Shown: piece by piece, positions 1-64,000 of the stretch
Layout: every line of letters starts with the position of its first letter
Numbering within the stretch: position 1 is the stretch's first letter
NCBI GenBank assembly: GCA_027625915.1
Contig: JANTQA010000026.1
Coordinates: forward strand, 7,564,001-7,628,000
Reading direction: 5' to 3'
Length of the DNA stretch: 64,000 nt
Source of the DNA: Anaeramoeba flamelloides
Taxonomy: Eukaryota > Metamonada > Anaeramoebidae
Program-made: the position numbers and the translations under genes
The notes under the pieces: model-generated
What the model saw: only the letters and a program-made list of their open reading frames with translations
What the model was told of the DNA's origin: nothing
Database searches by the model: none

Positions 1-439
1 GTGTGGCTCTTTGACCCTTTTTGAGATCTCGAGGATTTTTTTTTTTTTTTTTTTTTTTATTCTAAAATAGGTTATTATTTTTCTCAAGAATGGTGCAAAA
101 TCCTTACCCCATCAAATAGAGAGAGTTCAAATCTAATTAAAAAATAGATTAAATCAAATTGAATTTATTATATACTTATTAAAGTGAAAAATTTTTTTAA
201 ATTCGGGAAATTTAACCCTTTGGAAATTTAAAAAAGAAAGAAATATTTTTTTTTTTTGGAATTTAGTTTTTTTTGAAACTTTTTTTTTTTAGGTTGTATT
301 TTTTGTCAATGAGATCCAATGCATTTTTTTTTTTTGCTATTGGAATTTATGCAGCCAAAAGAAGGGTAAATATTTAATCTCTTTTTAGTTTCTAGTCAAT
401 TCTTGGGTATGGAGCAAATCCACAGTAAATAAATAAACC

Positions 440-538
440 TTTAAAAAAAAATTCCAAAAAATTTACCTTAGTTTGAGATTTTTATTGTTACTTAATTTTC
501 GTTGAAAGTTTGTATTTTAAAAGTGGAATTAGCTGTAT
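440..538 (+). repeat. MITE-B, decayed right half
   Basis: This stretch matches the right half of the MITE-B copies at 21998, 22791, 49598 and 58979: a TTTGAGATTTTTATTG-like block, then a GTTGAAAGTTTGTATTTTAA-like block, then an AGCTGTA end. The left half is no longer recognisable. It is more diverged than the other copies, so probably an old insertion. Confidence 0.55.
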
Positions 539-599
539 TAACCAATTTTCGGTCATATTGTGATACATATATCCTCAAAAAAAAAAAAATTACAAATAA

Positions 600-840
600 T
601 GAATTATGTGTTATAATTATTAAAACTTTGTATTTTTTGATGTGTCCGCAAACTTTTCAAAACAAACTAAAAAATTAATCTGGAAAATTCTTTAAAAGAC
701 CGAAATTATAAAAACCAAGAAAAATTTATAAAATTTTGAAAAAGTTTTTATGAAATTATTTTTTTAATGAAGGTGGCTATTCAATTACTGTTTCTCTAAT
801 TTTCTTTCTAAGGCAATTATTTATATATTTTATCTCTAGA
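600..840 (+). repeat. Repeat family U, copy 1
   Basis: This stretch resembles about 58,590-58,860 and about 45,640-45,890. Shared blocks in the same order are a 'TTTTTGATGTGTC.CAAACTTTTCAAAA' type segment and, about 130 bp later, an 'AATTTTCTTTCTAAG' type segment. Function is unknown and no open frame is seen. Borders are approximate. Confidence 0.5.
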
Positions 841-1847
841 GTATCTATTCAAAAAAATTCAATTTATAAACTTTCATTTCAAAGGAAATTCCGTTATTTA
901 TGATCCAAAATGATAATTACATAAGAAGAATTAAAACAATTGATTTTCAGAAAAAAAGGTGAATAATTTCTTTTCGGTCTAAATTCACCTTTGTTGAGAG
1001 TATAAAAATCAAAAAAAAGATGTGTGTTGATACTTTAAATCAAAACCGATTTTTAGATCAAAGTGGTTTAGGTAGATAGACTTACCAAAAGCTAAATAAA
1101 ATTACAAAGGAAAGTGAGGGCAGAGTAAGAAACCCCCAAAAATATCATTTCGCTGTTGGAAAGTAGAAGTGTGGAGAAAAATCACATCTTCAGATGTTTT
1201 CTATTTGATCCACAATACTATAAGAAAAAAAGTTTGAAAAACATACCAAGACAAAAGGGTAAAAAAAAAATTATTTCAGATATTCTAATTATAAGACAAG
1301 TCTTAAAGTATTAAAGTCTATAAATTCGAGCGAATATGCTTTGTAATTTTAAAAGCCAGTTAAAAAAAAAACACAGGTGCTTTACAAGAGTGAAAAAATA
1401 TTAAGTAATTATTAATAACCAAAAGTTATTTTAATTTCCAAAGTTAAATAATAATCAATATTTTTTTCATTCACAATACATTCCCCCACTCCAGATATTA
1501 AAATCTTCACTAATCATTTTTAGACAATAAACCATATTAGTTTTTGATTTTTATTCTAAATCACTGGCCTTAAACCCAATCTAAAAACGTTTGTCTGAAT
1601 TATTGTAAATAGAACCACGGAGAACTATCACAAGGGATCTGGAATAAACGAAAGTTAGAGGATTCTGAAATTCTGTAAATATAAATAACATAACTTGTCA
1701 AGTTATTACTATTTTGGATGAAGTTCGATATTAAGAAAATGTGAATTAGAAGGTAACCCAGAAGATAAACCGATGAATAAAAAAATTAAAAGATTTTAAT
1801 TTCTTTTGGAGAGCACAATTTGTAATTTACATATTGTGATAAAAATT

Positions 1848-2930
1848 TTGTTAATTAAAAAAAAATTGTATCAGTGAAAACCTTTGTTTTTGATTTTTTT
1901 TAATAGCAAATATTGGCACAAATGATTTTCGGATCAAAGTATAATTTAATGAACCAATCTTACATTCAAGAAAAACCAAAGTAACTATCATTTATAATTT
2001 TTAATCAAAATATTATTTCATGCATTTTGATCCTTTGAAATAGCTTTGGAAGGCTAAAAATACAAAAATTGGATTTTAATTGCACACTTGACTAAAAATG
2101 TACATTTTTTTTTTAAGATTATATTCCAAGATCAAGTTAGTGAAAATTTTGGAAGACCAAAAATAAATAATTGTTTTAAATTAAGCTTTGTTATAAGGGG
2201 ATTTTTAGAATTTAAATGGTTTCTAAAATCTTGATATTTTGTTAGATTGAAATTTTGATTGTAAAACATTAACAAAAATCAACCTCTTTCGAAAAAATAA
2301 TTTTTTTGGAAGATTATTTGATTCAATTGGTTAAAAAGGATATTTAAGTTTAACCTTGATAAATTCATAGTGTTAATGGCAATATAAAAAGATCAAAATA
2401 TTCTTTTAGTTTTCAAAAAAAATCACATCTCATGAATTAAAATCATCAAAATTCCCAATTATAAAAGGGAAACTAATAATATAAGCTTCTTTTAGAATTA
2501 AAAATTTGTAAAGTTTCATGATATTTAAAATCTTTTTTTTGAAAGCTGAATGAAAATTTTATTTGGTTTATTTTCCAAAAAATAATGTTGTCGAACTATG
2601 ATAAATACCTTATTGAATTCATAGATTTTAATATTTCTCCATAAATAGTTATCTTATTTTTAAATAAAGTTAACAATAATAATTCAATTTGTGTTATTTT
2701 AAGCCTTCCAAAGCAATTTCAAAGGATCAAAATGCACGAAATAATATTGTGATTAAAAAGTATAATTGATAGTGACTAAGGTTTTTCTTGAATGTAAGAT
2801 TTGTTCATAAAATTGTACCTTGAGCAAGAATCATTTTTACCAATATTTGCTATTTAAAAAAATCAAAAACAAACGTTTTCACTGATACAATTTTTTTTTA
2901 ATGAACAAAAATTTTTTTCAGATTGGTTAT
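1848..2930. repeat. Long imperfect inverted repeat (about 230-bp arms)
   Basis: The left arm (about 1848-2075) and right arm (about 2697-2930) are reverse complements over about 230 bp. Landmark blocks are AATTGTATCAGTGAAAAC and CATTTTGATCCTTTGAAAT on the left, with their complements in mirrored order on the right. The loop is about 620 bp and is not coding. It could be a foldback element or two copies of one repeat in opposite orientation. No target duplication was identified. Confidence 0.65.
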
Positions 2931-3560
2931 CTTCTTTTTTATCTTTTAATTTTTCGTAAATAGGTTTTTGTAAGATGAAAGTTAGAAGGGAACTCCCAGA
3001 TAAAAGCAAAATATAATCACAGGGTTCGTTTAAATCCTGATAAAATCCATTTTCCGAAATTACAATTTAACCTCAAAGTTCAATAAGGTAGCTTTATTTA
3101 ACCACTCAAAACATCATTTCTCATTGAATTTTGAAAGAACCTTTCAGTTTGGACAATGGATAATCAGTTAAATTTGAGGATTAGAAACAAAAACTTTCCG
3201 TTATTATAAGGAAAATAAGTCTTTTAACTGTTTGACTGAAATTTTTAACACTGTTAAAAGTGTTATGATGTGTTTTGAAGAACCTAAATTATTATGGTTC
3301 TGATTTTCCGTTTTGGGTTTCGGATTTAACAGTTCTTTCAAATTCATGGGTTTTACTTTTTATACAAAAGCAAAATTTAAATTTTTTTCAATTTTTTTTT
3401 AAAAATTAACTTAATTTCATAAACTGAAAATTTTGTTGTGTTACCCAGAACAGAGTTCACGATTAAAAAATTAAGCAAAACTGTCGAACTATTTTTGAAA
3501 GATAATTTTTTTTTTGACATTTAAAAACAAAAAACTGAATTTAATTTCAAGGGTTATGAA

Positions 3561-3857
3561 CTATTTCTTTGAATGAACTTTTAAATTCTTTGTTTCTAAA
3601 TCAAAAAAATCTAATTGTTCATTAACCTGAAAAAAAAAAAAAAGTGATGATAAGATCTTTTTCTTTAGGATTTGAAAAATAAAATCAATATTTGATATTT
3701 CTTTATCTTGTTCAAATAAGTTGTGCATCTCAATTTCATTGATTTTATTCTCCCAAATATTTTGTTGTTCATAAAAGATAAATCCAAAAGCTAAAAAATA
3801 ATCATCAAAAATACAAAAGACTTTAAAAAAGATCTGAAACTGCAAACACAAGCTCAT
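3561..3857 (-). CDS. Possible small hypothetical protein (98 aa)
   Basis: An uninterrupted ATG-to-TAG frame of 98 codons that reads more like coding sequence than its surroundings. It has F/I/Y-rich N-terminal residues followed by a mixed charged stretch, and a run of T then CAG inside that could be a 3' splice site. It lies head-to-head with the Ca2+ ATPase, about 320 bp from its start. I recognise no family. In sequence this AT-rich a frame of this size could be chance, so it is a weak call. Confidence 0.25.
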   Translation of the reverse strand: MSLCLQFQIFFKVFCIFDDYFLAFGFIFYEQQNIWENKINEIEMHNLFEQDKEISNIDFIFQILKKKILSSLFFFFQVNEQLDFFDLETKNLKVHSKK

Positions 3858-4179
3858 TTAAATTTGTCAAAAGTAAAAGTGGAAAGCATCAAATACACAA
3901 TTTTAGAAATTTGTAATCAACATTTAAAAAGTGAAAATTTATTCCTAAATAAGGCTTTAAATCAATTTAAACTTGAAAAAAATCAACCTTAATGGAACTT
4001 TAAAGGTATTTAATTTACATCATCACATCTAGATTATTACAAATGTAAAAATTTTTACAAAAAAATATTTATTTCTTTTTTTAATTACTTTAATTAAAAC
4101 TCTTTACTTTTATAACTCTTTTTTTTTTTTTTTTTTTTTCTTGAATATAATCAGCAATTAGCTCTCAACCATTTCGTTT
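3858..4179 (+). other. Upstream region of the Ca2+ ATPase
   Basis: AT-rich leader that ends in a T run at about 4121-4139, just before the ATPase start codon. It probably contains the promoter and 5' UTR. No specific element can be named from sequence alone. Confidence 0.4.
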
Positions 4180-7100
4180 ATGCAAATGAAGAACCAAAAT
4201 AATATACTTGGAGACAAAAATCTCAATGTCCAAAAAAAGTTGGATGAATTACAAACAAAATACAAGACAACCCCCGAATTATTAGGTGACCTGTGTAGTC
4301 AAAACGATCCCACAAACCCAGAAAAATTGGAGAAAATCGGAGGCTCAAAAGGCATTGCAAAAACTGTCCAAACAAATTTGCAAAATGGCTTACCTCAAAA
4401 AGATCTCAAAAATAATCTTGACGAGAGAAAATTATACTTTGGAGAAAACAAATTTAAGGAACCCGAATTTAAAGGCTTTTGGGTACTATTCAAAGACACT
4501 TTTGACGATCCTACACTGAAAATTTTGATTGTTTCTGCAATTGTTTCCTTAATCTTGGGCGTCACTGTCGAAGATCCCAAGACAGGCTGGATTGAAGGTA
4601 CCGCAATCCTAATTGCTGTTTTAATTGTGTCCTTTGTTACCGCAATCAATGACTACCAAAAAGAGATGCAATTCAGAGAACTTAACAAAATCAAGGATAA
4701 TATTACATGCACGGTAACGTATTTTGAAAAATATTTCTGCTTTTTCTTTTTTACACTCAAATTGGAAACTTGCTTTTTTTTGAGAGTTGTTTTTTTTTTT
4801 TTTTTTTGAAAAATTTAAGCGAACAAAAGTGTTTGCCATTGAGAAATTCAACTTATTATAAGGATATGGCAAATGTAGAATCACACTGAAAACTTTTGAA
4901 AATGTAGATTAAGAAATTAAAATCTTCATAACTCTGACAAACCCCAAAAGTAATCTTGCCATTTTGAAAAAAGTTTAGAGAAATCAAGAATTTTTGAAAA
5001 GTTTGGACAAATTAACACTTTTTCAAAACAGTTCTCTGTTTAATTGATTTTTCAAACAATATTATTCGTTAGACAATAAATCAAAAAAAAATTTAGTTTC
5101 TTGTTCTGATGAACAAAAAACATTATTACAAAAAGAAATCATTTCAATCACGGTTCTTTCGAAAAAGAATAATTTAGTCCCACTTATTAATATTCAAATT
5201 AAACTTGTGGAATAATTTTTTGAATTATTTATTTACATAAAACTGTTTAATTGAAAAAAAAAAATGTAAAAAACTTGTTGCTCGATTTCCATTTTTCTAA
5301 TTCTTGAGAACTCTTCTTTTGAAACATTTCATTTCAAAGAACCTTTCCAAAGATCAACTAACTTTACAAACCTTTTTTACTTTTAAACCACAAAATGATT
5401 TATTTAAAGCCATGTAAAAATTTTTTAAAAAAGGCGAATCGAAATAAAAAATATATTGAATTTTTCTTTATTTATCAAAAAAGATTAGATTTTTTTTTTT
5501 TCAAATGTTTTTTTTATTTCTTTGAAATCTTTGAGGAAACAAAAATTTTAATTTCTTATCCCCCAAAATTACTCAATTAAAAATTAATTCATTTTCTGAA
5601 AAAATTTATAGGTTATTAGAGAAAAATTAAATGGAAACTCTGAAGCTGAGGGAGAAAAGCTAGCAATCTCGATCCACGATATAGTTGTTGGTGATATAAT
5701 CTATTTACAAACTGGATCGAAAGTACCTGCCGATGGAATTTTATTTTATGCAAGCGAACTTAAAACTAATGAATCTTCTATGACTGGCGAAAACGATGAA
5801 GTAAGGAAAACCCCTGATGAGGACTGTTGGGTGATGTCTGGCACAGAAGTTACCCAAGGAGAAGGTAAATATATTGTCACAGCAGTAGGCAAACATTCCC
5901 AATGGGGAAAAATTATGGAAAAGGCTAAAGGCAAAGAAGATATAAACACACCACTCCAAGACAAACTCGAAGTAATGGCTGACCAAATTGGAAAACTTGG
6001 GTTATATTCCGCAATATTAACTGTTTTGGTTCTTTTAATCAAATGGGGCTTTAAACTTTGTAAACTATTATTTTACTTTTTTGATTTCTTTTCAAAAATC
6101 ATAATTTAATTTTCAAAAATCATTGTTCAATTTATTAATTTCCAAAAAATCTATCAATCTCTCTTTTATTATTATATAACCTAATATCTCTTGATGGTAA
6201 ATAGATGGAAGAATTAATGAAGGACAAAATTTTGAATTCCATGATTTAGTCGAAATAACCGATGCAATTATTATTGGAATTACTATTGTTGTTGTAGCTG
6301 TTCCAGAAGGTTTACCCTTGGCCGTTACCATTTCATTAGCTTATTCTATGAAAAAAATGATGCAAGATAATAATCTTGTCCGTAAATTAGAATCATGTGA
6401 AACCATGGGTAATGTAACAACTATTTGTTCAGACAAAACAGGAACTTTAACAAAAAACGAAATGAATGTCGTTGAAGGGTATTTCTTTGGAAAAAAATAT
6501 GATACCCAACCAAATAAAAAAAATTTAAATCCCACGCATTATCAAATTTTAATAAAAAATATTGCCTTGAATTCAAAAGCCTATTTGCATTACGACGAAT
6601 CAAACCAAAAAAATAAAATCATTGGTTCTCAAACAGAAGGCGCCTTACTCCTTTTACTCAAAGATCAATGGAACGAAGATTTTGAATCAATTCGAAAAAA
6701 ACATGAAAATGAAGATTCCTTTGTCAAATTAATTTCATTTTCTTCCAAAAGAAAAAGAATGTCAACTATAATTAAAGAGGACAATGACAATTATTTAGTT
6801 TTTTGCAATGGTGCCTCTGAAATTATTTTAGATAAATGTTCGCATTATATCAATGATGATCAAGAAACAATTTTAGACACTCAAACACAGGAAGAATTCT
6901 TTAAAGGGATTAATAAAATGGCTTCAAGCGGTTTAAGAACGCTTTGTCTTGCCTACAGAAGAGTAGATTCAAATACATGTGATGAAAAATGGTTGGAAAA
7001 TATTGATGGAATTGAAAAAGATCTTACGCTTTTATCAATTGTCGGAATTAAGGATCCAGTTAGAGAAGAAGTACCTCATGGTAATATATCATAATTTTTA

Positions 7101-8513
7101 TATAATTTATATTCAATACATTTTTTTTTTATTTTTTAATATCAATTTTTATTTTTTTTTTTTTTTGGAAACAATAATCTTAATATTTTTTTTTTTTTCT
7201 AATTAATTAAATTACAATTTTAATTCTATTATTAATAGCTGTAAAAGAATCCCAAAATGCAGGTGTAACAGTAAGAATGGTTACAGGCGATAATATTGAA
7301 ACTGCTAAACATATTGCCAAAGAATGTGGGATTTTAAAAGAAGATGGTGTTGCAATTGAAGGATTTAAATTCCGAAATATGACTGTTGAAGAAAAAAAAA
7401 AAATTATACCAAACCTTCAAGTTTTAGCCCGTTCATCTCCACAAGACAAATACGATTTAGTCACCCTTTTAAAGGAAATGGGCGAGGTCGTAAGTGTAAC
7501 TGGTGATGGCACTAACGATGCCCCCGCCTTAAAACAAGCACACGTTGGATTATCAATGGGCATTGCTGGAACTGATGTTGCTAAAGAAGCTTCAGATATT
7601 GTAATTTTAGATGACAATTTTAAATCCATAGTTTTGGCCAGTAAGCTTTTTTATTTTTATTTGATTTTTTTTTTTATTTATTCATTTTTATCCTATTTTT
7701 TTTATCTTTTTAGGTATTTCTTTTTTCAATCGCTCTCAAAATATCAAAATTCAAAACACCCCAAAACTAATAAATAATTTTTTATTTACTTTTTCCATAA
7801 TATGGAATTTTTTAAAAAATCTCTTACATTTAAATTAATCTAATATAGTTACATGGGGAAGATCTGTTTATGATAATATTAGAAAATTTTTACAATTTCA
7901 ACTCACTGTGAATGTAGTCGCCCTGATCACAAGCTTTTTAGCAGCCGTATCTGGACAAGGAATTCCATTAAAGGCAGTCCAATTACTTTGGGTAAACTTG
8001 ATTATGGATACCCTTGCCGCCCTTGCACTTGGCACAGAACCACCAACAAAGGATTTACTCAAGCGAGCGCCTTATAAAAAATCATCCTCTCTTCTTAATG
8101 GTATTATGAAGAGAAATATCGCTGCGCAATCTGTTTTCCAACTTATCGTCCTTTTAGTCATCTTACAATTTGGAGGCAAATTCTTTGGCCTCAATCCTTT
8201 AGATACTGAAGACAAATTACATTTGGATTGTATTGTGTTCAATACCTTTGTATTAATGCAAGTATTCAACGAAATTAATTGTAGAAAAATCAATGACGAA
8301 CCAAATATTTTCAAAGGAATCTTTAATAATTGGATATTTTGTGGAATTTGGATTGGAATCATTCTAATCCAAGTGATAGTTGTCGAATTTGGCGGTTCCT
8401 TCTTCTCAACTGTCCATTTAAATGCATTTGAATGGGGGGTTTCAACCTTTTTAGGATTATTATCAATCCCTTTAGGGTTTTTTTTTAGACTAATTCCTGC
8501 AAAAAGTGATTAA
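4180..8513 (+). CDS. PMCA: Plasma-membrane-type Ca2+-transporting P-type ATPase (P2B)
   Basis: This is an ATP-driven Ca2+ export pump of the P2B family. Five exons join in frame: 4180-4713, 5612-6059, 6205-7080, 7239-7640 and 7849-8513, giving 974 aa. Visible parts in order are M1/M2 (about residues 105-155), the actuator loop with [10 protein letters not shown]3/M4 ending in PEGLPLAVT (about 361), the phosphorylation motif [11 protein letters not shown] (about 404), the hinge [16 protein letters not shown] (about 707), then the M5-M10 block with [21 protein letters not shown]. Every intron is GT-AG. The first intron is 898 bp and the others 145-208 bp. The start is the first ATG of a frame with a typical PMCA N-terminus. 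The protein stops soon after M10, so the long calmodulin-binding tail of animal PMCAs is absent. Target membrane (plasma or contractile-vacuole type) cannot be decided here. Confidence 0.95.
4714..5611 (+). other. Long first intron of the Ca2+ ATPase
   Basis: A GT-AG intron of 898 bp (GTAACG ... TTTATAG), four to six times longer than the other introns of the gene. It joins the codon-complete exon 1 (phase 0) to exon 2. It is AT-rich with homopolymer runs. A 61-codon frame at 5395-5580 inside it looks like chance. No repeat family was recognised in it. Confidence 0.8.
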
Positions 8514-9360
8514 TAATATAATTATTTTTAAATCCAACCTTTTCTTTTGCTACCAATATGATTTACTTGACAATACCTATAGATCTCTCATTATACATTT
8601 TTTTTTTTTCGATAAAATTTTTAGATTCGGAATTAAAATGTTTTTTTTTTATTTATTTTTTTTTATTAAAATAATTTTCTTTTTTAATTAAGATTATGGT
8701 TGGTAATTAACTAAAATAATAAATTATATTATATTTTTTTTTTTTATTTTAATATTTTATTTGTCAATTCAACCTTAACAAGATCCATTTTTAATATCAT
8801 TATATGAGTTTTACATCTAAATATGACAAATTCGTGAATATTGTTACATTCCCATTAAAAACTTTATTTTTTTAATCTAAATACACATTTTTTGGTACAT
8901 AAGAACTTTTTTGAGGAAGTCATTTTTTTTGGGAATATTCATTTTTTTTCTAAAAATTCTTTTTTGCAAATTCCTTTTTTTTTGAGTGGAAAAGTTGAGG
9001 TTTTCATTGAATGGTACTGTTTTTCAAGAATAAAAAAGATCTAATAATTGTGTTTGTTGGAATAATACTCTATTAATTTTACTGAATTTTTGTTTATGAT
9101 CGGGAATTAAAAAAATAAAATTTTCTTTCGAAATAAAAATAACAGAAATCATTTCAAAATATTAATTGTATCTTTATTTTAACCGTTTAATAGTAATAAA
9201 ATTGAGGATATGTAAAAATATTTTTTAGAAAAATACTTGGAATTCTAAATATAAATCAAAATAAATAAATTAATAACCAATTGAGAAAAATCTATTGAAA
9301 TTCAATGAGAGAAGATTTTTTTTTAAAAAAAAAGTGTTTTACCCTCAAAAGTTAAATTCT
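8514..9360. other. 3' flank of the Ca2+ ATPase, nothing recognised
   Basis: AT-rich sequence with T-rich tracts after the TAA stop. No gene, RNA or repeat was recognised. Confidence 0.6.
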
Positions 9361-9378
9361 TAAGAAGAAAGAGAAATT

Positions 9379-9770
9379 TATGTTTGATCTTGGTGATCGA
9401 TTTTTTAAAAAAACATTCATTTTTAGTGATAGATTTCACCAAAATGTAAAATTAGGAAAAGAAGAAGCCCAAAAAGAAGATAAAATGGGTTAATCAACAA
9501 CCATTCTTTGTTTGTGGTTATTTGGCTCTGCTATTGAAAAGGATTTTAAAATTGAAATTTCTTCTTTTAGTGTTATAGAGACTGTTGAAAATTATTTAGG
9601 TAATTTCAAACTAATTTAGAATTTATATGAGAAAAATTGTACATGAAGTAATTTATTTACATAATGACATTATGGTTATGATGAATTGAGAAATGATGAT
9701 TTACCTCAATTTATTATTTGAATCGATGATAAGTTCTGAAAAAATTGCTCATGTAATCAAAATAATACAC
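9379..9770 (+). pseudogene. Possible decayed coding stretch
   Basis: One frame beginning with an ATG at about 9379 encodes 37 residues ending in a lysine/glutamate-rich block (contains KLGKEEAQKEDKMG). After a stop it keeps a protein-like composition through several more stops (segments such as ETVENYLGNFKL and YGYDELRNDDLPQF) to about 9750. At least six stops are in frame, so it is not translatable as it stands. The first block faintly recalls the start of BAR domains, but I would not rely on that. Alternatively it is chance composition. Confidence 0.3.
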
Positions 9771-11849
9771 AGTATTTTTTTTTTGTAAATTATTAATATA
9801 TATATATATATATATTATTTTTCTAAAAATAATTGTTTTAAAAGTCAGTTTGATGTTATTCAAAAGATATTAAATTATAACAGAATCTTCAATAAAAACC
9901 CAATTAATATAACAACATTGAAATTCTAAAAAAATCATAAGTAATTTTTAAAAAAATATTTATTAACAAATTATTAGAGTGGTTCCAAGAGTACTATAAA
10001 AATTTTTAATCAAACAAATTTCAAAGAATAATACCACAAAGCCTTAACAAGAATGTATATTTATTTTTTCACAAAATAATTATATTTTTAATCAAATATT
10101 TTGATTATACTTCATTCTAAACTTTTGGGTGAAAAGGCCTTTATGTTTAAAAAAGGATCATATATTATACAAAATTAAGCAGCAAAAATTACTTTTTTTT
10201 GGCATAATTAACTCATGTAATATACTATCTTTTCACAAAAAGATATTTATTCAAAAAATAATATATACTTAAACAAAAAATTCTTAATAGTATAATCCAG
10301 AATTTTATAGGAAAAGGTTTATTATTTAATAAACAAATAACAAAATTAACCCTTTTCAATATATTTTAACATTCATTTTATTTCTGATATTATTTTTATT
10401 TAACAACTCGGGGGATATCCAGTTTTAATAATATTATAACCCCCTTTCACTTGTTATTTTTTTTCGTACATTTTTAGACAATCTGAAATCAAAAATAAAA
10501 TGTAGAATAATATTATAACTTGGGATATTTTTTTTAAATTATTTTAAGGAGATGGATTCTGTAGCGTTTAACAGTTTGAAAATTTGAGTGAATCTTATTA
10601 AGACACTATATACTTTTCAAAAATTGGGACTCACCTGAAATAACAAATTGAAAAAAAAAAAAAAAGTTATCCTAGAGTATTGAAGAACAACAGATAATTA
10701 AATCTGATTTCTAATTCATTTATAAGTCACATATAAATATATAAAAAAATGATATTTTCAAAAATTATAAAAAATAAAAAACTAAAAACTAAAAAAAAGT
10801 CAGTCACAATGTTTGAAATGTGAATCACAAATTGTTTATTACTGAACTTTCACTAAAAAAAATTTAACAAGTAGATATTTTTCATTTAATTAAATTCAAA
10901 TTAATGATATTATATAGTCTCAATTAGCTTTATGATTAATTGTCTTTTCGGTGATCTTTTTTTTCTACTTGATTTCTGCAAAAAAAAAGTAAGAAAAAAA
11001 AAAAAAAAATACAGTAAAAAAAAAATATTTCAAAAAAAGAAAAATAAAACCAAGAAAAAAAACAAAAGAAAACCAAAAATTTGAAAAAACAAAAAAAAAA
11101 TTCATGAAATTAGAAAAAATGATTCTGATTCAAACAATATTTTTGATTTTTTGAAAATAATATCAGAGTTAAGCCTCAAAACAACTTCAATTAGCATAAT
11201 AAATTGTACCAAAATTTTTAAAAAATAGTTTAAATTTATTTTTATTCTAAACATTTTGAATGTTTTCTGGTAGAAATATTGGAAAATTTATATTATTATC
11301 TCACAGAAAGATTAAATTCTACCACATGAGCATAACAAAATAAAGGCATCTAAAAAAATTGAAAAATAAGAGACGGTTAGTCTAAAGTTAAAAAAAAATA
11401 TAAATATGTTTTTATTTTATCTTATAAAATAGATTGTTACTATTTAAATTTTTTTAATTATTATTATATATATAAGATTGATTTCAAATAAAATTCAAGA
11501 AATTTATTCAAAAAAAAAAGAACATTAGTCAACTACCCAGTTAATCATTACATATTGTGATTTTATTTATTAATTATGGGAATTGTCAGTTTCTTGTGCT
11601 TGTTCCTTTTTAAGAAAAAAGTATTTTTACTTATCACTTAACAAAAAATAAAAGAAATATAACAATTAAAAAAAAAAAACACAGATACCCAAGGTCCACG
11701 TAGTTCCATCAAATACGATATTCTTTTTAATTTTTTATTTTTATTTTTTATAATTTTGGTGTGTGTAGGATAATATTATTTTCTTATTAAAGAAGTAGTA
11801 TTTTTTTAAAAATAAAACAAAATTTGTCAAGATCTTGGAATTTCTTTTT
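9771..11849. other. Spacer, nothing recognised
   Basis: Very AT-rich sequence with many homopolymer runs and a short (TA)n tract at about 9799-9817. No open frame of note and no repeat partner elsewhere in the window was found by eye. Confidence 0.55.
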
Positions 11850-12030
11850 TTTTGTTATTTGTGTTCGTACTTATGAAATGGGTGAGTTATTATCATCTTA
11901 ACAATTTATTCATTTGAGTCTCTTTTGTGAATTACAAAATTCACATATTTCGAATATAATACTCAAAAAAAGTAACATATTATTTTTATTATCAATTAAT
12001 TAATTCTTGAAAATTATAAAACACATTTTT
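11850..12030 (+). repeat. Repeat family R, fragment
   Basis: This resembles the reverse complement of about 53,640-53,760 and of about 20,570-20,690. Shared blocks are a TATGAAATGG.TGAGTTAT type segment, AACAATTTATT and AAATTCACAT. It is the opposite orientation to the two longer copies. Borders are approximate. Confidence 0.5.
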
Positions 12031-12839
12031 CGTTTAACGTTGTTAAGTATTGATTTCAAAAGAAAATTTAATATTTTGATATCCATTTATATTATTAATA
12101 TTTCAATCCAAATATCAGCTAATAAAACTTATTGATGTATAATTGATTTAATAAATGGATATTTGTTTTAAGTTTTACAAAATTTTATCAATGTCATTGA
12201 GATGTATTATGTAAAATTTTTTTTTCTTCTTTAATGTTTTGAAAAAGTTCTCTTCTGATTTTCTAAAAATGAAAAAAAAATAAATTTTTTTTTTACAGAT
12301 TGTTTAGTCTTATTACAAGAAACCTTATAACAATTTAAATCATTTTTGTCATAAAAAAATTGATTTTGAATTTTGAGGATAAAATTACTTAATTCTCTAA
12401 TATCTCTTATCAAAATTTAATTTTGTATAAATTGAATTTTATCTTCAAACAAGTACACAATTTCTTAGTAAAATAAATAATGACTCTAAAAAGTTTAATG
12501 ATGATAGCTATCATTCTGAAAATCAAAAAAAAAAAAAATAGAATTAAATATCAATTGGTCAAATAAATCAATTATTTGGTTAACCCAAAGAATTTTCTTG
12601 ACAAAAAAATAAAATCTTTTGATTAATATTACTGGAGGCAAAAACAATTTTCAGTAGTATTATACAATAAACAGGGTAAAAATGTTTTATAATGTGAGAA
12701 ATAAAATTAATGTAAATGTTTTCTTTTTCCGAAAAAATGTAAAAAAAAAAATGATCTCACAAAAAATATTCTTTTTTGTGTTTCTAAGTCAATCAGAATT
12801 TTTAGACCCTTAGTATCTACAAAATTTTTAAGTAGATAA

Positions 12840-13060
12840 TACAAACAATGACACATTTTAAAATATTAGTTTATTTTAATCGGTAAATGATCCCCTAATA
12901 TTTTATTTATTTTTTTCTCATTTTTTTATTTTTATTTTTTACAAATTTTCTTCAATTATCCCTTTCTCTCAATAAATAAAGAAAAAACTTTGTATTTTTT
13001 CATTAGTTCATATTTATCCTTTTTCATAATGATTGGCTATTCATCTAATTTTATATTGTT
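12840..13060 (+). repeat. Repeat family P, tail fragment
   Basis: The TTTTTCTCATTTTTTTATTT, ATTTTCTTCAATTATCCCTTT and AATAAATAAAGAAAA blocks match the tails of family P at about 16,250-16,370 and about 51,520-51,600, in the same order and orientation. The upstream palindromic part of P is missing here. Confidence 0.45.
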
Positions 13061-13316
13061 TTACCCACTTTAAAAAAAAAGTCAAAGTTTCGATTTGATA
13101 ACATAAAAATAGAATTAACTTGAATTTTTTCACAATTTGGTTTGATAAGTCACAAGTCTTAAATTATTTTCTAGATTCAGTTTATCTCTAAAACTTACAC
13201 ATTACTATGAGAAGATAACTTATTAATAATTATTTAAAAACTTCAAAATATTTTATTTGAATAAAATAATTAACACCAATTTAATTTATTGTTTTTTTTT
13301 AAATTAAATACATTAA

Positions 13317-13718
13317 TAAACTATTTTTCAGTCAAAGGTACCCAGTCGTAAGGTGTAATTTACAAATTACGTGTGTTGAAAAAAGTTTGAATCGATATTA
13401 CAAAAAAAAAATCCCATTTGGAGATTTCAAAATTTAAATCATTTTTTCACATTTTTGCTTTGTTTATTGTTTTTTCAATTTCTATTTTTCATTCTATAAT
13501 TATTAAACAATTTTTTTTTTATTACAAGATCTATAGTCACAAAGTAAAAATCTGCTATTCTAATGCCAATGAAACAGTGTGAATATTTTTAAGAAAAATA
13601 ACATTTATTTCTATTGAAATTTTATTCGGATCTTCAATTGAAGATCAAAATGAACACTGTTGTTTTTCTTAATTATTTCCTAAGAATTTGAGTTTTTCAA
13701 TTATTAACAAAGTATATA
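13317..13718 (-). mobile_element. MITE-A-like element, truncated
   Basis: It begins with TAAACTATTTTTCAGTCAAA, close to the MITE-A terminus. It then follows the reverse-complement order of MITE-A (ACAAGATCTATAGTCAC; a GAAGATCAAAATGAAC-like block; AATTTGAGTTTTTCAATT) before it is cut by the start of the next copy at about 13,719. It is diverged and non-coding. Confidence 0.6.
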
Positions 13719-14250
13719 AACTATTTTCGGTCAAAGCTACCAGCTGTAGTGGGCGAATTACACATTTTTAAAGGATTTGAATGGATATTACAAGAAAAAT
13801 TTTTGTTTTGGATATTTCAAAATTCAAATCTTTTTTGCATATTTTGCTTTTTTCAGTTTTTGATTTTTTTTTGACTTATAACTCACATGTATTTTTTTTT
13901 TTTATTACAAGATCTATAGTAACAAAGTAAAAACATGTTAATACACTGTTATTGAAAGTGTTGAAATGATTGTAGAGAAATGAGATTGCTTTTTTTTATT
14001 TGAATTTTATTTGATCTTTAATTAAAATCAAAATGAATATTGTTGGTTTTTTCAATAGCGACATAAGAATTTGAGTTTTTCAATTTTTAAGAAAATATTT
14101 AAATATCGATTAAATTTACTTCAAATCGGATATCAACTATTCTCTAAAATTTATTATTCTACTTATTTCTTATTAATTATTTAAGGGACAATTTTAAAAA
14201 ATAATTGATATTTGTAAATTATTTTAGTCAAATTTGACAGAAAGAAAGTT
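13719..14250 (-). mobile_element. MITE-A-like element, internally shortened
   Basis: The left end TAAACTATTTTCGGTCAAAG and the right end (about 14,225-14,250, ...TTTGACAGAAAGAAAGTT, then TA) form imperfect terminal inverted repeats. The body follows the reverse complement of MITE-A copies at 21,296 and 61,675, but at about 530 bp instead of 694. It lies directly behind a truncated copy, giving a head-to-tail pair. Confidence 0.6.
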
Positions 14251-14336
14251 TATACTATTCTAAAAGTTAATATACATTTTAGACTTGTTTTCAATTTTAT
14301 TAAAAAAATTAAAAAAATAATCAACAAAAAGAATCG

Positions 14337-14360
14337 ATATATATATATATATATATATTA
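14337..14360. repeat. (TA)n microsatellite
   Basis: An uninterrupted TA dinucleotide run about 40 bp downstream of the MON1 stop codon (the gene reads leftwards). TA-rich tracts are the preferred neighbours of the TA-inserting elements in this window. Confidence 0.85.
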
Positions 14361-14399
14361 AAAGTGTCCGAATAAAAAGAAAACGTTAGTTAAGTTTTA

Positions 14400-17300
14400 T
14401 TACCAATTTTGAAATGTTTCTGCAAATAGATCATCCATATTTTTTTTTAACCACGAAATAAGAGTATTATCATTTTTAATAATTTCCTCTTTAGTTATTA
14501 AAGGATGATAAACGGAATATAGTTCATTCCCCTCTGAATTTATACTCGACACGGTTTCATAATTGGTAAAAATTGAGTATTTTTTATTATCTTGTAATAA
14601 TCTTTCTCTCAAAGCCTGGTAAAGTAAACTCAGCCTTTTGGCATTTTTATCAATGTTATAAGGAATTTCTGGTTGTACATAATAACATTGATTCATGGTT
14701 TTATTATTATAAACAAAATGTTTTAAATATGGGATTTTTAATTGGCTTGCAGAAAGTTTTTTTGATTCATTGAATGCCTTTGTCAATTCAGAAATAATTT
14801 CTTCCTTTTCCAAAATCTATTGTTTAAAAGATAAATAATAAAAAAAATCATAATAAATAAATTTGAAATAAATTTAGAATGTAAAGATATGGTGCATTGT
14901 ATTATTGATTTCAATACAGTTTAAATAACAATTCTATAAAAAGGCAATACAACAAATGAAAATTTTATATGAAAATGCCTTTTTTTTTTTTTTTTTTTTT
15001 AATCTTTGTATAACTTTGATCGAATTATACTTTATATTATGTAAATAAATTATGATTTCTACCAAATATTTCTCTTTAAAATATTTTTTTTGAATTGATC
15101 ATTTTTTTATTCTTTTTTTTGTTTATTCTTTGAAAAATAAGATCGAATTATACGTTAAATTATCTCAATAAATTATTTTTATGCCAAATATTTAACTTGC
15201 AAGATTCATTTTTTTGAATTTATCAGTATCAAAAAAATGTAAAAAAAAAAAATAAATAAATACCACTGGGATAAAATTATATAAAAATTAAGTAAATTAC
15301 GATTCATTCTTAGTTATAATAATTTTCACTTGTTTTTTTTTTTTAAAATAACGAACATGGAAAAATAATTATAGTATATAAAATAAAAAAATTTTCCAAT
15401 AATTTTATCCTCGTAATAATTTGAGAAAGATTATCTAAAAATTTTTTTTTTGTTATTTTTTTAATTGTTTACAAATTCAAATAAAAATTAAATCACGAGA
15501 GTATTCAAAAGAGATAATTTTACCCAAGATAAAAGATTTTCTTATTATAAAAAAGTGATTAAAGAGATTTTTTTTTTTTTTAAAAAATACTCTATTCCCG
15601 ACTCTTTGAGTTGCGGCATACCAATTATTAATCGCGGGCTGTGTAAATTTTATTTATTATTAATAATATTTCTATCAGATTTTTGTCCATTAAGTAAATT
15701 CTGGGGAAGAGTGTTGTAGGTTACTGTAGAGTTTCGTCGAGTGCCATTGGGTGACAGGTTTCAAAATAATTGAGTGAAATCAAGATTTTACTCCATTCTT
15801 ATAAACCGGGGAACGGCTACCAACACCTTTTCAGAATTCAAAAGGATGAAGTAAAAAAATCAAAGATTTAACTCGGTTCTATAAAGCTTGGAAATGTTAA
15901 CAGCAAGCTTCTAGGCTTTCTTTTTTATTCTGAAAATCTATCGATTTTTTAAATAAATAAAAAACTCAAAAAAACCAAACCGTGTTTTTTTTTTGGTTTT
16001 TATTAAATTGAAGAAATAAAAAAAAAATTTTAAAAAATTTCTTTTTTTCTTATTTTTGTTTCGAAAATCCATTATTTTTTTTAAAAAAACAGAAAACCCA
16101 AGAAAGGTGAACGACATTCTCCCCGGATTTAAAAGAATTGTCTAAAATCTTTGATTTTACTCTACTCTTTTGAATTCTGGAAAACCTAAATAAAGTGGAT
16201 ATTTTTTAATTTAATCATAAAAATGATATTATTATTATTTTATTATTATTTATCTTAATTATTTTTCTTTTCTCTTTTTTTTTATTTTGATAAATTTTCT
16301 TTGATTACTCCTTTCCCAATAAATAAATAAATTAATAAAAATACTGTTTTTTTTTTTTCATTTTCAAACATGTTGTAATTATTGGAAAATAATTTAAAAC
16401 CTTTTTTTTTATTAAAAAAAAAAAATTCGAATAATGCATTAAAAAGTATGATGACTATCTGCACATAATATAAAAAAACAACAAAATAGAGGTTTTGATG
16501 ATAGCATATATTATCAGGATATTAAGAATAAAATCGCCATAAGTCCAACTTTATCACGAAAAATCATAAAATCGTGATATTCAACATTATTGCGATAAAC
16601 AACATTATCGCGAAAAAATGAAAAATTATTTTTTTGAAATCATCTTAAAAAAAATCTCTTGACTTTTAAAAAACCTTGAGACTTTTATACACTACTCCCC
16701 TTTAAAAATGTTTGAAAGTGTTTGCTTGGGTTGTTACTGTCTTTAAGTGTTTCGAAGTTTTTAAAGATAGAAAACTTTTATAAACGGAATGAGTTTGTTA
16801 GTAGTGGATTAAAAAATTTTTTTCAATTCATTTTTTTTTTTAACAAAAAATAAAATTTCAAACAAATTTTATGATCAAAATAATAATTACCCATTTCAAA
16901 AATGTGCTTGAATATAAAATAGATTCGTCTTCACAAAATGGAGTTGTTACCTTCACAATTTTAAATAACCTAAAAAGAATAAAGAATAATTTTCCTTCGT
17001 ATGGTGATCGATCAAACAAAAACATCTAAGCTCTAGTAGTGTTTTCTGGCCAATGCAAAGACGCTCAAAGAAGAAGAAAAGGAAGAAGAAGAAGACAAAA
17101 ATTGTACAAAAAATCTTAATAATAGGTGATCATCCGGCAAGGATGTTGTGAAAGCTTTTGAAAAGTTATCCAACTCCTTTTAGCTTTCATAGAATATTGA
17201 AAATGTTTTCACCCAAGAACATATTCTTTTAAAGAACAGGTGAAGGGTTGGTTGTTTTAGAAGTTTTTTTTTATTAAACACAATTTATAACACCATGAGT

Positions 17301-19115
17301 AACCGAAAAAATATTTATTTCTCTTTAGTTCTTATTGTTGTTGATCTAAAAGGATCGATCGGTTTGTCAACCAAATAAAATGAAAACACAACAAAACTCT
17401 TCATCTGATCCTTGATTGAATCAAGTCATCTTTTTTGTTACTTTTTTCAAAGAATGACTTTTTTTTTTATAAAATCTATTTTTTGATCAAACAAAATTGT
17501 TCTTCGAAAAAATATTACCACATTAGCCTTAAAACCCATCACTTATTATATCGCGATTACTTTTTAATCTCGATATTTTGGCATTTAACACGATTTTATA
17601 ATAATTATCGCGATTTTATAGAATATCGCGATTTGTTATATTATCGTGATATATATTGAATATCGTGATTTTCTAAAATATCGTGATTTTTTGATAGAAA
17701 TTATCGTGGTTTTTGTAACTTTATCGTGAATTAAGCATGATATCATCAAAACCTCTAATATCCAAAAGCATATAAAATCAAAAAAAAAAAAAAAAACCCA
17801 ACAAACAAACCTTTTTTAATTCTTCGCCAAGTTCTTTTAATTCCATAAACCCTTGAGGATTCGAACTTATTAAACATACACAGAATTCCTTTTCTTGATC
17901 AATATAGTGTATATATCCATAAAGCATTTGTGTTTGTGAAAAACTAGGCAAACAGAAAGGTACCCAATTAACATTATCATGCAGAGTCGAATCCGAAATA
18001 AAATTTTGGATCAAAAACAAATCTGCATAAGAAATGTTTTTATTTTTTGGCTGTGTGATTTGAATAAAAAGATTTTTGGTTAACAGCATGGCGTATTTTA
18101 AAAATTTCATTGAACAATTCTTTAAGAGCTTTGCGATTTTAAATCTCACTTTGGAATCCAATTTTAAAAAGGGACTGGATTGGATGGCAAAGGGGAATTT
18201 GTTCATTCGATAGATTAAATTATCGAAGAATTTAAAAGTGCCATTCAGTGGCGTGCTTAGATCCATTCTGGGGTTTTTCATTAGCATGTCAATAATCCGA
18301 TAGCTAAGGAAAAACAATGTCTGTAGATATAAAAATTCCAATTGCTGGGTCAAATACTCGTTTGTGTCACCAGATTTGGAGACGCAGACCAAAATTAACG
18401 GGCCCTTGCATAAAAAGATATATTTGTGCCCGCCTGCCTTCATATCAATAATTTCATCATCAAATTGCGAAACAAAGCTAACCAAGGCCTGTGGGACACA
18501 AAGAAAACTTGCCAATTTAATATCAGATCCATATCTTGTATAAATTGGCTTCCCTGTTTGGGTGACAATGAAATATTGCTTTTTATGATTGATCCACTTT
18601 TGATCATGGATACCTTCTTCTTCATGCTTTTGGTATCTCCTGCCTTTGATTATTTGAGAATATTGGTTTTTTAGGTATGAATTTTTTTGTTTTCGTTTTT
18701 TTCCATTTTTTTTTTCTTTTTTATTTTCATTTTCTTGTAAACCTTCTTCTTTTCCTTCTTCTTCTTTTTCTTCTTGTATCTCTTGTTTGTTTTCATTTTC
18801 ATTTTTTTCAAATTCTTCTTTCTCAATTCCACCTTCTGTTTGTCCTTCTTTTTCTTCTTCTTTCTTCTTCTTTTTATTTTCTTCTTGTTTTTGTTCTGTT
18901 TTGATCTTAGTTTCCTTATTTATTTCACTTCCTGTATTTCTTTGATTTTCTTTTTCTTTTTTGTTTTGTTGGTTATTTATTTCTTGTTTTTCTTTTTCTT
19001 CGTGTGTTTGAGGGAGTTGATTTTTTGGGATTTCTTTGTTTTGGATTTTTATAATTTCATCTTTTTGATTCTTGTTTTTTTCTTCCTCTTCCAAACCAAC
19101 TTTTTGTACACTCAT
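14400..19115 (-). CDS. MON1: MON1, subunit of the Mon1-Ccz1 Rab7 GEF
   Basis: MON1 acts with CCZ1 on endosomes to load Rab7 with GTP during Rab5-to-Rab7 conversion. Two exons are seen: 19115-17811 (435 codons) and 14816-14400 (138 codons plus stop), joined in phase 0, giving 573 aa (human and yeast about 640-650). Residues 1-165 are a K/E/Q-rich low-complexity tail. The first longin domain follows (YFIVTQTGKPIYTRYGSD, then ALVSFV and GGHKYIFLCKGPLILVCVSKSG). The second longin domain ends at VPFCLPSF.. and HYIDQEKEFCVCLIS. The downstream exon carries the third (IPYLKHFVYNNK.., YSVYHPLI.., LISWLKKNMDDLF). The downstream exon has no ATG of its own; it starts right after a TTTTAAACAATAG acceptor and continues the family alignment exactly. 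The intron, GTTTGT...TAG, is 2994 bp. Confidence 0.92.
15590..16370 (+). repeat. Palindromic repeat family P, copy 1 (in MON1 intron)
   Basis: It shares ordered blocks with about 50,790-51,600 and 57,180-57,650: ACCAATTATTAAT, TAAATTCTGGGG and GTCGAGTG. It also contains motif pairs in which a 'TCAAAAG..TGAGTAAAATC' type block is followed by its complement around a short centre. The core is self-complementary (CTCAAAAAAACC against GGTTTTT...). It is non-coding. Confidence 0.6.
16489..17755. mobile_element. TA-flanked inverted-repeat transposon with ATCGCGAT-type arrays
   Basis: It starts and ends with the perfect inverted repeat GAGGTTTTGATGATA, each end flanked by TA (16487-16488 and 17756-17757), giving a 1267-bp element. 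Inside both termini lie repeated short motifs of the type TATCGCGAT / TATCGTGAT. There are at least eight near the right end (about 17,548-17,732) and about four near the left (about 16,550-16,615), a layout expected of transposase-binding sites. The interior has only short frames (one of 53 codons from 16,870), so it is probably non-autonomous. TA duplication suggests the Tc1/mariner-type insertion habit; the family itself is inferred. Confidence 0.75.
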
Positions 19116-19699
19116 TTGTTGATTTTTACAATTAAAAAAAATGAATTAAACTTTGAACAAATTCTTGAATTATAATTGTAAGAACAATAATATTGAACTT
19201 TCGAAATCTAAGGTATACAAGAATTTTTTCAATTTAAAACAAGTTTTTATCTTTTAAAGGCATTAGCCGTTTTATTCAACACAAAATTTTAATACTCTTA
19301 TTTTTCAATTAAAAAATGAAAATTTTTAAATCAATTTCCAAATATTTTTTCTGGTTTATAAATTGAAGAAAATCCAAAGATCTTGAAAAAGAGTTTAGAA
19401 ATGATATTTTTAGACAATAAATTAAACTTTCTTAGTTAACTCTCAGACAAAATTTCAACTCTACTAATTTGATTGTAGCAGTTATCATTAAAATTCATTC
19501 AAGAACTTGAAATAAAGATTTTCATTTATTAATTTGAAGCTAAAAGTATGTGTTCTTTTGTTGGAAAATTTCAAAACAAAAATCTTTTCTTGGTTTTTTA
19601 TCAAAAATTACCATTTAGTCTTTAAATATCTTCTTAAGGGTTCAGTCTTCTACAACAACAATATAAAATTTTAAAATATTTTATTATTAATATTCTTTA
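19116..19699. other. Upstream flank of MON1, nothing recognised
   Basis: AT-rich spacer upstream of the MON1 start codon (the gene reads leftwards). It presumably holds the promoter, but no element can be named. Confidence 0.5.
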
Positions 19700-20760
19700 C
19701 GAACAAATTATATATATCCCAAGTGTCAAAAAATTCTTATTGACATAGAAAGCCATAAAAGAAAATTAGTTTAGTGAGATCAATTTTTTTTTCCTTTTTA
19801 ATAGAAAAATGAAAACTATAAAATTGAATATTATTTCTTACAATATAAAAATTTTTACATTTTTTTATTATCATTTCATCATTTTTTCATCATACATACT
19901 CTTTATTAGCAGTAATATTGATTTAGATTTTTTTTTTTTTTTGAGATAATTCTTTTAGTTAAATAAAAAATCATTTCTTTCAACGACTTATAAAATATCA
20001 TCATCATTTTTTTAAGTAGGATTGTTATAATAATTAAATGTTTTAAATACGTTTACAAAATTTAATTTAAGAACTGTGCTTTTGTTTTTTGAATAAAAAT
20101 AAGAGTTTTTTCAAATTACAGTTTCATCGATATATTTAGGAATTGGTTAATTTAATCCTCAAAATTCAAAATCAATTTTTTGTTTTGAAAGGTGATTTAA
20201 ATTTATCTTAATTTTTTGTTAAAAAACCAAACAACTTGTTAAAATAAAATTACTTAATTTTAAAGTTTTATAATCTGTTTTTTTTTTTTTCATTTTCAGA
20301 AATTTGAAAAGATTATTCAATACTTTCAGGAATATTTTTTTTTTACTTTTTAGTTCTCAATTTAATTGAAAAAATGTTGTTAAACTTTTATCAAATTATA
20401 TTTTTCCCCGAAGCTGTGTTTCTTTTTTGATTTAATTCTTCATATTTCAATCTAAATAAATAAAATTAATCACTTAAAATCGATAATCTCCAACATAAAA
20501 CGAAAAATATATTCTAAACTATTTTGAAGAATTAACTTAATTGTTAAAACAAAATAATAGGTTACTTTTTTCAGTTTTTATATTGAAAATATGTGAAATT
20601 TGAATTTCAAAATACAGAAATAAAATTAATAAATTGTTTAGATGTGTGAAATCGCCAATTTCATCAATAAAAACACAAATTACATTTTTTTTTTTTTTTT
20701 TTTTATTAAGATCAACTAGATTTAATTTATTTTTAACTAATACTAACCAATTAAACATTT
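19700..20760 (-). repeat. Repeat family R, long copy 1
   Basis: This aligns in order with about 52,765-53,810. Shared blocks are an AAAAAATTC.TA.TGA type start, AAAGAAAATT.GTTTAGTGA.ATCA, GAAAACTAT.AAATT, and at the far end ATATTG.AAA.ATGTGAA, TTAATAAATTGTTTA and ACACA.AAATTACA. Short frames exist (for example 20,537-20,758 on the minus strand) but they are not conserved between copies. Element class is unknown. Confidence 0.5.
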
Positions 20761-21293
20761 TATTTGATTTTAAAGGGGTACATAATTGAAATTACCTTTT
20801 CATACAATTTCTTCTTAATTTCAAAAAAACTATTCGAATTATCTTATTTTTCTTATAATTATAACTATTTTGAAGTTAGTATGCGAATTTTAAAAATGGG
20901 TGTAAATTCAAATAAAAAAAATTATTCAAAAGGATGAAAAATTAAGATTTAATTAAATATTTTTTTTCTAATTTAAGATTATCTTCAAACTCTGGACCTT
21001 CTTCATACAGTAGAGACAATTACGGTATAAAAATGAAAAGGTGCAAGTATATTACTTGTTATTTAATAATTTCAAAATAATTATAATGTATATTTTTTTA
21101 TATGGTTAATGTCGGTAGAAATAAATTTATATCCATAGAAAAGAATTTTTTACTCGTCTTATATTTCAATTATTCGTACCTTTCATGAATCAATATTAAA
21201 TCAATTCCCAATATTAGATTCAATAAAATCTATTAAAATTAATTCAATTCAATTATATGTTATATTTTAACACTTTTTATATATATATATATA

Positions 21294-21991
21294 TAAACTC
21301 TGTTTCAGTCAAATTGGCCCAACGTTTTTTTCAAATATCAATTATTTTATATAATTGACCTTTGAAGAACAACTAAGAAATAGACAGAATAATACACCTC
21401 AAAGAAATGTTGATACATGTCTGAAAGAATATTAATTAATCAATGGCTTTTCTTAAAAATTGAAAAACTCAAATTCTTATGGACCCAATTGAGAAAAACA
21501 ACGATGTTCGTTTTGAACTTCTACTGGTATTTGAATAATAAATATGAAACATTTTTTACTTCATTTTCCATACTTTTCTTTTAGAAATCAAGCCCCCAAA
21601 CAAAGTTTGTTGGTAGTTGTGGTCTCTATTTGAAAAAGGAAATGAAAATGAAGTGAAAATTTTTCACATTTATCAAACAAATATCAAGATCAAAGATCGA
21701 ATTGAATTGTAATAGAAATCAATAGATTTCTCAACAATCTTTACATGGTTTCAATGGTATTAGAATAACACGTTTTTACCAAGTGACGATTGATCTTGCG
21801 ATAAAATTTTTTTTTGCAAATGAATGACGTTTTTAAAAAAAAAATCGAAAAAAAAAAACAAAAATGTGTAGAAATGATTTCAATTTTGAGAATTTCCAAA
21901 ATAAAATTTTTCTTCAAATATCTATGCAAACCCTTTAAACACATGTATTTCACTCATTACAACTGGGCTCCTTTGACTGAAACAGAGTTTA
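21294..21991 (+). mobile_element. MITE-A, full-length copy 1
   Basis: A 694-bp element at 21,296-21,989 with terminal inverted repeats AACTCTGTTTCAGTCAAA and the complementary TTTGACTGAAACAGAGTT. It is flanked by TA on both sides and sits inside a (TA)n tract. It is non-coding and matches the copy at 61,675-62,367 along its whole length. TIR plus TA duplication makes it a non-autonomous DNA transposon, with Tc1/mariner-type the likeliest source. Confidence 0.85.
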
Positions 21992-21995
21992 TATA

Positions 21996-22197
21996 TACAT
22001 TCAGTTTCACTTTTAAGGCACAAACTTTCAACGAAATTTAAGGAACAAAAAAAATCTCAAATTAAGGCACAAAATTTGGAATTTTTTTTTTTACAATTTA
22101 TTTTTACTAGAATTTGAATTTTGTGCTTTAATTTGAGATTTTTATGGTGCCTTAAATTACGTTGAAGGTTTGTGCCTTAAAAGTGAAACTGACTGTA
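21996..22197 (+). mobile_element. MITE-B copy 1
   Basis: A 198-bp element (21,998-22,195) between TA dinucleotides. The ends are CATTCAGTTTCACTTTTAAGG and, on the other side, AAAAGTGAAACTGACTG. Nested complementary blocks (GGCACAAACTTTCAACG with CGTTGAAGGTTTGTGCC; CAAATTAAGGCACAAAATT with AATTTTGTGCTTTAATTTG) would fold it into one hairpin. It starts only eight bases after the end of MITE-A copy 1. Confidence 0.85.
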
Positions 22198-22639
22198 TAT
22201 ATATATAATTAATGATTGTGTTGTGATTTTTTCATTAAAAGCTCACTCAAAATAATAATAGAAAATAATAATAAAAAAAAATAAATAAAAGATATCTTAT
22301 TAACGAGAATGAAATTTGAAATTTTTGAGTTATATAAATTAAATACTTGCATTAATATTTAGTCAAAATAGGAAGATTCTTCACTTCAAATATTAATATA
22401 TTTCAAATTCTCTAGTTTCTGATATTCATGTTGTTATCATAAATTAGGAATTCTATTAGTACTTTGTTGAGAAAAAAATGCCTTTTTAAATTTCAAAAAT
22501 TATAAATCTTGTGGAAAGGGTATATTTTGTTAATTTCAACTTCATAATATTTATTTGAATAGATAAATACCGTAAGTTTTAAAAAAAAATACTCGTTTAA
22601 TAAAACTGGGACCAATATAAAATTATTGAAGATAAATAT

Positions 22640-23300
22640 TTTTTTTTTTTTCAGGATTCAAAAGAACTGAATAAAATTATGGATTTTAAACTATTCTGGA
22701 AAATCTAATGAAAGTATCTGTAAAGTGTCGTCAAGTAACTTCAAGTTTCTTTGTGTTTTTTAATTTAAGAAATTAAAAGAACATTTCTCACAGTCAGTTC
22801 CACTTTTAAGGCACAAACCTTCAACGAAATTTAAGGAACAAAAAAAATCTCAAATTAAGGCACAAAATTTGTAATATTTTTTTTAAAATTTATTTTAGTA
22901 GAATCTGAATTTTGTGCTTTAATTTGAGATTTTTATGGTGCCTTAAATACCCTTGAACTTTTATACCTTAAAAGTGGAACTGAATGTAAATTTTCGTTTT
23001 ATTTCAAAAATTAAAAAAAATAAATTCAAAGTATCCTAGGTTTTCCAGGATTCAAAAAGAATTGAGTAAAATCTTTAATTTTTCTCTATTTATTCAAATT
23101 CTGGAAAAACTAAAGAAAAGTGTCAGTCGAGTGCCTATGTTTTCGAGAATTCAAAAGAATTAAGTAAAATCAAAGAATTTTGCTTTATACTTTTAAATTC
23201 TGGAAAGCCTAACGAAAAGTGTACTAATTTTTTTTTTACTTTTTGAAATAAATGAAAAATGTATAAAAATTTTCAGTTTATTAAAAAAATTAAAAACAAC
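22640..23300 (+). repeat. Family P copy 2, interrupted by MITE-B
   Basis: Contains repeated 'GGATTCAAAAGAA.TGA.TAAAAT' and 'TTTAAATTCTGGAAA.CCTAA' blocks plus GTGTC(G)TCAAGT, as in the P copies at 15,590, 50,790 and 57,180. A MITE-B element (22,791-22,986) lies inside, dividing P into two parts. P is therefore the older insertion at this site. Confidence 0.55.
22791..22986 (+). mobile_element. MITE-B copy 2 (nested in family P)
   Basis: A 196-bp element with ends CAGTCAGTTCCACTTTTAAG and AAAAGTGGAACTGAATG followed by TA. It shows the same internal complementary blocks as copy 1 at 21,998. The left flank reads TCA rather than TA, so one target copy has changed or the border is off by a base or two. 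Confidence 0.8.
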
Positions 23301-23373
23301 ATAAGGGAAAATCAAAAAAAAAAAAAAAAAAATATTTTTTTCAATTTAAAAGAAATAAATAATTCTTTGTCAA

Positions 23374-23459
23374 ATAGTCAAAATAATTGATTCTCCATTT
23401 GAAAGGTATATATTAAATTTTTAATACTTTTGGAAAATAAAGAAATTACCTCTTTCTGT
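23374..23459 (-). CDS. Exon-like stretch, last exon of an unrecognised gene?
   Basis: On the minus strand a T-rich tract ending in TTCTTCACAG is followed by 25 sense codons (KEVISLFSKSIKNLIYTF...) and a TGA. The composition is protein-like and stands out from the spacer. It may belong with the exon-like stretches at about 23,700 and 23,972-24,133, but I could not join them in a consistent phase. It is therefore either a decayed gene or chance. Confidence 0.25.
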
Positions 23460-23971
23460 GAAGAAAAAAAAATTTTTTTTTTTCTATAAAAAATTATTAT
23501 AATTTTTTACTATTTAAATTGACAAAATAATATTATTAGAACCTGGGAAATTATATTTATGAGTTTTTTATTTTTGTTTAATATCTTATAAAATATTTTT
23601 TGAAACAGGATCGATTATTAACCAATATTATTTAGATAATTCTAAAAAATGAAAAAAATCAATTTTTTTATTGTTTCCTAAAAATTAGAACATTAGAAAA
23701 AATAACAAAATTGTAGCAAAAGATTTCGACTTTTTTCTATCAAATCTATTAATAATTTTATATGTAAACTATCTTTCATAATAATTGGACCATTAAAAAT
23801 CAAATTTTAAATAAAAATAATTTTAATAATTGAAGTTATCTATTATACAATAAAAATCCCCTTTTAATATTCTATACTATACTCAAGAGATATTTATTTT
23901 TTGTCTAAAAATAAAAAAAAAAAAAAATAAAAAAAACTGTTAAAAAAAAATTGGGCCATTTAAATTGAAAG

Positions 23972-24133
23972 AAGCATTACATAAAAAATAGAAAATTTAA
24001 AAAAGTCAAAAAACCCATTTATCGATTCTCCTAACATTTGAATAACTAAATATAATCTCTTTTTCATATTTGATACCAAATTTTTCATTAATTCATCTGT
24101 TACTACTTCCCAATTTTTCATTTTCATTTTCCA
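23972..24133 (-). CDS. Exon-like stretch of an unrecognised helical protein
   Basis: The minus strand shows TTTTTTCAACAG followed by an open, helix-like stretch of about 45 codons (contains KNWEVVTDELMKNL and MKKRLYLVIQMLGES), ending near a GTTTTT donor-like site at about 23,984. A second protein-like stretch (MKDSLHIKLLIDLIEKSRNL) lies at about 23,700-23,785 on the same strand. I recognise no family. These may be remains or exons of a host gene; splice phases do not close. Confidence 0.3.
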
Positions 24134-24360
24134 TTTTAACAAAATACTGTTGAAAAAATAAAAAAGAGAAAAAATGATTTATTTGCAAACTTATCATTGT
24201 GAGAGGAAAAACTTCAAAACAGTACAAAAGTAATTCATTATTCAAATGTAAAATGGGCCATTTATTATGAGATTTAGTTTATATCAATATTTTTTGATAA
24301 ATGGTATATTAATATACAAATAAGTAATAAGTATTAGAATAAGAATTAGAGAAAAGTTGA

Positions 24361-24790
24361 TATATATATATATATATATATATATTAAATCCGTATATTA
24401 AGTAAATCTTGGCAACCTTTATATTTTCTAAAAATTTGAAAAAAAAAACATTCTTAGATTCCCTATTATGAAAATCAACATCGTAATTTTTGATCTACCA
24501 TTGAAGGCAAAATAAAATTCCAATAAATTTAAATAGAATTTCTCTACAATCATTCTCACCGTTTCATAACTTTAGAATATCAGGTTTCTGTCAAGTAACT
24601 ATAGATCTTGAAATATTAATAAAAATTTAAAAATCAATTATCTATAAAAAAAAAAATTAAAAAAACTTTAAAAATGTGAAAAAATAATTGCAATTTTAGA
24701 ATTTTTCTTCTAATATCTTAAAAAATTTTTAATTAAAGTAATTTATTCACCAAAATTTGGCACTTTTGACTGGAAAATATTTATCATGAA
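24361..24790 (+). mobile_element. MITE-A-like element, decayed
   Basis: It follows a (TA)n tract and keeps the right two thirds of MITE-A in order: AATTTCTCTACAATCATTC, a CAAGTAACTATAGATCTTG block, and a right end CACTTTTGACTGGAAAATAT. It is more diverged than the copies at 21,296 and 61,675. The left terminus is unclear. Confidence 0.5.
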
Positions 24791-24849
24791 AATATAACAT
24801 ACAATAACTCACGTCTTATTGAACTAAAATTTAAAATTTTTACATACTG

Positions 24850-25340
24850 TTTAAACATTTGAAAGAATGACATTAGGTACTTTACATTCAATTGGGAAAT
24901 AAATTTAATTTTACAAACTATTTCGTTTTTTATCTTTTTTTTTTGTTTTCATTTCCCTTTTTCCACCTATGCAATATGTTTCCTTTGATCTAGAATTTTT
25001 TCGATATTTGATAGAATGTTAATGATGAAGTTGTTAAATAAAAAAAGTTTATAAAATGAGTTGATAGGAACTTACCATTTGACTGATCAACAATTGTTTG
25101 TGAAATTTCAATAAATTTAACAATGCATTTTTTTTTTTCTCTCGTTTCATTATTTCATACAAACAGATTTTTATTTTTTTGGTTTGATATTTTTTTTTTT
25201 ATTTGAATCATAATTATAACTTTTAAAAACATTAATACTTGATAACTTAAATGAAATTTTATATTACTTTTCAAAAAATAGAATAATTTTTTTTTTTTTT
25301 TTTGTCTATTTTTGATTTTGGGTGTGTTCGAATATTTGGA
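24850..25340 (+). repeat. Repeat family S, copy 1
   Basis: Matches about 48,785-49,270 in order: CATTTGAAAGAATGACAT, ACAAACTATTTCGTTTTTT, AATATGTTTC.TT.GATCT, TGATCAACAATTGTTTGTGA, AAAACATTAATACT.G.TAACTTAA and CTATTTTTGATTTTGGGTG. Non-coding; class unknown. Confidence 0.6.
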
Positions 25341-26040
25341 ATGGGATTTTGAAGATTTCAGAAATAATTAGACAAAAAAATCTACATTTTATTATTTAAT
25401 TTTTTTATACAATTGAATTTTTTAGTCATTAATCGACATTATAAGAGATCTTAAGAAAAGATATTTTTAATTTCCAAGTATTTTTGAATGAACGTTCAGC
25501 CTTTAAATTTGTTTTCAAAACAGTTTTTTTTCTGAAATTGTTGGAATTTTTACTAATACAAACACCATTTTTAACTGATGAGATCAACTCATATTACTAT
25601 TTTGACAAATCAATTTTTTAGAGACATTTGAACCATGAAGAACTAATTCCAATAATCTTGAATAATGGTATTCTGTAATTTAGGCTTATGGATTGAAGAC
25701 TCGAACTCCTTAAGGTTGAACGTTACAAATATTAAAAATTAACAAAAACCAGTCTTCATATTCATAGTAAAAACTGAGAGTTTTAAACTTGGTTGGGTAT
25801 TTTTTATTTGAATTTCATTTAATCTTATTTTTGATTAATCAAAAGTCTTTCTGATTAAAAATAAGTTATTAACAAGAATATAATTCTTAAAAACGAGATG
25901 GGAAGATCTTATTTCCTCAATTTATATATTTTTGAAAAAATCAAAATCAATGTACAAAAATTTAACATTTTTTCTTAATCTTATTTTGTAAATTATTAAA
26001 CAATTTATTTGTGGTTTGGATTTTGAAATTAAATTAAAGT
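25341..26040. other. Upstream region of the CHD gene
   Basis: AT-rich sequence without a recognised repeat. The last part probably holds the promoter and 5' UTR of the CHD gene; the ATG follows TTGAAATTAAATTAAAGT. Confidence 0.4.
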
Positions 26041-28792
26041 ATGACAAACAACAACAATACACAAATGGAAATTGAACAACCAACAAATTTATCTGAAAAA
26101 AATCGATCCGTTATCCCAAATCAAATCAAAAAAAACTTGTCTGAATCTCATAATCAATTGAACGAAACAAATTCACAAATAAACGAAACAAAAAACAATA
26201 ATTCTGAAGCAAAAAAAATCAATAAAAAAAATTGTATGGAAAAATGTTCTTTTGCTTTTGATTTTTTTGGATTTGTGAATAAACAAAAAAACAAAAATTA
26301 TTTTTTTTTTCATCCACCCTCCTTTTGAATACTATTTTTTGAAAAACAAAAAAAACTTATCAATTTGTTTGGTTGTTCTCAAAATTTAAATTGTTTCATC
26401 CAATTTTTTTTTTTTTTTCATACAATAATTACTTTAGGTGGAGCTACTTTGATTGTGAAGAAAAAGAAAACTTTAAATCAAAACAATAAAAAAGGAGCTT
26501 CTAAAAATCAAGATCATAAAGATTTTGCGAAAGAAAAGGGCACTCCCAATATTCAAATTAAAATACGCAAGTCAAAAAGAATTCGGAACCGAACAATTCT
26601 TTCCCAATTAGCATTAGAAACTCAAAAAGAAGAAGCTTTAAAAAAGGAAAAAGAAGAGAGCAACAAAAGATCAGTTCGAAAAAAGAAAGAGAAGGAAAAA
26701 GAAAATGATAAAGAAGAGGAAGTTGAAGAATCAACGAAAGAAGAGACCGAAGAAGATTATGGTGAAAAGGAAACAGAAACAGAAACAGAAACGGAAACGG
26801 AAACAGAAGAGGAAGAATTTGAATGGGAAACTTATCAAAAAAAAAAAAAAAATAAGAATTCAAACACTTGTTTGTTGTTTTACTTTCTTTTTTTGAACTC
26901 TTTTTTTCAGGCTCTTACAACAGTTCTTTGAGACTCAATCTCTATTTTGCGAAAATTAAAAAAAACAAACAAAAAACAAACAAATAACATAAATCTAAAA
27001 AAGATAACTCAAAAGCGAGGAGATCCAAAAGAAACACAGAAAGGATTAATTACAATTACGATGCGTCTTCAAATTCTGAAGATTATTATCTTACTGAATC
27101 CTCTAATGAAGGAGAATCAAATTATCTGAACACTAATAATAATGCCGAGGATAACAACGAAACAGCAAATGAGAATGGTATGGTATTAGAAGGCTACGAA
27201 GAAACAAATCCTTATGAACTCGAGAAAGATATTATAAAGCCAGAAGATAAAAAATTAGAAAAAATTTTGACGAGAAGAGAACCAGGAACAACAAAAAAAG
27301 AATTAAGACTTTTAAACTCTCCACAAAAACAAAAAAAAGAAAAAGAAAAGGAAAAAGAAATACAAGAAGAAATTGAAAAAGAAAAAGAAAAAGAAGAGGA
27401 AGAAGAAGAAGAAGAAAAACAAGACAAAATCATAAAAGAAGTTGAATATTTAGTAAAATGGAAAGGCATGTCTTATTTACATGTTGAATGGGTTCCAGAA
27501 TCTGAATTACTGAAACAGCATATGGGAAAATCTAGAATAAAAAAATTTAATGAAAAGATCTTCCCAGAAATGCTTGAGGAAGTAAAATTTGAACCTTTTA
27601 ATTCAAATTTTTTAATTGTTGATCGAATTATAAATAAAATTACAGTTGAAAAAATTGACTATTTGGATGAAGAAAATGAAGAATACGTTTATTGGAAAAT
27701 TATTTCTGATGGTTCAGAAAATGAAAAAAAAGCAAAAGAAATACATCAAGAAAATGAAAATGAAAATGAATTATTGGAAGAAATCAAAATAAAAACTGAA
27801 CAACAAAAAGAAAAAGAAAACGAAAAAGAACAAGAACAAGAACAAGAACAAGAACAAGAAATTGAATTAAAATTAGAAAACAAAAATGAAGATGAAACAG
27901 AACCAGAACCAGTTCAAAAAACTGAAAAAGAAGAAACTGCAAACAAAAGTGAAAATAAATCAATTAATTCAATTAATATCTCATTTGGTGACACTAAAAA
28001 AATTTACCAGAATATTCAAGAAGAAACAAAAATGAATAAGGAAAATGAAAAGCAGCAAGAAGAAGCTGTGATAGAATACTATCAAGAAAGCGAACCTATA
28101 ATTCCAATTAAATTTTATCAAGAGCTAACTGAAGAAAAAGAAAAAACAAAAAACCAAAATTTACCAAAAAGATTAGAATTATATTTGGTAAAATGGAGTT
28201 TTTTACCTTATCAGGATTCTACTTGGGAAACTAAAGAAGACATTAATGATGATCAAAAAATTCAAGAATTTGAAGAAAGAGAAAACTCGATGAACAAAAA
28301 AATACAAGATTTCAAAAAATCGATGAATATGAAAAATTATAAAAAATGGATTAAAAAAACTGAATCGCCAAAATACAAAAATGACAATAAATTAAGAAAC
28401 TACCAAGTGGAGGGATTGAATTGGTTATCTTTTAATTGGACAAAGGGTGTTAATGGGATTTTAGCAGATCAAATGGGCTTGGGTAAATCAATTCAAACAA
28501 TAGCAATTTTGGAATATTTGAAAAACGAAAAAAGTTTGAATGGTCCATTTTTAGTTATTGTACCATTATCCACCTTATCGAATTGGGAAAGAGAATTTAA
28601 AGTTTGGTCTAAATTAAATTGCTTAACTTACCATGGTACCACAAAAGCGAGATCCATTCTTAGACAAAATGAATTCTTTTATAAGGGACAAAGGAGAATT
28701 TTGCCACCTTTTTGGGGGATTGATCCAGATAAGGAAGAAAGCGATTCTCAATCAGACGAAGATGATTTTAACCTTCGTAATAATTTGAAAAA

Positions 28793-28825
<33 letters not shown>

Positions 28826-31800
28826 CAACAGAGATAGCAACAATGATGATCATGATGAGAACAATGAGAATAGTGAAGATTATGATCAAGAAAAAACTAA
28901 AGATCCTTTTGAGGAAGAAGATGAAAAAAAAAAATTAAGAAATAAAATTAATATGAATATTAATGAAAATCTCATAAACAACAACAAGAATACGAATGGT
29001 GATAATATCAATAGTCTCGCTGAGGAAGAAAAAAATAAAATGAATAATTTAAAAATTGAGAATAATCTGTTTAAATTTGATGTAATTTTAACTACTTATG
29101 AAATGGCTGTAGCTGACAAACATTATTTATCCAAAATTGATTGGGAATATACAGTTATTGACGAGGGGCATAAATTAAAGAATTACCAAGCCAAAACTTA
29201 TCAAGAATTGTTTCAATACGTATCTGAACATATTCTATTATTGACCGGTACACCCTTACAGAATAACATTGAGGAACTGTGGGCATTGTTACATTTCCTC
29301 GAGCCAATCAAATATAATGATCGAGAAGGCTTTATTGAAGAATTCGGAGATATGAAGGATTCCACACAGGTAGACAAATTGCATAAAATTTTAAGGCCAC
29401 ACTTGCTAAGAAGATTAAAATCCGATGTGGAAAAATCCATTGCACCTAAGGAGGAAACCATTATTGAAGTTGAATTAACAAAATTCCAAAAGCAATATTA
29501 CCGTGCTGTCTTGAAGAGGAATATCCAATTTTTATCAAAGGGTGTTAAAAGCGGGAAAATACCAAGATTGGTTAATATTGTAATGCAACTAAGGAAAATA
29601 TGCAATCATCCGTATTTGATACAAGGTGCAGAAGATTTTGCTAATGAAGATATTGAAGAGTACAACAAGGAAGAAAAAATGAAAACGTTAGTAATGAATT
29701 CTGGTAAATTTGTATTACTAGATAAATTGTTAACAAAATTGAAAAACCAAGGATCCAAGGTATTAATTTTTTCACAAATGGTCAAGTTATTGGATATCAT
29801 TGAAGAGTATTTACATTATAGAGAATACAATTATGAGAGGATTGATGGATCCATTCGGGGGAATTTAAGGCAATCGTCAATAGATCGATTTATGGATCCC
29901 AAATATGAAAGATTTGTCTTTCTATTATGTACGAGAGCCGGTGGGCTGGGCATTAATTTGACTTCTGCAAACACTGTAATCATTTTTGATTCTGATTGGA
30001 ACCCACAAAACGATATCCAGGCAATGGACCGTTGCCATAGGATTGGCCAAACTAAACTGGTCAAGGTGTATAGATTTATTACACGGAACACCTACGAAAG
30101 GGAAATGTTTGATCGCGCTTCCAAAAAATTAGGCCTCGATCATGCAGTCCTAACAAATATCACTTCCACAGTGAAACCAAAAGCATCATCATCATTAAAG
30201 GCGTCTTCTTCCATGTCCCTGGAGGAATCTTTAACTGTTAGCATCAAGGACAATAAAAAGGATCAATTAAATTCACAAGAAATAAACAATTTGCTAAAAT
30301 ATGGCGCATATGATCTGTTTCATGACAACGGCGATTCTGAAAAATTTTGTGAAGAGGATATTGACCAAATTTTAGAAAGAAGAACGATGAAAGTCACCCA
30401 TGGCACGGTTGATAAAGATAAAGATAAACCTTCAACTTTTTCGAGAGCCACGTTTGTATCGGAAGACGCAGACACTTCTTTAGATGTTAACGATCCAAAT
30501 TTCTGGAAAGAGCTGATCCCAGAGGATCAGAAAAATAGGAATTTTGAAAACGAAAGCCTAATGGGCCAGTCTATCAATTTAAAGGGGCATTCCCATCGAA
30601 GAGTGACAAGGGAATTAAGAAAATCAATCTTGAAAACGATAAATTCAAACAATGAAAACGATGATTATTATGATAAGGGGGTTTTACCAGACATACCGCA
30701 AGAATACAACCCAGAAGACACCGAGTTTGTAATACCAATTGGCAATAGATTCCAAAATTTGGAAATCTGGTACCTAACAGAAAGGGATCGGTTAATTAAA
30801 GACAGCTTATTACTTTTTGGATATGGCGGTAGATGGAAATTGTTAAAGGAAGTGGCAAGCTTAAAAAGATTAAGTATCAAGAAATTGAAAAGATTCACTA
30901 CTTCCATTTTACGGCTATGCCTATCTCGAGTAAGTTCATTGGAGCTTGAAAGCAAATATCCAATTTTATTGATTGATCTATACGAACAAATGAAAACCCA
31001 AATAATCAATTTGGGGGCTGGTAAACAGAATTTACCAGTCACTGATGAATGGAATGAACTCTTTCAAAACGCCCTATTAAAGAAAAAAGAAAAAATTTTA
31101 TTTAATAAAAAGCAAAAAGAAAAAGAGAAAAAATTGAAAAAGGAAAGGAAAAAATCACATTTACGGAGCAGAAAAAGCACAATGCTCGAAAAAAAAAAAT
31201 TAAAAAGAAAACTTGGCGATGATTTGGATTTGCAATTAATACAAGAGGAATTAGATCAAGAGAAAATTGTTCAAAATTTAGAAAAGAGAAAGGAATTAAT
31301 AAAATCACAGCCAAATAAAATTAATATCGATATTTATTCTTTAGATAAAAAAATCAATTTAGCCTTTGATAAGGATAATTTGAAAAAAATTAAGTGGAAA
31401 CATTCCTTTTTCATAAATTCTTCAAAGGCAGAAGTGAATAGGGTTTGTAAATTTGTTTCCTTAGAAACTTCTCGGAATCTTCATGAATTGTTTTACACAG
31501 AAGCGTTATTACAATCACAATTATTACGCCATATCGAAGAAGATTATACTACTTGGCTGGATATTTTTGAACAAATGTCAGTAATTAGAAGAATTTTTAC
31601 AATAGTTTTTACAAAATTGGTAAGCAAAAGGAATAAAAAATTAAAATTTGATATGAAAAATATTAACGAAAATAATAAGGACGGGGGGGATAAGAATGAA
31701 GATAGAAACAAGGATGATGGAAATAAGGATGATGGGAATAAGGATGGCAACGATGATGATGATGATGATGATGATAATGATGATGGAGGCGGTGGTGATG

Positions 31801-34040
31801 ATAATGATGGTGGTGGTGATGATGATGATGGTGATGGTGATAGCAATAAAAAGAACGAAAAAAAAGAACGAAATGGTATAAATTTGATTGATAATAAATA
31901 TATTGATTTAGACGATTTTGATCATGAAAAATTAAGTTCTGAAATAATATTAAAAATAGATTCATTACTTTATTTACCAAAAAAAAATTATAAAACCTAC
32001 CCAACAAAATGGTGGAATGACCATCACGATAGAATGTTTTTATATGGTATATTTAAACATGGCTATAATAATTTTGAAAAAATACGATTGGATCCGATTT
32101 TAGGCTTTGATCATTGTAAAACAAAAGATGAAGCAAAATTATTAAAAAAGCAATTAAAAGAAAATGAAGATCTATTAAATAAAGAAAATAATATGGATAT
32201 TTCAAAAGAAGTTGATGAAAATTCTAATAATAATATTCAATTAACTTTAACCCTTTCAAATTCAAATTCACAACCCCAAATTAAGACTCAAGAAAATAAC
32301 CCAATAAATATCTTGTTAAATAGTAATAGCAATGATCATAATGACGAAAGGGGGAGAGGAGAAGAAAATGAAAAGAAAGAGGATGAGGAAAAGAATGCCA
32401 ATAAAAATAATGGTGATGATGATGATAGTGATGATGATAAAAGGGGAAGGAGTGATGGCGATGGTGATGGCGACGATGAAAAAAGAGAAAAGAAAGGAGA
32501 AGAGGAAGAAATTAAGAAAGAAATTAAAGGTGGAAATGAAAGGGAAGAAAAAGGAAAAAAGGAAAAGGCTGATGAGGAAGAAAAAAAAAGAAAGAAAAAA
32601 GAAAAAAAAGAAAAAAAGAAAAAAAGGAAAAAGGAAAAAGAAGAAAAAGAAAAGAAGAAAATCAGGGCATTCCCATCCGACAGGAAATTAAAAAAGAGAA
32701 TGGTTAATTTAGTAAATGGTTATAAAAAATTATTAAAATACGTATCTTTAAAAGAAAAATTAAAAAAAGAAAGAAAAAAAAGAAAAAAAGAATTAAAAAA
32801 ATTAAAAAAATTAAAAAAGAGAAGAAAAAAAGAAAAAAAATGGAATAAAAAATTTACCACTTCATTATTCCATACATTAATAACTTGGGGAATTCCTTTA
32901 GACGAAAATAAAAGTGAAAATTATCACCGATTTTATGAGTTGTTAGGGAATGTAACAAAAACCGAAGAAGAAATTACCAATTTATTAAAAGAATATTTAT
33001 CTATTTGTTATAACACAATTAATAACCAACAAAAAAATAATATAAATAAAAAAAAAGAAATAATTAATCAAAAAAATGACACCGGGAATAATAATATAAA
33101 TAATAATCATGAAATTAAAAAAGAAAATGAAATATCAATTGCAATAAAAAAAGAAGACAAAAAGGAAAATGAAAATATTAATAAAAATGAAAAGGAAAAG
33201 GAAAAGGAAAAGGAAGCGGGAAGTGAAATGGAAATAGAAAAGGAAAATGAAATTAAAATTGAAATAAAAAGTGAAATAAAATTAGAAAAAGAAAAGGAAA
33301 ATGAAAAGGAAGAAGAAAATGGAAAGGAAAAAGAAAAAGAAAAAGAAAGTGAAAATAAAATGGAAATAGAGAATGCAAATGGAAAAGAAAAGGAAAAGGA
33401 AAAAGAAAAGGAAAGGGAAAAGGAACAATTAATAATTAATTATAAAACTGCTAGAAGAGTAATTGAAAGAATTGAAACAATGAATAAAATTGTTTATGAA
33501 ATTTTACCTTTAGAAAATTTAGTTGAATTAACAAACAAATTAAAAAAATTAAAAAACTGCCCCTCTTGGTGGGAAACCGGAATCCATGATATTGCGTTAT
33601 TAGAAGCGGTGAAAAAACACGGGTTTACCAATATTGAAAGGATGTTAAATGACAACACATTGCCATTTTATCAAGAAAAAAATAAATGGGACCTCCAACA
33701 AAATCAAAATAAAGATCAAAATCAACAAGATCAAAATAATCATCAACAAGAAGATAACAAGCAAAAACTTAAAGAGAAAAATGAGCAACAAGATCAAAAG
33801 CAAAATGAGAAACAAGATTCAAAAAAGAAAAAAAAACAAGATGAATTTGAATTTTTTGGAACTACTCAATTATTTTCAAGAATTAAATCCGTTATTAATG
33901 GAATTGAAAAAATACAAAAAAAAATTGAAAAAGAAAAATCAAAACCTAAAAAAAAATCTAAAAAATTTAAAAATTATAAAATAATAATCGCAAAAACGAG
34001 ACAGGTAATTGTTACTCAAAAACAATTAGATAAAAAATAA
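26041..34040 (+). CDS. CHD-family chromatin remodelling ATPase (subfamily III-like)
   Basis: An SNF2-type, ATP-driven nucleosome remodeller. Model: exons 26041-26233, 26438-26869 and 27004-34040, about 2553 aa. In order: a K/E/S-rich N-terminus; two chromodomains (VEYLVKWKGMSYLHVEW and LELYLVKWSFLPYQDSTW), each embedded in K/E/Q-rich insertions; SNF2 lobe 1 with Walker A DQMGLGKS (about residue 697) and DEGH (about 928), separated by an extra N/D-rich insert of about 110 residues; lobe 2 with RAGGLGINL and DRCHRIGQ (about 1215); a YGGRWKLL block; and two copies of a WW..HD..L....KHG motif (about 1877 and 2395). That repeated motif and the GRW block resemble CHD6-9/Kismet. The first intron is clear (204 bp). 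The second is ambiguous: a strong TTTTTTTCAG acceptor at 26,910 leads to an in-frame TAA at 26,985, whereas AAAAAAG at 27,003 keeps the frame. Confidence 0.9.
28794..28826 (+). repeat. AAT trinucleotide run inside the CHD gene
   Basis: An (AAT)n run encoding asparagines within the extra insert between the Walker A and DEGH motifs of the CHD ATPase. Codon-repeat expansions of this kind are usual in AT-rich protist genes and are likely length-variable. Confidence 0.85.
31749..31840 (+). repeat. GAT/GGT repeat encoding Asp/Gly run in CHD
   Basis: A tract of GAT and GGT/GGC codons giving a strongly acidic D/G run, about 130-180 bases before the first WW..HD motif. Likely a flexible acidic linker and a replication-slippage site. 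Confidence 0.8.
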
Positions 34041-37000
34041 ATATTATTTTTTAATCTTTTACTTTGCCAAGAGACTCTATTTTTTATTTTTGATTTTTTT
34101 TTTTGATTTTTCTTTTTACTTCCTCCCACTTTTTCTTTTCTTTTATTTAATATACATAAAATTAAATTAAACATATATATTTGATTTATAATTACATTAA
34201 ATAATAATTTTAAACTAAAATTCTTTTTCATTTCTGACATGATATTATTTTTCGTACGTTTATTTTAGTGAATCCTATAAATTTTCTATTTATTTTTTTT
34301 TTTGTTCAACTCAAAATTTTTTGATGTGAAATATCAAGTAAATAATTTCAGATAACTAAAGATAAGAAAGAGATTTAAACTCTGAAACAGTTAATATAAT
34401 AACGTCGTTGCTGTGGAAGGTTTTTGAGAAATAATCCAGATATTTTTTGGTATATTGTTATCTAACCATAAAATTGGAAAAAATTTTTGCTTCAATTTTT
34501 TTTTTTTTTTTTTTTACAAAAATATAAAAGTGAAAAAATTGATGTCTTAATATTTTGAGTTTTTTTACAGAGGTGTAGAATTTTCACAATAAGAGATTTT
34601 AATTTATTTCTTTCATTGAAAGAGGAAAATAAAAACGAATTTAAAGTTTTTTTACATTTTATTAAACAAATAAAAGTATATCATACTGTTCATCTAACAC
34701 TTTTTGATTTAGTAAAATAAAAGATTCAAATTCAAAATATGTTTCTTTTTTATAGAGCCATATAACTAGTAGGTGTTTTTAACTTAAACTTATTATAAAA
34801 ATTTATTTTTTACTCAAAATATTGGACGATTAAAAGCACAATAATAAAATTACAATAGAACGATGACAAAACATCCCAACAAGAAATAATATGTTTCTAT
34901 AATTTTTAAAAAAGAATTATGAAGATCTTGAAAGATAAAAATCCAATTTTTTTTACAAAAAAAAGAGAAATTTTCTGTTCTTAGTATTTTATACAAAAAA
35001 TCGTTTTATCTCACAAATTTAGAAATTATTACCAAATTTTTAAAACAAAATATTTAATATTTTTTTGTATTTGAAATTAATCAAAGTTCTAACCTCAAAA
35101 GTATCGAAGTCTAAACCAATTATATTAATATTACTCCCTATCTTCAATTTCATAGCAAAAAAAAAAAACATGAGATACTGGTATTTGAATTCTAAATGGG
35201 ATAAAATTTTCACCCCAGTTTCGAGATTTTTATTGGTCTTTAATAAAAAGTGTTTTCTCAGAAGTGTGTTGTAATTTGTAACATTTTTTTTTAAGGGGCT
35301 AATCTCTATTAAATTTTTTTAGGTAAATTTAATCGAGATTTAGAATTTTTTGATGCCAATTACTTAGATTTGAAATCAAAGTGAAAAACTTCTTAGTATA
35401 GTAATGAAATCTCTATAAATAACATTTATTAAATTAAATTATTGATTTTATAGAATAAAAAAGTTTTCCTTTTTTTCACTTTTTTGAAAGTTGCTTTTTT
35501 TCAACTTTTCGCTAAAATACAAAAAATAAAAATAAAAATATGAACAAGAACGCAAAACCTTGTTATGTTTGTGTAATTCCTACAAAAAATAGTTTGAAAA
35601 ATAAACCTGAAAAGGTTTTTTTGGATTTGCATGAAAAAACAGTTTGATTCGAAAAAAATATGCAATATATGCTTTACTCAAAATAAAAGATTTTCTTTCT
35701 TTTCTTGTACCATTCTTTTTTTTTTCATGAATCTACTTTTTCAGTTTACACTCTTTTTTTGTTGAATTTAGAGTTTTTTTAAGTATTCCCAAATTATCAT
35801 TCAAAAGTTTTTGTCAGAGTCAAAAAAAAAATCATAGAAAAGAATAAGAACTATTTTTTTAAAAAGTAATTATTGATAAAACAAATTGAGTTCTTTATAG
35901 AGTCAAGTTGGATGAACAGAAGTGAAAGAGAAAATATTCACCAGTTTTAAATGATTTTTTCGTTTTTCAAAATGAGAATAAATATTATTGTTGAGAAAAT
36001 AATTAAATCCAAAAATAATCAAAAAATTCTCATCAGTTTAAAATATTTTTTTTTATAAAAAAATGTTTCAAAGTCACTTTTATTGACAGAATTGGAAAAT
36101 TTTAAAAAAACAAGAAATAAAAGTTCTAACATTGAAAAAACCTGTCGATTTTCAATTTTAAACATATTTCAAGATAAGGATTCTTTATTTAGTTATTGGT
36201 CAAAAAAAAAATTAATTGAGACTAGTCCCTTAAAAGGAAATTTGTATTCAGTGAAAATTTTATCACTTTTATAATTCAAGCACCAGTAAATTTTTGAAAT
36301 GTGGTAAAGGTTATCAACAAGGGTTGTTTACACAACTGAATATTTTTTTTCATAGTAACTATACATTTTTTGATATTGCTGTCCAAGAAGGATCAGATTT
36401 TAAAAATTTTATCAAATAAATTTCTCAACGAATAGTTCAGAAAAAAGACAAAAATCGATAAAGTCAAAAAAATACTGTGGTTAAGATCAAACTGAAAAGA
36501 ATATAGAAAGATTAGAAGACCCCCTTCTTAGCATCCTAGATTGAATTATTATTTAATTCAATTATTATTGACTTTAGTGATAAATTATTAAATTAAATTT
36601 GACAAACTTTTCACTAGAAAACTACTGTTACAATTTGTTTAAATTATAAAATATGTGATATGCCCTTTTAATCGTCCTTCACATGTAACAATCTGTCTCC
36701 GTATTATTCAATTCTCAAAAGGAACCAAATTTCAAATTATTTTTAATTTGATCTTTAAAGTAATAATAAAAAGGAAAGTTTATTCTGGTAATTTTTATTC
36801 ATAAAGTCTAAAAAATAAGCTTTTTTCGAAACCATCAAAACAAATTACAACCATCGTGTATTCACAAAATGATTAAAACCATTTGGTATTTAAACCATAA
36901 AGAAATTTTATTATGAGTACCCGTAGAATTTAAAATTGACTTTGAATATTTTACTTATTAAAATCAGATTTTGAATAAAGATCAACCAATTCCTTGAACT

Positions 37001-37112
37001 AATTTTCAATATTAGAAGATGGTAAAGTTCTAATCAAATCAAAAATCATTTTTTTTAATCTTTATTCTTATTTCCAACTTGAATTAAAATTCAAAAAAAA
37101 GAAAAAATTCAA
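34041..37112. other. Spacer between CHD and POLE, nothing recognised
   Basis: About 3.1 kb of AT-rich sequence. Small frames (35,065-35,274; 36,083-36,274) look like chance. No partner among the repeat families of the window was found. The final part must contain the POLE promoter. Confidence 0.5.
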
Positions 37113-40100
37113 ATGGAAAAAAAGACACTTTTGCAAAAAAAAGAACAAAGAGAAAGGATGAGTAAATTAGAAAAACTCTTTGGCTTTAGAACATATAGTG
37201 ATTACAAAAAACGATTGGGGTGGCTTTTTAATGTAAAGCCATCAACAATCCTCGAAAAGGATGGGAATGAATATGCTTGTCTGGATTTATTTTTTTTTGA
37301 ACAAGTAACGGATATTTTTTTGTGATTTTTTTTTCTATTTTCAAATTTTTATCAAGACTTTTGTATTTTAGTCCACCTATTAACTGAAACCCACTTTCAA
37401 AATAATTCACAAATATACCCTTGGAACAACAATTTTTTTTTTTTCCAAAATAATTTACTATACTTTCTTTTATTCAAAAAACAAAGGAAGGAACAACATT
37501 TAAAGTAAATTATAAATTTGAACCATACATTTTAGTTTCTGTTCTCAAAGATAATTTCCAAGTTGTTGAAAATTTGATTTTAAAAGATAACGAAGGATTA
37601 ATTGCTTCTTCAGAAATTGTGATCAAAGAAGATCTTGATATGGTAAGAGCTCTCTTTTTTACTTTATTGATTTTTTTTTTTTTTATTTGTTTATTCTTTG
37701 ATGAACAAACAATCCAATTCTTCTTACAAAATAATTAAAAAAAAACAATACACCGACACAACTTTACCTTATTCTTTTACCAATGCATTTTTTTTTTTTT
37801 TTTTTCATTTGTCTTTCAATTCCTACCCAATAATGAAACAATAAAATAATCAAAACATAAAAAACCAAAACAAAAAAACCAAAACAAAATAACCAAAACA
37901 AAAGAAAAACCATTTATCGAATCTGAAAAAAAAATATTTAAAATTAAACTTCACAAACATTGAAAATTTATTAAGTGTTCGAAAGAAAATCATGAAGCAA
38001 TTAAGGGTCAACCAAACAACAAGGATCAACCGAAGAGGATATGAATTACTCGAGGACATTCGTGAATACGACATTCCATATTACCAGAGGGTAATGATCG
38101 ACAGTGGGATTCGATGTGGGTGTTGGTATTCTGTCTCTGTCAAGAATGGGCACCTAGACTTGGTACCCGAGACATCTAAGGTGCAACGGCCAGATCTAAG
38201 GATCTTGGCGTATGATATTGAGACCACCAAACGGCCTCTACGGTTTCCAGATTCCAATGAGGATCAAATAATGATGATTTCCTATATGGTAGATGGCGAT
38301 GGTTATTTAATTGTGAATCGGAAAATCGTGAGTGAGGACATCCAAGATTTTGAGTATACGCCCAAGAAGGAGTTTGTTGGTAATTTCCACATTTTCAATG
38401 AAAAAAACGAAAAGGCCACTCTTCTGCGCTTTTACCAGCACATCCAAGAAATAAAGCCCAACATCATTGTTACCTTTAATGGCGACGCCTTTGATTTCCC
38501 ATTTGTTGACTCACGGTCTCGAATCTTGGGGCTGAGTCTGTATAGATCGACAGGCTATTACCAAAGCAAGAATGACGATTACCTCTGTAAGTTTGCCTTG
38601 CATTTGGATGCTTATAAATGGGTCAAAAGGGATTCCTATTTGCCCATGGGTTCGCAGGGTTTAAAGGCTGTCACGAGAATCAAATTGGGGTATGATCCTT
38701 TAGAGTTGGATCCCGAGGACATGACGCTGTTTGCGACTGAAAGGCCACAGGAGCTGGCTAGCTATTCGGTTTCTGATGCCGTGGCAACCTATTACCTGTA
38801 CATGAAATATGTGCACCCGTTTGTCTTTTCGCTTTGTACCATCGTCCCGATGAGCCCCGATGATGTTCTTCGGAAGGGTACTGGTACCCTGTGTGAATCC
38901 CTCTTGATGGTCAAGGCCTTTGAAGAAAAGATCATCTTCCCCAACAAGAAGAAAGAAAAAAAGATCCAGTTTCACAAAAATAATTTATTGCAGAGCGAAA
39001 CCTACATTGGCGGCCATGTTGAGGCACTAAGATCGGGGATCTATCGTGCTGATTTGGAAAATCAATTTGAATTGGATCCAACGGCCTTTGAGGAATTAAT
39101 CGAGCAACTTGACGAGATGCTCAAATATGAATTACTTTTTAAAAAAAAGCTCAAAATGGAGAACGTTACCAATTACCAAGAAATTAAGGATCAAGTCATG
39201 AAAAAGTTAGCCAATTTAAGGGACAAGCCAAATCGAAAAGAAAAGCCCATCATTTATCATCTGGATGTTGCGGCAATGTACCCCAACATCATTCTAACAA
39301 ACAGGCTGCAGCCGCCTTCAATCGTCGACGAAAGCATCTGCGCAAGCTGCCTCTACAACTCCAAGGAGAGCAACTGTAAAAGGGTGCTGCCCTGGATCTG
39401 GAGGGGCGACTTGAGCATGTCCAACAGATCGGAGTTCCAACAGATCTATTCGCAATTGGAGGAAGAGGAATTTGATCAAAAGGTGCAACTGAAAAATAAA
39501 ACGACCTTCGAGAGGCAAACAAAGATCAAAAAAGTGCCCTTTTATAATTTAAAAGAAGACGAAAAAAGCGTCTATTTGCTGAAGAGACTGAATTCCTACA
39601 CAAGAAGGATCTATGGGAAAACACATAAGATCATCACCGAAAACCGAAACAACACGGTGTGCCAGAGAGAAAACCCCTTTTATTATAACACTGTGCGATC
39701 CTTTCGAGATCGAAGGTACTACTATAAAAACCTATTAAAGGAATGGAGCATCAAGAAGGAACAGCTCTTGGAAAAAGAGCAGATCGATCCGCTAGAGGTT
39801 GACGAATCAGAGAAAATGAGGATCATGTACGACTCCCTGCAGTTGGCACATAAGTGTATCTTGAATTCCTTTTATGGGTATGTCATGAGAAAAGGATCAA
39901 GATGGTTTTCAATGGAAATGGCCGGGATCGTCACGTTAAACGGCGCAAATATCATTACCCAATCCCGGGAAACCATTGAAAGAATAGGTATACCCTTGGA
40001 ATTGGATACTGATGGTATTTGGTGTGTTTTGCCAAGCGTTTTCCCCGAGGATTTGGTCTTTCAAGTTAAGACGGGCAATGGTAACAAAATTAAAAAAAGT

Positions 40101-43100
40101 CAAGATCTCTTACCCATGCCTAATTTTAAATTACAATGTCTTCAAAAACTTTTCAAACCCTCAGTTCCAGATGTTTAATAACAACAAAAACGACTATGAC
40201 ATTCAAACTGAAAACACCATCGAATTTGAAGTTGATGGGCCCTATTATGCAATGATCTTGCCGGCCTCGACAAAGGAAAACGAATCGATTAAAAAGCGAT
40301 ATGCAGTTTTCAATTTTGATCGCAAAATCGCAGAATTGAAAGGATTTGAGATCAAAAGAAGAGGGGAGCTAAAAATGGTCAAAATATTGCAATCGCACCT
40401 ATTTGATGCCTTTTTAAAGGGTAGCAACATACAGGAATGCTATCGGGAAGTCGCCAAAGTCAGTTTACACTACTTGGACATCCTCTACTCCAAGGGCGTC
40501 CAAATGCCCGATTGGGAGCTTATTGAATACATCGGAGAAACTCGAAACATGTCAAAGCCTCTTTTTCGAATACGGGGATCAAAAATCAACTGTGATCACC
40601 ACTGCACGAAGGCTCTCAGAATTCAGTGGCAAGGAATATAAAACGAAGGGTGGGATAGCTTGCTCCTTTATTATTTCGAACAAGCCCCTTGGCGCGTCAG
40701 TCACTGAGCGCGCAATCCCCTTAAAGATCTTCCAAACACAAGAAAATGTCAAAAAAGAGATTCATCAAGAAATGGTCCAAAAACAGCCAAATGCAAGACT
40801 TTACCCTCAGGAGCATCATTGATTGGGATTATTATTTGAAAAGGATTGGAACCATGCTACAAAAAATTGTTACCATCCCGGCTGCCTTGCAGGGCATCGA
40901 GAACCCATTGCCATGCGTAAAGCATCCGGATTGGTTAATTAAAAAAAATCAAAATCATGAAGGAAAAGGGCAAACAAAAAAAAAAATTACCAATTATTTT
41001 CAAGTCAAAAAAAGGTAGCAACAATTTAATCGATATCGAAGATATAATAATAAACAAAAACCATGATCAGAAAAACAATAAAAAATTTGAAAAATAAGCA
41101 ACCCAAGATCACTCAAATGTTTGTCTCTAAGGCAAGCAAAAGGAAAGCCAAGAACCAAAAAAAAAAAAACCGAATTGAAAAAGCAAAAGTATCAAGAATT
41201 AAAAATTGAAGAATTAATTGATAAATTACCAGAAATCAATGATAAATTACCAAGCGAAAAACGGAGATTTAACAAATGGCTAAATTGGCAAAAAACGAAA
41301 TGGAAATTATTGGTCAAAAGCAACAAAAGATTCACAATGCTTGACAATAAGGAGGATATGAAATATAAAATGAATGTGTCTGAAGAAGAATTGTTTGACT
41401 TGAATAGAAACAGGTTGAATAAAAATAATGAAGAACATGAAGATAATTATTTGATTAATATCAAAAGCCAATTATTAAAATTCAATTGGCATATTTTGAG
41501 TATCCAAAAAAATTATAAAAAACCCGATCTATTTACTATTTGGTTAATAATAAATAATAGCATCACTTCAATCAATTTAAGAGTGAAAAGAAAATTTTAT
41601 ATCAATTCAAAGACTAAATTAAATTACGGCAAAAAACTCGAATACAATTGCCATTTACCGAGAAAGCAGCCTCCTTCAAATTTATATTCAATTGAACTTT
41701 CTGAAAAGAAATATCAAAAAACATTAAACGATTTAAAAAAAAAATTTGTCCAACCTAACGTCACTGGCGTCTTTGAAAGACAAATACCCTTAGATTTACA
41801 AATTATCTTATCGTTGGGCAACGTATGTAAATTAACAAAGGATTATTTAAAAAACAATAAGGACACCAATTTACTAAATAACTATGATGATGATGACGAC
41901 GACGATGAAACAGAAAAGGAATATGAACTAGACGATTTAGAAACCATTGACACACAAGCAAAAAATCAAAAAACTTTTAACAAATATAAAGAATTGGTCT
42001 TAAAACAAAACGAAATATTTATTTATCAAAATTTTATTGACAAATTTGGAACTTTTTCAATTTATATCCCTAAAAAACGAACAAGTTATATTATTATTTT
42101 TTGTTTAGGCACCCAACCAGAATTGCCATCATTTCAAAAAATATGGAAAGACATTCAGGATAATGGTCATGTCAATACCAATACCAATATCAATGATTCA
42201 AATGTGTCATTTAAAAAAACCTTTGAAAAGACGTTAGCTAAGGCGAAAAGTAAATTTAATAAAATACTCAGCCAAGTCTTGGAGTCAAGTGGAAATTTGC
42301 ACAAAATTATTACCATTTCAAGCAAATTGGAAAGCAAGCAATTATATAAAGATCACCCAATCTTATTAAATCACCCAATCATAAGGTTACCATATAATAA
42401 TAACGACTCGAATTGCTTTAAAAACATCAATTGGCAAAAGCAAATGGCAGAAATATTATTAAATAGATTATCACAATTCTCAAATTGGTATATCAATTCA
42501 ATTGAATTAGCACAGTATTCCGGTATCCCACTGGGGAATTTTGAAACTGATAAATTGAATTTCGTCAGTGATGTAATGTTTAGTCGACGACTAAGATTAC
42601 AAAACCATTTATTATGGATCTCGAATAATGCTAACAAGCCAGATCTAGGCGGTATCGAAGAAGATGAAAATCTATTTTTTAATAATTTGGATGAAAAGAA
42701 TAGTCTATCCAAATCAATTATCAACCCGGGAATATACACCAATGTCTGTATAGAACTGGAAATGCATTACTTGCCAATAGTTTCAATTGTGTCAAACGAA
42801 TTCAATTTAAATGATTATTCGAATACAAATTACAGTAACGAAAAAACGTTTGTGAACAACAATAATAAAACCTTTAATAATATTATCCAATCCAATTTCT
42901 ATGCCGAGAAGAATTCCTGTTCAAAGGCCATGGAAACCTTGAGGGTATTAGCCATACAGTGGATGAAGGATTGCCACAAAAAGCAATATAAATTTGTTGA
43001 TTCAATTTTAATAAACTTTTTAAAATGGATTAACGACACCAATTCCAAATTATTCGATCCCATATTACAATCCTTTATCATGGAATTGATCAACAATTCT

Positions 43101-44324
43101 TTCAAATCATTGGTGAACGAATTGGAAGAGAAATATTCTGCCAAAATCGTTTTTGCTAATTTAAATAAAATCATTTTGGTGACGCCTAGATCAAAAGTAA
43201 GTGATTCTTTAACCTATATGTCAACCGTGCTTCAAGGAATACGAAAATCCAACAATATTAGTTTTAGATATTTAGATCTCCAGCCAGTAAATCTTTGGTC
43301 AACATTAATCTTTTTAGATGAATGGAACTTTTCGGGATTATTGGTGCCACAGACAACTGACAATTTCCAAGTTCAAGAAAATGGGAATGGGAAGCAAAAC
43401 GGTGAAGAAGAAGAGGAAGAAGAGGAAGATTTAATGTTTGAGCAAAACTGGTCAAATGATGTTAATGAATTTAAGGTAATTTCAACTTGGAATATTGCAG
43501 AATTTTTACCCAACGATTTACATCGGAAATATTATCATTTTACAGAGCTCTTTTTAAACGAATTATTAAAATTTAAAAAGCAATCAGAAAATGATATGAT
43601 GATCGAAAATATGAACGACAGCCAATCCAAAAAAACAAAAACCAATAAAGATGGCTATCACCAGGGCTTTGATGGTACCGATCCAGAAACTGTTTCTTTT
43701 ATTCAACACATTTTAAAAAACGTTTTTGCTAACCAATTATTCCAAACAATTTCACAATTTAGCCGATCAAACAAAATAAATAATGATGACATAATTAATT
43801 TTATTATTTATGTCTGCCAGGTATTTAGCTTTAATAAAAAAATTAAGCCAATAATTGAAAATATTAAAAAAAACTTGCTAAAATTGGTGAAAATAAGCTC
43901 CTTTTCACAAAAAGTGCAATACCAAAATCCCTGCACCTCAATCGTTTTAAACAATTATACTTGTAACTTCTGTAATTCATCCAAAGACCTTGATATTTCA
44001 AGAGACATCAACATCCTCTCGGGAAATTGGATGTGTACATCATGCAGCCAGCCTTACAACTTGATTAAAATTGAATCAAAATTAATACAAAAGGTAAACA
44101 AACAACTGTTGAGCTACCAATTACAAGATTTGAAATGTGAAAAATGTGGGTTGTTAAGAAGAGGGCTTTTGGAACATAGCTGCCAGGATTCTGGCAAATA
44201 TATTAATAAAATTAATAAAGATAATTTTATTAAAGAATTAAATGTTTTATTAAAAATTTCCCAAAAACATAATTTTGAAAGATTAGAAGAATTAATTTCT
44301 TCAATTTTACCTTCAGAAAATTAA
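37113..44324 (+). CDS. POLE: DNA polymerase epsilon catalytic subunit
   Basis: Leading-strand replicative polymerase with 3'-5' exonuclease. Exons are 37113-37304, 37487-37642 and 37905-44324, both introns GT-AG in phase 0; about 2253 aa once six one-base insertions are discounted (human 2286, yeast 2222). Visible: Exo I DIETT (about residue 220), Exo [12 protein letters not shown], Exo [16 protein letters not shown], Pol [11 protein letters not shown], Pol [12 protein letters not shown], Pol C DTDGIW (about 814). The four cysteines of the catalytic-core Fe-S site are present (CASC, NCKR, VCQREN). The inactive C-terminal polymerase half and CysA (CNFC...CTSC) are present; CysB has C..C, C, then Asp where the fourth Cys is expected. 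The frame shifts at homopolymers at about 40,092, 40,562, 40,751, 41,007, 41,090 and 41,157, each by one extra base, returning to the original frame after the sixth. Codon GC content is higher in the catalytic half than in neighbouring genes. Confidence 0.95.
37840..37904 (+). repeat. CCAAAACAAA-type short tandem repeat at POLE intron 2 end
   Basis: The last about 60 bases of the 262-bp second POLE intron are an imperfect array of AACCAAAACAAA units running right up to the AAAG acceptor at 37,904. This replaces the poly-T tract seen before most other acceptors here. Confidence 0.7.
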
Positions 44325-44764
44325 CAAAAAAAATATAGAAAATTTTCTTATTTTTACTTTTTTTTTTTTGATTTAATTTTTTTTGTTATTATTTGTGTTT
44401 TTTATTATGTTTTTTTTTTATTTTTTACAATAAACAAGTTTTTAATAAAGTATTATATATAAATAGTGTCTTATAAAATATTCTCACCCTAACAATCAAT
44501 ACCAAGTTGGTAGGAACCATTAAAGATAAAATAAGGTTAAAAAAATTATTTGGTTACAAATTTAAAACTCTGAAATTTCAAAAATCTCAAAATAAACTTT
44601 TTCTGATCAATTGAAAGTATGAATTATAATTCAAAAATAGTTTATTCCATATTTACTGATAAAAATATTGAAATTACACTATAACCATTTGTTAGTTCTA
44701 ATTGGGATGTTGATTATATATTCTGAGTATTTTATTTATTTAGCCTGTTAGTCCACTTAAACCC
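44325..44764. terminator. 3' flank of POLE with possible poly(A) signals
   Basis: After the TAA, T-rich sequence is followed by two AATAAA hexamers at about 44,429 and 44,444. In DNA this AT-rich such hexamers arise by chance, so this is suggestive only. Confidence 0.3.
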
Positions 44765-45120
44765 CTTTTCAGTCAAAAGTGGTTTGTTTAATTTGCAAAA
44801 AAAAAATTAATTTTATGAGTTTAACGGATCTTCTTCTCAAGATGAAATTTTCAATTTTAAAAGTCATAATGTATTTATTTAATCATATTTTTTTTTGTAT
44901 TTTGTTTTTTGTTTTTTGTTTTTCAATTTTGTTTTTTTTTTTCATTATTTTTACTTTTTTTTTTTTTTGTTTCTATCTTTTTTTATTTTAGTAAAAAATT
45001 AAATTTGAAAAAAAATGTTAAAGGTTCAAATTAACATTAAGAAAATTGTGAAAATGTAATTTTTAAAATGGATACATTTAATTTTTAAAAAATCCTATTA
45101 TTGACTATTTTTCCTTACAT
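44765..45120 (+). repeat. Repeat family T, copy 1
   Basis: Begins near TTTTCAGTCAAAAGTGG, a MITE-A-like terminus, and then matches about 59,540-59,680: AAATTTGAAAAAAAATGTT, CAAATTAACATTAA, and an ATACATTTA.A.TTTAAAAAATC.TATT type block. Non-coding; borders approximate. Confidence 0.5.
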
Positions 45121-46872
45121 CAGGAATTTGTGATATTTTATTCAAGGTGCTTCGTTCTTATAGAAAGAAAAATTTTTATTAATTGTATTTTTTTGAAAAT
45201 CTATTTTTTTATGCTTTTTCTCAAGGAACCTCAACTGAAGTTTATTATTTCTCATATTTCTAATCATTCTTTCATTCTTTTATTTTTTGTAAAACTAATT
45301 TTTCATTTTTGGTAACCCCTTTGAATGGGATGGAGTTTACAAAGAAAAAAATCACAAATATTTAAAATTAATAGAGTTACTAAAAGAAAAGTTAAATCTT
45401 TTTTTATTGTGATTATACCTGAGATAAATAATAATTTTATTAGACAATAGATATTATGATATTTACTTCATTGCTGAATTAATAATTAGAGTTTTATTAT
45501 TTCTAGATTGTTTGCTTAATATTTTTCGCTAGTCAATAGCTAAAAATTCTTTTAACATGTATAGTGAAAATATCCAGGGTAATGGATAAAAGATTTATTA
45601 AAGTAATTTGGGTCAATGTTGGGACATAAAGTCCTTCTAAAAAAATTTCATGAAAGATAGATGTTTTTAATAATTAAAACTTAGAAATTTTAGATGATTC
45701 GATAAACTTTTCAAAAAAAAAAACAATAATTTTGTTGTTTTTTTGTTTTGGTTTTATTCATAAAAACACAATAATCCAGAAAAATTTTTCAAGTATTGCT
45801 AAATTTTATTTAATCATGTTATTTTTTATACTATGTACTGATATAATTTTTAATTATAAAATTTTCTTTCAATTATAATTGTTTATAATTTTTTATATCT
45901 AAGAATCTTTTCAGAGTGCTGTAAATTATAAAAAAAAAATTATTTCAATGCCTTTTAGGTTATTTTGAGTTCTATGAGATACATAAGGGGGGCTCAAAAA
46001 TAAAAAAAAACTACCATTCAAAAAAGAAAAACAAAAAAATAATATGAATTTCAAAACAATATAAATTATTAATCTTGAAATTTTATGTTTTTTTATTTTG
46101 AAAATTTTTCCATTTTGGCGAATCATTTTCTACCATAGAAATTTAAAATTCAACTTTAAAGTTGATAAAAAAAGAAATTCTTAAATTTCTCAAGATATTA
46201 ATTTTATTTTCAAAGGATTGTAATGAAATTTAGGTTTTGAGTATAAATATACTTTAATAAAGTACAGATAGCTTGTGATATTTGAGGCAAAAAAAATTGA
46301 TTTTAAATTTACCATAAATTTTTATGAGAATTTCCAAAACAATTCTTTGATTCAAAAAAAAAAAAAGGAGTGATCTAAATCCAAAATTTTCAAAATTTTG
46401 AATTTACCAAATATTCTTTTAAATAATTTCTATTGTTGAGCATATTTGATTTGGAAAGTCTTTGAACCCAGAATTCAGAGAGTACGTAATAAATCCCAAA
46501 AAAAGAAAAATTAACAAATAAAAGGAGGTAATTCATTTCAGCTTTACATGAAATTATGTGGTAACTGAAATAAATGTTTTTAATGGTTGGGAAGAAAAAA
46601 GTAATTTTAAAAAATTACGACTTTTATCAAATAAAAAGTTAAAATTTTTTAATTTTGTTTTTATTTTGTACGATCAAAAAGGCTGCATAGAGTTTCAATT
46701 CTTAAAAACCTAAGCAGGGTACCCAGTTATTCATTTGTTGTTTTAAAATTTTCTGAAGGGTCAAAAAAAAATCAAGAGAAATAAATATTCTGATGTAACG
46801 ATAAAAGGCAATAATCTTGCAAATGGTATCATTGTTTTTAGATTTGTATCTTCTTAAAGTGTGGCATTTTCC
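45121..46872. other. Spacer; holds one family U copy
   Basis: AT-rich spacer. Apart from the family U copy at about 45,590-45,890 nothing was recognised. The short frames at 45,130-45,315 and 45,926-46,126 look like chance. Confidence 0.5.
45590..45890 (+). repeat. Repeat family U, copy 2
   Basis: Matches about 58,560-58,860 in order: AAAAAAATTTC, a TTTTTAA.AATTAAAACT.AGA block, AAACTTTTCAAAAAA, and ATTTTTAATTATAAAATTTTC. Also related to about 600-840. Non-coding. Confidence 0.5.
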
Positions 46873-47619
46873 TTAGCTACCAAAGGCTGCACCATAAATG
46901 ATATGGAACACTCCATCAATCATAAGCAAAATTCCTCCAACTAATCCTAAATCGCCTGTAACACCAAATGTCACAAACCCAAGAACAATATAATAGATTC
47001 CTCTTCCAATTTTTTTACATAAGAAGGGTGCATGGATTTCAACATAGCGAGCTTCGAATTCACCAAGAAGACCAAGAATTCCAAAAGCACTAAAAAAAGA
47101 ATAAAAAAAAAAAATAAAAAAAAAAAATTTCAAAGAAAAAAAAAATGTAAGGGGTGAAGATCATGTAAAAAAGGGATCAAACAGAGTAAAAATTTTTTGG
47201 AAACAACAAAACGAATTCCAAAGAAAGTTGGAAGGAAATAGACAAAAGTCAAAAAAACAAGAAAAAACTGACGAGAATAAAAAAGAAAAAAAATTTCAAT
47301 ATTTACATTAAGACAGTACAAACAATTGCCATTTCAAATCGTGAGTTGTGGTGGTTCATGTCACCTTCAAAGGAAAGTCTTGCCCTATTAATTTTTGTAA
47401 AGGTTTTTAAAAAAAAGAGGAACAAAAAAAAATTTTTTTTGTGTTAAATAATTTTTTAATACAAGAAAATAACGAAGAACTTTCACAAAGAAAAGAAAAA
47501 AAAGATAAGTACCCATCACATCTTGAATACCCAACACCACAAACAACAAATAAGAAGATTATCACCATACATGAAAAGACCTTCAAGATCAACCCAACAT
47601 CAATTACTTTGGTTGCCAT
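46873..47619 (-). CDS. COPI-associated / TVP15-like small membrane protein
   Basis: Three exons on the minus strand, 47619-47513, 47384-47307 and 47089-46873, join in frame to 133 aa. Donors are GTACTT and GTAAAT; acceptors TAATAG and TTTTTTTAG. The protein has about four hydrophobic segments: one after MATKVIDVGLILKV, one around MAIVCTVLIAFGILGLLGEF, one at IGRGIYYIVLGFVTFG and one at GLVGGILLMIDGVFHIIYG. The middle exon supplies ARLSFEGDMNHHNSRFE. Length, topology and the GEFE..Y...H.PFL..KIGRGIYYIVLG signature fit the COPI-associated family that includes yeast Golgi protein Tvp15. Location in the Golgi/early secretory membrane is inferred from the family. Family assignment is from memory and moderately sure. 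Confidence 0.75.
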
Positions 47620-48416
47620 TTTTCAAATAATAATTAAAATTTCTTCAAAAGAAATTAAACAAAAAATGATAATTTTAGTCTCTAAACTCTGAAATAACAG
47701 TCATCTGGATCTCTGGCGTTTTCTGTGAAAATGGTTTTGACTTTTCCAATCTTGAAAAATACTTTATAAGTTTGCTTTTTAAAAGTAAAAAATGCAAAAA
47801 ATTTTAATTTCCTTTTGGAAGATCAGAATTAACATTCCAAACGATTTTTTTCTTTTGTTTTTCAAAAAGTCCACACTTTTGTTCAGAATTTAACAATCTA
47901 TATAACCAAGATTTAAAATAATATTTCTTTGAGAAAAAATGTGGTTTTTGTATTTTTTATTAATAATTTAAGGGAGAAGTTATCAATTCATTCTATTAAT
48001 CCAAATCATGAAAACGGTAGATGTTCGAGTGATTTAGATTTTGTTTTTTGTTTTCTTGTATTGAAAGACAGGTGTCAACTTGATAATTTAGTGATCCTAA
48101 TTAAAAGTTTGTTTTCGTTTTTTAATAAGATTTATTCATTAAACGTAAAAAACGAAACCTAAAAGCAACAAATAATAAAGACGGGACTGGTTTCTTCAAG
48201 TTCTACCATTAAAAGGGAAATATTCTAAAAATGAATGATCCAGTGAAAAATGTTTTTTAAAAAATAGAAATAATTTTTGGCTTTAGTAACTAACAATAAC
48301 TTTTATGCAAAAAAGTTATAATTGATGAAAAATTTTAAACAAATTCAATTCATAATTTAATATTGTTTTGAAAAAAATCAAAAGATTTAAATTTCAAAAA
48401 TATTTTGGGTAAAGAC
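47620..48416. other. Spacer upstream of the TVP15-like gene
   Basis: AT-rich. A 77-codon frame at 47,929-48,162 opens only with TTG and has no recognised family, so it is not called. Nothing else is seen. Confidence 0.5.
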
Positions 48417-49290
48417 ATACCACTGGATACTAAATTAGAGGTACATTAGAATAGTAAGAAGAAAAAAAGCATGATGTTAATTGGTAGCATTGATCTAAAA
48501 CAATGAGCATGTGTATTCTTACACACTGTTGAAAATACCCAACAAATATAGAGCAACAATGAAATAAATTTACTGTTTAAGGGGGTAGGTGTGGTGTATT
48601 AAATTTTATTTGGATCTTATTGAGGGTAAAATACCAAAACACTGCTTACTTACTTAAATAAAAACCCAATAGGCTCAATATTTTCTTTCTTGAATTTTTA
48701 AGAACTTGGTAAAAGATATTTTTTAGTTGTACATAAAAATCAAAACCAAAATATATTCCAAAAATTTCGACACAATTTAAACGGTTGAAAGAATAACATC
48801 ACTGCACTTTAAATTATTTTTAGAAAGAATTTTGATATTACAAACTATTTCATTTTTTGTCTTTTTTGTTTTGATTTCATTTCCTTTTTTGTAGTTACGT
48901 AATATGTTTCATTAGATCTGAAATTTTTTTTCAAGGTTGATAGAAGGTCAGTGTTGAGTTTGTTAAATTGAAAAATCACATACAATTTTTCAATAGTACC
49001 TTAAATTTTGATCCATCAACCATTGTTGGTGAAATTTCAACGAATTTACCAATACATTTTTTGTTCAGCTCGTTTCAAGATTTTAGACCAATTTTTATTT
49101 TTGAGTTTTATATTTTTTTTCTTTTATTTGGATTAAAATGATTACTTATTAAAACATTAATACTGGGTAACTTAAGTGTTGTTTTATATAACGTTCTGAA
49201 AAATATAATAAATTGGTTTTTTTTGCCTATTTTTGATTTTGGGTGGTTCCAAATTTTTGGAATGGGGTTTATTAAAATAACTCAATTTGG
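48417..49290 (+). repeat. Repeat family S, long copy 2
   Basis: The right part (about 48,785-49,270) matches 24,850-25,340 block by block. The left part (about 48,417-48,540) matches about 56,880-57,010 (GGTA(C)A.ATTAGAA.A.GAAGAA). Together they suggest an element of about 0.85 kb whose other copies are partial. A poly-A run at about 49,294 follows. Confidence 0.55.
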
Positions 49291-49595
49291 TTGCAAAAAA
49301 AAAAAAAAAAAAAAATTAATCTTTTAATAAAATATTGTATACGATTTAACTAAAAAGATAGGATGAACGTTGTAATACATCTTAAGAATTCATTCATGTC
49401 TATCCCCTTGATTCATAGTGAATTTTAATATTTTCTTTCACAAGTAATTCAAGCATTTTTACACGTTTTTCTTTAATAATCTGATACTTGAATATAATTT
49501 TGATACCAGAAATTATTCTAGATGTAAACACTTTTTTCAATAAAAAGTAATTTTAATTTGAGATTATTCTTTGATTTGGTTTATCTCTAATTGTT

Positions 49596-49796
49596 TACAG
49601 TCGGTTTAAGTTTTAAGGTACAAACTTTCTACAAAATTTAAGGCACAATAAAAACCTCAAATTAAAGCACAAAATTCGAATTCTAGTAAAAATAAATGGT
49701 AAAAAAAAAAATTATAAAGTTTGTGCCTTAATTTGGGATTTTTTTGTGCCTTAAATTTTGTTGAAAGTTTGTGCCTTAAAAGTGAAACTGACTGTA
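49596..49796 (+). mobile_element. MITE-B copy 3
   Basis: A 197-bp element (49,598-49,794) flanked by TA on both sides, with ends CAGTCGGTTTAAGTTTTAAG and AAAAGTGAAACTGACTG. It shows the same internal complementary blocks as copy 1 (ACAAACTTTCTACAAAATTTA with AATTTTGTTGAAAGTTTGT). Confidence 0.85.
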
Positions 49797-50789
49797 TTTA
49801 AACAATTAAATGATGTTAAAAAATAAAATTGTTTGGATATTCAAGGGGTGGGTTCATAAAAATATACAAACTAAAAGTAAGTGTAATAATTTACAGATCA
49901 TTAACTGTATTTTTTCAAAAAAAAAAAAAATGGCAATCAATTTTAATTCAAAAACATTAATAAAAGTGTTTTTTTTAGAAGTATTTTATTTTTTACTTAT
50001 TTATTCACCTCTTTTCAAAACACAAGGCGGTCAAATAAATTAGATTGATTCTTGAAATTAAATTAGGATCAAGAAAATCAAATAAAAGAGTAATTTAAAC
50101 ATGTTCAATTTTCCCAATTTGGATTTTGATTATTTTATTTAATAAGTATTACCTGATTTGGTTTTTACTACATTTCGAAATTTCAAACTTTAAAAATTGA
50201 TTAAATAAATATCTAGGTGTTTTTTAAAAATAATAATAATAATAATAATAAAAAACTTTTGTAAGATAAGGAAAATGTAAAAATGTGGTAATGTACTCAA
50301 TATTAAGTAAACATAATCACTTTATATATTGTTGTCAAAGATATTAATTTCTAAGAATCAAAAGGGTCAAAATATATATCAAAAACTCTAGACAAAAAAC
50401 TGTATGAAAAAGTTACCTGTGGAAAAATACATAGAAATACTTTAATATGAAGAACTAAAATCATGAATTCATTTTCCGGGTCTATATTTTTCATCAGAGC
50501 TCTAAAGGTTAGAAAAATTAAGGGAATAAATGAAAAATAATAATAATAAATTTAAAATAAAAAATACTATAAATAGTAAAACTTAAAATAGTGATATATA
50601 TAAATGTGTGTGTGTGTGTGTGTGACCCATGTTTCCCACTCTTAGTGGTTGTATCTATGTTTTTTATTATATAAGAATTAATTAAAGCCAAATATTTTGT
50701 TTCATTCTTTTATTTAAAAAAAAACAATTAAAGTAAAAGATTAATTATTAATCAATAATAATATATTTTTTCTTTATTTTTGATAATAT
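49797..50789. other. Spacer with (AAT)n and (TG)n microsatellites
   Basis: AT-rich spacer containing a short (AAT)n run at about 50,230-50,250 and a (GT)n run at about 50,604-50,622. A 77-codon frame at 49,810-50,043 looks like chance. Confidence 0.5.
50604..50622. repeat. (TG)n microsatellite
   Basis: An uninterrupted GT dinucleotide run, notable because G is otherwise scarce in these spacers. Confidence 0.9.
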
Positions 50790-51600
50790 TTCTATCATAT
50801 TCTTACAAATATCGTGAATTCTGGTGACTTTTCTTCGATTTTTGTGGATTAAAATCAAATGTCTAACATTTCATGGGTTTCAAAGAATTGAAATAAATCA
50901 AAGATTTGACTCAATTCTTTTTAATTTTGGAAAGTTTAATAGTAGTTTTCTTGAAATTTTCTGTATTGGTTCACAAGTGTTCTAGGTTTTTTTTAAGATT
51001 TTGTATTTTATTTCGAAAATCTATTGATTTTCGTTAGGTTTTTTTGAGTTTTCTGTTTATTTGTGAAGTGTTCTAGGTTTCTTGGGTTTTCTGTTTATTT
51101 GGAAAATCTATTGAATTTTATTAGGCTTTTTTGAGTTTTCTGTTGATTTGGAAAATCTATTAATTTTCTGTTAATTTCGAAAAGTAAAAAAAAAACCTAG
51201 AACACTTCGCACATAAATAGAAAACTCAAAAAACCGAAAGAAAATCTATTGCTTTTTTGAATAAAATGAAAACTCAAGAAAAACTGAGGTTCCCTTTTCA
51301 ATGATTTATGAAATAAAAAGAACTTTAAATATATTATCAATTTATTTCTTTAATTTAAAAAAATCTAAAGGGGGTCAAAAATGGGGGAAATAGAGAAAAA
51401 TACAATAAATTCCTCAATTCTTTCAAATCCGGGAAATTTTGCTTACTGTGAATGGTTTTAATTTTGTCAGGCAAATGATATTGTTAAATTTTATATTAAA
51501 ATATTAATTTTTTTTTCTTCTCATTTTTTTTTTCTATTTTGATAAACTTATCTTTAATTATCCCCTTTTCTAAATGCATAAAGAAATACATTTTTTGGAT
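50790..51600 (+). repeat. Palindromic repeat family P, copy 3
   Basis: The left part carries several tandem-like units of the type TCTATTGATTTTC..TAGG and GAGTTTTCTGTTTATTTG.. with GTGTTCTAGG (about 50,975-51,175). The right part (about 51,188-51,270) is their reverse complement (ACCTAGAACACTTCGCA, AGAAAACTCAAAAA), so the core folds on itself. The tail TTTTGATAAACTTATCTTTA onward matches 16,290 and 12,930. Non-coding. Confidence 0.65.
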
Positions 51601-52379
51601 TTTAATTTTGATGATTATCAGATTGATGTGGAATTGGCGTTAAGTCTTTATCTATAAGTATTAGTCAATGCAGAAATTTAGTTTCAGATATCTTGATTGG
51701 TCAGTAAAAAACAAGTGAAAAAAATTTAAAATATTTCCTTTTTACTGGCATGATACAATGAAAATCTATTTGAATATTTTTTTTTTCCAATTTTGCAATT
51801 TTTTTCAATCAGTATCCCCGCATCCTCTCTCCAAATAATCAAGAAAATTCACACATATCAAAGGTAATAACTGATCCAATGATTAGCACCTACAGTATAT
51901 TATATACAATTAAAGTATTTGTATATTTATTTAAAATGGTTTTTTTAAAAAATAAAATTAGAAATTTTGTATAAAAATATTAATTTAAATCAAATTCATT
52001 AACATTTTAATAATAAACATGAAATAATTTTATTTCAAGTCTGATAAATCAAAAAAAAAATATGTTTAATGATAATTTTTCATTTTTTTTCATTATAATT
52101 GAAAATAATATTGCATAAGGACAAAAATGAAATTTATTTGTTTGATCTTAAAAATGAAAATTTTTATATGAATAATTTCATACACATTCATTTTGAACAA
52201 AAAACGAATTTACAAAAAAAAAATGGAAATAAATGGATTTAATAGCTTGGGATTTGTATCCTTAAATTTTTTTTTACTAAAAAGAAAACCAACTCTAGAT
52301 TTAAAAATAAGAGAAATTAAGTTTTGAATATTCTTCAAAGAAAATATAATAAATCTTGGAAACGAAGAAAAAATTTTTT
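51601..52379. other. Spacer, nothing recognised
   Basis: AT-rich sequence. No gene or repeat partner was seen. Confidence 0.5.
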
Positions 52380-53810
52380 TTTATTTTTTTTTCAAATTTT
52401 TTGATTAGTAAAAATATGAATAATATATTTGTGAAAATTGATTTTTTCAATCTAAATTAATCGAGATATTTAAAAATAAATTTTGATCTAAGGTCTCTTA
52501 TCCAATAAGATTGTTTATTGAATTTCTAGATTTTAAAAAGCCAACAATTCAAAAAATAGTTAAAATTAAAAAAAAAAAACATCAATTATTAATCTGAAAC
52601 GAACTGTTGACCAGATAATTTAAATTGAAAAAGTATTTGTTGAAAATACTCTCAAATTTTGGGATGATAAATACAATTATCGTTTTAATTTCAGCGATAA
52701 AGCTTTGCCCATAGTGAAATTTTAAAATATGCTTTTGGTGATATCCACTAATTACAAATTTTATATATGCCAAGTTTAACAAAAAATTCTAAATTAATTA
52801 GGAAACCCAAAAAAGAAAATTTTTTCAGTGATATCATTTTTTTTTTTCCATTTTTTTATGAAAAAGAAAACTATTAAATTTATCTTTTTTCTAATATTAT
52901 AAAAAAACACCCTGTTTATTCCTGTTCCCTCACTATTACAGTATAAAAAGTCTTTTTTCTAATAAAAATATTAAAATCGAGATTTTTTTTCGATTTTTTG
53001 AGATACTTTTTAGGTTAAACAAAAAAAAAATAATTTATTTAAACCAATTGAAAAATAATTGTATTGGTTTATCAAAGTAATTTTAACAATAAAAATGTCA
53101 GTTCATTTACAAATTTTATTTCGAAACTATGTTTTTCTTTTAATATGAAATTTCATTTTACAAAAATAAAGGTTTCTTCAAGATAAAATGGGAATTAGAT
53201 AATTTTAGTTGCTTCATCCAAAATTGATTTTTTTTTTGCCAAAAATGATATGATTTGTTTTAATAACTCTTGTGAATAAGGCCAAACAATGAGTTAAAAA
53301 ATTTTTTCAATTTTTTTATTTTTTTGCAATTTTTTTTTACATTTTTTAAAAATCAGAAAAGAACTTTTATAAAACTTTAAAGAATTAAAAATATTTACCC
53401 AATTGATCTAAATTTCATTGATAAACTTTTGTTAAGCTTTGATCAATTTTTTATTTATTTAATCACCTATCCCTCAATTATTTTTATTGGCTGGAATTTT
53501 TATTGGAATATTAATAAATACAAATAGTAAAATATATATATATATATTATATTTGATCAATCAAAACTTTCCAACTCAAAACTTAAAATATGATACTATT
53601 TTCAAGAATTAACTACATTTTTCATGAAAATAAGTTATTTTTTTGTTTTATATTGGAAACATGTGAATTTTAGATTTCAAAAAAATAGACTCAAATTAAT
53701 AAATTGTTTACATTGAGGATAACTCATCCATTTCATAAAAAGAAACACATAAATTACAATAAACAAATTATTTTCAGGATCTTGAAAAGAATACATTTTA
53801 TTTTTAAAAA
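52380..53810 (-). repeat. Repeat family R, long copy 2
   Basis: The left part (about 52,400-52,640) matches about 58,120-58,360 (ATATTTGTGAAA.TTGA.TTTTT, TCTAGATTTTAAAAAG, GAAC..TTGACCA.AT.ATTTAAA). The remainder (about 52,765-53,810) matches 19,700-20,760. Together this implies an element of about 1.4 kb. A 66-codon minus-strand frame (52,582-52,782) is not kept in the other copies. Confidence 0.5.
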
Positions 53811-54784
53811 AGATAAGTCACTCATGGACTATTTTTTCAGGTGAAAAGGGTGGAATAATATAAAAAAAAACACACTTGAAAGAGTTCATAAATCTCAGTT
53901 AAATTTAACCACTTCTAATTTCTTTTATGAAAAAATGGGAAATTTTTTTTTTGAATACAAATTGTTTTTTTGAAACTTTATCTCAAGAATTTTGGATTCC
54001 TATTAATAATAATTTTTGAAAACATATAAGGGTAGTTTGATTAATTGTGCTTGATCTATAAATAAGCCAGATTCCTTTACCCACCAAAGAAAAAAAAATT
54101 ATTATTATTATGAAATAACTTATTTTAGTAATTAAAAGTTTGTTATTTGTACAACCAAATTATTTCAAAAAAAAAGTTTAAAGAACTTTTTTACTCAAAA
54201 TCAATTAGTAAAAAATATGCACAAAACAATGTCTGTAAAATGACTTCTTTCCTCTTCTCTAATAAGTATCCTTTTAGGGATTAGTTGATTTAAAACTTTT
54301 TATACAAAGTATAAAAAGTATTTTAAAAATAGTTACAGAAATAGGTCTTTCAATTTCAAGTTTTACACTAAAAAAGGTTGTTATTTTTTAATAAATCACC
54401 ATTTGCATTTTTCAGATTATCTTTTTCTCCGAATAACAAAATACAAAAAATTATATTTTTTTTGTTATTTATTGATTTATATTTTTTCATATATATATAT
54501 ATGTGTGTGTGTGTATGTACATATATACATATATATATTAGGAGTGAAGAACGAAGATCAAAGAACAAAGAACAAAGAACGAGAACCAAAAAAAAAAAAA
54601 AAAAAAAATCAAAGAACTAAAAAATAATAAGAGAAAAAAACAAAAGAAGAGAATTAAGAAGAGAAGAAGAAGAAGAAGAAAAAAAAAAAAAAAAGCGAAC
54701 CTTACCAAAAGAAAACTTTTTTTGAAAACAAAGATTTAATTTTGGCTTTCTTGCTTTTTTTTCTTCGTTTCAAAATAAAAAAAA
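53811..54784. other. Spacer with compound TA/TG microsatellite and A/G-rich tandem tract
   Basis: AT-rich sequence. At about 54,491-54,540 there is a (TA)n-(TG)n-(TA)n compound run. It is followed by a purine tract of AAAGAAC-like units (about 54,548-54,600) and a GAAGAA-rich tract (about 54,650-54,695), downstream of the RRM gene stop. Confidence 0.6.
54491..54540. repeat. Compound (TA)n(TG)n(TA)n microsatellite
   Basis: Alternating pyrimidine-purine run: TA units, then TG units, then mixed TA/CA units. Such tracts can adopt Z-DNA or cruciform forms; that is general knowledge and not shown here. Confidence 0.85.
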
Positions 54785-55732
54785 TCAATTTTGTTCTTCT
54801 TCTTCTTGATTTTCTTGTCCAATTTGTGTTTGAAAGTTTTCAGTTGAGTTTGTGGTAGTTTTTGATTCAACTTTCACGTCGTCATCCTTGAAGGCTTTTC
54901 TTACTTTGAGGTATCGATCACCGATTTTATGGTTGTTCATCATCCTGATTGCTTCTTTGAGTAACTCTTCTGTGGGGAAGCGAACGAAACCAAAGCCCTT
55001 TGACTGGCCATCCTTAACGACCAATGCTGCGTTTTCGCAGCTAAAATCAGCGAAGAGCTCAACAAGTTCATTTTCCCCTAGGCTATATGGAAGATTACAA
55101 ACAAACATTACACGATCTGACAATTGCTTGTCTTGTTGGTACTTTCGCACTTTGCGCTGGTTTTGTCCTTGCTTGTTTTGGCTTGAGATCTCAACATTGA
55201 TAATTCTTCCGTCTAATTCATACCCATCAAATGTGTCTCGTGCCCTTTTGGCTTCGTTTTCGTTTGACATAATAACAAAGCCATATGGTACTTTGATGTT
55301 TTCACGATTTAGAACTTTAGCAAATTTTCTGTAAAAAAAATTATGTGTGAAAATGAATTTTTGAATAAAAAAAAAAATTGTCATTGAGATACATATTTCA
55401 ACAAGATTTGTTTTTGTTGACAATATTTTAATAAAAAAGAAACGGGTTTGGGTGTTAGGTGTGTTTTTGAAGGTTTGACCACAAAATTATTGTTCATTAG
55501 AAACGTGTTATGTGCTTCAAAAAAAAAATTAATTTCTAAAAAATTATGATCTGAACTGTATTGTTTTGTTTTTTGTTTTTTGTTTTTTTTACAATCAGAA
55601 AAAAAAAAAGAAGAGTATTTGAACTTACACTTCGCCTACTTGATCAAAAAGTTTACGGAGTTCGTGGTAAGTTAAATGACGAGGAAGATTTCCTACAAAA
55701 AGTTTGCAATTGTTATCATTATTATAGGTCAT
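54785..55732 (-). CDS. Two-RRM RNA-binding protein
   Basis: Exons 55732-55629 and 55328-54785 on the minus strand join in phase 2 to 215 aa; the intron (300 bp) is GTAAGT...TTTACAG. RRM1 starts almost at the N-terminus with RNP2 KLFVGNLP and has PYGFVIMSN in place of a canonical RNP1. RRM2 (about residues 105-180) has RNP2 VMFVCNLP and RNP1 KGFGFVRF. The linker is K/Q/N-rich, and the tail after AFKDDDVK is S/T/Q/E-rich and acidic. The likely role is single-stranded RNA binding in nucleus or cytoplasm; the precise target cannot be told. The short first exon is easy to miss, because the second exon alone would lack the first half of RRM1. Confidence 0.88.
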
Positions 55733-56879
55733 TTTTGTATAAGGTAAATTTATTTCTTAACAGGACAAAAAAATTAAAAAAAAGAAAGAAAAAGAAAAAA
55801 GAAAAAAAAAAGAAGAAGAAAGAAAAAGAAAAAATAAAAGAAAAAAAACTTTGAAAAATTAAAAAAAGATAGAAAAGTTTTGGGTTTAACAAAAAATGAT
55901 CTTAAAAGCTTCAAAAAAATCCCATGGCTAAATCAAGTTTTAAGCTTTTTTAAAATTTCAAACACTTTCCGGCAATTTACAAGCCTTTTAAAAACTTCCC
56001 AACACTTGTAAAGGGGAAATGTGTTGGAAAATAAGTTAAAAGGTTTTGTTATGTAACTACACAAAACAAGAGCAGACCGATTTGAGATGAAATTAGTGAT
56101 TAATACTGGTAAATTGTAATTTATGTTTGGAAATTTTTACTTGATTTTGCTTGTTCAATTGATTATAATCAACTTTGAATAAAGCATTTTATAAAGTCAA
56201 GTGTTTAGAAACTCTGTAAAATTTGTTGTTCTTCAAAACATTCTTTATCCTTATCTGTTTGATAAGAAACAGTTCGAAGATTTATAAAAATGGAAATTTA
56301 ACTAAAAATTTTTTGAAATTTATTAGAATTTATCCGTATACAAAGTGTATATTAAATTTTTTGTCAAAAAAAAATAACTTTGGTGGAGAGATAAATATTC
56401 AATTCTCCTGGTTTTAATCCAAGTGATTTATTTAAATCAATTCATTTCAAATAAAACATTTGCTCAAATGAAAAAATATTCCAAATAGAGACACTAAAAA
56501 TACGTTAATTATTGTTCTTAAAATCAAGCATACATAAAAGTTTAATCTGTGTTTCAGAAATAATAAACGTGTTTTTTTGTTATAGAAGACCTATAGAATC
56601 AACTGATCAAATAAATCAATAATAGTCCCTAAATAAATATGGTACTCGTTTCTTAAAGTTCAAAAATTAAAATAGAAATTTTAAAAATAAAGGGATCAAA
56701 TTGGAAAATTTAAGGCAAAAAATAGAATTAAAACTTGTAAATAAATTTTAATCACAAAAAAAAAAAAAAAATTTGAAAAAAAATTGAGAAAATTATAGAG
56801 AAAATTAACAAATATTTTGAACTTATTGTATTAATAATTTAAATTTCTGAGAAAATATCAAGGGAGTTACTTTCAAAAG
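55733..56879. other. Upstream flank of the RRM gene, nothing recognised
   Basis: An A-rich tract (AAAGAAAAAG type, about 55,780-55,850) and then AT-rich spacer. A 64-codon frame at 56,223-56,417 looks like chance. Confidence 0.5.
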
Positions 56880-57010
56880 TGATTTGAACTGGGTACACTA
56901 TTAGGTAGTAAATTGGGTGTAGCATTAGAACAAGAAGAAAAAAAAACATGGATTTTATTTTGAAACATGGATTTTAATCTTTGTGTAAGCATTTTTTGAT
57001 CATTGTCCAT
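56880..57010 (+). repeat. Repeat family S, fragment
   Basis: Shares the start of the 48,417 copy: GGGTACACTATTAGGTAGTA is like GGATACTAAATTAGAGGTAC, followed by CATTAGAA.A.GAAGAA and AAAACATG. Short and diverged. Confidence 0.4.
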
Positions 57011-57179
57011 TAAAAGAAAACTTGTTTTTAAAAAAAAAAGCCATACTTTTTTTTCTTATTGTATCAATATAACATCTAATTCACTACCCAATAGCTTACC
57101 TAAAAAAAATCAATTTTGGTTGTAAATCCCTTGATTTTTTGATTGAATTTCTAATGATGGATTGAATTTGTTGTAAAAT

Positions 57180-57650
57180 TTCAAACTTCTTGAGAGTACC
57201 CAAATACCAATTATTAATTCGAGATTGTGGAATTTTAATCTGTAATCGATAATCTTTCTTTTAGGTTTTTGATCCTCCTGTGTATTCTGGGGATGTATCG
57301 TCAAGTGTCGTTAAGTGTCTAGGTTTTCTTGTGGTTTTTTGTTTTATTGGTTGAGTGTTCTAGGTTTTTTTGAGATTTTTTATTTTATTTATGAACTTTA
57401 CAAGGTTTTTTTTACTTTTAGAAATAAACAGAAAATTTTAATAACTTTTCCGTTTATTTCAAAAAGAAAAAAAACCTAACAAAAAACAATATACTTTCCA
57501 AATAAATAGAAAATTCAAAAAAAAAAAAAAAACTAACGAAAATCAATTGATTTTCCTCATAAGCAGTTAAACCATGAAAGCCTAATGGCATTTTTTTTAA
57601 TTTCTTAGATTTTTTTTTTTTGAATTGTAAAAAAAAAATAATAATTATTC
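57180..57650 (+). repeat. Palindromic repeat family P, copy 4
   Basis: ACCAATTATTAATTCGAGAT, GTATTCTGGGGATGTATCG and GTCTAGGTTTTC blocks match copy 1 at 15,590. The centre is self-complementary (GTTCTAGGTTTTTTTGAGA with later AAAAACCTAACAAAAAA and AAATTCAAAAA). Non-coding. Confidence 0.55.
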
Positions 57651-58079
57651 ATTTTTACATTTTTTTAAAAGATTTTTAATTTTATTTTTATTTTTTAAAT
57701 CATAAATTTTATTTCAATAATAATTATTCAAAACTCAATACATTGATTTATTAATAATAATAATCAAACAATATTGCTAATTTTATGATATATAAAATAA
57801 ATAAAAAAATAAAATCATGAAAAAAATTCAATAAATATATACTCAAGAAAAAAATGAAATTCATTTCATTTCTTTAGGACAAAATTAAATTTTTAATATT
57901 ATTAATTTTCTAAAACTTTTATTTAAGTCATAGAAAATAATTGAAAAACAAAAAAAAATTGTAAATTAATTTCATTTATCAAATTGTAATAAAACAAATA
58001 TAAATTACTTTTTAATCAATAAAATAATTATACCTGAATTTAACTAAAAATAAAATATAACTTTTAAATATTATACCAT
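57651..58079. other. Spacer, nothing recognised
   Basis: Very AT-rich sequence with no gene or repeat recognised. Confidence 0.5.
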
Positions 58080-58360
58080 GATAATAAAATAATCTCCGAA
58101 ACCAAAATTTTTTTTATTGAATTTTGTTATTGGTAAAAATTTGAGTAATATATTTGTGAAATTTGAATTTTTCCTTTATAAATTAATACATATCTTGTAA
58201 AATAAGTTCTGATATATCTTCTCTAATTCAACAATGTTGTTTATTTTATGTCTAGATTTTAAAAAGTCAAAAATTAAAAAATATTAAAAAATAAAAAACA
58301 TAATTAATTATTATTTTGACTCGAACTTTTGACCAAATCATTTAAAATTTGAAAAAAAAT
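58080..58360 (-). repeat. Repeat family R, fragment
   Basis: Matches the left part of the copy at 52,380: ATATTTGTGAAATTTGAATTT, TGTTGTTTATT, TCTAGATTTTAAAAAGTC and GAACTTTTGACCAAATCATT. Confidence 0.5.
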
Positions 58361-58559
58361 CTTGTTGAAAAAATTTTCAATTTTTACAATGAAAAACAAT
58401 ATCATTTTTTTTTTTCAAATTTAATTTATATTTTTTTTTTTTTAAATTGTTGATAATCAAATATAGATATTGATATTGTATGATAATCAGTAGATAAAAC
58501 AAATTTTCTATGTGATGTCAAAATAAATTTAGTAATGAATAAATTATTTAATCAAGCAT

Positions 58560-58860
58560 TTTGGGCTATTGTGGGGTGCAAAGGGTCCCAAAAAAATTTC
58601 CAGTAAAGTATTATGTGTTTGAATCGTTAAAACTAAGAGGTTTTTGATGTGTCAACAAACTTTTCAAAAAATAAAAAAACAAATTAATTTGTCAAAAGTT
58701 GGAAAAATAATAAAATCACAACTACTAAAAAAAATTCACAATGTTGAAAAAATATTTTTCAAGTTTTTTTTTTTTATTGTAAATAACTATACAATTTTTA
58801 ATTATGAAATTTTCTTTCTAAGATAATTTTTTTACAATTCTATTTCTTATAATCCTATTA
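58560..58860 (+). repeat. Repeat family U, copy 3
   Basis: Matches 45,590-45,890 and 600-840: AAAAAAATTTC, GATGTGTCAACAAACTTTTC, ATTTTTAATTATGAAATTTTC and TTTCTAAG. Non-coding. Confidence 0.5.
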
Positions 58861-58976
58861 ACATTTCAAATTAAAAATTTTTGTTTGAAATGTTTTTATT
58901 ATATTTGGGGTGTTAAAGGGGTGTGTGTGTGCAAATATTCCATGGTTTTTTTTCCAAGATTTTTTTTTTTTTTTGA

Positions 58977-59174
58977 TACACTAAGTTCCACTTTTACTTC
59001 AGAAACTTCAACGAAATTTAAAGAACAATAAAAATCCCAAATTAAGGTACAAAATTCAGATTCTAGTAAAATAATTTATAATAAAAAAATTACAAATTTT
59101 GTTCCTTAATTTGAGATTTTGTTGTGTCTTAAATTAGGTTTAAAGTTTGTGTCTTAAAAATGGAACTGTTTGTA
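58977..59174 (+). mobile_element. MITE-B copy 4
   Basis: A 194-bp element (58,979-59,172) with TA on both sides. Ends are CACTAAGTTCCACTTTTACT and AAAATGGAACTGTTTG. The inner complementary blocks (CAAATTAAGGTACAAAATT with AATTTTGTTCCTTAATTTG) are conserved. It is more diverged than copies 1-3. Confidence 0.75.
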
Positions 59175-59364
59175 TACAAATAATTTTTGTACTTTTTTCT
59201 TATGATTTTGGTATTTTTGTTATTTTTTTATTGAAACTTTTACATTTTGATTTAACTCTGTATGGTTTTGTGAATTTGTAAATAAATATAAATTATTGTT
59301 AGGGAAACTTTTTTAATCTGTGGAAAAACTTCAAAAAGGAATGGCAGTGAATATTACAAATAAA

Positions 59365-59720
59365 ATCTTTTTCCGTCAAAGTAGGGGCAGTTTTAGTGAA
59401 TAAATAAATCATATTCTATGGTTTTAATTAATTATTATTGCCAAAATAAATTTTTAATTTTTAGATCAAAATCATTTTTTCTCTTTTTGTAAAAAAAAAT
59501 TTTTTTTCTGTTTTCTGATACTTTCTTCTTTTTTTTTTTTCTTTTTTTGTTTATTAAAAGAGCAAATTTGAAAAAAAATGTTTGAAACATCAAATTAACA
59601 TTAATAAACGTGATTCTTTGTATTTTATTTTAAAATTCATACATTTACAATTAAAAAATCTTATTGTCAACAATTTTAATGTCCAAAAGACATTGAGAAA
59701 TTTGCACGAGACATTCCAAT
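59365..59720 (+). repeat. Repeat family T, copy 2
   Basis: Starts near TTTCCGTCAAAGTAGGGG, a MITE-A-like terminus, and shares AAATTTGAAAAAAAATGTTT, CAAATTAACATTAATAAA and ATACATTTACAATTAAAAAA with copy 1 at 44,765. An 84-codon frame (59,582-59,836) lies here but is not kept in copy 1. Confidence 0.45.
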
Positions 59721-61006
59721 CATTTTATAACCCTCTTTTTTTTATATATTTTTTTTTTCTTGAATTGGGGTTTATTCCTGTATGTAGCTTCTCATTCGAA
59801 ATTAAAAAAAATTATAAAGAGTTGGGTTATTATTGAGCATGGTTAAAAGTTTGAACTTCCTGATCATTTAAAATTAGTTATTCAAAATACTATAAAGATA
59901 ATAGAAAAAACTAAAATTCTAGTTTATAATTTAAAAAAAAAATGAGAAAATTGACAATATTTTAAAACACCAGAATGAATTTCAAATAGTTTTTTTGTCT
60001 ACTTAATCTAAGCTATTTCCAATAATATAGGGCATTTTTTATTTCAATAATTATTTCTTAATATTAATTCAATTATACAAAATGTACAACAATAACATGT
60101 TTTTTAACATATCATACTTAATTTCTTGTATTTTGAAGTTTTATTAATGGGTTCTAAATATTTTTTTTTGAATTAAAATTATTTAGCAAAATTTTTAATT
60201 TTGAAAAAATAATAGAGTCAAATTTCTCATTTCATTATTTTTTCGAATTGTTCATTTTTTTCATTTTTACTTTGTTATTATTATTGTCCAAAATTTAACA
60301 AAGTTCAGAAGAGATGTGATAAGAAATCAACCAAAAATTCTTTTGATTCTAAACAATTGAGTTGACTTCGATGGAATTTGGTGGAAAAATTGCTCAGAAC
60401 AGTTGTACACTTCAATTAAAGAGGTGAGATAAAAAAAAAAAAAAAAAAAATAAAAGTTTTTTTTTTTTTTTTTTCATTCAGTTTGCTTTTTTTAAATTTT
60501 TAAAAAAGAAAAAAAAAAAAAAAAACACAAAAAAAGTTAATGGGAAAAACAAAAAGTTAATGATCAAATCAAAAACAAAAAATCTAAAGATAAAATCAAA
60601 AATATATTGAAGTATGATTTTACACATTATCAAAAAAAAAAAATTGAAAAAAAGATCGAACTAAAGATTGTTAAATAGACATTACTAATTTTGGATATTT
60701 TTCCAAAAATTAGGGGCAATTTTTTTTTTTTTATTTTTATTTTTTATTCTTCGAACTTTGATCATTAAACACAAATTTTAATCAAGGGTTTTATTATTAT
60801 TAATGGCTTCGTTTTTTTTTTGTCTAAAGTTTCGAGTTTAATAACTGAATAAAGAATTTATTCTTATATTGATGGATATTTTTTTGCCCCACAATTTTGG
60901 ATGGGGCTTATAATGGTTTTGATAAAAACTTGTTAATAAATTTAATAGGTATTTTTGTTCATATTCTTGAAATTTTCATTTGTGGGTAATCTATATACTT
61001 TTTTTT
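59721..61006. other. Spacer, homopolymer-rich, nothing recognised
   Basis: AT-rich sequence with a long A run and T run facing each other at about 60,430-60,525, which could form an A/T hairpin. No gene was recognised. Confidence 0.5.
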
Positions 61007-61313
61007 TACAGTCCTGAGTTATTTTAAGGCACAGGAAAAATCAACACATAAGGTACAAAATTTTGTTCACTTTAAGGCACAAATTTTTGATTTGATGCAT
61101 TTCCCCATTTCAAGATATAATTTCACCGAATAATTATAGAGTTAGTTTGAGTGTTTTCTTCAATATATATATATATATATTACATTATGAGTAACCTTGG
61201 AAATTACACAGAAAAATTGTTCCTTATTTTGACCACTTTGATTTTGTGCCTTAATGGGATTTTTTGTGCCTTTTTTCTTGATTTTTCCTGTGCCTTAAAA
61301 GAGCACAGTGCTA
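61007..61313 (+). mobile_element. MITE-B-like variant, about 300 bp
   Basis: The left end CAGTCCTGAGTTATTTTAAG-GCACAGG and the right end (about 61,275-61,311, CCTGTGCCTTAAAAGAGCAC AGTGC then TA) are inverted repeats of about 30 bp that keep the TTTTAAGGCACA signature of MITE-B. The interior differs and contains a (TA)n tract at about 61,161-61,181. It is probably a relative sharing the same transposase-recognised ends. Confidence 0.65.
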
Positions 61314-61672
61314 TATAATCTCAATTTGGACTTTTATAAGGGTGGTTAAATGGGTAATGGAGAAGTTCACATTATGTTTTTGAAGTTTTAGTTCTTGTTA
61401 ATTTAAGAATTGGGAGATAAATTTTGGATTTACGGTTTCCAGGATTTCTTTTGTTCTTACGGTTTTTTCATATTTTTTTAATATATTTTAGTTCCTATTT
61501 TTAGATGTTTAATATATAAACCTTGCATAATATCAATTTTTTGAAAATCAAAATAGAATGTAAATTTTTGTAAAACTACACAATTCCTGTCCGAATCCAC
61601 TATAAGATATAAATTGTATTTTCTTTTAGAAAAAATATATTCTCTCATATATGATATATTTCTATATGTTAA

Positions 61673-62369
61673 TAAACTCTGTTTCAGTCAAAGGTGACCA
61701 ACGTTTTTTCAAATATCAATTATTTTTATAATTGGCCTTTGAAGAACAAATAAGAAATAAAGAGTATAATACACATCAAAGAATTGTTGATACCCGTCTG
61801 AAATAAAACTAATAAATCAATAAGTTTTCTTAAAAATTGAAAAACTCAAATTCTTAGGAACTATTGCGAAAAACAACAATGTTCGTTTTGAACTTCTACT
61901 GGTATTTGACTAATAAATATGAAACATTTTTCACTTCATTTTCCAGACTTTTCTTTGAGAAATCAAGTCCCTAAACGAAGTGTGTTGGTATTTGTGGTCT
62001 CTATTTGAAAAAGAAAATGAAAATGAAGTAAAAATTTTTCACATTTATTATTCAAATATCAAGATCAAAGATCGAATAGAATATTGCAATAGAAATCAAT
62101 ATGATTTCTCAACAATCTTTTCCATGGTTTCAATGACCTTAGAATAACACACTTTTACCAAGTGACTATTGATCTTGCAATAAAATGAATATTTGCAACT
62201 GAATGACGTTTTAAAAAAAAAATTGAAAAAAAAAAACAAAAATGTGCAAAAATGATTTCAATTTTGAAAATTTCCAAAATAAAATTTTTCTTCATATAAT
62301 AATGCAAACCCTTTAAACACACGCATTATACTTATTACAACTGGGCCCCTTTGACTGGAAAATGGTTTA
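61673..62369 (+). mobile_element. MITE-A, full-length copy 2
   Basis: A 693-bp element (61,675-62,367) flanked by TA on both sides. The left end is AACTCTGTTTCAGTCAAA; the right end, read in reverse, is AACCATTTTCCAGTCAAA, so the left terminus is kept and the right has changed. The body is colinear with the copy at 21,296-21,989 almost throughout, about 40 kb away. It ends about 200 bp downstream of the NDC80 stop. Confidence 0.85.
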
Positions 62370-62562
62370 GTTTCCAAGGCATAACTTTGACAGTTGAATT
62401 TGTATAAAAATATATTGTATTTATTTCCAATTGGACCAGTTTCCTCAAAACTCCTATATGTGAAATAAATTCAAAATAATAATAATATTTAGCGTTTTAT
62501 TTATAGCAAAATTAAATGTATATAATATATAAATAAAAAAAAACAAAATAAAAACAAAAAAA

Positions 62563-64000
62563 TTATTTTTGTAATAATTCCCAACTTTCATCAGCTTTAA
62601 AAACTAATTTTTTAAGGTTGTTTTGAATGTGTTCTTTAAAATTCATCAATGTGTCTAAGAGGGAAATTAAATTTTGGTTTGTTTCTTGGATTTCTTGATC
62701 GTTTTTTTCTTTAATTGTTGAATATTTCTTTTGGTATTTTTCCAAACCTTTTTCTAATTTTTCAATTATCGGTAAATTGTTATTGTTATTCATATTTTTT
62801 GTTGGTTGGCTATTTTTTAAATTTTCATGATCAGCAATATTTTTTTTTTTAAATTGTTTTTTTATTTTTGCTATTTTTTTTTCTTCTTTAATTAATATTT
62901 GATTTTTGTTTTGTAATTTGACTTTTAATTCTTTATTATTTTTTTTAGATTCCAAAATTAAATTTTGAAGAATAATTTTTTCTTTTTCTTTTATCTTTTT
63001 ATTTTCTAAACATAGTTTTTCTTGGTGTTCAAAATCGTTTTGACAGTTTTCAATTTTTTTAATTATATCTAAATAATTGTTTGTTGATTTATTCAAAACT
63101 TTTAAATTTAAATCGAATTTAAGTTTTAATTTTTTGTTAATTTTTTGATATTCAGTAAAATGTGTATTGTGTTGTTTCATTCTTTTATTGATTTGTTCTT
63201 CCACTTTTTTATTATTTTTTTGAAGGGTTTTTTTCTGTTTGTTTATTTGTTGAATTTCCTTCGCCAATTGATCCTGTTTAATACTAGAGGTTTTTAATTT
63301 TTTTTGGTTGTTCTTTTCATTTTCATCTTGTATTTTTTTCAATTCTTGTTCACATTTGTTATATTCTTTGATAAATATTTTTCCATTTTCTTTTAATTTT
63401 GTAATTTCCTCTTCACTTTTTGAATTTTTGATTTCTAACTCTTGAATTTGATCCATCAACCCATTTAATTCCATTTCTAATTTCGCTTTATTGTCGTTAA
63501 AGTTGCAGTTGTCGCTGTCTGTGGCATTTAGTTCGTCGATTTCTTCAGCCAATTCTTTGTTTTCCACTTGGATTGTTTCAATTCCATTTTGGATGATTTT
63601 ATTATTCTCATTAAAGCAATTGGCTACTTCTTGTTCAAGTTTTTCAAATTGATCATCGTCGCCAGTTAAAAAGCACTGATAAGATGCAGACAAATATTCA
63701 AAAAATGCTCTTTCCCCAGAACCGTCTTCCCCAATAATGGTCAATTCGTCAATAGTTTTTTCAGGATCTATTTCAATTTCATTTTTGATCTGGAATTCTT
63801 TTGTTTGGTTGATACTCTTTTGAAGCAAGGCCATCTGCAAAATCTCCTTCTCTCGGTTTTTGCTATGATCCAAATACATTAGCAATTCCGTTAACCACAA
63901 TAATGCCCCCAAGAGGTTTTGCCATGTGTGTGGCGAAGTGATTGAATACAGAGACGTTCTTGTGATCGGGACGGGGTACCTTAATTTTTTAAACATGTTG
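62563..64000 (-). CDS. NDC80: NDC80 (HEC1) kinetochore protein, N-terminus beyond window
   Basis: The largest subunit of the NDC80 complex, which binds microtubules at the kinetochore. The gene reads leftwards and enters from the right edge. At least 477 codons are present, ending in TAA at 62,563. The visible part begins inside the calponin-homology-like head: FKKLRYPVPITRTSLYSITSPHTW, then LGALLWLTELL, then the FFEYLSASYQCFLTGDDDQFEKL block. All are characteristic of NDC80. About 340 residues of predicted coiled coil, rich in K, E, N and I, follow. The methionine at 63,996 is probably internal, because the family has about 100 residues or more before this point, so the true start lies outside. 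A single uninterrupted frame is seen with no intron in this part. Confidence 0.93.
   Translation of the reverse strand, partial: NMFKKLRYPVPITRTSLYSITSPHTWQNLLGALLWLTELLMYLDHSKNREKEILQMALLQKSINQTKEFQIKNEIEIDPEKTIDELTIIGEDGSGERAFFEYLSASYQCFLTGDDDQFEKLEQEVANCFNENNKIIQNGIETIQVENKELAEEIDELNATDSDNCNFNDNKAKLEMELNGLMDQIQELEIKNSKSEEEITKLKENGKIFIKEYNKCEQELKKIQDENEKNNQKKLKTSSIKQDQLAKEIQQINKQKKTLQKNNKKVEEQINKRMKQHNTHFTEYQKINKKLKLKFDLNLKVLNKSTNNYLDIIKKIENCQNDFEHQEKLCLENKKIKEKEKIILQNLILESKKNNKELKVKLQNKNQILIKEEKKIAKIKKQFKKKNIADHENLKNSQPTKNMNNNNNLPIIEKLEKGLEKYQKKYSTIKEKNDQEIQETNQNLISLLDTLMNFKEHIQNNLKKLVFKADESWELLQK

Follow-up and report, generated by a model that had tools for sequence, protein, structure and literature searches.

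Clustered frame changes in the DNA polymerase epsilon gene of Anaeramoeba flamelloides: a likely result of homopolymer over-calling in the assembly

Results and discussion

The gene for the catalytic subunit of DNA polymerase epsilon (POLE), the principal polymerase of the leading strand, lies on the + strand at about 37.1–44.3 kb of the window, the 64,000-nucleotide stretch of Anaeramoeba flamelloides contig JANTQA010000026.1 analysed here. In its middle the coding sequence changes frame at three firmly supported sites, all in the same direction and close together, with the conserved residues between them intact. These frame changes are genuinely present in the assembled sequence, and they are likely an artefact and not new biology. 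The explanation that fits best, to which we assign a probability of about 0.8 from the pattern and from precedent, is homopolymer over-calling that persisted in an assembly patch where correction was poor. Several homopolymer runs would have been written one base too long in a patch of about 40.07–41.17 kb: long-read consensus and polishing would have over-estimated the run lengths, and later correction would have failed over about 1.1 kb where coverage was low or ambiguous. The underlying POLE would then most likely be intact and in one frame after splicing. We infer both the absence of the surplus bases from the real DNA and the sequencing platform.

Identity and layout of the gene

Among solved structures, POLE is the best match for the family-B exonuclease and polymerase domains of this gene, which identifies the gene as POLE. 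The POLE-specific thumb (PF22634, spread over three frames), the DUF1744 half and two zinc fingers are all present (Table 1). The frame at 37,893–40,178 aligns with human POLE over query residues 52–732 in a phmmer search, the last residues weakly, and the frame at 41,091–44,324 aligns with the C-terminal half of the human protein. The short 5' exons, which we take to be similar to POLE, appear to complete the N-terminus. The frames of the gene are open under the standard genetic code, and another code, considered for POLE, is unneeded. No POLE relative was confirmed among 37 pattern matches in viral_contigs or among 160 in genome_contigs, two collections of viral and prokaryotic sequence.

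Table 1. Segments of the POLE gene and positions of the firm, probable and possible frame changes in the window.
Feature	Positions	Strand	Evidence	Remarks
POLE 5' part with two T-rich introns and short initial exons	37083..37905	+	by eye	
T-rich introns of the 5' part	about 37,306-37,484 and 37,643-37,905	+	boundaries by eye	
Exonuclease and polymerase domains, frame 0	37906..40091	+	phmmer 2.2e-254; PF03104, PF00136	intact
Frame change 1 (0 to 1), A7 run as likely location	40092..40098	+	homology	change within about 40,068-40,098
Palm/thumb segment, frame 1	40093..40563	+	6.2e-50 to human POLE; PF22634 positions 1-76	
Frame change 2 (1 to 2), T5 run	40562..40566	+	homology	change at 40,564-40,567
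Thumb segment, frame 2	40565..40750	+	8.5e-17 to human POLE; PF22634 positions 66-142	
Frame change 3 (2 to 0), A6 run	40751..40756	+	homology	change at 40,751-40,757
End of catalytic half, frame 0	40752..41012	+	1e-26 to human POLE; PF22634 positions 128-178	frame 0 as far as about 40,935 or beyond; end of match weak
Probable frame change 4 (0 to 1)	40941..41013	+	codon statistics	weak homology favours A7
Possible frame change 5 (1 to 2), A5 run	41090..41094	+	codon statistics only	
Possible frame change 6 (2 to 0), 13-A run	41157..41169	+	codon statistics only	
C-terminal half (DUF1744, two zinc fingers), frame 0	41160..44324	+	2.1e-91; PF08490, PF23250, PF22912	intact

Frame changes supported by homology

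Comparison with the human and yeast POLE proteins confirms sites 1–3. The match in frame 0 stops at residue 859 of human chain 9ne9_A, and the frame-1 piece from 40,093 continues it over residues 861–1017. The frame-2 piece carries on with EYGDQKST, and the frame-0 piece after site 3 matches residues 1080–1163 of human POLE, with the thumb profile covered piece by piece in the three successive frames. At site 2 four bases occupy the place of one residue, and at site 3 seven bases occupy the place of two; each of these sites is placed exactly to the residue and has one base too many. At site 1 the upstream frame is aligned to query residue 732 and the next frame resumes at KVKISYP. The length there is not conserved and the change is therefore one base modulo three; the A7 run is its likely location, and other places within about 30 nt would also fit. 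The flanking residues of sites 2 and 3 join without a gap, as over-calling requires, and the same is likely for site 1. Tiny introns were rejected as a common cause of sites 1–3 because they would delete aligned residues at sites 2 and 3; site 1 alone could be read by eye as a 19-nt GT..AG piece.

A preliminary description of this DNA had held that the first three changes are backed by conserved residues on both sides, and they are, exactly at sites 2 and 3 and to about 30 nt at site 1. It had also placed every change in a homopolymer. That is nearly demonstrated at sites 2 and 3, with TTTC and AAAAAAG as candidates for the surplus base, and likely at site 1, and it is an assumption at sites 4–6.

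Frame changes in the linker

Past about 40,935 homology is of little help, and sites 4–6 rest on codon statistics. Change 4 is probable as a frame change and, if there is no intron, must precede the frame-0 stop at 41,016. The candidate runs are A8 (40,941–40,948), A11 (40,976–40,986) and A7 (41,007–41,013). Codon likelihood places the change best at 40,962 with all training genes or at 40,950 with POLE only, and A7 scores 2.9 or 2.2 nats, respectively, below the best placement, whereas the weak end of the human POLE match keeps frame 0 to 41,006 and favours A7. Change 4 may thus lie in any of the three runs or between them. Changes 5 and 6 are possible, and a penalised Viterbi scan fuses them into one change from frame 1 to frame 0. 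Of the six same-sign one-base changes proposed in the preliminary description, three are thus firm, one is probable and two, joined by the penalised scan, are possible; the last run, given there as A12 at 41,157–41,168, has thirteen A.

We also considered that sites 4–6 could be a single 84-nt intron, from GT at 41,015 to AG at 41,098, which would keep frame 0 and confine the anomaly to sites 1–3. The stretch has GT..AG ends, a length divisible by three and no conserved residues between its ends, and POLE has other introns. It is, however, short and A-rich, whereas the introns identified by eye in the window are T-rich, and its frame 1 stays open over 26 codons. We also count against the intron the sequence QPKITQMF in the frame-2 piece of the linker, which we take to be PCNA-box-like. 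Over 40,989–41,199, scored with no charge for the number of shifts, the three-shift path, a two-change path and the intron reach −244.0, −248.6 and −252.8 nats with all training genes, and −246.4, −252.5 and −254.6 nats with POLE alone. The intron is thus 8.8 or 8.2 nats below three unpenalised +1 moves, and we regard it as unlikely. It would in any case be compatible with an assembly error at sites 1–3.

Clustering of the frame changes

In a homology-free Viterbi frame scan of the whole window, POLE was the only + strand gene with reported frame changes, and these fell at 40.17–41.10 kb. The + strand genes without a reported change include a helicase-like frame of 2,350 codons and five exons of the ATPase. 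The flanks of the cluster, which make up the other 5.3 kb of POLE coding sequence, carry no net shift; the homology and the scan agree on this, in line with the earlier observation that the flanks are free of shifts.

The clustering was tested taking the six runs of the preliminary description as given. Among homopolymer runs of five or more, 6 of 19 in 40,092–41,169 carry a shift compared with 0 of 50 in the flanks (p = 0.0002 by Fisher's exact test, or p = 0.018 with the three firm sites alone), p values that are optimistic because the shifts themselves set the edges of the cluster. With randomly placed shifts, only 0.06% of trials had six grouped within 1,078 nt, and 3.0% had three within 665 nt; these figures are optimistic for the same reason. 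Within the cluster, the assigned runs are weakly longer than the other runs (p = 0.08 by the Mann–Whitney test).

Comparison of explanations

The preliminary description had named over-calling, a recently damaged copy and slippage as causes without choosing among them. In our analysis over-calling is the best supported of the three, a recent damaged copy is less likely and slippage is disfavoured. Precedent for over-calling comes from the nanopore assembly of Drechmeria coniospora. In that assembly, run-length errors shift frames in conserved genes, as in POLE here; polishing brought more insertions than deletions, so that the errors are insertion-biased as they are here; homopolymer length was more often over-predicted; and Racon x4 and Medaka are named in a figure legend (PMC7500977). 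The platform and the reads are known for D. coniospora, whereas here there is one tight cluster and the sequence alone. The assemblies of A. flamelloides are described as made with Flye, Racon x4, Medaka and Pilon (PMC11550330), and errors are reported often to survive short-read polishing where short reads align unreliably (PMC8812927). Against over-calling, another study of long-read assemblies tied deletions most closely to homopolymers; insertions occurred there after A or T without being bound to a particular homopolymer, although runs of two and five had more of them (PMC12007338). Also counted against over-calling are the longer POLE runs, which are correct although miscalls usually become more frequent as runs lengthen, the weak difference in length between the assigned runs and the others inside the cluster, and the location of the patch, for which there is no known reason.

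The bases could instead be real, with the gene damaged. For an old pseudogene one would look for indels of mixed sign and loss of residues; the resolved sites have one sign and the conserved residues are kept. The match to human POLE amounts to 1.23 bits per residue upstream of the changes (836.8 over 681 aa); the frame-1 piece scores 1.10 (171.9 over 156), the frame-2 piece 0.69 (63.0 over 91, about 22 of these residues being out of frame), and the frame-0 piece that follows site 3 scores 1.12 (94.9 over 85). An old pseudogene is rejected because conservation in the shifted pieces shows no clear fall, and the similar values bear out the earlier argument that the intact conserved residues speak against it. 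A POLE copy or allele inactivated very recently, in a genome that keeps a second, intact copy, would combine frame changes with intact conserved residues, as a very young dead copy does. Gene families of A. flamelloides are described as expanded, with enrichment in DNA metabolism among others (PMC11550330), which we count in favour of such a copy. Nevertheless, it would have acquired several one-base changes of the same sign within 1.1 kb and none net across the remaining 5.3 kb that code for POLE, with no clear loss of conservation. One-base additions confined to one kilobase, while the remaining gene has no net shift, are unlike neutral decay, and because of the common sign, the retained conservation and the lack of a net shift outside the cluster we consider a recent damaged copy quite improbable.

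Alternatively, the bases could be real and the gene functional, with ribosomes moving +1 (or RNA polymerase slipping) at each site so that full-length POLE is made. The frame and the residues are preserved on both sides of the sites, as this would require. The context of site 1 is AAA_AGT, and the old frame reads AAA_AGG_TAG at site 4, if placed at A7, and AAA_TAA at site 5, both at or beside a stop; AGT and AGG also occur in the Ty shift sites of yeast. Site 2 has TTT_CGA, which is similar to UCC_UUU_CGU at the influenza PA-X site (PMC3498833), and slippage on a run as short as GAAAAAA is reported at about 2% in potyviruses (PMC5009743). In Euplotes forward shifts likewise restore a conserved protein, with stops specifying the shift, and they occur at internal stop codons (PMC10235951), whereas POLE sites 1–3 end 78, 73 and 64 nt before the next old-frame stop; the firm sites thus differ from the Euplotes type, and at the weaker sites 4 (if at A7) and 5 a stop follows 3 and 1 nt later. 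By eye, no motif is common to the sites, and three to six shifts per message would each need high efficiency. The AGN and CGN contexts moreover arise automatically wherever a run followed by G or C gains a base.

Similar two-codon contexts are also read normally elsewhere, and to that extent ribosomal +1 shifting fits poorly. In a control of 5,991 codons from intact frames (POLE flanks included, two terminal stops among them, and an RRM frame of 234 codons excluded for a 5' part that looked intronic by eye), AAA_AGT occurs unshifted 7 times, AAA_AGG 5, AAA_GAG 7, TTT_CGA once and AAA_AAA 87 times. Of the longer contexts, AAA_AAA_AGG occurs once, and AAA_AAA_AGT, CTT_TTT_CGA and AAA_AAA_GAG are absent, so that the control is silent on these. 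The sole TTT_CGA is TCC_TTT_CGA at 39,699–39,707 in POLE itself, close to the influenza UCC_UUU_CGU and read in frame as VRSFRDRR. Transcriptional slippage in bacteria, endosymbionts and potyviruses resembles the POLE case in that A/T runs stand at the shifts or close to them; the runs are described as about nine in bacteria, with the potyviral rate being that on A6 (PMC5009743), whereas in POLE T5 and A6 are shifted and longer runs outside the cluster are not. Four such runs remain in frame and ungapped against human POLE: A9 (37,926–37,934), A8 (39,141–39,148), A10 (41,735–41,744) and A8 (43,866–43,873). Slippage should act most on long runs and is therefore disfavoured; the A8 and A11 within the cluster are ambiguous in this respect. 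We judge recoding or slippage very improbable. Its narrower form, several +1 shifts tolerated through efficient ribosomal re-pairing at AAA_AGN, TTT_CGA and AAA_TAA, would amount to non-triplet decoding outside ciliates and seems to us less probable still.

If an assembly error is the cause, gene predictors may split or truncate POLE, and claims of a "split" or "missing" POLE in this organism warrant checking. If the bases are real, POLE would be a new example of an essential gene in which frameshifting is tolerated.

Other features of the window

Neither Rfam at gathering scores nor ARAGORN reported anything in the window, which has a G+C content of 24.75%. Its high A+T, its introns and its proteins rich in Lys, Glu and Asn are as in Anaeramoeba, whose genomes are A+T rich (PMC11550330). 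Other frames recognised by Pfam encode a P-type cation ATPase, a MON1/FUZ/HPS1 longin-domain protein, an RRM protein and an Ndc80-like protein, and the large frame at 26,988–34,040 is presumably CHD helicase-like. On the minus strand, the frame scan marked coding sequence with frame changes at 38.1–39.5 kb, antisense to POLE, and also coding sequence antisense to the ATPase; we take both to be shadows of the + strand genes.

Third-position G+C content and PCNA-box-like peptides in POLE

Third-codon-position G+C content shows a step along POLE, the gene for the catalytic subunit of DNA polymerase epsilon. Values range from 0.44 to 0.60 in the catalytic half (37,911-41,012, measured in pieces of at most 100 codons) and from 0.13 to 0.40 in the C-terminal half (41,160-44,321), and the step at about 41.0 kb falls where the cluster of frame changes in this gene ends. 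The first half of POLE has the highest third-position G+C among the three genes measured. In the large helicase-like gene, third-position G+C is raised in the middle part (at most 0.41) compared to the remainder.

The end of the catalytic half of POLE also holds two PCNA-box-like peptides approximately 33 residues apart. If both peptides are read, this POLE would carry a tandem PCNA-box-like pair.

PCNA-box-like peptides in POLE (frame 0 is the upstream reading frame)
Peptide	Position	Frame	Gene
[10 protein letters not shown]	40,971-41,000	0	POLE
QPKITQMF	41,099-41,122	2	POLE

Other features of the window

The P-type ATPase gene contains an intron of about 900 nt, the longest of those inspected in the window (4,714-5,611, boundaries placed by eye). 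The homology-free frame scan predicted a coding frame of 138 aa on the minus strand at 14,400-14,816.
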